Shown piece by piece: positions 1 to 64,000 of a stretch of 64,000 nucleotides of DNA. Within the stretch, counting starts at the first letter, position 1, and every line of letters starts with the position of its first letter. A program made the translations under genes and the position numbers. Source of the DNA: Hypomesus transpacificus. Lineage: Eukaryota; Chordata; Actinopteri; Osmeriformes; Osmeridae. The notes beneath the pieces were generated by a model that was not told the origin of the DNA, ran no database searches, and saw nothing but the letters and a program-made list of their open reading frames with translations. The stretch is from contig NC_061073.1 in assembly GCF_021917145.1 (NCBI RefSeq), positions 14,583,205 through 14,647,204 of the forward strand, read 5' to 3'.

Positions 1-1219
1 AAATGAGTTTGACACCGCTGCTTTACAATATACTGGTGAATAAATGAAATCGATGAACATTTGATTGTATAAGGTGATCGGGAAGCTGAAGCAAATATTA
101 TACAGATACATAACAAATCCACTTCACAAAACTAACTTGAAAAGATGGACAAATTATATAGCCTCGACAAGGACAGTAAGTTACAAAAAAGCAATGCTTT
201 ACACTGTACTAACCAATCGATTTCACTAGAGGTCACCCGGATCAACAACATGTCATCAGCCGACGTTCATGTTTCAGAACCATTTTACAAGAACTTGTCT
301 CTAGAAGTAGTTTTATGTTCATACTTATGTGGGATTGTGTGGGTTTGTTAAGAAGCGCGAGTAGGCTAGTTCTTGTCTCATTTTGAGTCATTTTCCAGAT
401 TCTGATTTTGTACACAGTGATTATTACACATAGGGCCTAAAAAAAGAAAGAAATATGCTCCTGCCATGATAATTTAGTTGTAATAAAATGAACACAGAGA
501 AAGAGGCTTCATTATAGACTTAATATATGTTATGTATCTTTTTTTTCTTTTTTTCACGGTTCTTCAAAAGCAGTTGGTATCCCAAAATGTTCCGTAGAGA
601 GGAATGTCATGTCTTAGATATTGCAGGCATATACCCAGTTCAAGAATTGGCAAAAAAAGGTTTTAGACAATATTTATAAATAGGTGTAACAAAGTTTGAT
701 CTGCCAAGAAAGTTGGTCATCATTACCCCCTTTACACCTAGATATTCAGAACAGTTTCCTGTAGCATAGTGTATTCCATTATAGGCAATGGAAAATACTC
801 TTAGATTCATATATTCCTATACCTTTTAAGATAAAAGGTATAGACCATGTTACTAGTTTTCTCTGGCGAGATGTGGAAAACCCAAACCATATTGGCGCCA
901 ATGAAAAATCCCAAGGCAATTCCTATTCACCAAAGAAACACACACACACAAAGAGAGAGCGTCAGGTGGGAATTTTGCAGCAGGTGGATCTACAAGCAAA
1001 CATGTGACTTCACAGGTCCAAGGTGCATGCGCTCTGTCAACGTAAGGCTGTCTGTATGTTTGGAACATGCAGTTATAAAGCAGCATATGTAGTGGTTGTT
1101 AACTCGTGGACTGAACAGTTTGGCCCAGACAAAGGAACCGAACAGTTTGCCCCAGACTTTCTGCATACAGGCTACAGAACAACTTGGCTGTCTACAATTA
1201 CTGGAATATTCTGTTAACC
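1..1219. other. Gene-free 5' flank of TMEM116
   Basis: No convincing exon is seen; open frames here are short and lack splice sites or recognisable domains. Upstream noncoding exons or the promoter of TMEM116 may lie in the last few hundred bases but I could not place them. A unit beginning near 1068 is repeated near 2909. Confidence 0.5.
1068..1140 (+). repeat. Dispersed repeat copy 1
   Basis: About 73 bases beginning ggaacatgcagttata and ending cccagacaaagga recur at 2909-2983 with roughly 90 percent identity. One copy lies upstream of TMEM116, the other in its fourth intron. No element ends were recognised. Confidence 0.7.
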
Positions 1220-5681
<4,462 letters not shown>

Positions 5682-8664
5682 CCCCTTTAAAGACTTGTGG
5701 GTAGAACAACTCATTGATCTACGATCAGCCCACTCTTGCCAAACACCGACCTTGACTGTGAAAAGGAAGGATAATAACCTGAGATTCTAATAGCAACAGC
5801 AGTGTCATCGATTTGACCCCAAACTGGATGGATGGGAGGCTGGAGAGTACACGTACTGTATGGCTGTTGTGCATCACAAGGTCATATGGAGGACTCAGGC
5901 CCACTGTTCCTAAACACGATGAAACAATGTGTGCTGTCTGTTTGTGGATCACAATTGAAAATCCATCTCTTAATTCTTTGCCCCAAATGGATTGGTCTGG
6001 TGTTTGGTAGATGTGTGAAGGTAAAGGGATTCTGGTAGCACTTTATTTATATTAACTAGTTAAAATGTTTTTTGTTTTTCCCCCTTTGTGATAGAAAAAT
6101 GTATGTTATTTGTTGATAATGAGACGTTGATTATTAGAAACAGACTCCATTTAATTTTATTGAATTTGTTGTATTCAAAAGAGTTTACAAAGCACTTCCT
6201 CAATGTCAGGGTTTTTAGGTTATTAAACTTGTGACATGTAATGTAGATCTAAAACATAATTTTTTACTGTATAGAGTGATAACAAATGGTTGTTACCTGC
6301 CATTTGGATGTTATATTTATTTGTTGGTCAGTACTGTAGCAAAATCGGACAAAGAGATCTCCCTATACGCTGTATGCTTATTTTCAACTCAGTTTTACTT
6401 TATTTATACAATAAAAGCAAGTGGCCTGAGGCTGATAGTATATAATTGTTTCTCCAGTTCTCGGTGCTTCCCACTCATTTCAAGGTCAGGGCAATGAAAC
6501 AGATATCTCGTGTTTGAAATAGAGACATATTGTGTTTGGTTACGTTGTGTCAGTCAAAACAAACCCATGGCTTCAAATTGAATTTCGGGTTGACTGATCA
6601 GACAGTCCCCTGGTCATAATTACTGCATACTAAACTGTAGAGACAAAAGAAGTAGGATGTCCTAGGATACAAAGATTAGTAACGGTCTTCTGTTGTCAGT
6701 AATGATACTTGTGAGGTTAAAAGTTATCCTTCACAAAAGCCCCAAAGCTCATACCCACTCTCCTGACAGACACACACCTGTGCAGAACATTAGTGCTTCC
6801 CACCACTCTCCCCCTCCTCTCAGCCCCATGTAAATGTTGCCTCTGGACACACCCGTAGGTAGAACAGGCCAAGAGTTTGCTCCTTATTGCCCCCTTCTGT
6901 CGAATGATTAACCAGTGGCAATCAACACAGGTGTGTTTATTTGTTCTGAATCACATGACCAGACAGAATGTAGCTTAGTCACTCTCACCTTGGTCCTAAA
7001 CACCGTGAAACACATACCTTAGAATGTTGAAGTTGATTTGTGATTTCATAAAAAGAGGGTTGTTCAGTATGTAAGATTATTGTCATCCTCATAGAGAAAC
7101 CGAAGGAGACCCCATGTGATCCAAGGCTTGGTAGCATCACACCAAGGTCGTAATCATAATACATATTGGGGGACACACATCCCTAATCTGGGCAAAATAT
7201 CCCCCCCAATGTATTGAAATATAATATAAATGTGCTACGCTACGACAGGCAACCACGCACGCTGTCCGAAATTATCATAAAAATGTATTTGTCCCCCCCA
7301 TGTTGATTCCATGGCTACAGCCTTGCATCACACTACACACTGTAGCATCACACTACATACTGTAGCATCACACTACATACTGTATACAAAACAGCCCTCT
7401 TTGCCGTCCACTATTCCATCACAGTTGGTCAAGCTGACATAATGTCAAACAATTTTTGTGTGCAAAAGCCCCATTATTCTTGTTATGTTCAACAAGCTAA
7501 CTCGAATACACCTACTGTGTTTGAGCATTACTGTAAAATAGTTTGTCGTACCATCCGTGACCTATTTACAGAGAGAATCCTCGCAGTGAACATCATCGAA
7601 ACAATGTTGGCGGGATGCCTTGTCACCAGTTAGCCTAATCTACATCTGCCCTGTTGACTTTTATTATATCTGACTCAAGTAGGTCAAAACCACCAGGCCT
7701 CATGTTCCCCAGCGCTGCCCAAAGTTACAATGTGTTTGTTGCCGTATTGGTGTGTGTTTGTATTTGTGTACTGTGGGTTTGTTTATGGACAATATGTTTC
7801 TCAGATGTGCTAGTGGCATTTAAACATAACATTATTTATCATTGAAATAATGGTGCTCTTACTAGATGCACGTCAAACGCACATCAAACGGTTTCTGATG
7901 TATTTGTTGTTGAATAATCTACAACAAATGTTTGGTCCTGGTGAACCCCAGACTGAAACGCAGCACCTGTAAGTTAACCATATCAACATGGATTGTGTAA
8001 TGAAGCACCTTTCTTTAAGAGGGGGTTTCTTACCTGTCACAAGACTTTTGAGACGTCTGAGACTGTTAACCAAAGTAATTTAAACTACATATTACTTAAG
8101 TGTGGGTGACCGAAAATGAAACCACCTCAGTACATTTTTATCTTAACATTTTCAAACTCCTACATGTTTCCATTGAATATGTGTGGTAGGGTGATACTAA
8201 ATCTTAGCTAAAAGATGCTAAAGTGGAACTGTAAATAAAGAAATTCAACCCTCGTATTCATCAAATGGTTTACATCTCATGTTGCACTCACCATGTCTCT
8301 GGAGAAAAACCTCAAACCAAAGACAGAGAAAGATACAGAGAAAAGTGAGAGTTTAATCTTTTAAATTGTTTGTAAATCTACAAAACTTCCTGTTTGTATA
8401 CAAATTCATAATAAACCACACTGCACTTAATACATTTTGTTTATAACGCAATGTATCCAAAACAAATACAAAAAACGATTTCAGGAAAGTAAAGCTGAAA
8501 TAGATAAGTACTTAAAATACTTAAAGTATATTACTTTAAATATGTAGACATACGACTAAGAGGAGGAAGAGCAGACCCCTGTCTTTTCACAAATTAGTTA
8601 AAACTGCATACTGCATGTTCTGACCAGGAGGAACACTCTAACAAGATGGTTTTGCTTCATCCCA
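5682..8664. other. 3' flanks of TMEM116 and NETO2
   Basis: No coding exon is seen. The left part should be TMEM116 3' UTR (AATAAA near 6411), the right part NETO2 3' UTR on the other strand. Around 7320-7384 a unit of about 22 bases (gtagcatcacactacatact) is repeated three times. The rest shows nothing I can name. Confidence 0.5.
7320..7384 (+). repeat. Short tandem repeat, unit about 22 bp
   Basis: Three near-identical tandem units of gcatcacactacayactgta. Confidence 0.8.
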
Positions 8665-11600
8665 CTAGAAGTCCATGGACAAAGATCTGTGCTGAACCGT
8701 TTCATATTTCCCTCTTCCACTCCCACCTCTACGGACGTACAAATCACCTCTCCCGCCCTCTTCCTCCACCTCCATCTCCTCCTCCTCCATCACTCGATCC
8801 TGTCCACGATGGCCCAGCTCCGCCAGCCTACGGGTCCCCTTTTGATGGCAAGGCTTCATGCTGGGCCAGGACTTCTTCCGCAGGCTGCTGTTCCTGGTCA
8901 CGCTCCCCAGAGGGGGTAAGGAGCTCTGGAAGTCTCCCCGGAAGGGCGTTAGCTCCATGGATCCGGTCACCAGGGGAGGCGCCCCACGACTGAGGGAGCC
9001 CTGCGAGCCGCAGTGGTGCTCGTGGACGCAACGTGATGTTGTGGAGGAGCGTCTCAGAGCTTGTAGCGACAGGAGCTCCTCAGGCAGCTCCCCCATGTCC
9101 TCAGGCAGCTCCTAAGGAGAATCACATTTAGACAAAAGAACAATTTCAAGGGGGGCTGGACCTGTTGATGTTCACTTCTACTAATGCCACAAGAGCATGC
9201 ATGCAATGATGGCAGTACACTCAAACATTGGCTGTATTTCCAAAATAATGAAGCCTACAAAAGCGTTACAAAATTGATGGTGACGGAGCAAAAGCAACAG
9301 GTGAATTAATCCCACCCACCTTGTCTCTGAGGGAAAAGAGCTCGTAGTTAGGAGGGTCAAACACTTCCTGGTACTCAAGTCGGTTGAACGGGGTGCTCTT
9401 CTTCACCAACACCTTTACAATGGTAAGTTGTAGTCGTGTCAAACACAGCAACCCGACAGAGATGGAAGACGAGATGTGTGATTGTGTCGACGTGCTGTAC
9501 CTTCTTGCGTGGCTGCTTGACCTGCACCATGATGGAGAAGATGAGCAACAGCAGGACTACTCCTGTAGACACAGCAATCACTGTCCCGTGGGTCTTAGTG
9601 ATCTGGTGGAACAGACCTTTGGGTTTCTTTTCTGGAGGAGTGGAGATTGAGCAAGAGAGGTTGAAAAGATAAGAAAGAAAAGAAAGAAAGAATGAATTGA
9701 CATGTTGCAACCTGGAAAGAGCAGCACTTAGCAACTAAGGGGTTGGGTGTTCTTTCACAGCAGTTCACCTTTGCAGTTGCCCTCATCCCAGGGAAATACA
9801 CAGTTCTGCACACCATTACACACCAGAGAGTTGTTGATGCACATGTTGCTATGGCAGAAAAAAGTGTTGCTTGAACATGGAGCTGAAGGGAAAAGCAGAG
9901 ATGTCTAGTGTGTCAGAGGAACAAACAGATGCAGACACATTAAGCATCTTACAGAGAAAAAAGTTGACAAATGGTAAGAGGTAACACTGAAAACTGAGGC
10001 AAACATTTATTAACACTGCAGACAGTAATCAAACTGTACAATGTCTGTAGACTGACTGTAATGTTATTGGCAAACACTAGAGGGTGCAATAATGACATCC
10101 CATCACTGGGGATTCCAGATGAGGACAGAGGAAGAGATGTTTCCGAAGAAGGACAGACTCACGGTCCGAGAACGAGGTGAAGAGCATGCGGAAGCGGCTA
10201 AGTCTGCTGTTCTCGTCCGCCCACATCCTGACCACACCCACACCATTGTCCAGCATGATATCATTGGCTACTGTGCTGCAGAACTTGGCCTGTCAGGAAA
10301 AAGCTCAACTGTTCATCACAGTCACATGGTTCTCGGTCAGAGCTTGGTTTAGATACATGTGGTTCCCGGTCTGGCAGTCTCGTTGTCCTACCTTCAGGTC
10401 TTCGATGGCACTGCTTCCATCATAAACAGCCACAAAGTTCTTCTTACACTCGTTAGAGTTCTCCATCTGGTATTCTAGGAAGCGCAGGTAAATCTGGCAC
10501 AGAGAAAGGGAAAGCATGAGTTAGTAGAGTACCATAACATCATCACTGAAGGCTGAATCCAGTGCAGAGAGAGACAGGGATAAAGGGTGTCTGTTGAAAT
10601 CCCCTCTCGTTGCTCGTCGATCTGGTTGACATCACGTGTCGAGAGACCTTGTAGTTGGGCGGAGCTCGGATGGTCCAGATGCAGTCCACCGCCTGGTCAG
10701 GTTTCACCTTGTTCTCCTCCTCCACCTGACTGGAGCGGATCAGCCCATCGGCACCCCCAAGCTCAAACTGGCAGTCTAGGACACAGAGACACCGAGGGAG
10801 GGGCAAGGTTACGAAAGGTGGAGTTTTTTTTTTGTTCATGCGAAGGATACTGAACGCTTTCATCCAACATGTGAGAACAGAGTTTGTGTTACCTGGGATG
10901 GGATTTAAAATCCCTCCAACATGGAGATGGAACTCTGGGTCTAGGACGACGAGGAAGACATTAGAGACATTAGAGAAGGAAAAATGTCAGCCACTTGCTA
11001 AACAGGAACATGGCCTAACTGTGGTGTAAATGCCTTTCTCCTAAAGGAGCATCGTGTGTCTTTGTGATAAGGTACCAATGATGTAGTTGTACTGGACCCG
11101 AAAACCCTGGCCCTCCAACTCGTCATCACTGAAGAAGCGGATCCACATGAAGCGTCCGGTGGACAGGACCCGACCAGGGCTGGAGGAACCACAGAACCGG
11201 TTGATGAGTGGCGAGAAGCTGAAGGGGCCGTCTCTCACCTCAATGTGGTCAAAGCGGCACTCAAAGGATGACTCCATGAAGAAGGTGTCATCAAACTTTA
11301 GCTCAATCCTCTGACGTGGTAGGGCTGGGTAGGGGATACAATCACATAGGTACCAACGTTCCAACAATATGGATTATACTTGTCTTTTCATTTTGGGGGG
11401 ATGACGAGAGCAATACTGCATAGAAAAGTCTACAGACATTGCAGTCTAGGGATGTGTGTGTGTGTGTGTTTGTGCATGTGTGTATGAGAGAAATACCTTC
11501 CAGTATGTACATGCACTCCTTGTTGGGAGGATATGTGTTAGGGTAGTTTGGAGAGCTGAACATGCCTCCATCAGGGTTCTTGATCCAGGTGCCACATTGG

Positions 11601-11813
11601 CGAGCATTCTGGGAAGTCTGACTTGCAAGCTGAGACGACCCTACAGAGAATATCACAGCCAAACCACAGAGCAGGACACGAGGATGTGAGCCCATCAGAG
11701 ACCATGTTTTGGATCAGGTAAATACTGAAAACTGCTGGTCATGATGCGATACCCACCCTTGGTTTTCTGTGCTAGTGCAAAGCCCTCCTCAATCAGTATG
11801 AGAAGTGTCCAAG
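8665..11813 (-). CDS. neto2: NETO2, neuropilin and tolloid-like protein 2 (5' end missing)
   Basis: Single-pass auxiliary subunit of kainate-type glutamate receptors. Exons on the minus strand, in order: end of signal peptide (11757-11813, [18 protein letters not shown], like VLVVEGIAVAQKTQ in human); CUB1 split over two exons (about 11508-11645 and 11078-11325); linker exon ([16 protein letters not shown]); CUB2 in three exons (about 10647-10775, 10392-10497, 10158-10291); an LDL-receptor class A exon with six cysteines (9770-9883); membrane segment ([19 protein letters not shown]) followed by QVKQPRKK; the [14 protein letters not shown] exon; and the last exon ending SLSMDF and TAG at 8665-8667. 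The terminal SxDF matches NETO2 rather than the PDZ-ligand end of NETO1. The exon with the start codon, expected to code only about ten residues, was not found in the 11.8-23 kb interval. Acidic run [10 protein letters not shown] near the C-terminus. Confidence 0.93.
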
Positions 11814-13006
11814 CTGCGACAAGGATTCAGGGATAAACGGGGATGATGGGGGGTTAAGGGTAAGGGAGGAAAATAGAGCAAGTTAAAGAGAGGAGAGATG
11901 AGGGAGATGAGAGAGAGGATAAGAGATAGGCTGGTTAGTGTCGGAGCAAGAAAACTGGAGGACGGCTCCTATTGTATCGAGACTGCCTTTAATATGTCAT
12001 GTTTGTCCTTGTGTGCACCAGGCTGATCTGGGAGGGATCCTTGAGAGAATCATTGACGTTAGGAAAACATATTATCCAGCCAAATGGATAGCAAGGGGAC
12101 AAATGCTCTTGCCACAAACTTTGCCCCAGGTGTGGAAGGCCTGTTATAACTAATAGGCAAGTAATAAGGAACTCGTGGGCTCCATCCAATATCCAAATTA
12201 GGACAGTAAAACACTGCAACCCCTGAGTTAAATGTAGGGCCGCCCCCTTGGCATGTAAAATGTTGACAAGGAGCAAAAAGGGAAATTGGCATGTAACAAC
12301 TGGTTATCTTGCAACACAGTTATGTTTAGAAAGGGATGGACTTTTTATGAGTATAAAGCAAGTTTGTGCTTGTGCAACAAATACCCAGTGTGTGTATATC
12401 CTGTATTGGAGTGAATAAAACAACTTGTATTTGATTCAACCAGACTGAGCGTCCTTTTTGATGATCTAAGAAACGAGATCCGAAATTAGTTAACGAGTGC
12501 CAAGTCAAACTGAAAGAAAGGCTAAAGTGAGTGAGAGATGAAACAAGGGTGGGAAGAAAGTTAGCCACTTAACAGGATTTGAGTCTGTTCTTGCTTTGCC
12601 AGAGTTATAAAATAGACTCTACACACCAATTTCTCTCTGGCTACCTACCCCTCTCTGATTCTGCAGCCTATACAGGATATATCTGTGATTGTGACCTAGT
12701 GGTGGTGAAAAAAAGAGTATTGGATAGCCATCTACTTGCATTCAGCAGACCATCGCAAAATACATTAATGCTATGGATAAAAAGGTGACTGGTCAGAGCT
12801 CGAATAATTATGATAAAATAAGAAAATGTTACTATGACAGATCTCTTAGGGTTATCTCTTACTATCATACTATATACACTGCGCACGTGGAAAATTACAC
12901 ATATACCTTGTCATTTTTCCTCAATTGCCAACTGAAAATTAATGCATGGACTTTTTTTTACCCAAATATACAGTAGCATTTTGTTTGGCACGCATACACG
13001 CACACT

Positions 13007-13036
13007 CGCGCGCGCGCGCGCGCACACACACACACA
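13007..13036 (+). repeat. (CG)n(CA)n microsatellite
   Basis: Alternating purine-pyrimidine run cgcgcgcgcgcgcgcacaca, a sequence type prone to Z-DNA. Confidence 0.9.
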
Positions 13037-13806
13037 GCTGAAAGCGGTGCAGTTGGTGTTTAAAGCGGGAAGCGGGAGCTGTCACTTCAGCACCACCGGT
13101 TGCCTTTTGGCATCCGAGTTACAACCACACAATAATCTACGAAGCATAAACTAAGCCTTGGCCCATTTTACTGCCGAACCCACGTCCTCGATTTTCCCTT
13201 CAAATATTAAGAAGATTACTCAAATCTTCTCATGTCAAACTCACCTATGTGCATCTCCTCTCCTGACAAAAAATATTCTCGTTTGCTTGCTGCTTTTATC
13301 AAATCTCCCCGTCTTATGTCCTTTTCCTACATTCCTCAATGCTAGACACAGCACATATTCAAGGACTTAGAGATCCCAACTTTCATCCTGTCCATTATTC
13401 CATTGATCAAAATAAGATGCTGTTTTAAAATATCCCTTTAAAGTAATGCCAGACAATAAAGTGCTGTCCAGTGACGCCAGATGGGATGGGGTCCACTGTT
13501 AAGGTCTTATGTAAAGTGTTTAGTTCCGTTTTTTATCAGATAGTTAGGGGATGTTCTTGCAGCCCAATGGAAGATGCGTCTGCGGGTGCTGCTGTTTGCA
13601 AGATTGGGCACACTTGGCGCGGGCACTGTCAAGACAATGCGCATGCCTCAATTTACGTCGATTGTAAAATATTTCCTCGACAAATTTTTAAAACCAGAAA
13701 CTTTGATTTACTTTTGGTTAGATGCTTATCTGTTAAAGCCCAATTATGCCAAATGAATATAATTAACTTTTTGAAAATACCCTAACTCGCCTACAATCTC
13801 GAACGA

Positions 13807-13813
13807 CACACAC

Positions 13814-13851
<38 letters not shown>
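13807..13851 (+). repeat. (CA)n microsatellite
   Basis: About 45 bases of near-perfect CA repeat. Confidence 0.95.
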
Positions 13852-13855
<4 letters not shown>

Positions 13856-15363
13856 AGATAGGCTACAAACACACAACCAGCTGAGCCAAATACAAATTAG
13901 GCACACATCAGAGGGCACAATTTCTGAGTCACTGCATGTGTTGCTATAGGAACCTTGCTGGGGTCTTGTCTTTCACAGTTAAGGCAATCAGGAAGACAAT
14001 GAAACTAACATGTGGGGCAGAGGATTTAGGGACCTTAAAATGAGAAAGAGACTTGCAGAAAACATCATCTGTAATTGTCTAGTGCACCAGCTCCACTAGC
14101 AGTGTTCTTCCTCTCCTCTGAAACAGTACAGAATGGAGAGAAACAATAAATGAAATATATTATTCCCATGAATTGTTGTATTCCTACAATAAAAAAAGGT
14201 CAATCCTCTTATGAAAAACCATTGCCTTATTTTTTGACCAAATCATTTGTTTAGGCTGGAAGCTTTTAAATTGTCTTGAAATATTTTCAGTAAGTAATTT
14301 AAACACTTTATATTTACACATACACTCACATAAACAAATAAATAAAATAAATGTTGATTTGTGAGAAATATAGAGTTTGAAAAATAATTGAAGTTATATG
14401 TGTGTGTGTGTGTTTAACTAAATAAATCAGCAATTTTATAATTGTTCATTACATAATAATTGAGGTTGTAGTCTGTGTTATAGGTTGCTCACAGTAAACA
14501 ACCATATTTTGGGGACTTTGTTACGTGTTCTATTGAGGAGCAGATGACAAGCAGGATGATAAAGCACTATTCTTGTCTCAGCCCCATATGACAACAGATT
14601 AGACAAAGAGACTGCAGACAGTTCCTCATTAGGAATACACAACAATGGGCTAAACCAAAACAATCTATCCATAATGAAATCCATTGGAAAGATTTATACG
14701 CCAGTCACTTTGGGATTAGTGATTTCCAAGTCTATTTGCCCCTTCCTCATCCCTGTTGGTTCTATCCATTTGAATTTTCTCTGGACATTTGAATTGTCAT
14801 ATATTTTCATTATATTCACTTTTCATTTTCTTCTCAGTTTATCCCTCGCTTGCATGGAAACAGAAGCTGGTTTTATCCATGTTGATTCTACACATGTGAC
14901 ACTATGGGGTGCTGAGTTCAATCAAATGCACAAAGTATAGTTCATGAAACACACACACACACTCACATTTTATTATATTCTTCTTGCAGCTCTACAGTTC
15001 CACTCCTTGTTTCACCTTTGAGGGTACTGCAATGTATGGCTGAAATTTGGACTTTTTCCATTTTTTAATTAGTTCTATCACTCTTTTCCACTGTAAACAT
15101 GTCTACATAATTTCTACATTGTTAAATTAATGAATCCCTTGAAACAGTTCAAGAGAATATGTTTGATGACATGTTTCACAAATTGGATTTCCTTCAGTCA
15201 GTCAGAACCACTGCCCACAGTGGAACACTTGGTCATTTAGAAAAGGAAAATGAAAAGTGAGGGAAAACCAAAAGTTCAACAAGAAGTCACCATGAACAGA
15301 GACATACTTTTCCTGGAAACGAAAGATCCATGAACACACAAACGCACACACACATCTGTATAC

Positions 15364-15562
15364 CAGGGGCGTAGCCATATTTTTTTGGAGGGGTAGGCCT
15401 AAAAAAATATGGATAGGCATCTTTTTCGTTTTTTTTTTACTTATTTACTTTGCGATGTGCACCCGGTGCATCATTTTTCTGTGATATTTTCGTTTATGGG
15501 TAGGCCTTAGAACAAATTGGGTGGCCTGTGCCTACCCAGGCCTACCCGTGGCTACGCCCCTG
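15364..15562. mobile_element. hAT-type MITE, 199 bp, with 8-bp target duplication
   Basis: The ends are perfect 14-bp inverted repeats, caggggcgtagcca and tggctacgcccctg. The element is flanked on both sides by ctgtatac (15356-15363 and 15563-15570), an 8-bp target site duplication as made by hAT transposases. It has no coding capacity. Internal sub-terminal repeats (taggcct and aggccta) extend the self-complementarity. Confidence 0.93.
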
Positions 15563-16778
15563 CTGTATACATACACACAGTCACATCCACAGTTGAAGCT
15601 AAGTTCATACCTGTGCCTATAATGGATAATGAGCATAGGAGATGTGTAGTATCTCTATATCCCAATTCCTTGCTCTTTTAAAAGCACTGCGCAACATACA
15701 GAATTTAGTGATGGCAAAAGTAGAGAGCTAAAAGAATCCTTTTGGCATAGCTTATGTTGGCGAACAGTGCCATATTTGTATGCTAATTCTGCTACTTGTT
15801 TGGCATGCAGAGCTCAGAGGACCCAGAGGGATCCCTCTGGTTGTCAGAAATACCTTTGATGTTGACTGACTTCCTCTTGTTGCTCTGTGTTCGTGTCTAT
15901 GAGACACAGATTGAGCGTAAGAGAGAGAGCGTGTTAGAGAGACAGTGAGAGAGATTATTGCCGTCATCTCCTCCCTTTAAACCTCCACTTTCTGCAACAC
16001 ACACTTTAGTAGAAGAAGTACAAGATGTACCTTCTTCTACAGCCCTATACAAAGGTTAAGCCATGCAATGTATTGTCTGTCAATGCTTTTCTGACCAAGA
16101 CAGCTGTTAGAGGCAGGTACTACATCACATGATCTTGTTTGGGAAGATCCCGGATCTGAACAGAGATATTTGACCCTCTCAGTCCAGCTGTGAAACAATC
16201 CCTGCTGATGTAAACCCTCTGTTCGGGGTCGCCCAGAATTGGGCCGAGCTGGTTCATGCAGGGTGCAGTCAGTCAGCACCAACATCATATCACGCAGTCT
16301 TGACACTATCACTTCATAGCCAGGAAGCTCATTTTAAGGCCAGGAAGTCTCCCGCAATCCGACATTATGGCACGGATGTCGAGACAGTGTCCAAGTGGGT
16401 TATCAGTAGAAAGTCGGTGCAAGCAGAACCATAAACGCCAAGACAATGTGTTTGTATTGTCAATGAAGTGTCTTATAACATACTACTGAGTCTTCATGCC
16501 TGAACCAAGTAGCCAAACAGTTAACTTAGCACAAAGAAAGTAAATTAAAAACCTAAAAGGCATAAACCCAGATGTTCTGCAGTCTTGGGCTGCTGCTACA
16601 GACATGGGACCATCTGCTTGCCTGAAAGTACATCTCATTAGTGAGATGCCTCCATGTCTACATCCAAATCACTACGAAAATCACATATTTTTCTCATGGT
16701 ACAATCCCACCCTCACCTCTCTGCCTTGAGTGCCCTAATGTTCCTGGTTAAAGGCAGAGTTTGTATCTCTGGGAGGTG

Positions 16779-16834
16779 GTGTGTGTGCGTGTCTGTATGT
16801 GTGTGTGTGTGGTGTGTGTGTGTGTGTGTGTGTG
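16779..16834 (+). repeat. (GT)n microsatellite
   Basis: GT repeat with a few interruptions, within the gene-poor interval. Confidence 0.85.
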
Positions 16835-17988
16835 TATTCATGCCTCCACTGAGATTACTTGGCCGGTCAACCCCAACCTCACGTATTCACACCATATGGC
16901 AAAGCACTCCAACCATCATGCCTTCACCAGATGGACAATGAGGGAGAACTTTACTCAGAACAGGGTTAAGCCTTGGCGACTCCCGACAGATTAGTCAGGA
17001 TACCTCGTGAGCAACTGGACGCATAGAAGTGAAAGGGATCCACCAGAGAAGACAGTATGTGGGTTAGGGTTAGGAAGAAAGGTGATGGGGGGAGAAAAGA
17101 TAAGGAAGTACTCTTAACATTTGGAAGAGGCCTTAGTGATATGAAATGGTACTGGCGTTGCCATAATCAAACACATGTCAACGCTTTGTATGGGAGGCGC
17201 CCCAACTATCTCATACACATAGGATTTGGCACTGTATGTTTACCATAGTCTCATGTTCAAGACAACTCACGCACATTTTCAAGTCTGAGTAGTTTACACG
17301 CATGAATGAATCAGGTTTCCCCACTGGCTTCACTGATTAAACAAGGATTAAAGAGCACAATCACTTTCATGGTTTGTTTCTGTTTTCTATAAGTATTTAT
17401 TTGTCTGGAAAAAAGTCAAACCTACAGCACACTACAAACTAAGATGTTTACAACTGTGCATTACCACTGCATAGCAGTGATATATGTGAATAATGAATAT
17501 AAAGTAGCATATTCCAGGGAGGTTAACCCATAGATTGGACCTGAATACAGTCATCTTACAAAACAGTCAATTGTGAATCTAGAACGGTACAGTCGAATCA
17601 AACGGAAATCCACCCCCACCTCCCTGTGGGCTCTGATCCTGAAAGAGTTTAATCAGAAAGAACTGGCAGAGCAAGAACACAGACTCTCAACAGGAAACAA
17701 GGATGCAGAGCAGTTTCTAAAGCCAAAACGTGATTACACACCATTCCTAAAAATGCCTTATGATTGAATGCTCTGAAAAACTGACAGAAAATAGCGCGTT
17801 TCTGGTCATTTAAATGATTTTTTCCGCTCAAGTCTTTTTTTTTCTTTTTTTTTTTTAATTTAGTCAAAAATACAAAGCTGGTCTTTGCAATCAAAGCCTA
17901 AGCACTTCTGGTAAGGGTTTAGGGAAATAATTAAAAAGCTGGTGAAACTGAGGAGAGAGGACGAGGCCAGCTTTAGGGCACATGAAGA

Positions 17989-18035
17989 GGGAGAGAGAGG
18001 AGAGAGAGAGAGGAGAGAGAGAGAAGAGAGAGAGA
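17989..18035 (+). repeat. (GA)n microsatellite
   Basis: Polypurine run of gagagagagg units. Confidence 0.85.
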
Positions 18036-19063
18036 TTATGTGTATTCCGTAACATTTCGTCTTCCAAAAAAATTCAATAGTTGCAAAACAACTGTTCAAT
18101 GTCATTTGCAATTACCTTCACTGTGCTTGAAACAGTACATAGTGTTTAGTCCTTCCAAACTACAGAGCCAGAACAGGAGAGGCTGAGTTCATGTGGTCTG
18201 GACTTTGAAAAGGAGGGTCAGTGTCAGAAAAAGAGACCAAGTGAAACAGAATTCTTTCCTCACGGTCAAGGAAGACTCCCACTTTCCCACTATTCTCCCA
18301 TAATTACTGTAGCATTTAGCCTACCATCTACGTGTCATACACACTGTGATGTGTACAATGCAAAAACTCTGTAGTAGCTTATTGGGGTTCACGACTGGAG
18401 TCCATTTCATTTTTTGAATAATTTGAAAAAGATCACTTGAAATGTTTTACATTGTTTTGGGTTGTGTTTTTTGTTGTTTAAAAGAGACATTGCCACCAAC
18501 TGGAGAGTTGGCTACACTTCTATAAGATTTTTTAGCGCTGGGAATATGGTTAGAAAGCAACGCTTGATCGAAAGTGTGATAACAGAAGAAATGGCTAAAA
18601 GGCCGACTAGTCGGGTAAACCTACATGGAATCCGACTTAATCAGACCTTCTAAAACTCGTCTGCCGTAGGCCTACGTGTTTCACCTACAAAAATCAAATA
18701 AAAAGCTGGTGTTCTTGATCAGAGATATAGAATTCCGGCGTGCAATGACAGCAGTCTGCCATCGTGGGATTTATGGTGTAGGGCTTATTGGAGTATTCAT
18801 AATGGTTAAGCCTTATTTTAGCATAACCAGAGAGCCATTGCCAAAGAGCACTTCTTCAGTTTTCCTACCTCTTTGCCATGGCTTTGAGCATAACGAGGGC
18901 GTCACCTATCAGTTACGCTTTTCGTCCACTTGGTGGCGCTAACTGCTAATGTACGTTAGTGTTCTTCTGTGGTTGTTCTGTTTCACTAATGGCAGTGAAT
19001 TAAAGAACAATTTATGTTTTGTACACTGTAGCGTATTTACAAATTGTGTTGTTACTTAATTAC

Positions 19064-19917
19064 ATGACAGAAAAACCACGGCAACTGCCATCCTGGATGG
19101 CTGTGGAGGAGAAAGGAAAATCGGAGGAAAACTGTCGCGATCAGAGCACAACAAGAAAGAAAACAAAGAAGAAACTAGCTGGGAGGTAGGCATTTCCACT
19201 GTTGGCAGCTTATAAACATTTTATGCACAGTCCATATTAATGTACAACTAACCCACGTTTGTCTGTGTCCAGGACTGTTTATTACTGCATGAACGAAAAG
19301 GAGCTTGTTGAAGCAGCCATTGCTTATCTTGAGAACAACGCCACCGGAGAAGAACATGCTCAGCAGGTGGCGCCTTTTCCTCCACTTTAACAAATGTATC
19401 AGACAGAACAAAGTGTAATCAGAGCTGGTCATTTTGGAAGTGGACCGTATGAATTCCAATATGTTTATTGTTTACATGGTTTTATCATTCAGAGAAGCTG
19501 GTGGGAGAACAGTAGAGTTAGAGTGGGTCTACAGCTACGTCCTCTGAAGTATTCTTCTTTCCAAATCAGGTGACTGTTCCCAGCCATGTAAAGACTGAGG
19601 ATCGCTTTACCAAAGACAAGAGGAGGGTTTCTGATCTACAGGTCGTAATGGAGTCGTCAGACTCTGAAGACCAGGAGAGGACACGTGTATCAGAGACGGA
19701 CGTAGATATTGCTGAGGAGGAAAACCTCCCCTACCGTAGCACCGGCCTCCGAGAAGAGCTGTCAGGGACTGGGGGTCAAAGTAAAGGACCAGGGCAGGAT
19801 TACAGTCTGGTGGACCCCAGACTATTAAGAGAAAAACCAGATGGACACTCACTGGCACCCTCAACTACAGCAGACGACGATGCCCTTCAGCTTGTTCGAG
19901 ATATTTTCTTCACCTGA
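19064..19917 (+). CDS. cyren: CYREN, cell cycle regulator of non-homologous end joining
   Basis: Three exons (19064-19185, 19273-19366, 19570-19917) splice in frame to 187 residues with stop TGA at 19915-19917. In mammals this small nuclear protein binds Ku and XLF and restrains end joining in S/G2. The N-terminus has the Ku-binding motif, here EKPRQLPSWM (human TRVLPSWLT). The middle exon gives TVYYCMNEKELVEAAIAYL, matching TVYCMNEAEIVDVAL in human. The C-terminus LQLVRDIFFT ends the protein exactly as the XLF-like Ku-binding motif does in human (KYVREIFFS). The part between is acidic and disordered with an SSDSEDQE run. Both end motifs are intact, so the gene looks functional. It is slightly longer than the human protein (about 157). 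It is convergent with TMEM140, as its human neighbour. AATAAA at about 20208 may end the transcript. Confidence 0.92.
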
Positions 19918-20348
19918 ACTTAGCCTCCTGTTGTTTAGTAAGAATGTGTAGTCTCACAGTTGTAGGGGAATTTTTGTTTTTACAACAGGACCTGATGCAG
20001 AAGTTATATTTTTATTTGACAGAAATTATAAAACAAACACTGATACATCCCAAAAAGTTCATTTTGTAACATTAAACAATGACTTCTGGAAACGGAACTG
20101 TAATGTATTTGCATATACATGTATTAATACCTATATTACTTTGCATAAATTGAAATACGTAAAATCCCTCAAAGAAAAGTTTGACCCGTTATTTAAAGTA
20201 CATGTAAATAAAACGCCTCATGCTCTCAATTTTGGGTGCATGTTGCGTAAAACTTGAAACAAAACACATCAAGTATCTGAGTACAATTAAGTACCCTAAA
20301 GTGCTTTCTGATGTTCAAATGCATAATCTTTACAGATTGTAATTTTTC

Positions 20349-20876
20349 TCAGTCATCCCCTTCTTCCTCCCTGACATCCACGTCAACAAGGCAGCTATGG
20401 CTAGCTCCACACACACCCCAACACAGACGTAGAACCCAGCTGTCAAGCTGTCCATGCTTACATAGGCCCAGTGAAGGGTCGTAAACACAGAGTCCCAGTA
20501 AGGTCAGTAGGCTGGAGGCAGTCTGGCAGACCAGACTGACCCACAGAAGCCCACCCTCCTCGCAGCACACAGCAAACAGAAAAGCCAGGAGGGCAAATGG
20601 CACCAGCGCCAGGGGAGAGTACAAGCCCAGGATGACTGTCACCCTGGCAATGTTAGTGTTTAATTTACTGGCGTCTCCCACGTCATAGTTATGATCATTG
20701 CAGAACAGGCCATCTTGTCCCCTGTGGCAGACATTAAAGGGGCTGATGAGTGCTTTGGTAGAGTTGATGAACAGGCCGTGCAACAGCACAAGGACATAGA
20801 GCATCTGGGCGAGTAGGAGCAGGAGGAAAAAACACACGAAAGACATGCAGCAATGCCGCTTCCCCAAAGGCTTCAT
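20349..20876 (-). CDS. tmem140: TMEM140-like four-helix membrane protein
   Basis: One coding exon of 175 codons. I chose the ATG at 20876 because an acceptor (cttcaacag) sits just upstream on the minus strand, so the longer open frame to 20915 would read intron. Hydrophobic segments lie near residues 11-33 (SFVCFFLLLLLAQMLYVLVL), 80-104, 108-130 and 145-165, giving four helices. The loop after helix 1 has a sequon (NST) and cysteines (VCHRGQDGLFCNDHNYD). The tail is acidic (VDVREEEGDD). The name rests mostly on position: TMEM140 is the neighbour of CYREN in human 7q33 and has the same size and topology, but its function is poorly known. The upstream noncoding exon was not proved; a donor near 22239 on the minus strand is a candidate. 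Confidence 0.68.
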   Translation of the reverse strand: MKPLGKRHCCMSFVCFFLLLLLAQMLYVLVLLHGLFINSTKALISPFNVCHRGQDGLFCNDHNYDVGDASKLNTNIARVTVILGLYSPLALVPFALLAFLFAVCCEEGGLLWVSLVCQTASSLLTLLGLCVYDPSLGLCKHGQLDSWVLRLCWGVCGASHSCLVDVDVREEEGDD

Positions 20877-22239
20877 AGTGTCTCGTCCTGTTGAAGCAAG
20901 GTTAAAAATTAACAAATACTAGTTGAAAAAAATCAATTGTCTTTGTTAAAGATATACTTCTTATGAGCTTTGAAACAGTTGGCTACCCAATATTAACCCT
21001 AGCCTACTGCTTACAAACACTCCACCATATTGCCATGAGGCTATAGGCCTACACAGTCTTGTTTTCATTTAAGAGTAAAACATCAGGGGTGGATATACAA
21101 TACAAAGCATATGTTAAACAACGCTTTGAAGAAAACCATCGAAAATTAACCTTATACGTAAGGCCTTACCCATCTGTAATTACCTTGGAATTTGTACTTC
21201 TTGTAGCTGTTGTATTTATGTTCTTAACTTGCTGCGAGAATTCAAGTGTTGAGGTATATTTATATAGCTTTACCTACAACCGACTCTGAACCGTTTATTG
21301 TAGTTTCACTTTTAATATGTGTCGCAAGCTAATATTCAACTTTTATCAGCTGAGCAAAGCAGCTGACTTGCTTGCGCTTATGACTAAACCCAGCTCACGT
21401 TAACCCAATGCATTACCCGTTAAAATAAAAATGAAACTGTTTGGCACATATGAAATTAAAAGAATAAGGTTAGCCTATCGAATGTTCAGGCAAAATGTCC
21501 CACTAGAGGGCGAAGAAAGTAGACAGGACCGTGAATTTGGAGTTTCTGGGGATTACCCTGTTGTGTTTCTTAAACCAGTCACTTTCCAGAATAATTCAAG
21601 CATCTGTATCGACAGATTCTGTAGCCTACCACGCCTACATTCATCTTGCCACATAATGCCACACATTGCTCCAGATCACTGGTTAGCCAAACTACAATTT
21701 TCAACCAATCTCAATTATTCTTATTTTATATATTTTTTGGTTTAAAACGAAGGATTCACTTAGTCAGCGATATTCAAGCCGAATAGAAGCCCAAGGAAAA
21801 AGATCCTACAATTGCATGAAAAACTGGAATTTTTGTTAATTGGTTAGGAAGTCAAGCGTGGAAATGTATGTCTGTCAACAATCTGTTGAGGCAGGAATGT
21901 TACATAATATTGCACATCTAGACACATCGCTTTTTGTAGGATGTAAGCTATGGTGCAACCGTCCAAATAGCTTAAATCACTTTCTCAAAGCAAGCTGATC
22001 GGCAACACAAAATAAATAGCCAACGTAACGAAAATGAACCCTAGCTTGATGCCAAAAGTTTAAATTAAGTGCTCGCATTGTTTCGTCTTGGCAGTCATGT
22101 GAAACTCAAATCGACTGTCCAGATGAAAAAATGGTTGGGGAAGTTACACAGAAAATGCATAGTCGAGGGAGATAGGAGGAAAGGAAGGCTGTTTGGATGA
22201 TTGGGATTGTGCAGTAAACTATCCGGGTCTACCCACCTC

Positions 22240-22420
22240 CTCAGCATTAGGTGCACGAGCGAGAGGGGCGCGCTTATCCAAAGAGACAACCTCAGTCGCT
22301 TTTACGATGGCCGCCCCCCCTCTTTCCCTTTCCCTGTCGCGCGCTCTGTCAATTCGTGCGTGCCTCGCCAAGTAGTGAGAGCACAAGAAGACCTCCCGAC
22401 TCTCGCCCTCTTTCACAGCT
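22240..22420. promoter_or_regulatory. Candidate CpG-rich promoter
   Basis: CpG-dense stretch in an otherwise AT-rich interval. On the minus strand it runs into a good splice donor (AG|GTGGGT, 22239-22240), consistent with a noncoding first exon of TMEM140 or NETO2. The ATG just before this donor does not fit the NETO2 exon phase. Assignment is inference. Confidence 0.35.
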
Positions 22421-23877
22421 CAACTCAATTTTTATTCCACTGCAAATAGGATAATACGGTTGGTTGCTTCATTCTCTTAAATTGTCTTTATACGCTCTCA
22501 ATGATTAGATTTTATATGTTTCTGATTCATCGTTTTATGTAATGGGTCTGATTTACCAAAGGCTGTTCCAGCTTGTTCAGCACGATAGGGAGGCGGGGTC
22601 GCCTCCAAGGGCTTCTTTGTTCTTTCTTCGTTCAATTTAATCTCATACGCGTACATATTGTGCGCTCATTCAAACACTAATTAACAGCAATTAATGCGTT
22701 CCTCTAGCCGGGGATGTCACCGTTTCTGATACTTTAATGAGGTGTCCGGAGTCATCTGTTATCTGTGGGTGACTCGTGTTGCTCCTAATGTCCCAATGGA
22801 CGGCAGCTGGAAGGTGTGGTTAATTAACTTTGGAAGAAAAAACTCGAATATTTTTCATTTCCTAATCCTCAATTGTATACAATGCGCTTCAGTGAAAAAT
22901 CCAACTCAATTTGAAAGACTAGATTTCATATTTTATTTAAAAAACAAAATAAACAACTTAAGTTGGAGATTCGTGAAGGGAGTCCAGGAGTCCAACCTGG
23001 GCTCCGGAAGAAGTGTGTAAAGTCGCGTGCAATTTGCTGTGAATTGTGAGGTTTAATTTCTCTGCAGCGGGTTTGATTTATGGTCGCATGCACCCGCGTA
23101 CCCCATGAACATGTACATATCACGCACGTGCGCTTGTAGCGCGGCGCGCCCACTTCGGGCTTCAATAGTATAGAGAACACGTGATACCCGTTTGGGAAGA
23201 GAACATTATGTTCTAATGCATAGATCATCAGTGCGCCTTGTTGCCATTTAATAAGACTTGCTAGACATATTAACACAATAATTGGACATGTTTTGACAAC
23301 TCTACTCCATAAATGACGATGTCATGACTTTATAATATTTCATTGGATAGTTCTTGCCTTTTAATATTAAGCTTGCATATAGGCTACTTGGTTACTCTTT
23401 AAATATTTCCTTCTGTCAGTTGGTAACAAGGGGCTATTATTGATACACTACTTTAACTATTGGCCTTTAGAAACATTTTGTTCTAGCAGACGTTGGACAC
23501 CATGGAACACAGGCAGTCAAGTTCCCCATGGTTGGTTGCATAATCCTGTGTATGGACACCTTGATGCTTGAAGTTGATAAACCACTTTTGGAAGTCTCCT
23601 CCTACTCTTTGAGGCATATGGAACAGTGTGTTCATTTTTTTTTTTGGTAGCCTTTGTTTACATGTCAGTAATAAGCAATGGAAAACGATACTGTATAGCT
23701 GCTTAGTAAAACCAATCAGGGTCAACACAGTGAAATTTGACTTCTTATGTAAGATGCAATGTAACCAAATACAGAATTGTGGGGAATCTGTTTCCTCTTG
23801 ATAAATGAAAAATCCATATTTTCTAAGTTTTAATAATATTATAGCATAGCCACCTTATTTTGAGGTTGGGTGTCTCA

Positions 23878-23917
23878 ATCATTTAGTCATTTAGCAGACG
23901 CTCTTATCCAGAGCGGT
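23878..23917 (-). mobile_element. SINE tail fragment
   Basis: Only the terminal block of the SINE is present (catttagtcatttagcagac then gctcttatccagagcg), in minus orientation. Confidence 0.75.
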
Positions 23918-24083
23918 TCAATCAATCAGTCCAGTAAGGCCCTTGGAAACCAAACGGACACACAGGTGTATCATGGGGACCCTACTGTTTGTGCCTTAAC
24001 TGTTGCATGTCAAATTCTTCCCACCTCAGTAACTGGCGTTAACATAAGTTAAATATTTCCCTCCCCCCTCCTCAGGTTTTGCC

Positions 24084-25112
24084 ATGGGAAACAGGTTCAG
24101 CAGGAGACGGGACAGCCCCGCTAACGGAGGGGAGGCCCCAGCAGCAGAGGAGAAGGCTGCAGATGAGCCAGTGGCCCCCCAGGCAGAGGAGGCCCCAGTG
24201 AGTCAGGAGGTCCAGGAGGCCGGGAAACCGGCAACCCCCATTGAGGAGCCAGTGGCGGCAGCCATTGCCGAACCTATAGTCGAATCAGTACCAGAGCCAG
24301 TCGCAAAGGTAGAGCCTGAGCCCAAGCTACCCGAGCCAGAGGCCCCAGTTGCTTCAGCCCCACTGGTAGATCTCACCCCAGAGCCAGTGGCAAAGGTCGA
24401 GGCTGAGCTAGTGGAAGAACCTGCCCCTCCACCCCCAACCCAGCCAGAACCAGAACCTCTGGTCTCACTCAGCAAGGTTCCAGAACCAGTCCCAGAGTCT
24501 GTTGCAGTCCCAGAACCTGTTGCAGTACCAGAACCACTCCCAGAGCCTGTCGCAGAACCAGAACCTCTCCCAGAGCCTGTCGCAGAGCCAGTCCTAGTGT
24601 CTGTTCCAGAGCCAGAAGCAGTTCCAGAGCTCCTCACCCAGGAGCTTCTCCCCGAGCCATTCCTGTCAGAGCCTCTCTTCTCCTCAGACCCCTTGGTAGA
24701 CCTGGCAGTCCCAGAGATCACTCCACAGCTGCTCGATGCTTCTCCCTCCCCAGCCTCAGACCACGCCCACAGCCCAGAGCCAGCCTATCCTGATGTGCCC
24801 ACAGATCTCCCGGGGGAAGAGGAATGCCTCGACAGCATTGAGGCTGCAGTGAATTCCGTTCCCGTCCCTGAAGATCCTAAGGAATCCTGGGAATCTCTGG
24901 AGAAGCCACTTGAGCAGGAGTGTGTTGGAGGAGCTGAGAATGTGGAGCAGCTCCTGTTTGATATCAACACCGACGTTGGTGACAGCGGACTCCTAAAGCA
25001 CTTAGACGTGACAGGAAACGATCTCGTCAATGACCTCCTGGCCAACGACATTGGCATCCCAGACGACATTCCCATCGCTGACGGCAGCAGCCCCTCCAAT
25101 GAGCTGATGTGA
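24084..25112 (+). CDS. Unrecognised myristoylated Pro/Glu/Val-rich disordered protein
   Basis: One open frame of 342 residues. It starts 12 bases inside an exon (acceptor cctcctcag at 24067-24075), so a noncoding exon lies upstream. The start MGNRFSRRRD fits an N-myristoylation signal (Gly2, Ser6) followed by a basic patch, which predicts anchoring to the inner face of a membrane. Residues about 40-200 are made of degenerate EPV, PEPVAVPE and LPEPVAEPE repeats with hardly any aromatic residue. The last 90 residues differ: EECLDSIEAAVNSVPVPED, then ENVEQLLFDINTDVG and LLKHLDVTGNDLVNDLLAND, an acidic, leucine-spaced segment that could be a short helical docking site. Composition recalls BASP1/GAP43-type membrane-anchored disordered proteins, but I see no homology and do not name it. 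Frame use, start context (gccATGg) and the 3' UTR support a real gene. Likely poly(A) signal AATAAA at about 25711. Confidence 0.75.
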   Translation: MGNRFSRRRDSPANGGEAPAAEEKAADEPVAPQAEEAPVSQEVQEAGKPATPIEEPVAAAIAEPIVESVPEPVAKVEPEPKLPEPEAPVASAPLVDLTPEPVAKVEAELVEEPAPPPPTQPEPEPLVSLSKVPEPVPESVAVPEPVAVPEPLPEPVAEPEPLPEPVAEPVLVSVPEPEAVPELLTQELLPEPFLSEPLFSSDPLVDLAVPEITPQLLDASPSPASDHAHSPEPAYPDVPTDLPGEEECLDSIEAAVNSVPVPEDPKESWESLEKPLEQECVGGAENVEQLLFDINTDVGDSGLLKHLDVTGNDLVNDLLANDIGIPDDIPIADGSSPSNELM

Positions 25113-27347
25113 GCCAACTGAGGCGGAAGCAAAACGGAAAAACAAACAAACAGGAGGGGGAAAAAAGGACAATGACGATCAATCTGAAGACGCTGTGAAG
25201 GAGAACCAACAACAATGAAACTAGTACTTTAATGTTTGTCTTAAAAGGCTAAAGGGAAATAAACAACCAGCTTCTTGAGGAGACAGTGATGTAGGCGTGT
25301 AGCACTCCGCTATCGGTTTAAGACAAGTTAATACTTCTATGTCAATGCCTTCTATGACTGTAGGTTAATAAAGGGATCTCTGGTGAAAGTAACAGCCACT
25401 GGCAGGGCAGGAGAGGGACAGCAGAAGACCAGTCAGCCTTTGAGCCATATAGACATAACACTGCATAGCAGAACACAAGTGTCCAGTTAACAATGTATGA
25501 AAAGACAAGATGTTTGCCTTGGTGTGTACGCCTGATGAATTGTAACTACGTCTGAATTGGCCTATATGCTATGATACTCTCGTGCTTGGACTCTCTCTTT
25601 CTCTTGTATTCTTCTCTAACTCTGTGAAATGGAGGAAGTGACCTTATTCTATTTTCTCGTTGGTGAAAAGTGGTGAGGAATGTAAAGTTAGTGATGGCTT
25701 GGTCGTGAAAATAAAATAAGAGTTGTTCCACCTCACGGATTCTTTGTTGTTCATGACACGTGTATTGAGAGGAAAAAACAAAAACAAATAAACAAACACA
25801 TTCTTCAGTTCAGAGGGTAAGGAAGCGCTAAGAAATTGTACAGTGAATTGACGCTGTTATTGAAACCTGTGGCCATTTTGGTCCAAAATCTAGAATGTCT
25901 GCTGAAGCTTTTAAGCCTTTTACCATATAAGTTAATGGTTTGTTCAGAGTCAATAAGAAATCGACGGATTTCAAGTCCCAAGTATTTCCTGTTCCCTATG
26001 AGAGTTTACTCCCCCTAGGCCTTTCTATTCAGGCACACATGGATCCCTTTTGACCAGACGGACACCCTTACGCTCTCTTACATAACACCATTTCAACCCA
26101 CTCACACAAGTGTGTGTGCTTAGGATGTTCACGTTCACATACATGTGCGCGCACACACGGGGAACTCAACATTCCTGCCCACACCAATGCGGAACATACA
26201 TTGTGCACACAAGAGCCTTCTTACAGGCTGAATTGGCGGATGAATGTAGGGGTGAGGGGAGGAGGAGGAGGAGGAGGGGGGGAGGCTGCATTCTTTCCAA
26301 AGGAAGGGGGTTTTCAGGGGGTCCGGGTCAGAAGTCTCCAGTGTGACTGTGCTACAGTGCATGTGAAATCTGCTCTTCCCATAAATCTCACACACTACTA
26401 CTCTCTCCCCCACGTTTACCAAGACTCTGCCTCTGTATCTCCAACAAGTGCCTCACTAAAAAGGCATGGTACATTTTTGAGGTAGATTAAAAGTTAAAGG
26501 GAAAAATTTAGCTCTAAGGACTTGGTTTTCTATCTGCACTCTCTCTCATATATAGTAACTACCACCATCTGTGTAGCAGCTCCTCTGACAGTACACTGAC
26601 ACACACCGTCGATGGATATGGTACACAGAGTTAAAATACACACCCTGTTCAAACACACTGATCCAAGTCAATTGTGCATTTTCTACTGCATGGATGAGAT
26701 TCTGTAGGATTTAGAACAGGCCTTTGTTGCACAGCGACAAAGGCCAGTTTTCTCAGTGTTGCTCGAGTCTACTACATCCAAACCCATGGTTATTTCCTGT
26801 CTATTCTGTGATCCAGAATGATTTGCATAATATTCTGTACCCGTTAAATCTGAATATAGTTCCTATTTATGTGAAATGATACTCTCACAGTACTTACACA
26901 TGCAGTGGAGAGGGCTGTACATATTGTTGTGTATGTGTTACTATGGTGAATAATGAAGTGGGGAAAGTTTCCCTCTGATGTAGAGAATCTGTTTCAGGGA
27001 TACTATAATTATGTGAGAAGTGTAAAACCAACTGAATATCTGACAATATATACTAACAAACATGTTTTATTTAAACTAAAGAACCTCAACAGACATTGTG
27101 CAATGTGTCATGACAGGAATCCCCACAATGCAACAAAAAAAAGATTCTAATCTATAGGTATTATAAGATAGGATAAGCACAGAACACAATATATTTGTGC
27201 CAGAACTGACAAACCCCAAGCTTAATAATTTTACTAGTAAACAAAATGTTTGTGACAGGCTCTTTACTGCTGTTAATAAATCAATAAACAAGGAACTAAA
27301 CAAGGTACTATACTGTGGATCATTTACAATGGGTACAAAGTTGCACA
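25113..27347. other. 3' UTR of the 24084 gene and intergenic DNA
   Basis: The first 600 bases are probably 3' UTR. The rest has no recognisable exon; a short purine run (gaggaggaggagg) lies near 26258-26282. The convergent neighbour TERB1 ends at 27348. Confidence 0.5.
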
Positions 27348-28409
27348 CTAGATGAAGTGTCCTTTGTGCGTGACTGCAGGTTTCTGAGGGAGGGCAGTTC
27401 TGAATGTGTTGCTCCAGGATCTCGTGGGTAGGTCACATCCTGCACCCGACCTTTCTGGAAGAAAATAGACAAAAAGGGTTGAACAAGTGCAAATGGCATA
27501 TCAATTTGTTTTGATAATAGCAATGTCATAAAAAAATACGCTTCATACATACTATCTGTTAGGCGTCTGTATTTCATGGCCAGGTCTACATTGTTGCGTC
27601 CAGGGTGGAAGGGATACGCCCACAAAATGGAATTCCAGGAAGGACCAAACTTCTGGACTCCTGATATCAGATAACACACCTCTTCATGGGAGAAGTTCTT
27701 CCTTTCTCTCTTCTGAAGGAAGACAGACGAAGAATGAGAGAGAGGAACTACACAAGACTGAGAGAAGTGGACAGGGAGACCTCATCTCCCCCTGTACAAA
27801 TGATGAAAACGACGTGTTTATAGTCTACAACACAGACACTCCCCCACACACTATCGACCTTGTTTCTTTTCCCGTGTTGCATTGCCTGGATCCTAGACCA
27901 CAGGCAGCTCTGTAATCTATACATGTTGTGCACTCTGCTCCGTGCATTAACCTCAGTTCAGAGTGGCAGATTTGGAAACTCTCTGCATTCAACAGGACGA
28001 CAGACCAGAACGAAGACGGGGCCAATCAGCCGGCCCCACCAAACCAAGACGCCTCAGAGGCCACGACTAATACTGCGTCTGCTTTTCCAGAAGAATGTTT
28101 GTGTCGAAGAGAGTGGATTGTACATACACACATGCACGCAAGGACACACACACACACATCTTACAGTCATAGGGCGTTCTGGCATAGACAGATGGGTCTG
28201 CTGTTCATCAATGGCACTGTCTCCACCATGATGTGTCTTCTGGTTCTGGGGTGGACACCACAGAACATGAGTGTGTGTGTGTGTGTGCGTGCATGTGGGC
28301 CCACTTTGTCTGCGCGAGAGAGAGAAGAGAGAGAGAGAGGAGAGAGAGGAGAGAGAGAGAGAGAGAGAGAGAGAAGGAGAGGAAGGAGAGCAAGGAGAGA
28401 GAGAGAGAG

Positions 28410-28468
<59 letters not shown>

Positions 28469-29757
28469 CAAGAGAGAGAGAGAGAGAGAGAACAGAGAGA
28501 ACAGAGAGAGAGAAAAAGCCAGATGTTACACGGCCGACTGTTAACAAAGATCAGTGGTTTCCTCAGTGTATGTCTCTAAACAGAGACAATCAGAAGGAGG
28601 AGAGACAAGCCCTCTTTTCTCCCGCGTCGCCCCTCATTCTCTTCTTCACTGGAGTGACATTACGTCACCCGTCACGCCTAATACAGCTGCCCCCCCAACA
28701 GAACAATAGAGGAAGGATAAGAACGCGTCTCTTGCTTCTATTGCTACTGCCCCAGAAAGAGGGAGGGAGAGAAACAGAGAGAGAGAGGGGGGGGGGGTTG
28801 TTCTGGACAGAGACAGAGGATTGAGAGAGAAAAAGGAGAGAGAAAGAGAGAGAAAGAGAGCAAGAAAGAGACAGAGAAAAAAGAGAAAGACAGAGAAAGA
28901 GAGAGAAAAGAGAGAGAAAGAGACAGAGAGAGACAGAGAGAGAGAAAGAGAGGGGGTAGGGAGCACCTCATAGGGCGACGGACAGTCTGGATGGAAAGAG
29001 CAAGAGAGACAGACAGACGGAAAAGAGGGGTGTCGTATTTCAGACAATGGGTGTGAAAGGGAGTCGAAGGAGGCCGAGAGAGGGGAGGGAGGGGAGAGCC
29101 ACTGTAAATTTTAAGAGAAAGAAAGTAGGCACACACAGAAGCCTGGAGCAGGACAAGACACAGTCACTGAGTGTGTGTGTCTGAGGAGGGAGAAAATAAG
29201 AGAGTCAGTGAGGAGGGCTGAGTGAGTGAACAGAAAACCAGAGGAGGAGTTTGTAGATGTCAGGGGAAAAAGGGGGGGCCAAAATGAGAAACCCTCAGCC
29301 ATTTTGGGACAGTAACACTCAAAGTCTACAGCTAGCGGAGAATAGCAAAGGCTGCCCAAGGCCGGATATAATCAGTCCAGAGCTGAGCTCCAGCCCAGGA
29401 CTTTCAGGGGACACACATGTATACAGCAGGGCTGAGGGAGAGAACTAGGAGAGTAGCTTAGCGCTTCACTGCCTCACTCACAACTCTGTCAGCATCAAAG
29501 CACAAACCCCCCCCCCCCCCCAGTTTACGGCTGCTTGCCCTCAGCAGAGTTCTGATAAGCCCACAGTGGACTGGGGTGTGACATGGCTCTTGTACAGCTG
29601 TGCTGCCCTCGCCGAGACCAGCTCTGGCCTGCGCTGGGAGAACACTGGCTCCAGTTCAACATATCCTGCAGCTCCCCGCCAGATCTACTGCCAACAACAC
29701 ACAGGAGAGGAAGGGTCCCACGGCAGCCCCCTCTCTCTCTCTCTCTCTCTCTCTTCG

Positions 29758-29797
<40 letters not shown>

Positions 29798-32700
29798 CTC
29801 TCCCTCCCTCCCTCCCTCCCTCCCTCCCTCCCTCCCTCCCGTCCCCTCCCTCCCCTCCCTCCCTCCCTCCCTCCCTCCCTCCCTCCCTCCCTCCCTCCCT
29901 CCCTCCCTCCCCCATATACACACCACTGAGACCCTAAAACTCCAGAACCCCCAAATACTGATCTGTTCAACTGGACTTACCATCAGAGGGAACGGGCTTT
30001 TTCAACGGAGTGAGCCGGATGTCTGTGACAGAGAAAAGAGATCCAAAGTAAGAGAGAAAAGGAGTGCTGAGAGAGAGAGATAGAGAGATAAGGAGGGGGA
30101 GTGTGAGGAGAGAAGGTCAGAAGCGTCTCGTTGAGATTTCTCGTTCTCTATGGTTTGAGGTCGTCCGTCCTTAAGCTGCCCCAGTGAACATAATTGTTTA
30201 CGCATCATATTTCCAACACTTTCAGCATGGAATAACATCTCACGACGGCAACCCACACCGTTACATCATGTTACACTGTTACATGGAGCTCCAAGCCCAT
30301 CGAGGACTGAGCAGGGGACTCTTACGGCCGTAGCGTCCAGCCCTGTGCTCTCCTCCCTGGGTGGACTGGCTCTTCTGCAGGCCTCCTATCCGGATGGGGG
30401 TCAGGCGGATGTCTGCAAGAACGCCACACACATCACTCACTTTCAGGGGCATTGTGTGAGTGTGTGTGTGTGGAGGGGGGGGTGAGAGAGAGTAAGACAT
30501 ATTAGATCGGCATGTGTGTCAGGATTCCCACCAGTGCAGTGATCCCAGTAGCGGAGTGTGTCTCTCCGTCTTGGTGCTGCTGTGGGTGTGGGTGCATGTT
30601 CCTGCCTGCCTGTCTTGGGAAGGCCATGGTGGAGGTGCTGTCGATACCTTTCGCTAGCCTCCAGCAGGGCTGCGTGCAGGTCACAGCTGTGGTGACAGGA
30701 GCGCTGGAGGCCAGGGAACGTCCTACTGCTCACCTCAGAGAACCTCAGCACGCAGCCTGGAGGGGTCACGACACACACACACACACATCAGAACTACATC
30801 TCAGCACACAAACACACACACACATCAGAACTACATGTCAGCACACACCCTTGTAACATGTGGGTGGACGTGTCACCACCAAATGCTTCCCGGGCCTTCT
30901 ACTACCTGAGCACCGATGTGTCGAGGGCTTGTGTGCGGCCTCTGGGGTCTCCAGGATCTTACTGATCTCACTGTCCAGCAGCTCTGAACACAAGGACAGA
31001 ACATCTGAAAGAGAGATAGTGTGTGCGCGTGAGAGAGATAGAGAGCGGCAGGCTTATTGAACTGCTAACTAGGTGGGTTTATTCAATCCCACCAATCTTA
31101 TCAGCCTCCTGTACTGTACATACTGTACAGAGCCCTCCTGTGCACAACAAGCTGCCGTAAATAACAAACCTGTTCACTCCCATGTTTCCTACCTACCTTC
31201 GTCGTCGATCCAGTTCTTGGGGCGAGGAGGTGCCCTGGGCTGAGCAGGGAGTGGCAGCTTGAACACCAGGCTAAAGGGGATGGTGTGGGGGAGGGGAGAC
31301 AGATGTGTGAGATAGCAGCAACAACAAGACTCCCACAAACATGAGCTGGACTACAAAGTGGCGTTTGGGAAGGCCATGGGGTTTCCAGAGTATACAGCTG
31401 GTCTACTTCCAGGACGTGTATTTCTGTGAGGAGCTGAAAGGGGGGCAGCGCTGACCTGTCCATGTCTGTTTTTCTGGCTCCCTCCAGTGGCGGGGAGGTG
31501 GAGGTGAAGACTGTTCCCGTCCCCCTGCAGACGGAGCTGCTCTCCTCCCTGTCCACAGGAGGTTGCCCTGGGTTACCAGCTGCGGCGTGGGCAGCAGGGG
31601 CTGACGTGGCATGTGTACGTGTGGGCTCAGCCATCCCATAATGCTCGGCCCGGGCGTGCGTGCGCACGCGAGGCGCCGAGGGTTTGAGCTGCTGCTCTCC
31701 CGTAGCGCCCGCGTGCGGGGACGAGCTCAGCCTCTCCTTCCCACAGCCTCGGCTCCTCTCCCTCCCTCTCTGCGTGTCTCGCTCCGTGGGCCTCTCCGCC
31801 CGTGCCCCGGCCTCTCTCTGAGCCTCTGTCTGAGCCTCGGTCTGAGCCTCGGTCTGAGCGGATGTGACTGGGAGCGCAGAGTGGTTTTCTCTCCTTTGGC
31901 TGGAGTGGGAGTGTGTATGGGCCCTCCCTCGCTCCATGCTGAGGGCTTCATGTGGTTCCTCCCCGCCATGGAAAATCTGCCTCCTGACCCACTTCTGTCA
32001 TCACAAAACAGGAAGACCGACGCAAATGGGACAATTATATCCGTGTGTTATTAGACAAGGTTGCGCAAAGCGTGGCTTTACCAGGAAGTGGGGTGGGCCG
32101 ATGAAGACGCGGCGCACTCACCCCAGAGCTTGGCTCTGTGTCTCCGTGCTGTTGTGTCCCCTGTCGCTGGTCTTCTCTTCGGTCCGGCCTTTCTCTCCTC
32201 TCCATCATGGGCCCACAGGGAGTCATCTCTTCCCTCCACTCCTCAGACCTCCTCTTTCCTCTCCCTCCTCCTTCCCCGTCGCTCCGCTCGTCGGCAGTCG
32301 GGACGGGCGTCTGCTCGCCGCGCCTCCCCCGTTCCCTCTCTCCGTGGTTCCTCTTTCCCCTTCCGGGCTCCCCCCCTTGGGCTCTCCCCACCCACTGAGG
32401 CACGGGGGCAGGGTGGGACATTAAGGGATGGGAGAGGGGTGAAGGTATGGCCTCCGCCAACCATTGTTCGAGGGTTTGCTGTTCCGGGGTCTCCCTGTCC
32501 TCCTCATGCCTCCTCTGAGCCCACCGAGAAACACAAACAGGATACAGTCAGTGTGCGAGGTAGGTCTTTAGAAAAGGGATCTGTCTAATTGATGCTGATG
32601 AAGTCACCTTGGCCTGCTCTCTCTCAAACTGCTTGATTTTGTGCAGCATCTCTCTGGCTGACCTCCAGCAGGCCTCCAGGTCCTCAGGGGTGTCCACTTG

Positions 32701-35007
32701 CCCAGCCTGGCCCTGCCTAGCCTGGCCCTGAGCTTGCCCCAGGGCAGGGCCTCTGAGGGAAACCGCTACAGAACAGAGGGACAGAATTCCTTAGTATGAT
32801 AACAGTTACGCAATCCTGCCGTTCATCCGATAAAAGATTCAAGTGTGGTGGAATGACCTTTAAGTACAAGTCTATTCTGTCTGTGATTGCCTAAGAGTGT
32901 GTGTGTGTGTGTGTGTTCTCACTGGCTTGTTTGCAGGTGTGCAGCAGGAAGGTGGCAGCTTTCCTCACTTCCTCGTTGTGAGCGTCGGTGAGCACGGAGA
33001 TGATGACAGACAGCCCCCCACACTGCACCAGCTGAGACTGGTGCTCCTCTGCAGAGCGGGAAAACTCACTGAGACAGAGGGCTCCTTTTCAACAATCGAT
33101 CGAACGAGGCTTGAAACCTAGTTTCCACGACCGAAAACCCCACATTTCTGGATGTGCATTCCAAAAGCGAGCATTAAATGCCTTAAGTACAACTCCGAGC
33201 AGGTGTGATTGCACCAGCATGGGTGTAAATGCAAAAACAAAGTGGTTTTGATTCCTACACGGAAAGGCCTGACTTGACCAGGTTTTCCATATCCATACGA
33301 GCCCTGTTAGGAAGTAAGAAGATAGGCAAATTGCACCCAAACGCGCCCGGTCATACCACAGGCTTCAGTGCAGTGTCCCAGGGCGAGGATGACAGACAGC
33401 TGGTCTCTGGGGTCCACGTTGGGGCTGGTCAACAGGGGGAGGAGCTGTTCCACCACGTGGTGCCGAGCTAAGCCTGAAGCAAGGGCGGCTACACAAACGG
33501 AACAAGAGAGAGAGCGGTTTGGAGAGGGAGAAAGAGGAACCCAGAGAGACAAAGGCGAAGATATGAGGGAATGTGTCACAGTGAGGTGTCACGTGACATG
33601 TGTGGCCTGTGTTGGTGTGTGTAGTGTGTTGGTGTTGGTGTTGGACTCACGGTTGTCACTTATACAGGCTGAAAGGGTCTTGGCCATTATACAGGACAGC
33701 TCACAGGCAAGTGGGCTTTGGGTGGCATTAGAGGATACTCGAATCAGTGTGAGAGTCAGAGTTTCCAAACCACCCATTGATGAAAAACTCTCCTGAGCCA
33801 AATCTGAAAAAGTAAAGAGAAAAAGAGACAGTTAGAGTGGTGGGGAAGTAAGTTGTTGTGATGATAGCCATCATTCAATACTGTACTGTTTACATTCAGT
33901 ATTTCCCTATTCCACCCCCCCTCTCATACTCACTGTTGTTAGAGACCGTCATGGTTATGAAAAAGCAGATGGGCTGTACCAACTCAGTGCGGGGGAGAGC
34001 CATCTGCTGCAGCCAGACTCGGATCTGAGGAAATGCTGATACACAGATCATCTGACTCTCCTCTGAGGGGGAAAGGGGTTGAAAAAAATTCAGTTCACTT
34101 TCCTAATTTGTTTCATCCTCCACAACATAATACTCCAGTCAAATAAGAGTGTTTTTTTTCATACACACTAGAGAAAGGGTTATATATCCACGGTACTAGT
34201 AACACATAGAACCAGACAGACAAGTCTTCATACCGTTCTGAGGATTGTTGACACAACCACAGAGGGCGCTGGACACAGACTTCCACAGCTGGTGGAGCTG
34301 AGAGATGTTGGCAGGCTCCGCTGAAGCCTCGCTGGAGAGAGGGAAACGGGTCCTGTGTCGAGCAGAGGAACCATTCACAAACACGGGGAACTCCTCAGAA
34401 AAGAGCTCAAGGGGCGAAGAGCACACTCTTATAGACAACAGAGATCTTGGGAGGGAGGTGTTCTGCCGTCTACCTGAAAAGGTCCAGCAGGATGTCCAGG
34501 CAGCCGGTGGACTGGGCGAAGGTCTGCCCTGACCCTAGAGCCCAGAAGAACACAACAGGAGCCAGTTAGATTCACAGATGCCATCAGCAATATATAGACT
34601 TGCATCTCCCAAACTGAGAAATGGAATATGATGACAAGTTGATCTTACTGTTGTTGGCAACCAGTACAGAGAGCAGATAAACAGCCACTCTCTTCAGCGT
34701 GAGGGGACAGTCCTGTGTCAGACGGTCAGCCAGGTCTGAGAAAGTCTCTTTTCTGCACAGAGCTTGTTTACAGTACACTACCAACACAAGAGGAGTTAGG
34801 AGGAGGTGTCCATTGGAAGTCTCAACAATACCAATAGCTCAACAAAACTAACAAATAAAACAAACATACCATTATTCTCTGCGAGCATCCCCAGAGTGAA
34901 TAGTGCCGTCTCCTTGACCTCACAGTGAGCGCTGGACTTGGAGAGGTTGTACACAAACACCACTCCTCCCATGTTTCTGAACAGGTCCACATTCTCCTCT
35001 TGAGATG

Positions 35008-35083
<76 letters not shown>

Positions 35084-35635
35084 GGGGGGGGGGAGAGAGA
35101 GAGGGAGAGGGAGAGAGAGATGGACACAGAAAACAAAATAACATAAGCAGCTACTAGCCAGCTAAAAGTTATTGAGTGTGTGCTACTGTTCAAGTGTGTC
35201 AAACCTCTCTGTTGACAGATTGAGTAGATAGTGAGCAGAGCTTGTTTCTGTGAATCTGGCCAATCCATCTGATACTTCAGACATTCCAGCAACAGAGTCA
35301 GATCTGTTTTGGTGGCTGTAAGGGATGACATATTTTAAAGACAAAACACAATCCCCAAAAAGAAGGCCAATCCAAACGTTATACTGAAAGGTCACACAGC
35401 TGTAACCTTAAGTCATACCTGCTAACTAGCTATCCAACACTCACCATGGTGATTACTTTGGCAGGTGACATCCATCCCTGTTAAAGCCTCAGCCTGTAAT
35501 TTTTCATGGAAGTAAACGTGGACATAGTTAGCAAGATTCGGGTGTTGAGGTTGAGGTGTTTACCAGCAAACTATCAAGCTGGCTAAAGTAGGGAAGAGCT
35601 AGCTTAAATTGTCCTTCCTCGGACATCACACTCAT
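27348..35635 (-). CDS. terb1: TERB1, telomere repeats-binding bouquet formation protein 1
   Basis: Meiotic protein that, with TERB2 and MAJIN, ties telomeres to the inner nuclear membrane. Exons run from 35635 down. The first two (35564-35635, 35445-35493) code MSVMSEEGQFKLALPYFSQL and EALTGMDVTCQSNHH; exon 3 (up to 35315) continues in frame with TKTDLTLLLECLKYQMDW, where human TERB1 has IKTDLHLLLECLKYQMD. ARM-repeat exons follow between about 35.3 and 32.6 kb, including ALFTLGMLAENN, VNNPQNG, LACELSCIMAKTLSACISDN and LALGHCTEACG. A low-complexity middle part lies at about 32.5-31.2 kb. Then come CHHSCDLHAALLEASERYR (30.5-30.76 kb), two DIRLTP mini-exons, and the Myb exon (27563-27713) with VQKFGPSWNSILWAYPF and NNVDLAMKYRRL, a telobox-like third helix. 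If the gtatgt donor after the Myb exon is used, the stop is at 27348; another frame of the last exon would end at 27320. Not every middle exon was resolved. Introns hold very large GA/CT tracts. Confidence 0.9.
28319..28520 (+). repeat. (GA)n polypurine tract in TERB1 intron
   Basis: About 200 bases of gagaga with aggagagaagg interruptions. The open frames across it on either strand are low-complexity artefacts. Confidence 0.95.
28756..28960 (+). repeat. Second polypurine tract in TERB1 intron
   Basis: Degenerate gagagaaag units with a run of G at about 28788-28797. Confidence 0.9.
29731..29912 (+). repeat. (CT)n then (CCCT)n tract in TERB1 intron
   Basis: Pure CT changes to ccctccctccct for about 110 bases, ending less than 100 bases from the 29981-30022 exon. 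The four open frames across it are artefacts. Confidence 0.95.
29981..30022 (-). other. terb1: TERB1 mini-exon b (DIRLTP)
   Basis: Acceptor ctctgtcacag and donor gtaagt bracket 42 bases coding (D/H)IRLTPLKKPVPSD. Length is a multiple of three with phase 1 at both ends, so it can be skipped without frame loss. It repeats the opening of the exon at 30326-30412. Confidence 0.75.
30326..30412 (-). other. terb1: TERB1 mini-exon a (DIRLTP)
   Basis: Acceptor ttcttgcag and donor gtaaga bracket 87 bases coding DIRLTPIRIGGLQKSQ and on. Phase 1 at both ends. It starts with the same acatccg and the same six residues as the exon at 29981-30022. Confidence 0.75.
35013..35122 (+). repeat. (GA)n-(G)n tract in TERB1 intron
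   Basis: About 60 bases of GA, then some 20 consecutive G, then GA again, starting only some 14 bases upstream, in the transcript sense, of a TERB1 ARM exon (acceptor near 34999). On the coding strand it is a long CT and C run. Confidence 0.95.
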
Positions 35636-35905
35636 CTTGTCAATAAATTCTCCAAGATGACAAACTCATAGCTAGCTAATCAAATCATAAATTTGTAAGG
35701 AACGTCTATCATTGGATTCAAACATATTTATAATTTAATTAATATTTTTAGGATAATTTCTGACTTCAGTATGCCGCTGAGGTGATGTCTACGGCAGGTG
35801 TCGGGACAGGGTTATGGAAATATTAATCTCGCGCTGTTTTCCAAAGTGAATTGCAAGGCCCCTCGTGACCTGTGAGTGTCGCTCCACTCAAAAGTTTTAG
35901 CCATG
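35636..35905. promoter_or_regulatory. Bidirectional promoter between TERB1 and PDP2
   Basis: Only about 270 bases separate the TERB1 start codon (minus) from the end of the likely first PDP2 exon (plus). That exon ends ttttagccATG|gtaagtg at 35905, a strong donor placed directly after an ATG. Transcription start sites are not visible, so the extent is inference. Confidence 0.55.
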
Positions 35906-36483
35906 GTAAGTGAACGTGCTCCGACAGCTGGAAGTGACGTCTGTTTGTCCTTCTCATTCCTGGCCTTTAAATTTGTCAAACGTCGGTAGATTCTAGCTGG
36001 ACAATCTGAACTGTATGCTAGCTGCTACTGAACATCAGATGGGTAGGTAGGCTGCTTGCTAGCAATTTTCGTGTATTGTACTGACACTATAGCTAGCTAT
36101 GCTAACGTAACTTAGTTTAGCTAACATCGTTAGGATCATCAAATACTGTACCTATCTTCAGTACAGTACTAGTGCAAATTAGTAAGGCCAGAGGAACAAC
36201 CATCTCTAGTACTAGTGGCTAACTGAACGTATTATGTATTACTAAGGTTAGTTACATTCTTTACTTAGGATCTGTTTTTAATATATAACTGTTAAAACTA
36301 GCTAAAACAATAAAGCCAACCGGACGGATATGCAGGCGAGCTACTGTTTAATTTATGCTATTAAATCGAACTGTGCAGGGCTTGCATTTTAATAGTCTAA
36401 ACTGATCTTTAATGGATGTCTTTAATCCAGGAACTTCCAGTCTGAATTAACAGAAAGCCACTGTTCCTGCACTCATCTGAGAT

Positions 36484-39219
36484 ATGTCTGGTCATGCGTG
36501 TGCCCGCATCCTACACAGAACCACAAGATGCACACGGACACACTCTCCGCTGGTGGGTATCTTCTAAGAGAATAACATTTAAAATAGTACGATGAATATT
36601 TTCCGTAACTGAAGACAATATTTTTCCTCTTCCTGTAGTGTCACCATTATGGCCACTGCTTGCCATCCGCATCTTGGTGGCCTTTAGCCCAGACTATCTG
36701 CCTCTCCTCCAGGGCATGCTCCCATGTAGGACGCTTTGGCAGCCAAGGTTCTAGTCCCAGGTCCCTGGCTGGCTTTGACTTTCAAACTCAAAGGCTTCTC
36801 TCAACACGGCAGGATATGGATTTCCAGCACAACCGGGTCCAGATTAACAGCATTTTAAGAACCAATGAGCAGGTATCATATTTATGGGAAAAAAAAATCA
36901 TTCTATATGCTGCTACATGAACCTCAGCATTTTTTAATCTGTGATGTAATTTACCCTCAACCAAGACCAAACAAAAACTGTTCAGAACTGGTAGCAGTAT
37001 TTAAGTTCAGGTTTCAGTCACTGTTTATGGAGTCACATTTGACTGTGTTGCAGTCTGTGAGTGTCCCTGAGTTCGATGGGAGGGGTCTTAGCGCTGTGAG
37101 GAAGTTTGACAGCAACCAGCTGCCAGCCAACACGCCCAACGAGGACCGCCGCAGCACTGCCACCTGCCTACAGGTATGAGTCTCATCCTCAGATGGCTGA
37201 GCGGTTTGGGAATCTGGCTATTAATCAGAAGGTTGCCGGTTTGATTCCTGGCTGTGCAAAATGACGTTGTGTCCTTGGGCAAGGCACTTCACCCTACTTG
37301 CCTCGGGGGGGGGGGGGGGGGGGGGATGTCCCTGTACTTACTGTAAGTCGCTCTGGATAAGAGCGTCTGCTAAATGACAATGTAAATGTCCCCCAGCCCT
37401 CCTCCCCCTCATCCTGCCTCTCTCCATCCCATAAACACCCCTTTTGATGTCCCACATCCCCCTCCCCCTGAACTCAGTACATTGTTGAATCTGTGCCCCT
37501 CCCCCCCACACCTTCCCCAGACTAAAGGAATGCTGTTTGGAGTGTTTGACGGCCACGGGGGCTGGGCATGTGCCCAGGCGGTCAGCGAGCGGCTGCTGTA
37601 CTACGTGGCTGTAGCCATGATGTCTCAGCGTGGCCTGGAGGAGCTGGAGCGGTGTGTGGAGCAGGGCCAGCCCCTGCCTCCCATCCTGCAGTGGTACAAA
37701 CACCACAGCGACTACAACTACCGCGAGTCTGCCTCGCTCTACGTCGACCACCTCAGAGTCTTCTGGCAGGAGCTGCTGGACAGCGAGGAACACGGCGATG
37801 GCATGAGGTGTGTTGCTATCTTTCTCTCCCAAAAAAGTATGGTGTTGTGTAGTTCCATTATTGCTTCCCTTTTTTTTTTGGGGGGGGGGGGGCGGTTTGG
37901 AACATTTCAGTTGTTTTTCTTCCATGTAAAGTCTGCCCTTACCCCCCCCACCTTGTCCAGCCCCCCTGATGCCCTGGCCCATGCCTTCAAGCGCCTGGAC
38001 ACAGATATATCCCTGGAGGCCCAGGTCCCTTTATCCAGTGACCTCATGAGAAGCACAGCCATACAAGTACAGTACAGGCTACACATCGAAACCATGCTGA
38101 GACGTCGTTTCTTTTCGTCACACCATCCCATTCTGAAACCAATCTGTTCCGATCCATGTCTTCCTCCAGGTAGCGTTTGCTGGCTGCACTGCGTGTGTGG
38201 CTCACGTGGGGCCTGAGGGCATCCATGTGGCCAATGCGGGGGATTCCCGGGCAGTGCTGGGGGTGCAGGAGACGGACGGATCCTGGAGCGCACTGCCCCT
38301 ATCTTTTGACCACAACTCCCAGAACCAGTCTGAGATGAAGCGGATCCGGGCTAAACACCCCCCCTCAGAAAGGGACACGGTTGTCATGGACGACAGACTG
38401 CTGGGAGTAAGTCACTGATGCGTAGGAACACTGGACCCTGATATGTTGATTTCAAACTTTTTGATCATGCACCTAACATGTCTGTTGAGCCATTCTTTAT
38501 ACATGAATGTTATTTCTGCTCCTCAGGTCCTGATGCCCCTCCGTGCTTTTGGTGATGTCAGGTTTAAGTGGAGCCGTGAGCTGCAGCAGAACGTTCTAGA
38601 CAGCCTGGAGTCCGGAGTGGACCTGGACTCTCTCAACCTGTACCAGTACACCCCACCCAACTATCTTACCCCTCCTTACTTGGATGTTGCTCCTGAGCTG
38701 GTCTATCACAAGCTGCGGCCTCAGGACCGCTTTTTGATCCTGGGCTCTGACGGGCTGTGGGATGAAATGGGAAACGAGGAGGCGGTGCGCCTGGTCGGGG
38801 AACACCTGACTGGGATTCACCTACAGGTGAGGATTTGAAAGGGCCCGGAGCTGCCAAGTCAAGGTCTTAAATGAGGGAACTGTGTGTATTGAGTATGTAC
38901 AGAAATGCATGTGTTCACATACTGTTTTGTGTCTCCTTTCCAGGCTCCAATGTCTGCCAGCGAGAGGCAGCTGAACCTGGGCCGGATGCATGAGCTGCTG
39001 CAGAGACGGCTCGCTCGTGCCGACCCCTCTCCAGATCCCAACGCTGCCACACACCTCATCAGGCATGCCTTGGGCACGGGGGAGTATGGAGAGCTGAGCC
39101 AGGAGAGGCTGGCCGCCATGTTGGCACTACCGGAGGACCTGGCCCGCATGTACAGGGATGACATCACAGCCACTGTGGTGTACCTGAACTCTGACCTGAT
39201 CAAGACTCACCATAGTTAA
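36484..39219 (+). CDS. pdp2: PDP2, pyruvate dehydrogenase phosphatase catalytic subunit 2
   Basis: Mitochondrial matrix PP2C-type, Mg-dependent phosphatase that dephosphorylates and reactivates pyruvate dehydrogenase E1 alpha. Eight coding exons join in frame from ATG 36484 to TAA 39217-39219. The first two code a basic, Ser/Arg-rich mitochondrial leader. FDSNQLPANTPNEDRRS and MLFGVFDGHGGWACAQAVSE carry the PP2C metal motif (DGHGG). Later come HVANAGDSRAVLGVQE, RAFGDV, LILGSDGLWDEM with the second metal Asp, and NAATHLIRHALG. The C-terminal LPEDLARMYRDDITATVVYL agrees with PDP2 more than PDP1, as does DGHGG (DGHAG in PDP1). Catalytic Asp and Gly residues look intact. A SINE lies in the intron at 37190-37388. 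A 53-bp tandem duplication starts in the last codons and runs past the stop. Likely poly(A) signal AATAAA near 39923. Confidence 0.93.
37190..37388 (+). mobile_element. tRNA-derived SINE, near full length
   Basis: Begins agatggctgagcggtt (A box region), continues with ggttgccggtttgattcc (B box region), then ggcaaggcacttcaccctac, a run of some 20 G, tgtccctgtacttactgtaa and the tail cgctctggataagagcgtct. It lies in a PDP2 intron. Confidence 0.9.
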
Positions 39220-39271
39220 CAGCCACTGTGGTGTACCTGAACGCTGACCTGATCAAGACTCACCATAGTTG
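39166..39271 (+). repeat. 53-bp tandem duplication across the PDP2 stop
   Basis: acagccactgtggtgtacct to catagtt occurs at 39166-39218 and again at 39219-39271 with two differences. Copy 1 is the coding end, copy 2 is 3' UTR. Confidence 0.95.
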
Positions 39272-40275
39272 ACAGGCAAACTCTCACTGTCTTACTGACA
39301 GATGTATTTTCTCTCTTGAGTCAAGCAGACTAGTGGTGTCACATCTACAAGCTGGATTTCATACACTGGACGCTTATTTAAAGAGGCTACCTCATTATGG
39401 AGATAATCTAAAACATTTCCATTAAAATAATTCAGGATATTTATTCTTGCCCATTGCGATCCTTTTAATTTGACACAGATCAGGATTCTGCAGTTCATGT
39501 TACTTTGCCGGACACTTCATGATTTTAAAGGTCAATTTTAATGGACGTGTTGCACAACCTCACTTTATTCTCATAGGTCAAATTGTATGTAGGAAATAAT
39601 AAAAAATTATTTTTATGTTTCAGAACATTGCTTTTTCAAGAAATGGCTTTAGACAATCTACAGAAAGTGCGTTGGTTATTGTTTTTATAATGTATTATAT
39701 TCTGCATCATAAATATACTTTTTAATTTATTCACTTTAGAGTTGAATGCAGATGAAGCCATCCATTGTTGTGTTTTCCTTGTAATTGACGCATCTGGCTA
39801 TTGTTAGTGGTTTGTTGTGGAGGTTAATACTCAGTTGTGATTCAATAGAATGTGATTTTATCACTCATACAATTATTCCCTCCTTTGGCTATTTTATAAA
39901 ATCCATTGATTTAAGACTAAACAATAAAGATTATTTTTATTTGTATATTGACATTGGTTATGTATCTGCTACTATCGCACGTACACAATCATTTTTCATA
40001 GATGGGCTGTTTTATTGAGTGGACAATACGATAGTCCTTGCATTATGCAATGTTTGGACATTGTTACTCTTGTATAGAGTCAGTGGAGCCTGTCCTACCT
40101 AACAGTGCATCAGCCATGGTAAACAACACTAAAGCTGAGTCCTACAGAAAGTGAACCGACCTCAAATTCACCCGGGACTGGAACCACAGCGTCTACAATA
40201 CAGATTCCATCGGAAGATGGATGTGTGTCTTCACTGTTACACACACAGGCATCTTCAGGTCGGTCCCAGTGGAAC
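39272..40275. other. Shared 3' flank of PDP2 and the cadherin
   Basis: Probably 3' UTR from both sides. AATAAA for PDP2 near 39923 (plus) and AATAAA for the cadherin on the minus strand near 40011-40016 are less than 100 bases apart. No other exon is seen. Confidence 0.6.
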
Positions 40276-43200
40276 TCAGTCCTGGTCCTCCAGGCCCTCC
40301 CCGTTATACATGAGGGCCAGCCTGCTGAAGGGTGGCCCCCAGTGGGCCAGCCTCTGGTAGTCCTGCTCCTCCTCTGAGCTGCAGGAGTTGAGAGAGCTGA
40401 GGGAGCCCTCCTCCGAGGCCGCGCCCCCTCCCTCGTAGTTAAACACCAGGAGACAGTCGTAGGGCAGGACCGTGGGGTCCCCGTCTGTGGCACGTAGGTT
40501 CTAAGGAGAACAGAAGAGGTTCTGTTACAAGGTCTTGGGAGAACAGTGAGAGGTGGTGCAATACTATGAATAATGGAATCGGCTTCAGAAAATAAAACGT
40601 TGGATGTTTACATCATCAATGAACTCTCCGATGTCATGCTGGTCGGCAGGTCTGGGCCGGTAGGTGGGAGCACAAGAGAGGGGCGGGACCACAGTGATCA
40701 ACAAGGGCCGGTTAGAAAAACCACCGTGGAGCAGTCTGTGGTCATATTGCTTGTGGGGGGAAGAAATCAGAAAGGCAGCTGCAACATTACACTTGACCAT
40801 GGCGGATTCTTCTCTCATCCCCCTTCGTCTGACCAGGTCATCACCCCCACTCCCTTACCCAGCACCCCACCTCTCACCCCCCTCTCACCTGGTCCTCCTC
40901 CCCTCCCCCCTCCTCATCGTAGCAGTAAATGTTGCCCCTGACAGGGTTGTCCTCCTCCTGCAGCAAGACTGCTTTCTCCCCTGAACCACTCTTCCTCAGG
41001 AAAAGCAACAGCAACAACAGCAACACTGAGACACAGACCGTCACACACAGTCACATACACACACACCAGCTAAATAGTTCAATATTAACACTAAGGATTT
41101 TCGATTGTAACTAGCCGACTGAAGTAGAGAGGAGGATACTTGTTATTGTAAGTAGGTTGTTTTTATCACTCACAAAGCAAAGCCAAGACACCTCCCAAGA
41201 TCCACATGGCCTCACTCATGCCGAATTCGACCGACTTCTCAAAGCAAATGAGATCACTTCCTGTGCAATCACAAACCTACAGATACCACAAGTATCATTT
41301 TCCAACCAGTAAAGATTAGGATTTGACACAATTTGATTTTCCCGTCCCAAAGTAACAAATCTGGTGTGGGTTGAGAATGGTAGACCTGAGCTTGCAGCGA
41401 GATGTCCTGATAGAGACCAGCACTGTCACTAACACGTAGGTTCACCTCATGCTCCCCCATCCTCAGTCCAGTCCGCACACTCAGGAGGATGGCTGTCTCT
41501 ACAACACACCACAATGACATTGAGGAAAAACAGGCAGTAAAATAATCAATAAACATCAGACACGGATCAGTTTAAAAGACAAAGCACAGCTAATCCTTTC
41601 AAAACCATCCCGGTCTTACTGGAGTCATTCATGTGGATGTCCCAGTGTTTCAGGGAGTCTCCCAGCAGCTGAGCTGTGAAGGGCTGGGAGAAGCCTGGTC
41701 CATCTGGGTCTCTGATAGGGAGCTCTAGGGGCTGTGACTGGCTGCTGCAGAACACCACGTGTCTCTGGTCGACCGTTGGGACGTTGTCGTTCACATCCTC
41801 CACTTCAATCACCAGAGTCCCTGTGCCAGTGGCTGGGGCCTCCGCTGGGGGGCAGATGGCTGAGCGGTTAGGGAGTTGGGCTATTAGTCAGAAGACGTTG
41901 TGTCCTTATGCACGGCACTTCACTCTACTTGCCTCAAGGGGAATGTCCCTGTACTTACTGTAAGTCGCTCTGGATAAGAGCGTGTGCTAAATCACTAAAT
42001 GTAAATGTACATAAAAATACAGGGAGAGAGACAGGCAGTCAAGTGCAAGTGGATTGGAGACTTTTAACAGCTTAGATTGGGGTAAAACTGGTTTCTCAGG
42101 AATTAATCTATGACTGTACATTAAATTGTTAATTTGGAAAAACCTATCTCAGTTATTATACCATTGTCAATGGCCAGGATGAGGACAGTGTATTTGCCAT
42201 CAATGATAAACGGAGATTCTCTGTCCAGGGAACTTCTGACCACCAGCAGTCCTGTGCTGTCATTGAGACTCAACCAGCCAGCATGGTCACTCTCCAACTG
42301 ATACCTAGACACACGTACAGCAAACAACCCCTCACACATTTAATTAGATGATTCATATCAATACACTTTCCCCATGGACAATAACAATTTTTAGGTGGAG
42401 ATTGTGTCCCTACGAGTTTGCCTACGTGACGGTTTGATTCATGTCGAGGTCTGGGTCTGAGGCTGTGTAGAGCACCAGGTCACTGTCCAGTGGCAGGTCC
42501 TCAGACACAGAGACGACCATCTCTGAAGGCCTGAAGACCGGGGCCTCGTTCCTGTCCTCCACCCTCACCGTGACCGTAGCTGTGGAGGTGGACACAGGCC
42601 TGGAGAACACCACCTCGTTCTCCACCACCACCAGCAGAGTGTACAGAGGACAAGCCTCATAGTCCAGCTCCTGCAGGACAGGTGGGAGTGAAGGAAAGGA
42701 TCAATTGAACTTGAAGCGAATCTGTCTCAAGGCTTTTGATCCAGTTTGTTCTTAGTCCTGTGAGCACTGTGTCTTGTACATCCTAAGTAGCACCTTTGCT
42801 GTGGCGAGGATTCCCTGGTCCCCACTGGGCCCTGTGGAGATGCTGAAAAGGTGGTCACTGTCCCCTTGTATGATTCTGAATCTACTCCTCCAGCATGGGG
42901 TGTGGATCTGGTCCTCATCCCTTACCTCCATCTTGACCACTACCACCCCCATCTGGTTCTCTGAGATGGACCCAGTGTACTTGAACAGAGAGATAGAGAC
43001 AAAGTCATGTATTGATCCCGGCGGCACAGAAACAGAGACTTCAGTAAAACGTGTCAGGTGACGTTGAGAGGAGGTAGATCTTTCTCATTCTTACAGTGTT
43101 CTGGGTAAACTTTGGTGCGTTGTCATTGCTGTCTTCCACGGCGATCAGAACCTGGCTGGTGCTCGTCAGACCTGCCCCTGCGTTGTCTGCTGCCTCTACC

Positions 43201-44964
43201 ACCAGCTTGTACTGCTGCTGCCTCTGAGGATGTAGAGGTGGAGGAGTCACACACACACACACACGTCTGCTGCCTCTACCACCAGCTTGTACTGATGCTG
43301 CCTCTGAGGATGTACAGGTGGAGGAGTCACACACACACACATGCATGCTCACAAACACACAGATACAGGACCCCCTCACACACAAACACCCACACACACA
43401 CACACACACACCTCTCTGTCCAATCCAGCGGCAGCCACCTGGATGCCTCCAGTGAAAGGGTTGATGAAGAACAGGTCACTGGGTGTGGGAGGATCCTGGC
43501 TGTGGATGCTGTAGCGGAGTTCAGAGCTGATCTGGCCAGGCTGGTCTTTGTCCGTGGCATTAACCTTCATAAACTCAGACCCTGAACACACAAGGTGTAA
43601 CACTTGCAGAACATGAAAACCTACTTTACAAGCCATAAATTCAAAGCTAAAACTAGACAAGCAATCCTAAGCTGGCAGTAAAGAATGACTTGGGACTGTG
43701 TTTCATGCTGTGCTATGAGAGTTCATTTAAGGATACCTATCTGAGCGTCCTCAGTCACATGCCCCAGAAAGGGATTCTGGGTAAACTCTGGTTTATTATC
43801 ATTCTGGTCCAGGACGTTGATGACGATCTCCATAGGATTCTCTACTATACCAAATCCCCGAGCCTCTGCCTGTGCTTCAATCTGAATAGGAAAACATACT
43901 TTTAACTTCAAATACAACTACTCACTTCCAAAGGAAGCAGGGACACTATAGGTGTGTAGCTTGAGATTGGTAAAGTATGTTTCAAGTGACAACTGATGCA
44001 GCCACTGATGTCACTTACAATATACTGAGCTTGTTGCTCTCTGTCAAGAGGTTCTGTCACAGACAACCAACCGGTGTTCCTTTCGATTATGAAACGTCCA
44101 ATAGGAGGCAGGTCTGCCCCCGGGCCAGTGATTTTATAGTACATCTTCACATCGTCATTGTAACTGGAGCGTATCTGAAGGCACACACACACACGTACTG
44201 TACACACACGCTTAAAAGCTGAAACACATTCAAGTGCAAATGCTACTGGTGACACACACCTTGAACATTTGGTTGGGGAAGGGGCCCCTGCCATTCTCTG
44301 CTATGTTGATTGGCGGCATGACCCACGCCCTCTTTTTCCTTCTCTGAGCTGGGAGAGGTTGTCGGATCTTCAGCAAAGGCAGAGCTGAGGAGGATTCTCC
44401 CTGACGGTACTGTAGCATAGGAGACGATGGAGCGTGCCAGTAAACCACAGTATTTTATAGGGGTGAGTATAGCGGTAGGGTTCAGTGGGAGAAAACCTGA
44501 CAGCTGATCTAGAATGTTGCAGGTTAAAATCTCCCTTCTGTGAGTCTGCTAAATGAAAACATGACATGACATCACGACATGGGATGTGTCGAAGATTCCC
44601 CTCACCTGGGCAGGATCCGGCATGGTGTGCACCTCTCCAGACTGGTTCCTATGACAACCCAGGGGATGTGGTTGCTCATACCCATCCAGGCCTGCTGGGA
44701 TGGCCACCTGGAACAGTCCTGACACATGTACAGTACATGCATGCTCCCAGGACACTCACATACTCTCATTAAGAAGTTTGACCATTTACCTTTTTTACAT
44801 ACAAGTTACTATTGCAACAGTTACGTATTTTTCAACTTTCAAAATGTATATTACTGTAGCTCAATATGCCCTATGTTAATGGTTGACTACGCTGCTCTAA
44901 TGGAAACATCTCCGCTCACCTGCAACAGGAGAAGGGTCAGACCGCACAGAGGACTTTGCAACAT
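40276..44964 (-). CDS. Type I classical cadherin, CDH1/CDH3-like
   Basis: Calcium-dependent cell adhesion protein. The first exon (start at 44964) codes [15 protein letters not shown], a signal peptide. A short prodomain ends at a furin site, [13 protein letters not shown], so mature Trp2 is present for strand-swap dimers. EC1 has [20 protein letters not shown] and TEPLDRE. Calcium motifs [28 protein letters not shown] and [10 protein letters not shown] mark domain borders. A membrane-proximal [13 protein letters not shown] part precedes the helix ([20 protein letters not shown]) and LRKSGSG. The tail has [26 protein letters not shown], and a catenin-binding end [30 protein letters not shown], ending GEGLEDQD with TGA at 40276. 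A full catenin-binding tail rules out CDH16. The EC1 HAV site of CDH1 appears as QAE. A SINE (41854-42008) and an 80-bp tandem duplication lie in introns. Exact CDH1 or CDH3 assignment is open. Confidence 0.9.
41854..42008 (+). mobile_element. tRNA-derived SINE in cadherin intron
   Basis: agatggctgagcggttaggg to the tail cgctctggataagagcgtgt, antisense to the cadherin. The B-box part is deleted compared with the copy at 37190. Confidence 0.9.
43185..43340 (+). repeat. 80-bp tandem duplication with part of a cadherin exon
   Basis: gtctgctgcctctaccacca to the (CA)n run occurs at 43185 and again at 43265. The unit spans, on the minus strand, an acceptor (catcctcag) and the first codons of the EC2 exon ([13 protein letters not shown]). 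Confidence 0.95.
43380..43412 (+). repeat. (CA)n microsatellite
   Basis: CA repeat in a cadherin intron, immediately downstream (in transcript sense) of a donor gtgtgtgt. Confidence 0.9.
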
Positions 44965-46357
44965 TTCACGTATTCCTTTAAATTAATTATCACTTACTTT
45001 ATTATAACTTAATAAAGTGTTTGATAACGCTTCGTGTCTGATGATAGTCGATTAATGAAAGTCGTCATTTATATTGGCTCCTGTTGTGAGTTACGGTAAA
45101 CTATGATGCCGTTTTGGTTGTGGTCTATGTCTACACTCATTCAGGGGAGGGGACTGTTTTGGGGTAAACCATTAACCACCATTCTTTTCAAATAAGAGAT
45201 AAGGGCATGAGTCTGAGGGTGTAATATCATTTAGGATCAACAATACAGGTCAACATCAAGTATAGAGAAATTCCCCTTCAATGTGAAATATAATTTATGA
45301 CATAAAATCTTTGCTTTTAACATATCCGTTATTTAAACAATGACCTCTTCAGGAAGGGTAAACTAGGGTGACGTTTTGGTTGTGTATACACTCCACTCAT
45401 CCAGAGAAGGGGACCGTCTCTGGGTAAACCATTAACCACAATGCTTCAGGACTGAAAGAGGGGGACAGAGAATGTGAGTCTGAGATCGAGAGTGAAAGAG
45501 GGGGGAAAATGGACAGAGATTATATCAGCAAAAGAAGAAGAAATTAGAGAAAGAGAAACTAGCGTCCAGTGCATCTTGGACATGGATTAAGGACATGACA
45601 GACTTACAGCAAAATCTATATCGATGTATGTTTTACCCAACAAGACAGGAAAAACATTCAGGCTTTATGGACAAGATACAAAAACTTTAAAACCAAAAAA
45701 GCTTTTGAACCTTAACATTTTCTCTGGCAAAATTGGTCAGAAGGTTAAAAATAGAGAACTTTCCATTCCATTTCTAACATAGTTTATGACATTAAATGTT
45801 TACATCTTTTACATTACCCCAAATAATACAAACTCCAGCTTGAGAGAGGTAGTGTTCGGTCTAAACCTTTCTCCCTGACTAATCAGGTTCCCTACTACAC
45901 ACACATCACAACAGCTTGGAGGAGGGCCTTGTCAAGCAGTCTGAAAACAACGCCTGAGACGAACTTTGACCCTAAAGATCTTGGCCCGCGGGGACGGAAG
46001 AGGGAGACGCAGTGAAGAAGTGACGGCCAGTCTTCATGTGTTTATGTCCTATTCCCCTTGTCTGAAAGGGTTAGTAGGGTGATTGGAGATACTGCGGACA
46101 TGGTGTAACACACTGGACAAGGTATTTAAAGTGAAACTAAGATTGAGACGTTATGAGTAATTGATTAAGTAAGGGGGCGAGTTTGGATAAAAGTGTGTGC
46201 GTGCGTGTCAGAGAGAGAGATCGAAAAGAGTAAAGGAGTTCCTGTTGACCTATACATGTTTGATTTATCCTAAAGGTGTTATTACATTTAAAAAATATCC
46301 TTGCTAGTCTGGTGTAGCTCAAAATGTATTGTTGTATTCCTTCTGCTCTCCTCTCAG
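44965..46357. other. Divergent intergenic region with diverged duplications
   Basis: No exon is seen. Two blocks are repeated: 45085-45185 resembles 45349-45450 (both contain cgttttggttgtg and gggtaaaccattaaccac), and 45258-45330 resembles 45747-45810 (tttatgacat and aaatgttta-type core). This sits between the start of the cadherin and the CD20-like gene, so it probably holds their control regions. Confidence 0.55.
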
Positions 46358-48130
46358 ATGACTCAGAACATGTTCCAGGAAGGGCTGTACCATGTGTTCT
46401 TTAAGGAGAGACCCCCGGCCCGCATGGGCCACCCTGTTACTGTGACAACCAACCAGGAGCCATTGAGGGATGTCCGGATTGGCCGCTGGTTTGGGACGGT
46501 TGTTAACACCCACCTACTGATAATTGGGGTTAGATCAAGAGCTGAGAGTTGTGATGTAGTCATGAATGTTGTGATGTAGTCATGAATCCGTGCTAATGTA
46601 CATCCCAACACATACTGTACATACTCTAACTATCCACCTCCTTGTTACACTCTTCATCTATCAGGTGATGCAGGTCTTTGGTGCTCTGGCTACCATCCTC
46701 ACCACGGTAACCTATGCCTGTGTTAGGTTCAGCTGCTCTGTTACCATGATGACACCGATCTGGTCGAGTCTGTTTGTAAGTGTATAATGTAGATGGTCTG
46801 GTTAGGGCTAGTTCTGTGACAATGACTGGTGTACTCTCGGCACACTTACTGTGGTGCTCAAGACAAACATACATATTGTAAGTTGCTTTGAATAAAAACA
46901 GTCTGCTTCACAAGTGAAATGCAAAAATGTCAAGGTAAAATCAAAGCTAGCCATATCCATATTTTTGGGGGTTCAAACCATAAACATGTGGCACTTGTGT
47001 TGTGATGTGTCTTTACAGTATGTGGCCACTGGGGGGCTGACAATCGAAGTGCAGAGAAAACCAAATAAACTCAAGGTGACTGGCCAACTTTCGGTTTCTA
47101 TTTGAAAGAGTTCATTAGTGTCGTCCATAGAGGGCACTTTCTGTGATGTGTTTCATGTGTTGTGTACTTTAAGCTCACTTTGTTTAAACAGGTAACTACA
47201 ATGATTGGCCTGAACATCTTGAGTCTTCTGATGGGGACCTGTACCCTACTGGCCTTCAGCCTTATTGTGATAAAGCCCAGAGCTCTGACAGATCAGCAGG
47301 TAACTACATTTTACATTTCGTCATTTAGCAGTCGCTCTGAACCAGAGCGACTTACAGTAAGTACAGGGACATTCTCCCTGAGGCAAGTAGGGTGAATTGC
47401 CCTGCCCAAGAACAGAACTTCATTTGGCACGGCCGGCAATCGAACCAACTACCTTCTGATTAATAACCGCTCAGCCATCTGACCCCCATCTGACCCCGTA
47501 ACTAACTACTCACGGGTCACAATCTCAATCCAGCCGCAGACCACCTCCTTGTTCTGCATGGTCCAATCATGACCAGGATACATTCTACACCCATTCAGTC
47601 ATTCATCATCACAGAGTAGTTTGCACACTGAGTGAGTGATGTCATCATCATGCCTGTCCGTCTGTCAGCGCACTGGTTCGAATGTGGCAAAAGGCAGCTC
47701 TATAGCCTTCACAGTGCAGTGCCTGGTGGCATCAGTGTACACTCTGTTCCTGTCCTGGAGAGGCCTGCGCCGCTACGGAGATCCCACCAGCCAGACTTAC
47801 AGCCGCCTCTCTCAGGCAAGTAAGCACACATGGATCGACCACACATGAACTTCAGCACAGGCAAGTGAACAGGAGAGGGTGAAGCGTGTCAGTAAATATT
47901 TCAATATAACAAAATAAAATGTGTGAAAAAGAAAAGATATTCGCCCCACCTACATGTAGGTACGGATCCAGCAAAGTGTCCACTCCTACAAACATACAAT
48001 CATGAAGTTACAAATGCTGACCACCATTGTTCACTAGACATTTTCACTAGACATAAACAGCCAACTGTTTTCACAGGAGTCAGAAGACCACACAGAATAC
48101 TTGCTGGATTCAAGAGAGTACAACCTTTGA
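46358..48130 (+). CDS. CD20-like (MS4A-type) four-helix membrane protein
   Basis: Exon 1 begins with ATG right after an acceptor (ctcctctcag), so a noncoding exon lies upstream. It codes MTQNMFQEGLYHVFFKERPP and ends near residue 60. The next exons give VMQVFGALATILTTVTYACV, YVATGGLTIEVQRKPNKLK, VTTMIGLNILSLLMGTCTLLAF and then SSIAFTVQCLVASVYTLFLS, that is, four hydrophobic segments with the short loop and basic KPNK link between helices 2 and 3 typical of CD20/MS4A-type proteins. The last exon is joined over a likely GC-AG intron (CTCTCAG|gcaagt at 47815/47816, acceptor tttcacag before 48077) giving ESEDHTEYLLDSREYNL and TGA at 48128-48130, with a tyrosine-based YLLD-type tail. The exact donor of exon 1 and the family member are uncertain. 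An inverted SINE lies in intron 4. Confidence 0.7.
47306..47482 (-). mobile_element. tRNA-derived SINE, minus orientation
   Basis: Read on the minus strand it has agatggctgagcggttatta, ggttcgattgccggc, and the tail blocks of the other copies. It starts a few bases after the donor of the CD20-like gene exon 4. Confidence 0.88.
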
Positions 48131-48151
48131 TGACTACGTACTACATGCCTG

Positions 48152-48175
48152 GATGTGTGTGTGTGTGTGTGTGTT
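48152..48175 (+). repeat. (GT)n microsatellite
   Basis: Short GT run in the 3' region of the CD20-like gene. Confidence 0.9.
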
Positions 48176-48757
48176 TGTTTCATTGATAACAAAGCATGCT
48201 GTAAAGGACACATTGCAAACAACTACAATCGTATTTCTGTTGTGTTGCTTGTGTGTTTTCATTGTCCACCTTCAAGTCTCTTTGGGCCTGCCTATAACTT
48301 CTCAACAAACCAGAAAACCTTGCTGTATATTCCGTAATGAATTAGTTGATTTTAGACAAGAGATAAGGAAATAAAAGCCATGCTTTCTGCATGTCTCACA
48401 ACTGGACATAAAAAAAGAAGTGAACAAATACAATTAATCAAATTAAATATGGCAAAATGTTTAATGCGTGATTATTAAAACAAATTTTTCATTGTGGAAT
48501 TTTGTCTGACCAAAATGTTGTACTTTAGTAACAGCGAGGTAATTTGTTGTAAAAAATATATGCACCTTCATGGACTGACTGGGCCACGTGACCGTTTTGA
48601 CAGCCGCAGAGCAGTCTGTCACATGACTGGTAGTATTTTAGAACTTGTGTTGTGTTCAGCTGGCTACTGAACCAATGACCGAGTACAGCTACTCAATAGA
48701 AAACCTCTCAGAGGATACATTCATTCTCAACAGAAAGCCTCGTTTTACTCGGTGGAA

Positions 48758-51700
48758 ATGTCTGATGTTAGATTAAGACGTAATGAAATATGTTACGTGA
48801 CTTTACTTTTTTTCTTGAATGTACACACGGTGATAGGTGTGTGGCCAAAGCCACAAATTGTAGCCACATCGATGGAACAATATTCATTGAATCCAGGAAA
48901 CTTCAAATTTCAGTATGCTAGTAATTCAGCCGCCCAGTTGGGATGTTCAGTGCTGGATGCCGCCTTCAAACGATATTACTCGTTAATTTTTCCAGATTAC
49001 AATGCAGGTAGGCCTGCTGATCATTTCAATAAATCCTAATAACGTTATTTTACACAGACTGTTAGTATTGCGGAGCTACACAATGGTGACCTGTCGTTTT
49101 GTTCTCGGCATGGTGTTTGGCCTATAGGTACATCAATGGGCATTGTAGAGCATGCATGCATGGCATGTAAAGTCATTCAATCACCTGCTCCAGAAATCTT
49201 TTCTCAGTGAACTGCAACATGACTGCATGTTTGTAAATAACTGTCTCTTCTGTTTGGTATAGGGCCACGAGACAGACACCATCTTTTCGAAGCAAAACCA
49301 TATCTCCTTTATATCCATGTAACCCAGGGAGGCTGTGAGAGCTACCCAAATCCAGAGTCCTCAGAAAGTTGTAAGTGTTGAAAAACACTTTTCATTATTG
49401 GCCTACTTTTCAGCTTGTTGATTTGGGCCATTTCCTCTGCAATGACTGACATTACAGCCTTTACATTGGATCTGCATCTGGACCCTTCAGAGAGTTTACG
49501 ACAGCAACCAAGTAAAAATAACATTCTGGACACTCCACTGACTGCACTTGTAAATTACACTAAAAAGTTGTAACCTTTACCTTTAGTCTGTAAGCTTTAT
49601 GAACTCACTTCTTCAGAATGTGATTAGTTTACTTATTGAAACCTTCAGGCAGGTTATCATCTTTGAGTCTTACTGTACTTGGTCTCCTGTCCCAGATAAG
49701 CTGAATGTTTCTACAAACCAAGCAGAACTGAGGACAGAAACTGTGTGGGGGGCCCTGAGAGGTATTGTTTTTTAAATATGTTTACTGATACATCTGTCAT
49801 GACTATATAATACAATTTGTGACCATAATGCTGTTTTTGATTGACGCAGGGCTGGAAACCTTCAGCCAGCTGGTGTATCAGGATGACTTGGGTACAGTAA
49901 GTAATGCAGAATCATATTTTGGTAAATAGGTTTGGTTTGTTTGGAAATGTACAAATAAAGGTTTTTTGTTTCTTTTTAATTTATTTAGTACTTTGTGAAC
50001 AAGACTGAAATAGAGGATTTCCCCAGGTTTCAGTTCCGTGGGATACTGTTGGACACATCTCGTCACTATTTACCAGTAGAGGCCATCTTAAAGACACTGG
50101 TTCGTACTTCTGAAGACCACTATCAGACTGACTCATTGTGATTAGGGAGACTTACACTAATGGTCTGTTAATGTTGTCTTTGTTTAGGATGCCATGTCCT
50201 ACAGTAAGTTCAATGTGTTTCACTGGCACATTGTTGATGACCCTTCCTTCCCGTACCAGAGTCGTACCTTTTCTGACCTTAGCAACAAGGTTAGTTTACC
50301 TACCTTTAGTTTACCTAACCCTTCCACCTAGGTTAGAATAGGTTATAGGGTTGTAATGGGTTTTATGTGCATTTAGGGTTAGTATAGTGTACTATTTATT
50401 GCTATCTGTATATTTAGGAAGTTTCATTTATTTAAGCTCAGCATAGATGTAAATTATGTTCTGTGTACTTATATGTTATGTTATGCCAGGTGCTTGCGTT
50501 GTCTTGTCTTAAGAATTTCAGCGCCCAGTCTGACCTTGTGTTGTTCTGTGTACCTGACAAATAAAAGACTTGAACTTGAACTACCTTGTAATAATTGTGG
50601 GCTTCAAAAACCTGTATCAAGTGTTGTTAAATAACTAGTGTTTCACACCACCCTTCCCATTCCTAATCATCCACAGGGAAATGTCTGTAGTCAGTGTCTA
50701 TCAGTAAGGTGTACTGGTAGTCATGAACTGTTTAAACAGATTTTCATAATTTTGGTTTAGGGGGCTTTCCACCCAATGACTCATGTGTACACACAGACGG
50801 ATGTGAGGAGGGTGATCTCACACGCCAGACTACGGGGAATCAGAGTCTTGCCTGAGTTTGACTCACCAGGCCACACCCAGTCCTGGGGTAAAGGTAAAGT
50901 ACAACCTACAGTACAGTAAAATATCATATCTTTGATTAAATGTAATTACATGTAAATAAAAACTCCTCTTAAATCATGCATCTCAACAAAATAAAATGCT
51001 ACATCTTGTGAAAATGTAGTGCTTATAATGACTTGAATGTGACCTTTTCTGTTATTTCACCCACCACCCCTTGACCTCCCCCAGGTCAGCCTGGTCTCCT
51101 GACCCCCTGCTACAGGGGGATTACTCCTTCTGGAACATTCGGTCCAGTCAACCCAGCAACAGGCTCCACCTATAAGTTCATGACACGTTTGTTTAAGGAA
51201 GTGGCCTCTGTCTTTCCTGATTCTTACATTCACCTAGGAGGGGATGAGGTTGACTTCACCTGCTGGTAGGTTACGGTTTACTGTAGCATGATGTGTTTTG
51301 TATTACATTAGGTCTTCATGTTGGGCTGTTATTCGAAAATGTTTCCTATAGGAAATCCAACCCTGACGTCAGGCAGTTCATGCAGAAAATGGGTTTTGGA
51401 AATTATTTCACCAAACTAGAGTCCTTCTATATGGAGAAGTAAGTCACGGAGAACTATCTGAAAAACCTTTGGAATGTTTTCTAAATATAATGCTTTATAA
51501 ACAGTAGTATTTCATCGTTAGCCTAAATTGTTGAAAGGATGGGGTTGGACTACTGGCTTTTGGTTGGTTTTCCATGTCAAAACAGATTAAACATGTCATT
51601 TATTATCTACTGTCAAATAATGAGAAAAGGTTAGTAATAAAAGTAATGTGAAAATATTTCGGACGGATAACAAAACATCCATCCATGATCTCTCTCTAAA

Positions 51701-53581
51701 ATGTAGAAAGACATCCCTTATATGTGCCCTTATATGTGTGTATGACATTGTTTTACGTCTTGTGTTTCTAGCATCGTGAACATCACTTCAATGCTCAACA
51801 GGACAGCAATTGTTTGGCAAGATGTATTTGACCATCATGAAAGAGTAAGTATAAAGCCTAGTCCGACAAAAAAGCAATTCACGACCTGTGCTTTCTACAT
51901 AGGATGTTCCCCAAACCAGCTAGTTCTTATGACACAATTACATTTGGACCCCCTTGTATATTGTGACTGACAGCTGTAGTTATGTTTTATTTTGCATATT
52001 TGTGTCTTCTGACGGGTTGTTTTCCAGTGCAGCTCCCAGGCAGTGGTGGAGGTGTGGAAGGGGGGGTGTTACCTGTGTGATTTACGCAGGGTGACTAAAG
52101 CCGGACTGAGAGTGATCTTAGCCACTCCCTGGTATCTGGACCAACCAGGACCCACTCATGACTGGGCACGCTACTACACTGTGTGGCCTCTAGCCTTCAA
52201 GGGTCAGAACCTGGGTGCTCTGGAAATGTTGCAGTTTGAAGAAAAAAAAAATGTTTGCTGTGTTTTTGATATTCATGTTTCAGCTGAATCCAAAGGGTTA
52301 CTGAAGTCTTAGTTTGTCTTCTTAACACCCAGGGGTCTGTAACATTCCCAGAGATACAATCTCTTAACCACTAGGTGGCACAACACACTAGTCACAAATG
52401 CAATTCCAAATTTTAATGGGCCACCACATCCTTTCATTTTACTGTCCAAAATAGATTTTAAATACAGAGTCACGCTGTGAAATTGTACCACCAGTGTAAA
52501 CATTGCGGTAAGAAGCCAAGTGACTTCGAAACATGACAGCAGAGCAACACGCCCCCCAAAACACCCTTCCTGAGCTTTCCAACCAGTTGGAGCAGTGCAG
52601 AGGTGGACGCCATTTTATTTGTTACCCTGCTCAGATCCCTAAGGACACAGTTCTGCACATCTGGAAGGGCACCCCTGCCCAGTACCGGGAGGAGCTGAGC
52701 AGGATCACCAAGACTGGGCACGGGGTCCTGCTGGCTGCCCCCTGGTACCTTAACCACATCAGCTACGGCCAGGACTGGCACAGTGCCTACACCGTGCAGC
52801 CACTGAACTTCTCTGGTGTGTGTGCAGGGCCATGTTAACACTGACATATGTACTAGCTTTTTGCACAATATGCTGAAGCATGGCTTTTGTTTTGGAAACC
52901 CATCCCCCCCTGTAATACAGATCTTTAGGAATGGTATTGTATGAGTCACATGGATGTGCTGTGCTGTGCTATGCTGTGTTGTTTGCAGTCTGAGTGCTGG
53001 TTCTAGTGTGTTCTTCCCCCGCTCTCATCATGAGATTGTGTTTACTTCCCTCTCACAGGGACTGAAGAGCAGAAGAAGCTTGTGATTGGTGGAGAGGTCT
53101 GCATGTGGGGGGAATACGTAGACGCAACCAACCTCTCTCCACGCCTGTGGTAATGAAGAGTTAAGAAAATAAATAGAAATCCCTTACATTTCAGGCATTC
53201 ATTCCCATTAATGTTTTTGTTGTGTGTTTGTGTTGCGCAGGCCCAGGGCCAGTGCTGCAGCAGAGAGACTGTGGAGTGATGAGAAGCAGACCTCCAGTGT
53301 CACCCTGGCCTTCCCTCGTCTGAAGGAGTTCCGCTGCATGCTGTTACGGTAAGGCTGCTTGAGTTGCGGTTCATACGGCTGCGCAATGTTTTGATTGTGA
53401 CCATTGCTAACGTCGAGCTGACATAAATTGTTTGTCACCTGTTATCTTTGTCCCCCGTCTAATGTCTCCCAAGGCTTCTACCCCTGCTTTACGCTTTCAA
53501 TATTTCTCTCTTTTGAGGCGCGGTGTCCAGGCCGAGCCTTTGTTTGTTGGCCACTGCAGGCATGAGTACCAGGGTGTGTGA
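48758..53581 (+). CDS. hexa: HEXA, lysosomal beta-hexosaminidase subunit with two alternative active-site exons
   Basis: GH20 enzyme that removes terminal GlcNAc or GalNAc, including from GM2 ganglioside, in lysosomes. The start at 48758 gives a signal peptide ([15 protein letters not shown]) and then WPKPQ, as in human HEXA. Conserved parts follow: [38 protein letters not shown] (substrate Arg), [30 protein letters not shown], and [13 protein letters not shown] with the catalytic Asp-Glu pair. The [16 protein letters not shown] loop is closer to the alpha ([13 protein letters not shown]) than the beta subunit, and position next to NR2E3 also points to HEXA. The end [21 protein letters not shown] and [14 protein letters not shown] precede TGA at 53579-53581. 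The exon with the WYL active-site loop exists twice (52028-52202 and 52635-52815). AATAAA near 53919. All catalytic residues I can check are intact. Confidence 0.9.
50325..50581 (+). mobile_element. LINE-like 3' end, plus orientation
   Basis: Same sequence as 4087-4393, opposite strand, ending acaaataaaagacttgaact then tgaac. It lies in a HEXA intron. Confidence 0.6.
52028..52202 (+). other. hexa: HEXA alternative exon A (WYLD type)
   Basis: Acceptor tttccag, donor AAGG|gtcaga; 175 bases, phase 0 in and phase 1 out. Codes [32 protein letters not shown] and [20 protein letters not shown]. It keeps the substrate Trp (VEVW) and the WYL motif, with Asp after it as in the beta subunit. Confidence 0.85.
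52635..52815 (+). other. hexa: HEXA alternative exon B (WYLN type)
   Basis: Acceptor accctgctcag, donor TCTG|gtgtgt; 181 bases, phase 0 in and phase 1 out, so interchangeable with exon A. Codes [40 protein letters not shown] and [24 protein letters not shown] with ISYGxDW is the alpha-subunit form. Confidence 0.85.
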
Positions 53582-56500
53582 TGAACAGAGCAGCTGGAAC
53601 AGGAGTGTTCACTGAAAAGTCTCAGGGATCCAGTTGGAGCAAGGCTTCTACTGTCTGTATATCCTCATTGTTTTATTAAGTAATGCTTTCTCATTTTACA
53701 TTGTGATGATTTAGATGCTGCGAATTGCGAGTCATGTACAGTATCATGTAGACAAAAAAAGGTTGGAAACAAGCTTTGTCTACAATTATGCCTTGGATTA
53801 TTTTCAGCCTCTATTTAACATCATAAGATAAACAATATTATTTATATGAATTTACTTCTATTTGAGTTTTCATTGACCTACACTCACTGGTATGTACATA
53901 AGTCGACTGCATTATTGAACAATAAAGACCAACCCATGTTGTAATAACGTCAGTATGAATTATTTTCACCTCACCATCTCTATGGAGATGTATCATCCAC
54001 AACGAGCTGCCAAGTACTTGGTCAGCAGTAACATGGTATTATTGCTAAGTCGTTCTAATTTTTAATTGACTTGTTGAATTGAGCCGGCCAGTCTTTGATA
54101 TAGACTGAGACAATTGATTTTCTCATTGTGTGGATTATCCTAGGGGCAGCAGATGGCAGGGTTGTGGTAATCTCTGGTGGTCGTAGTGCTGACGCCTCAA
54201 TTTAGAATGCTGGCTCCCCCTCAGCTTTTCTGACCAAGTGGTCACTGAGTAACCAGAGGAAACCCCCATAGTATCATGGCAGCTACAGTACAGCATGGCA
54301 TCATTTAGAAGTAGAGCAGTGAAAAGGCCACAGGCACGAACAGGAGGAATACACTTAGGGTTTATAATTGACTACTTCAACTGAAAATGCAGTGACATTG
54401 CAGTGTACCTGCATGTATGCCATAAAGTGTCAACGTGAATCTACTTTATTCTGTATCAGGTTCAGACAAGCCCCACAGCCTCTTAAAAAATTAATCTCAC
54501 TCTTTGACAATAGCTGACATTCAAAGAGATTATGCATAAAGCTGCTTAAGTGTATGGAGTTGTGAACTTGTGCCTTCAAGGGCATTTACCCAAGGACAAG
54601 CAAGGGAGTTTGTCAAAAGGTTCCAGTACATGCATGTATTCTGCAAGATATCAGTCTTCGTAAATATTCCCATAGACATTTGGTGATGGTTTAATGTAAT
54701 TGTACTATTGTAGGTAATGTTTTTAATTATCTATATTTTGAGTTGTATTAATAGTTTGTACAATACTGTATGTGGAAAGAACATAAAGTCATCATAATCA
54801 AAAAAACATACTGTAGATCGTAGGACATGCCAGAGATTATTGGTTGTATTTTATCTTGAGCATGACGTGTTGATTTGTTTAACCCCTTTACTCATCGGAC
54901 AATCTCTGGGAGAAACACAATTATATACAGGTAGAATATATATATTATACAAACATCTAATCTCTCTCTATGTATATATTTGTTATTCTAAGATATGTTT
55001 TTAACCTTTTTGGACAGAGAAAGTAACAGAATACACAGTAAATGTAGGGGAGAGAGAGAGTGGAAGACATGCAGAAGTGGACCGAACTGGAATCACTGTG
55101 GTATAGGCCTCAACCGATCTGTGCTTCACCTGGCAAGCCAACAGGGCATCCATGCAGCTACAGTATTGTTGACTGTCTGCAGTCTAAGCTCTGGTCTGGG
55201 GACACGATTGATTAGCTTTACCCTGACGCGCAGGTAAGAAGCTAATCCACACCGTTCTTGTACCTGGCTCAGGTTTTAACACCTGGGTTATGTAACAGTG
55301 AAATGGACACTATGTGCGAAATAAATCTCCAGATCTGACAAAAGGTGTTTGGATTAATAGTCATGAACAATTACAGTAACACACACACACACATACAACA
55401 TCTAAGATTCCTTGCTTGAAAATGTAACTGACTATCCTAATACAGTGTGGATGAAAATGGTGATGTCTCCCAAGTTTCAAGCAACCACAGACGACGAGCT
55501 CAGAGGTCAAATGGCTCCGTCTAGCTGCCCAGACAAACCCCCTACTAACCAGAACATCTAATCTCTTTACACACCAGTTTAGTCTAACAGAAAGAGTTCT
55601 GTTCTGACCTCAAAGCAGTCGTCCTTAGCAATCGTCTGTTCTGCAACAGAAACAACAGCCATTGTATCATCCAAGGTCAGTGGAGAGGATAGAAAAAGCG
55701 TGTGTTGTTCTTTGTGACTCCCGCACTGTGTAATACCTTAATAAGATAAAACCACAAATCAAAGAAAAACCAAATCACTGACTTCAGGCCACTAATTACC
55801 ATCAAATCACACACGGGTCACTAATTAGGCAGACAGGGATCCAGAGAGCAGCCACCATATGGCAGAAGAATAGACTTAAGGGTCAACTCCTTACTGCTCT
55901 TTCAATCTCACAGCTAATTGTGTTTCTTCTCATCACCCCCTCCCAGGACAGACCCCTCTAAAGTAGAACGTGTTTCATGGTGGTGTAAGCTACTTAGTTG
56001 ATTTGGGATGGTTGTATCTTTCCCTGGCCACATGGTGTAGTGCAGCCAAACAGCTTCTTGTGTCATTAGCAGGACCAAAACAAGACCCAGTCAATAAAAA
56101 TGATTTAACCATGAATAATATAATGTGATCATTGGACAATTTTGCTGAGTTTAATTGAGATATCTTAAAATTATTTACACAAGAAGCTGAACTGCATAGG
56201 ATAATAAGAATACATCCCGTTTCCATTTAGAAAACCTAAATTGGGATTTGCCAAAAATATAACAACATCCTTTTCTAGATTACCAGTCCTCTAAATGTAC
56301 TCAGGATGCTATACCAAGTAACAGTAGACACATGGCTTGTGAGATCCTAAGATTAACATGACTCACATGGAAAGAAATGGATTAGTTGATGAACCAGTCT
56401 GACTCTGATCCTCATACCAGATGACTAACAGAGAAGAAAAACACATTGTTATAAGGGGAGAAGTTTGTTGTATTTGTTGAGTACAATACAATTACTGTTG

Positions 56501-57144
56501 TAAGATTAGATTGATGAAGGACATAAACACACCAACATCATTTTACTTTGTTGACAACACCCCAAAGAAAATGGAGACATTGGTTGCAAATCAATACTGT
56601 ACTCCTTTTAACATTCTTTCAAATAATTTTCAATCTTTTAACACATAGTTTTCACTAAAGAGGCGTGACTGATTGATTTGCACGTAGATGGACAGTAAAG
56701 ATTAAGAGGATAACAAACACGCATTTGCTTACACAGCAACTGGTGCTAATCTCCTTGTCTTCCAATGGGGATCCCCCAGAGGACAGAGACTCACAACCTC
56801 AGTCTGACTCAGACAGATGGATAGAAGAAGAGCTAGCAGACTATCTCCTGCCCTGACTGCTCACAGCACCATACCTGCCAGGGGACCATAGCTTGTATTT
56901 CCCAGTTCAAACAAGATAAAAAGCCTTTGATGGAGGATTTCCACTGGATATCTAAGTGATTGGACTGGTCTGTGTCGGTAAATACATAGCTAGAGCTCCA
57001 CAAGTCTCAACTTGGGGACAACAAGACCTGAAAAGAACATCCTTTCGGCCAAACGCCTGGACAGAAGTTCAATCTCTGAAGACAACACAAATTAAACAGG
57101 TGCTTTGGTGTGGAGCTTGGAAGGAATACAGCTCACTGGCTTCG
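53582..57144. other. HEXA 3' UTR and NR2E3 upstream region
   Basis: HEXA 3' UTR probably ends near 53,940. The remaining 3.2 kb shows no recognisable exon. Noncoding first exon and promoter of NR2E3 should lie near its right end; the open frame upstream of 57145 in the NR2E3 frame (from 56956) is probably 5' UTR. Confidence 0.5.
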
Positions 57145-59486
57145 ATGATGGATAAACACCTGCCGAAGATAACCATGCGCCCCTCTATCGTGGACTCTTC
57201 AGGACAATCCACTTCGGACAACACTCAACCAGGCAAGCCACTAAAATACAAAAAGAAAATAGGGACCTAAAGATTAGACGTTCTGTACACGAGTACCAAT
57301 AATCGGATTTTCATCACGTCTAAATCATACCTTGTAAATAGGTTGAGTCAATACCATGTGACCGGGTCATGAACAGATATCATAATGTAAAGATTGTGCT
57401 TTGTGTCGACAGCAAGAAGTCCAGTTCCAGGGAAAGCCCTGGGCCTAGGCCTGTTGTGTAAAGTGTGTTCTGACACAAGCAGCGGGAAACACTACGGCAT
57501 ATATGCCTGCAACGGCTGCAGTGGCTTCTTCAAGCGGAGTGTCAGGCGCAGGCTCATCTACAGGTGAGGACGATCCATAACACGGCCTTTTTTTTCTCTG
57601 TGAAAATCCTCACGTAATCCATGTAATTAAGTCTTTAGAAATGTTAACACTTTTGAATGGTTGCCTCACAGGTGTCAAGCAGGCACAGGCATGTGTCCTG
57701 TCGACAGGGCCCATCGCAACCAGTGTCAAGCATGTCGACTGAAGAGATGCCTCCAAGCTGGCATGAACAAAGATGGTGAAGAAAGGCAAAAACAAAAAAA
57801 TCAACCAGCCGCATGTCAAAATAGATGTTACCTGGGAGATCCCATGTTACCATGTTAGACAATACAAGAGTGGGTCAGATGGCTGGGTGGTTAGGGAACC
57901 GGGCCACCAATCATAAGGTTCGATTCGATTCCGGTCAATCATTCCGGTTCGATTCCCAGACCGTGCAAAAATGTCGTTGTGTCCCTGGACAAGGCACTTC
58001 AACCTACTTGCCTCGGGGGGGGAATGTCCCTGTACTTACTGTAAATCGCTGTGGATAAGAGCGTCTGCTAAATGACTAAATATAATGTAAATATAATAAT
58101 CATCAGTGTTCCCTTTGTGACTTCCTCTGTTTGTGTCTCCTCCTCAGCCGTGCAGAACGAGAGGCAACCCCGCAGCACGGCCCAGGTGCAGCCAGACACC
58201 ATGGACGTGGAGGCAGATACGGAGCACCTGGCCACCACGCGGTTGCCCACCCCTTCCTCCACCTTCTCTGTCATCAGCAGACAGCCCATCAGTTCCTCGG
58301 TCACGCCCCCAGCCCCGGCCCAGCACTGCGGCGGCAACGGCAGCCCCAAGAACAGTCACCGCTTCATGGTCAGCCTGATGACCGCAGAGACGTGTGCTAA
58401 ACTAGAGCCAGAGGACGGTAAGAGCTGGGGGAGAATTTGATCACCGCACATACGATATGCAACAGAATGTTATACAATACAGCAGCAATCTGAACTGATC
58501 TGATGTCTTCCGTCTTGCAGTGGATGAGAACATTGACGTGACGAGTGACGAACCAGAGAGGGAGAGAACTCCCTCCGACTATCACTCATCTCCTTACAGC
58601 TCCAGCGGCTCTGAGAGCGTGTATGAGACATCAGCACGCCTGCTCTTCATGTCAGTCAAGTGGGCAAAGAACCTGCCTGTCTTCTCTCACCTACCATTCA
58701 GAGACCAGGTACAACTCCTCATTTGAAATGGCCATATTTCATATCTGAAAAAGCCCGTGGGATGAGATCGGTGAAACTAATATTGGTTCTGTTTGAACAG
58801 GTGATTCTGCTGGAAGAGGCCTGGAATGAGCTCTTTCTCCTGTGTGCCATCCAGTGGTCTCTGCCCCTGGACAGGTGCCCTCTGCTTTCCCTCCCAGACC
58901 TCTCCCCCACACAGCAATCCAAGGGCAGCCTCCCCACAGGCAACTTGAGAGTCTTGGAGGAAGTCTTCAACCGCTTCAAGGCTCTGGCTGTCGACCCTAC
59001 TGAGTTTGCCTGCCTCAAGGCTGTTGTACTGTTCAAACCAGGTGGGTCAGTCTGTCTCATACTTACAATGATTCAAGTGGGTCTCCGCACACATGGCCTT
59101 GATGTCTGATGTTTGATGTCTCTCTCAATGGAGTAGACACCCGTGGACTCAAAGATCCTGAGCAGGTGGAGAATCTTCAGGACCAGTCTCAGGTGATGCT
59201 TGGTCAGCATATTCACTCTCTGTACCCCAGCCAGAGTGCCAGGTGAGCCCAGTTAATATATATATAATTATATATACATATATATATATACATATATGTG
59301 AAATATGGTGAAAGGTATGTGCTATTAGTTAATTATCTTCATTACCTGTTTAGGTTCGGGAAACTTCTTCTTCTTCTGCCCTCTCTACACTTCGTGAGCT
59401 CGGAAAGGATAGAACAGCTGTTCTTCCACAAGACCATCGGGAACACACCCATGGAGAAGCTACTGTGTGATATGTTCAAAAACTGA
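57145..59486 (+). CDS. nr2e3: NR2E3, photoreceptor-specific nuclear receptor
   Basis: Retinal transcription factor that represses cone and supports rod genes together with CRX and NRL. Exon 1 (57145-57232) codes [20 protein letters not shown] and ends at a likely GC donor (CCAG|gcaagc); it joins in frame to the DNA-binding exon (57413-57563). That and the next exon hold both zinc fingers: [20 protein letters not shown] with P-box [10 protein letters not shown], then [20 protein letters not shown] and [25 protein letters not shown] follows exactly as in human. The ligand-binding part starts [12 protein letters not shown] and has [78 protein letters not shown] and ends [17 protein letters not shown] with TGA at 59484-59486. 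The [10 protein letters not shown] helix 12 is intact. A SINE lies in the intron at 57877-58093. Confidence 0.95.
57877..58093 (+). mobile_element. tRNA-derived SINE with duplicated B-box region
   Basis: agatggctgggtggttaggg, then ggttcgattcgattccggtc followed by a second attccggttcgattccc, then the shared body and tail. The second B-box-like unit is extra compared with other copies. Confidence 0.88.
59258..59302 (+). repeat. (TA)n-rich repeat in NR2E3 intron
   Basis: tatatataattatatatacatatatata-type sequence in the last intron. Confidence 0.9.
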
Positions 59487-60728
59487 AGCGAGTTAATCCA
59501 GCAAGCAAATGATGAGAGAAAACAAAATTCTATATTTTTTCCATTCATTCCCTGTCTATTCTTTGTCCATCATTCCCAGAAGCATAGACTATAGGTAATG
59601 CACTGTGTACGTTTACTGTTGACAACTCTGAAGAAAGCATTTGTAAGGGCATTTGTTCTAGGTAATCTTTTCATAAATGTATGTATTTATACAAAAAATT
59701 ATAAATGGTTGCATTTGATACCAGTGCATGTAAGCCCCTGGGGGGCTATTTACCCCAATAGTAGTTCACAGTTGTAGATTTTAAGGGGGGCAGTTGCCCC
59801 CAACACTCTCATTCAACATGTTACAACTTTATTAAAAATATATCCAACATTTTATTTCTAAACAAGTCAATTATTTAGGTTTGGCCTTACTGCTTGTAGG
59901 CTACATTTAATTTATATTTAGGTCTAACTGAATCGAAAAATATCTGCGGCTTTTTTTTTTTTTTTTTTTTATGTACAATTTTTTGGGGGGGAAACAGCAG
60001 ACAATTGTAGGTTACATAACAATTTGCACGAATGTAACAGAGGATTAGCAATTTGTTTAAAATAATGACAAATTGCTTCTATGATGTATGAAGTAACTAG
60101 ACTATGTGGAGGTTGATTAAGTACTTAGAGAATTTCAGATGTGATCTGAGAAATGTAGGTATAGGTTGTACCTTATAGTATCAAAGCCACTGAGAAGAAC
60201 GGTCATCTGCAGCTGCATCACGGGCTCTGCATTATCTATCTATAATTCCAGAAATGTGCGTGTTTCACAGTCAGACATCTTACTCACCGAATGCATCACG
60301 GGCACTGTGCCCTATCTATAACTGCAGTAATCTGTGTGTGTGTGTATCACCTACTTTATCACGGGAACTGTGCACTCTCAATCTATAGTTCCAGAAATCG
60401 GTGTTTGTGTGTCTCACCGTCACCGACATCTTAATCACTGACAGTGGTACTGTGCACCAGTCCACTACCATGTTCATGAGAACACAGTCTGTCCTCTAGA
60501 GGGAGCTGCACTTCCACCTGATCTATGTAAAGTCGAACATTTCCCAAAAGCAACAACCAAAACACGGAAGTGTCAAACCTTGTTCAGTAGGCTATTGCCA
60601 AAGGAAGACCAAATCAAACAGCAGTAGCTCGATTGAATTGAAAGTTATTGTGAGGCCATGCGTTTGATGGTAACTTCACAGACAGTGATCATAATGAACA
60701 AAGTTTACACTACATAATTTACACCAAA
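59487..60728. other. NR2E3 3' region and STOML1 upstream region
   Basis: No exon is seen. There is a T run of about 21 near 59951-59971 and a degenerate tandem repeat at about 60215-60455 (see separate entry). The promoter of STOML1 should lie near 60480-60728. Confidence 0.5.
60215..60455 (+). repeat. Degenerate tandem repeat, unit about 75-90 bp
   Basis: Three diverged units share atcacgggcactgtgc (or gggctctgcat, gggaactgtgc), ctatctataattccag and a gtgtgtttcac-type end. Confidence 0.7.
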
Positions 60729-62929
60729 ATGTTCAATAAATCGTCCTCTGGATATCGGTATGAGTCTCTTCTACAGAGAGACTTGGTTTCCAGCACTGGC
60801 TTATTTGTGGATCCAGAGAACTTTGGGCAAAAACAGTTCATTCATAAAGGACATTCATTTGATTACATCCCTAAAGTCAGCGATAACAACTACACTGGTA
60901 AGTGAGCTACAGCATCCTTGATGCTGAGAAAGCCTGTAGCATATACAGGGCTAAATGACAGGGCTAGCTTGAGTTAGCCAGCTACGCAGTGATCCTTCTC
61001 TGTGGATGGATCAGAATATTTACTATGTAACTAGGTAACGTGATTGTGAGGGGAGACGAGACACATTAACGTTATAGCCTAGTGGTATTAACACGAACAA
61101 CATTTTTCTTTCCTAGACACTTCTCAAGGATGCGTCTCCTGGATTTGTAACCTGATTGTCACCTTCTTGGTTTATATCTGTATCTTCCTCACCTTCCCTA
61201 TATCTGGATGGTTTGTTTTGAAAGTAGGTCGCCTTCACATAAAAAATCTTCCTCTTCAGATATTTCCATGCAAACATTGTGAATGGTTTGTGAACTGTCT
61301 GATGGATTCATCATTTGTAAAAGAGAGATGTATTGTGTGGCAGGCAGTGCCTAACTACCAGAGGGTAGTGGTGTTCCGTCTGGGTCGAGTACGTCCTCCG
61401 AAAGGTCCTGGAATAGTCCTGGTGCTGCCTCTCATAGACCAGTGGCAGAGGGTGGATCTACGCACCCGAGCCTTCAACATCCCTCCCTGTACTGTAAGCA
61501 ACACTCATAGCACAGTCCCGTCATCAAATTCTCTCCCCGAGGGCTTGGAGTCAAATTCACATACGTGAATTGCATCAGATTTATAGTTTTACGGGAGAGC
61601 CAAAACCGGTTTTGCAACGCCCCACTTTTACAGTTACGCCTTTTTAATTTTCTTTTAATTAATGTAAATTCACTTGTGTCTTTTTGGCACTGAAAATATC
61701 GAATTGAGAGCTTTCATTTGATATACTGTATAATACTCCTATTTGCCCAACATGGCACTTGCACCCCAGTGGCTCCAAGCCATAACTGTGGCTGCATCTA
61801 AGCAAGGAAATAAAATCACTGATTTTGCGAGCCTCTCCTCCTCTGTGCCAGGTAACCACTCAGGATGGGGGTCTGGTGTCCGTCGGAGCAGACATCCAGT
61901 TCAGGATCTGGAGCCCAGTCATGTCAGTGGTGGCAGTGCAGGACCTGAATGCCTCAACACGGCTCACTGCACAGAACGCCATGACCCACTGCCTCGGTAA
62001 GAAGACTGTGAGAGAGATCCACACTGAGAGAATCAAACTGGGGGAGTACCTTGGGGTGAGTGCCTTTCAAGATCTGCTTGAGCGTCAATTTATATTCTGA
62101 CAAAGACACAAACACATTACTTTTTAGCACTGCTAGAGGTCCTTACTTCCTGGTTGTAGATGGACATCAATGAGATGACTCGCCCCTGGGGGCTGGAGGT
62201 GGACAGGGTGGAGCTGATGGTGGGGGCTGTGCTGAAAGCCCCAGAAGACTGCCCAGGACAGTTCATCATGCCTCCGTCTGTGCCTGGCCTGGAGGGCCTT
62301 GCTGGCCCCATCCAGCAGCTAGCTATGCACTTCCTGGGTAAAAGTGAAATCCAGACAAACAAAGGTAATTCGCACTTTCACCTCCTGTCCTGTTTGGCTT
62401 TGATCCCGTGTTGTTTTTGATCGTCTGTCTGTGCGTTGTCAGAAGACACAGTGAGCCTTACAGATGAGCTGAGCGTGGCTCCCCAGGCTGCGGCCAGGCC
62501 TGCTTCAGTGGAGGAGCTCCTCGGAGTGGTGAAATTGTTCCTGTCAGAGTCCCTGGTCAGCCAGGTGGGGGCCTGCTTCCAGTTTCACATCAGCTCCGCA
62601 GATGGACAGGACAGTGTCTGCTACGTGGATCTGAGCCAAGGTATTGGCTGCTTGTGGCTGCAGGAAATGTATTTAGAAGCGTGAGTAAACTGTGCAGCCC
62701 GGTGAATATTGCATGTCTGTCTTTGTGTTTAGGCGGTGGCTCGGCTGGGACAGGACTCCCAGATCAGAAGGCTGACGTCACACTCAGTATGAGTGACGAG
62801 GACCTGCTGGCCATGTTTGAGGGCAGCTTGCGTCCCTACGCTGCCTACACCAGTAGAAGACTCAAGGTCCAGGGGGAGCTGAAAACGGCCATGAAGTTGG
62901 AGGGCCTTATTAAACTACTTAGGAAATAA
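60729..62929 (+). CDS. stoml1: STOML1, stomatin-like protein 1 (SPFH plus SCP2 domain)
   Basis: Late endosome/lysosome membrane protein that joins a stomatin (SPFH) domain to a sterol carrier (SCP2) domain. Seven exons join in frame from ATG 60729 to TAA 62927-62929. The N-terminus SSGYRYESLL has a YxxL-type sorting motif, where human has GYRAL. A hydrophobic hairpin follows (NLIVTFLVYICIFLTFPISG), then SPFH: YQRVVVFRLGRVRPPKGPG, LPLIDQWQRVDLRTRAFNIP, LVSVGADIQFRIWSPV, LNASTRLTAQNAMT and INEMTRPWGLEVDRVEL. After an acidic linker comes SCP2: FLSESLVSQVGACFQFHISS, SVCYVDLSQG and LKVQGELKTAMKLEGLIKLL. Length and order match the vertebrate family. It is followed 850 bases on by a CYP11A1-like gene. 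AATAAA near 63166. Confidence 0.94.
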
Positions 62930-63777
62930 GTCTTTGCACAAACAGAAATGTTATATTTTAGAAGGAAAAGTTTATTTTGAAATAGGTTGCAACAAGATGT
63001 GTTGGAACAATAGAAGTTTGCTGACAAGAATCCTTTATTTATTTCAGTCATCAAAATATCATGTTAACATTGAATCATTTTGTATTGTAGTATTCTGTGC
63101 AAGTGTAATTTCTGCTGCTGACATTTCACATTTTAAATCAGTGTCTGTTATGTGCATGTTTTGATAATAAAATTAATGGATTTCATTGACGTATCAGTTG
63201 CTTTACCTAAGCAAATCTTTTCAGATACATCATAGACAGCACAAGGTCACCATTTGACCCTCTCACCTTATGGCCTTCCACCACACAGCTGTTTAGAAAG
63301 AAAACACTCAAACAAGGTCCAAGGACCAGGACTGTATTTAATAAAATGCTATATTCTGGTGCATGGTTCTGCTGTTAGAGGAATATTATCATGTTAGAAC
63401 TTTGAAATACCTTGAAAAATGTGGATGTGTGTATGGTACATAAACATTAGTTCATGGTTATAAATGCTAGTTTGAGACACAATTTCCTTCTGAATGACGA
63501 CAGCATTACTTAATCACTGCTAAACTATGGAATATTATAGATTCAAGGTTAGTTCAGACAGTAAACTAGTTGTTTCAGAGTCCTCGCTTCACACCAAAGT
63601 CCTCGCTTCATTATGACTGACCTGTGCTGTAGTTCAATATCCCCAGCAAAACAAGCATGTCATCATCTCACTGAGGGTAGGCAAAGTGCATATCAAGATC
63701 GACCTACGCCCTCATCCAGATGTCCCTGGCAGAGAGACAGAGGAGGAGTGAGAGCTGAAAGGAGAGCCACAGACGCT
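62930..63777. other. STOML1 3' UTR and intergenic DNA
   Basis: AATAAA near 63166 probably ends STOML1. The rest should hold the promoter and 5' UTR of the P450 gene; I see no distinct motif that I can defend. Confidence 0.5.
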
Positions 63778-64000
63778 ATGATGGCTGGTTGGAGAGTAAA
63801 GCGCAGTCCCGTGGTACAGCCTCTGTCCTGGTTAGAAAGACTGGCAGAGCCCGGGGTCTGCCACAGCAGCAGTGTGCCCGTGGTCCGACAGACGGCGTAC
63901 ACGGACAGCAGCCCCACCATACGGGCCTTCGGTGAGATCCCTGGGCTCTGGAGGAGCGGCGTGGCCAGCCTTTACAGCTTTTGGAAACTAGACGGCTTCA
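63778..64000 (+). CDS. cyp11a1: CYP11A1-like P450 side-chain cleavage enzyme, first exon (cut by window end)
   Basis: The frame is open from ATG 63778 (a second ATG at 63781) to the window edge, about 74 residues. In vertebrates CYP11A1 turns cholesterol into pregnenolone at the inner mitochondrial membrane. The N-terminus (AGWRVKRSPVVQPLSW) is basic and Ser-rich like a mitochondrial leader. IRAFGEIPGLWRSGVASLYS then FWKLDGF matches the human [20 protein letters not shown] region that opens the mature enzyme. Position after STOML1 agrees with human 15q24. The heme-binding part lies outside the window, so a related mitochondrial P450 such as a CYP11B/C or CYP27 type is not excluded. Confidence 0.75.
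   Translation, partial: MMAGWRVKRSPVVQPLSWLERLAEPGVCHSSSVPVVRQTAYTDSSPTIRAFGEIPGLWRSGVASLYSFWKLDGF

Follow-up and report, generated by a model that had tools for sequence, protein, structure and literature searches.

Tandem D-type and N-type copies of an active-site exon in HEXA of Hypomesus transpacificus, with a parallel array in HEXB, predict alternative splicing of the substrate pocket

The HEXA gene in the 64,000 nucleotides of Hypomesus transpacificus DNA analysed here (the window) carries two tandem copies of an exon that encodes part of the active-site pocket, and HEXB of the same genome carries three copies of the same exon. The best explanation, to which we would give a probability of about 0.6, is that these are alternative exons that switch the pocket in both genes, that the exon pair is older than the HEXA/HEXB split, and that mammals have kept the N-type residue in HEXA and the D-type residue in HEXB. 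The finding is larger than was first claimed, since both Hex genes have this exon in tandem copies and since the exon carries determinants of the specificities of the alpha and beta subunits. HEXA encodes the enzyme missing in Tay-Sachs disease, and the division of charged and neutral substrates between HEXA and HEXB underlies Tay-Sachs and Sandhoff disease.

An intact HEXA-type gene occupies positions 48758-53581 on the plus strand, with 14 coding exons in each message that takes one copy of the alternative exon 11. Coding exon 1 (48758-49007), placed by the spliced frame and tblastn, has the start codon and, by eye, an apparent signal peptide. The spliced frame also gives exons 2 (49263-49370), 3 (49696-49761), 4 (49850-49896), 6 (50188-50289), 7 (50761-50893), 9 (51352-51438) and 13 (53241-53348). 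The active-site Arg lies in exon 5 (49989-50099, motif DTSRHYLP). Exon 8 (51085-51265) is catalytic and includes the stretch at the position of the human alpha GSEP loop, a loop reported to have a confirmed role in binding the GM2-activator complex (PMC3587417). Exon 10 (51772-51844) ends in HHER in phase 0, exon 12 (53059-53149) completes a G/GG codon and encodes WGEYVD, and exon 14 (53518-53581) holds the stop codon. A further in-frame segment of 54 nt between exons 2 and 3 (49458-49511) was considered as an extra exon and left out; its acceptor is the weakest of all (-4.18), it has no counterpart in human HEXA, and the protein without it fits human HEXA better, while the frames are unaffected by its omission. 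The copy-1 isoform was assigned a GH20 catalytic domain by Pfam (in a query that held the 18 extra residues of 49458-49511). Outside the alternative exon the protein is identical to human HEXA at 274 of 440 positions and to human HEXB at 242 of 438, making it an orthologue of the alpha subunit.

Several other features were observed in the window. Downstream of HEXA, Pfam identified an exon with a nuclear-receptor ligand-binding domain (58627-59106), which resembles NR2E3, and one with an SPFH/Band 7 domain (61092-61565), presumably from a stomatin-like gene. Exons with a CUB domain (11044-11373, minus strand) and a PP2C phosphatase domain (38419-38835, plus strand) were also found by Pfam, and an exon with a cadherin-like domain (42755-43084, minus strand) scored just under the cut-off. 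Between 28000 and 30000 there are long low-complexity CT/GA arrays with Ser-Leu-rich or Arg-Glu-rich open frames on both strands, which are probably not genes.

The coordinates, phases and lengths given for the duplicated exon in the original prediction proved correct. Copy 1 (52028-52202, plus strand, 175 nt) consists of 58 codons plus one nucleotide and has the D-type motif WYLDQPGPT and the donor AGG/GTCAGA. Copy 2 (52635-52815, plus strand, 181 nt) consists of 60 codons plus one nucleotide and has the N-type motif WYLNHISYG and the donor CTG/GTGTGT. Both enter in phase 0 and leave in phase 1, and 432 nt lie between them. Joined to the rest of the gene's exons (13 coding exons), copy 1 gives a product of 531 aa and copy 2 one of 533 aa, in each case through an uninterrupted frame that closes at the same stop codon, the only stop it contains. 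Use of both copies or of neither breaks the frame, as had been claimed, and leads to an early stop. With both joined, the stop falls at coding nucleotide 1339, no more than 8 nt into copy 2, and the last junction follows 374 nt later; with neither, it falls after 394 codons. A tblastn search of the window with both isoforms (E up to 1) found no other duplicated exon and no third copy in HEXA.

The two copies agree at 25 of 58 aligned residues and at 53% of nucleotides. By the method of Nei and Gojobori (NG86), dN/dS between them is 0.58/1.91, a ratio of 0.29-0.30, and dS exceeded dN in all of 300 codon bootstraps, which upholds the earlier view that both copies look selected. Of the 22 codons common to both copies (Met and Trp excluded), 14 differ synonymously. 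In a neutral simulation at equal DNA divergence none of 20,000 runs kept 25 residues (mean 14.7) and 11% of runs stayed free of stops. Taken with the bootstraps, the simulation indicates that selection on the protein has acted on both HEXA copies during at least some of their history. Extended to the ten pairs that can be formed from the fish copies of both genes, dS exceeded dN in 273-300 of 300 bootstraps, the weakest pair being HEXB copies 1 and 2. Third-position GC in copy 2 (0.83) is the highest of the HEXA exons compared (the next being 0.69); that of copy 1 is 0.64. Two HEXA isoforms and mutually exclusive splicing are plausible predictions. Structurally there is a strong case for alternative use: the copies are interchangeable in frame, the frame bars the use of both or neither, and both are constrained as protein sequence. 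The case is made considerably stronger by HEXB of the same genome, which has the same exon lengths, phases and frame logic in three copies.

These HEXB copies came from a search of the fish's own genome (437 Mb) with copy 2, which gave five matches, two of them the HEXA copies themselves and the other three on a single further contig. The latter belong to an intact, single HEXB gene on the minus strand (G000:C22, about 2777367-2784934, loci L048 and L049), in which the copies lie approximately 1 kb apart. Outside the exon its product is identical to human HEXB at 292 of 438 positions and to human HEXA at 259 of 440. Copies 1 (WYLDYISIG) and 2 (WYLDWISYG) are D-type, each 175 nt long and with the donor GTCAGT, and copy 3 (WYLNRIAYG) is N-type, 181 nt long and with the donor GTGTGT; all three run from phase 0 to phase 1 on the minus strand. 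Each copy alone leaves the frame open, and the five other combinations (none, 1+2, 2+3, 1+3 and all three) lead to an early stop. Copies 1 and 2 share 83% DNA identity and have upstream intron sequence in common, and so represent a younger duplication. The tandem layout is therefore found in both paralogues, as D, N in HEXA and as D, D, N in HEXB, with D-type upstream and N-type downstream.

The duplicated exon corresponds to the segment of human HEXA that holds W392, Y421, N423 and R424 (the numbering was checked), four of the 11 residues that have been assigned to the active site of the alpha subunit (PMC3377590). The action of the alpha subunit on charged substrates has been ascribed primarily to N423-R424, as against D452-L453 in the beta subunit (PMC3587417). 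According to the same source the alpha IPV loop, which also lies in this segment, is not encoded by beta, and its importance for activator binding was unconfirmed by experiment. HEXA copy 2 encodes N-H and a two-residue loop insert, whereas copy 1 encodes D-Q with no insert. The full alpha pair is thus found in neither HEXA copy, as N is present in copy 2 only and R in neither; N-R is encoded by HEXB copy 3, which places the human alpha pair inside a beta gene. D at the position of D452 together with the lack of the insert is seen in HEXA copy 1 and in HEXB copies 1 and 2. When the copies with a few flanking residues were compared with PDB sequences by phmmer, copy 1 scored 55.4 bits against human HEXB (1nou_A, E = 4e-14) and 46.7 bits against human HEXA (2gjx_A, E = 2e-11), while copy 2 scored 66.3 and 67.0 bits, respectively. 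On these scores and residues copy 1 is beta-like in sequence, and copy 2 is near-equal overall and alpha-like at the N and the insert. Fish HEXB also departs from human HEXB outside the exon: its exon 8 encodes GSSPSGTF, against RQNKLDSF in human beta and GSEPSGTF in human alpha, so that by sequence the GM2-activator loop of this beta gene is alpha-like. A search of bacteria for GH20 outgroups found 42 loci, of which two were dropped and 40 had a usable frame; at the D452 column 39 of these have D and one has N, and D is therefore probably the ancestral residue at this position. The column of Tyr456 was poorly aligned in this set and was not used.

According to the preferred explanation, with its pocket-switching exons, each mRNA would take one copy of exon 11, any other choice ruining the frame. 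Inclusion of copy 2 would give an alpha-type pocket that accepts charged substrates and inclusion of copy 1 a beta-like pocket, and the N-type isoform is predicted to act better on sulfated or sialylated substrates than the D-type isoform. The AG exclusion zones of 28-48 nt and the lengths of the introns between copies (432 nt in HEXA, 843 and 932 nt in HEXB) argue against exclusion by steric hindrance or by a distant branch point. Because these introns are long for simple steric exclusion, regulatory factors would probably make the choice, and the loss of messages with a shifted frame would be a second safeguard; the type-specific donors suggest that the choice may act on the 5' splice site. 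A search for RNA pairing between introns that might serve for exclusion gave three inverted repeats of 12-21 nt within 51845-53058 (a raw count, uncorrected for chance); one of these, 18 nt long with 83% complementarity, has its arms at 52374-52391 and 53003-53020, on the two sides of copy 2. The pair would have arisen before HEXA and HEXB separated, with mammals later retaining one type per gene, N in HEXA and D in HEXB.

The state of copy 1 bears most directly on whether both HEXA exons are in use. Splice sites were scored with a weight matrix, and the ranks given are among the 14 sites of HEXA. The original prediction credited each copy with a good acceptor and donor, which is generous for copy 1 (donor 0.50 and acceptor 0.63, against 3.53 and 4.77 for copy 2), whose acceptor is the second weakest and whose donor is the fourth weakest. 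Copy 1 is also the longest branch in a tree of seven sequences (the five fish copies, human alpha and human beta). Of the 17 residues on which the other six agree throughout, copy 1 has retained 13 and departs from them at columns 4 (T), 20 (E), 42 (I) and 45 (G); each of those six loses between none and two of its own corresponding invariant columns. Copy 1 also lacks the dimer-contact residue Tyr456. All this would fit a decaying relic, with only copy 2 now used and with either a loss too recent to have closed the frame or a remaining role for copy 1 solely as a frame-breaking regulatory exon. Such a relic would nevertheless have to have kept its correct phases and a frame free of stops, as well as W, PWYL, D and DW, and in the comparison of copy 1 with every other copy dS exceeded dN in 288-300 of 300 bootstraps; the synonymous differences from copy 2 noted above also speak against decay. 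We regard the relic as an unlikely explanation. A different fate for copy 1 is suggested by the position of Tyr456, a residue reported to take part in the dimer contact (PMC2492878) and, in human Hex, to form part of the active site of the partner subunit (PMC4449183). HEXA copy 1 has P at this position, HEXB copy 1 has I and HEXB copy 2 has Y, and isoforms with either of the first two may therefore pair or act differently. They might even be used not as ordinary hydrolases but to modify or silence the dimer of which they are part. This is a little less likely still, as both exons retain the residues W, Y and D of their own pocket, and as the tyrosine has been reported to be replaced in fungi and in insects, with dimers and activity shown in the latter (PMC2492878). 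It is extremely improbable that the second exon comes from faulty assembly or belongs to a neighbouring gene that was collapsed into this one. Nothing was found in favour of this, the copies lie 432 nt apart and differ at 47% of nucleotides, no other exon of the gene is duplicated, and the layout recurs in HEXB on another contig.

The age of the duplication has to be weighed separately. An independent origin in HEXA and HEXB, with the D and N types reached by convergence, would require the same exon, the D-then-N order, the lengths of 175 and 181 nt, the diagnostic D or N and the matching type-specific donors to have come about twice. In the seven-sequence comparison, with a splitting column defined as one in which one side is invariant and the other lacks that residue, four columns (6, 32, 40 and 51) separate the N-type (two fish copies and human alpha) from the D-type (three fish copies and human beta), the most for any of the 35 possible three-against-four splits; three columns each support the split by gene (0, 26, 53) and the one that sets the three HEXB copies apart (12, 29, 31). 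The loop insert is a further difference between the types. A donor of GTCAG is present in all three D-type copies, which are not three independent cases as HEXB copies 1 and 2 are sisters, and in one of the 24 other donors of HEXA and HEXB (the segment 49458-49511 left out); GTGTGT is present in both N-type copies, and GTGTG in none of the same 24. The best tree places the N-type copies with human alpha with low bootstrap values (46-48%). Of 100 alignments generated on the gene-by-gene tree, three preferred the type tree at least as strongly as the true alignment does; of 100 generated on the type tree, 20 preferred it as weakly as the true alignment or even less. On the other side, the gene-by-gene tree survives the AU test (p = 0.33), and the parsimony gap is only two steps (128 against 130). 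Nucleotide sites of the fish copies group by gene (8-9) more often than by type (4-6) or crosswise (2-3), amino-acid sites are approximately even (3-4 by gene, 3 by type), and HEXB copy 3 has its nearest DNA neighbour in HEXB copy 2 (0.70, against 0.63 for HEXA copy 2). Conversion within each gene could account for the sites that group by gene. An origin of HEXA copy 1 by transfer from HEXB was also considered, and the AU test cannot separate it from the other topologies (p = 0.44). The evidence for an ancient origin is thus mixed, in that residues and donors favour it, the AU test is undecided and the fish DNA sites lean the opposite way. We only moderately favour one ancient duplication followed by conversion within genes, and see two separate duplications as the less probable course, though one to be taken slightly more seriously than a relic copy 1.

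A wider proposal, that a single ancestral gene first encoded the two specificities of vertebrate beta-hexosaminidase, alpha and beta, in a pair of alternative exons, that both daughter genes kept both exons, that mammals reached their present state by reciprocal exon loss and that in such fish HEXB alone may make both types of active site, is put forward tentatively, as something we would rate at slightly under an even chance. If it is true that the split began as alternative splicing, it would provide a clean case of two isoforms becoming two genes. It also bears on fish models of these diseases, where the removal of HEXA may be masked if HEXB can form a pocket of the alpha type. A HEXB that naturally combines N-R with a GSEP-like loop offers a precedent for the hybrid subunits engineered for therapy.

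No report of this exon duplication was found in the part of the literature searched. The vertebrate Hex genes have been described as universally having 14 exons, in a sample that includes zebrafish, fugu and Tetraodon (PMC2492878); that survey used the longest predicted isoform, and alternative exons of this kind could for this reason have escaped it. In a study of a reef fish hexb was among 21 genes differentially spliced in one heatwave period, with the type of event and the exon unstated in the part available (PMC8933327), and this is only a lead for alternative use of the exon. Among viral contigs, 94 stretches matched the search pattern and none was a relative. The event itself belongs to a known class, as 236 tandem duplicated exon substitutions have been reported for human genes in GENCODE v40 (PMC9741552); HEXA and HEXB are absent from the main text of that paper and from that of a survey of human mutually exclusive exons (PMC5740500).

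Exons 4a and 4b of OGDH are likewise a tandem, mutually exclusive pair that tunes a metabolic enzyme, and in human OGDH the branch points have been located 25-41 nt from the 5' splice site (PMC7969005). This mechanism is not indicated in fish HEXA or HEXB, given the AG exclusion zones and intron lengths described above. Another likeness is seen in modified Hex B, in which the human beta subunit was engineered with D452N, L453R and the replacement of RQNK312-315 by GSEP (PMC3243693). Fish HEXB spliced with copy 3 would be similar, having an N-R pocket and a GSSP loop, with the difference that the fish version is natural and, as predicted from sequence, would be chosen by exon. The engineered hybrid H1 cleaved MUGS but failed in activator-dependent assays on GM2 with human activator (PMC3587417), and since beta subunits with N-R and GSEP cut the one substrate and not the other, the pocket residues alone may not suffice for cleavage of GM2. 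A further comparison is with the human genes themselves. Human HEXA and HEXB differ in the same segment, with the same catalytic residues and the same distinction between D and N as the fish copies, but in humans the two versions of the exon reside in two genes, whereas in the fish both types are present in each.
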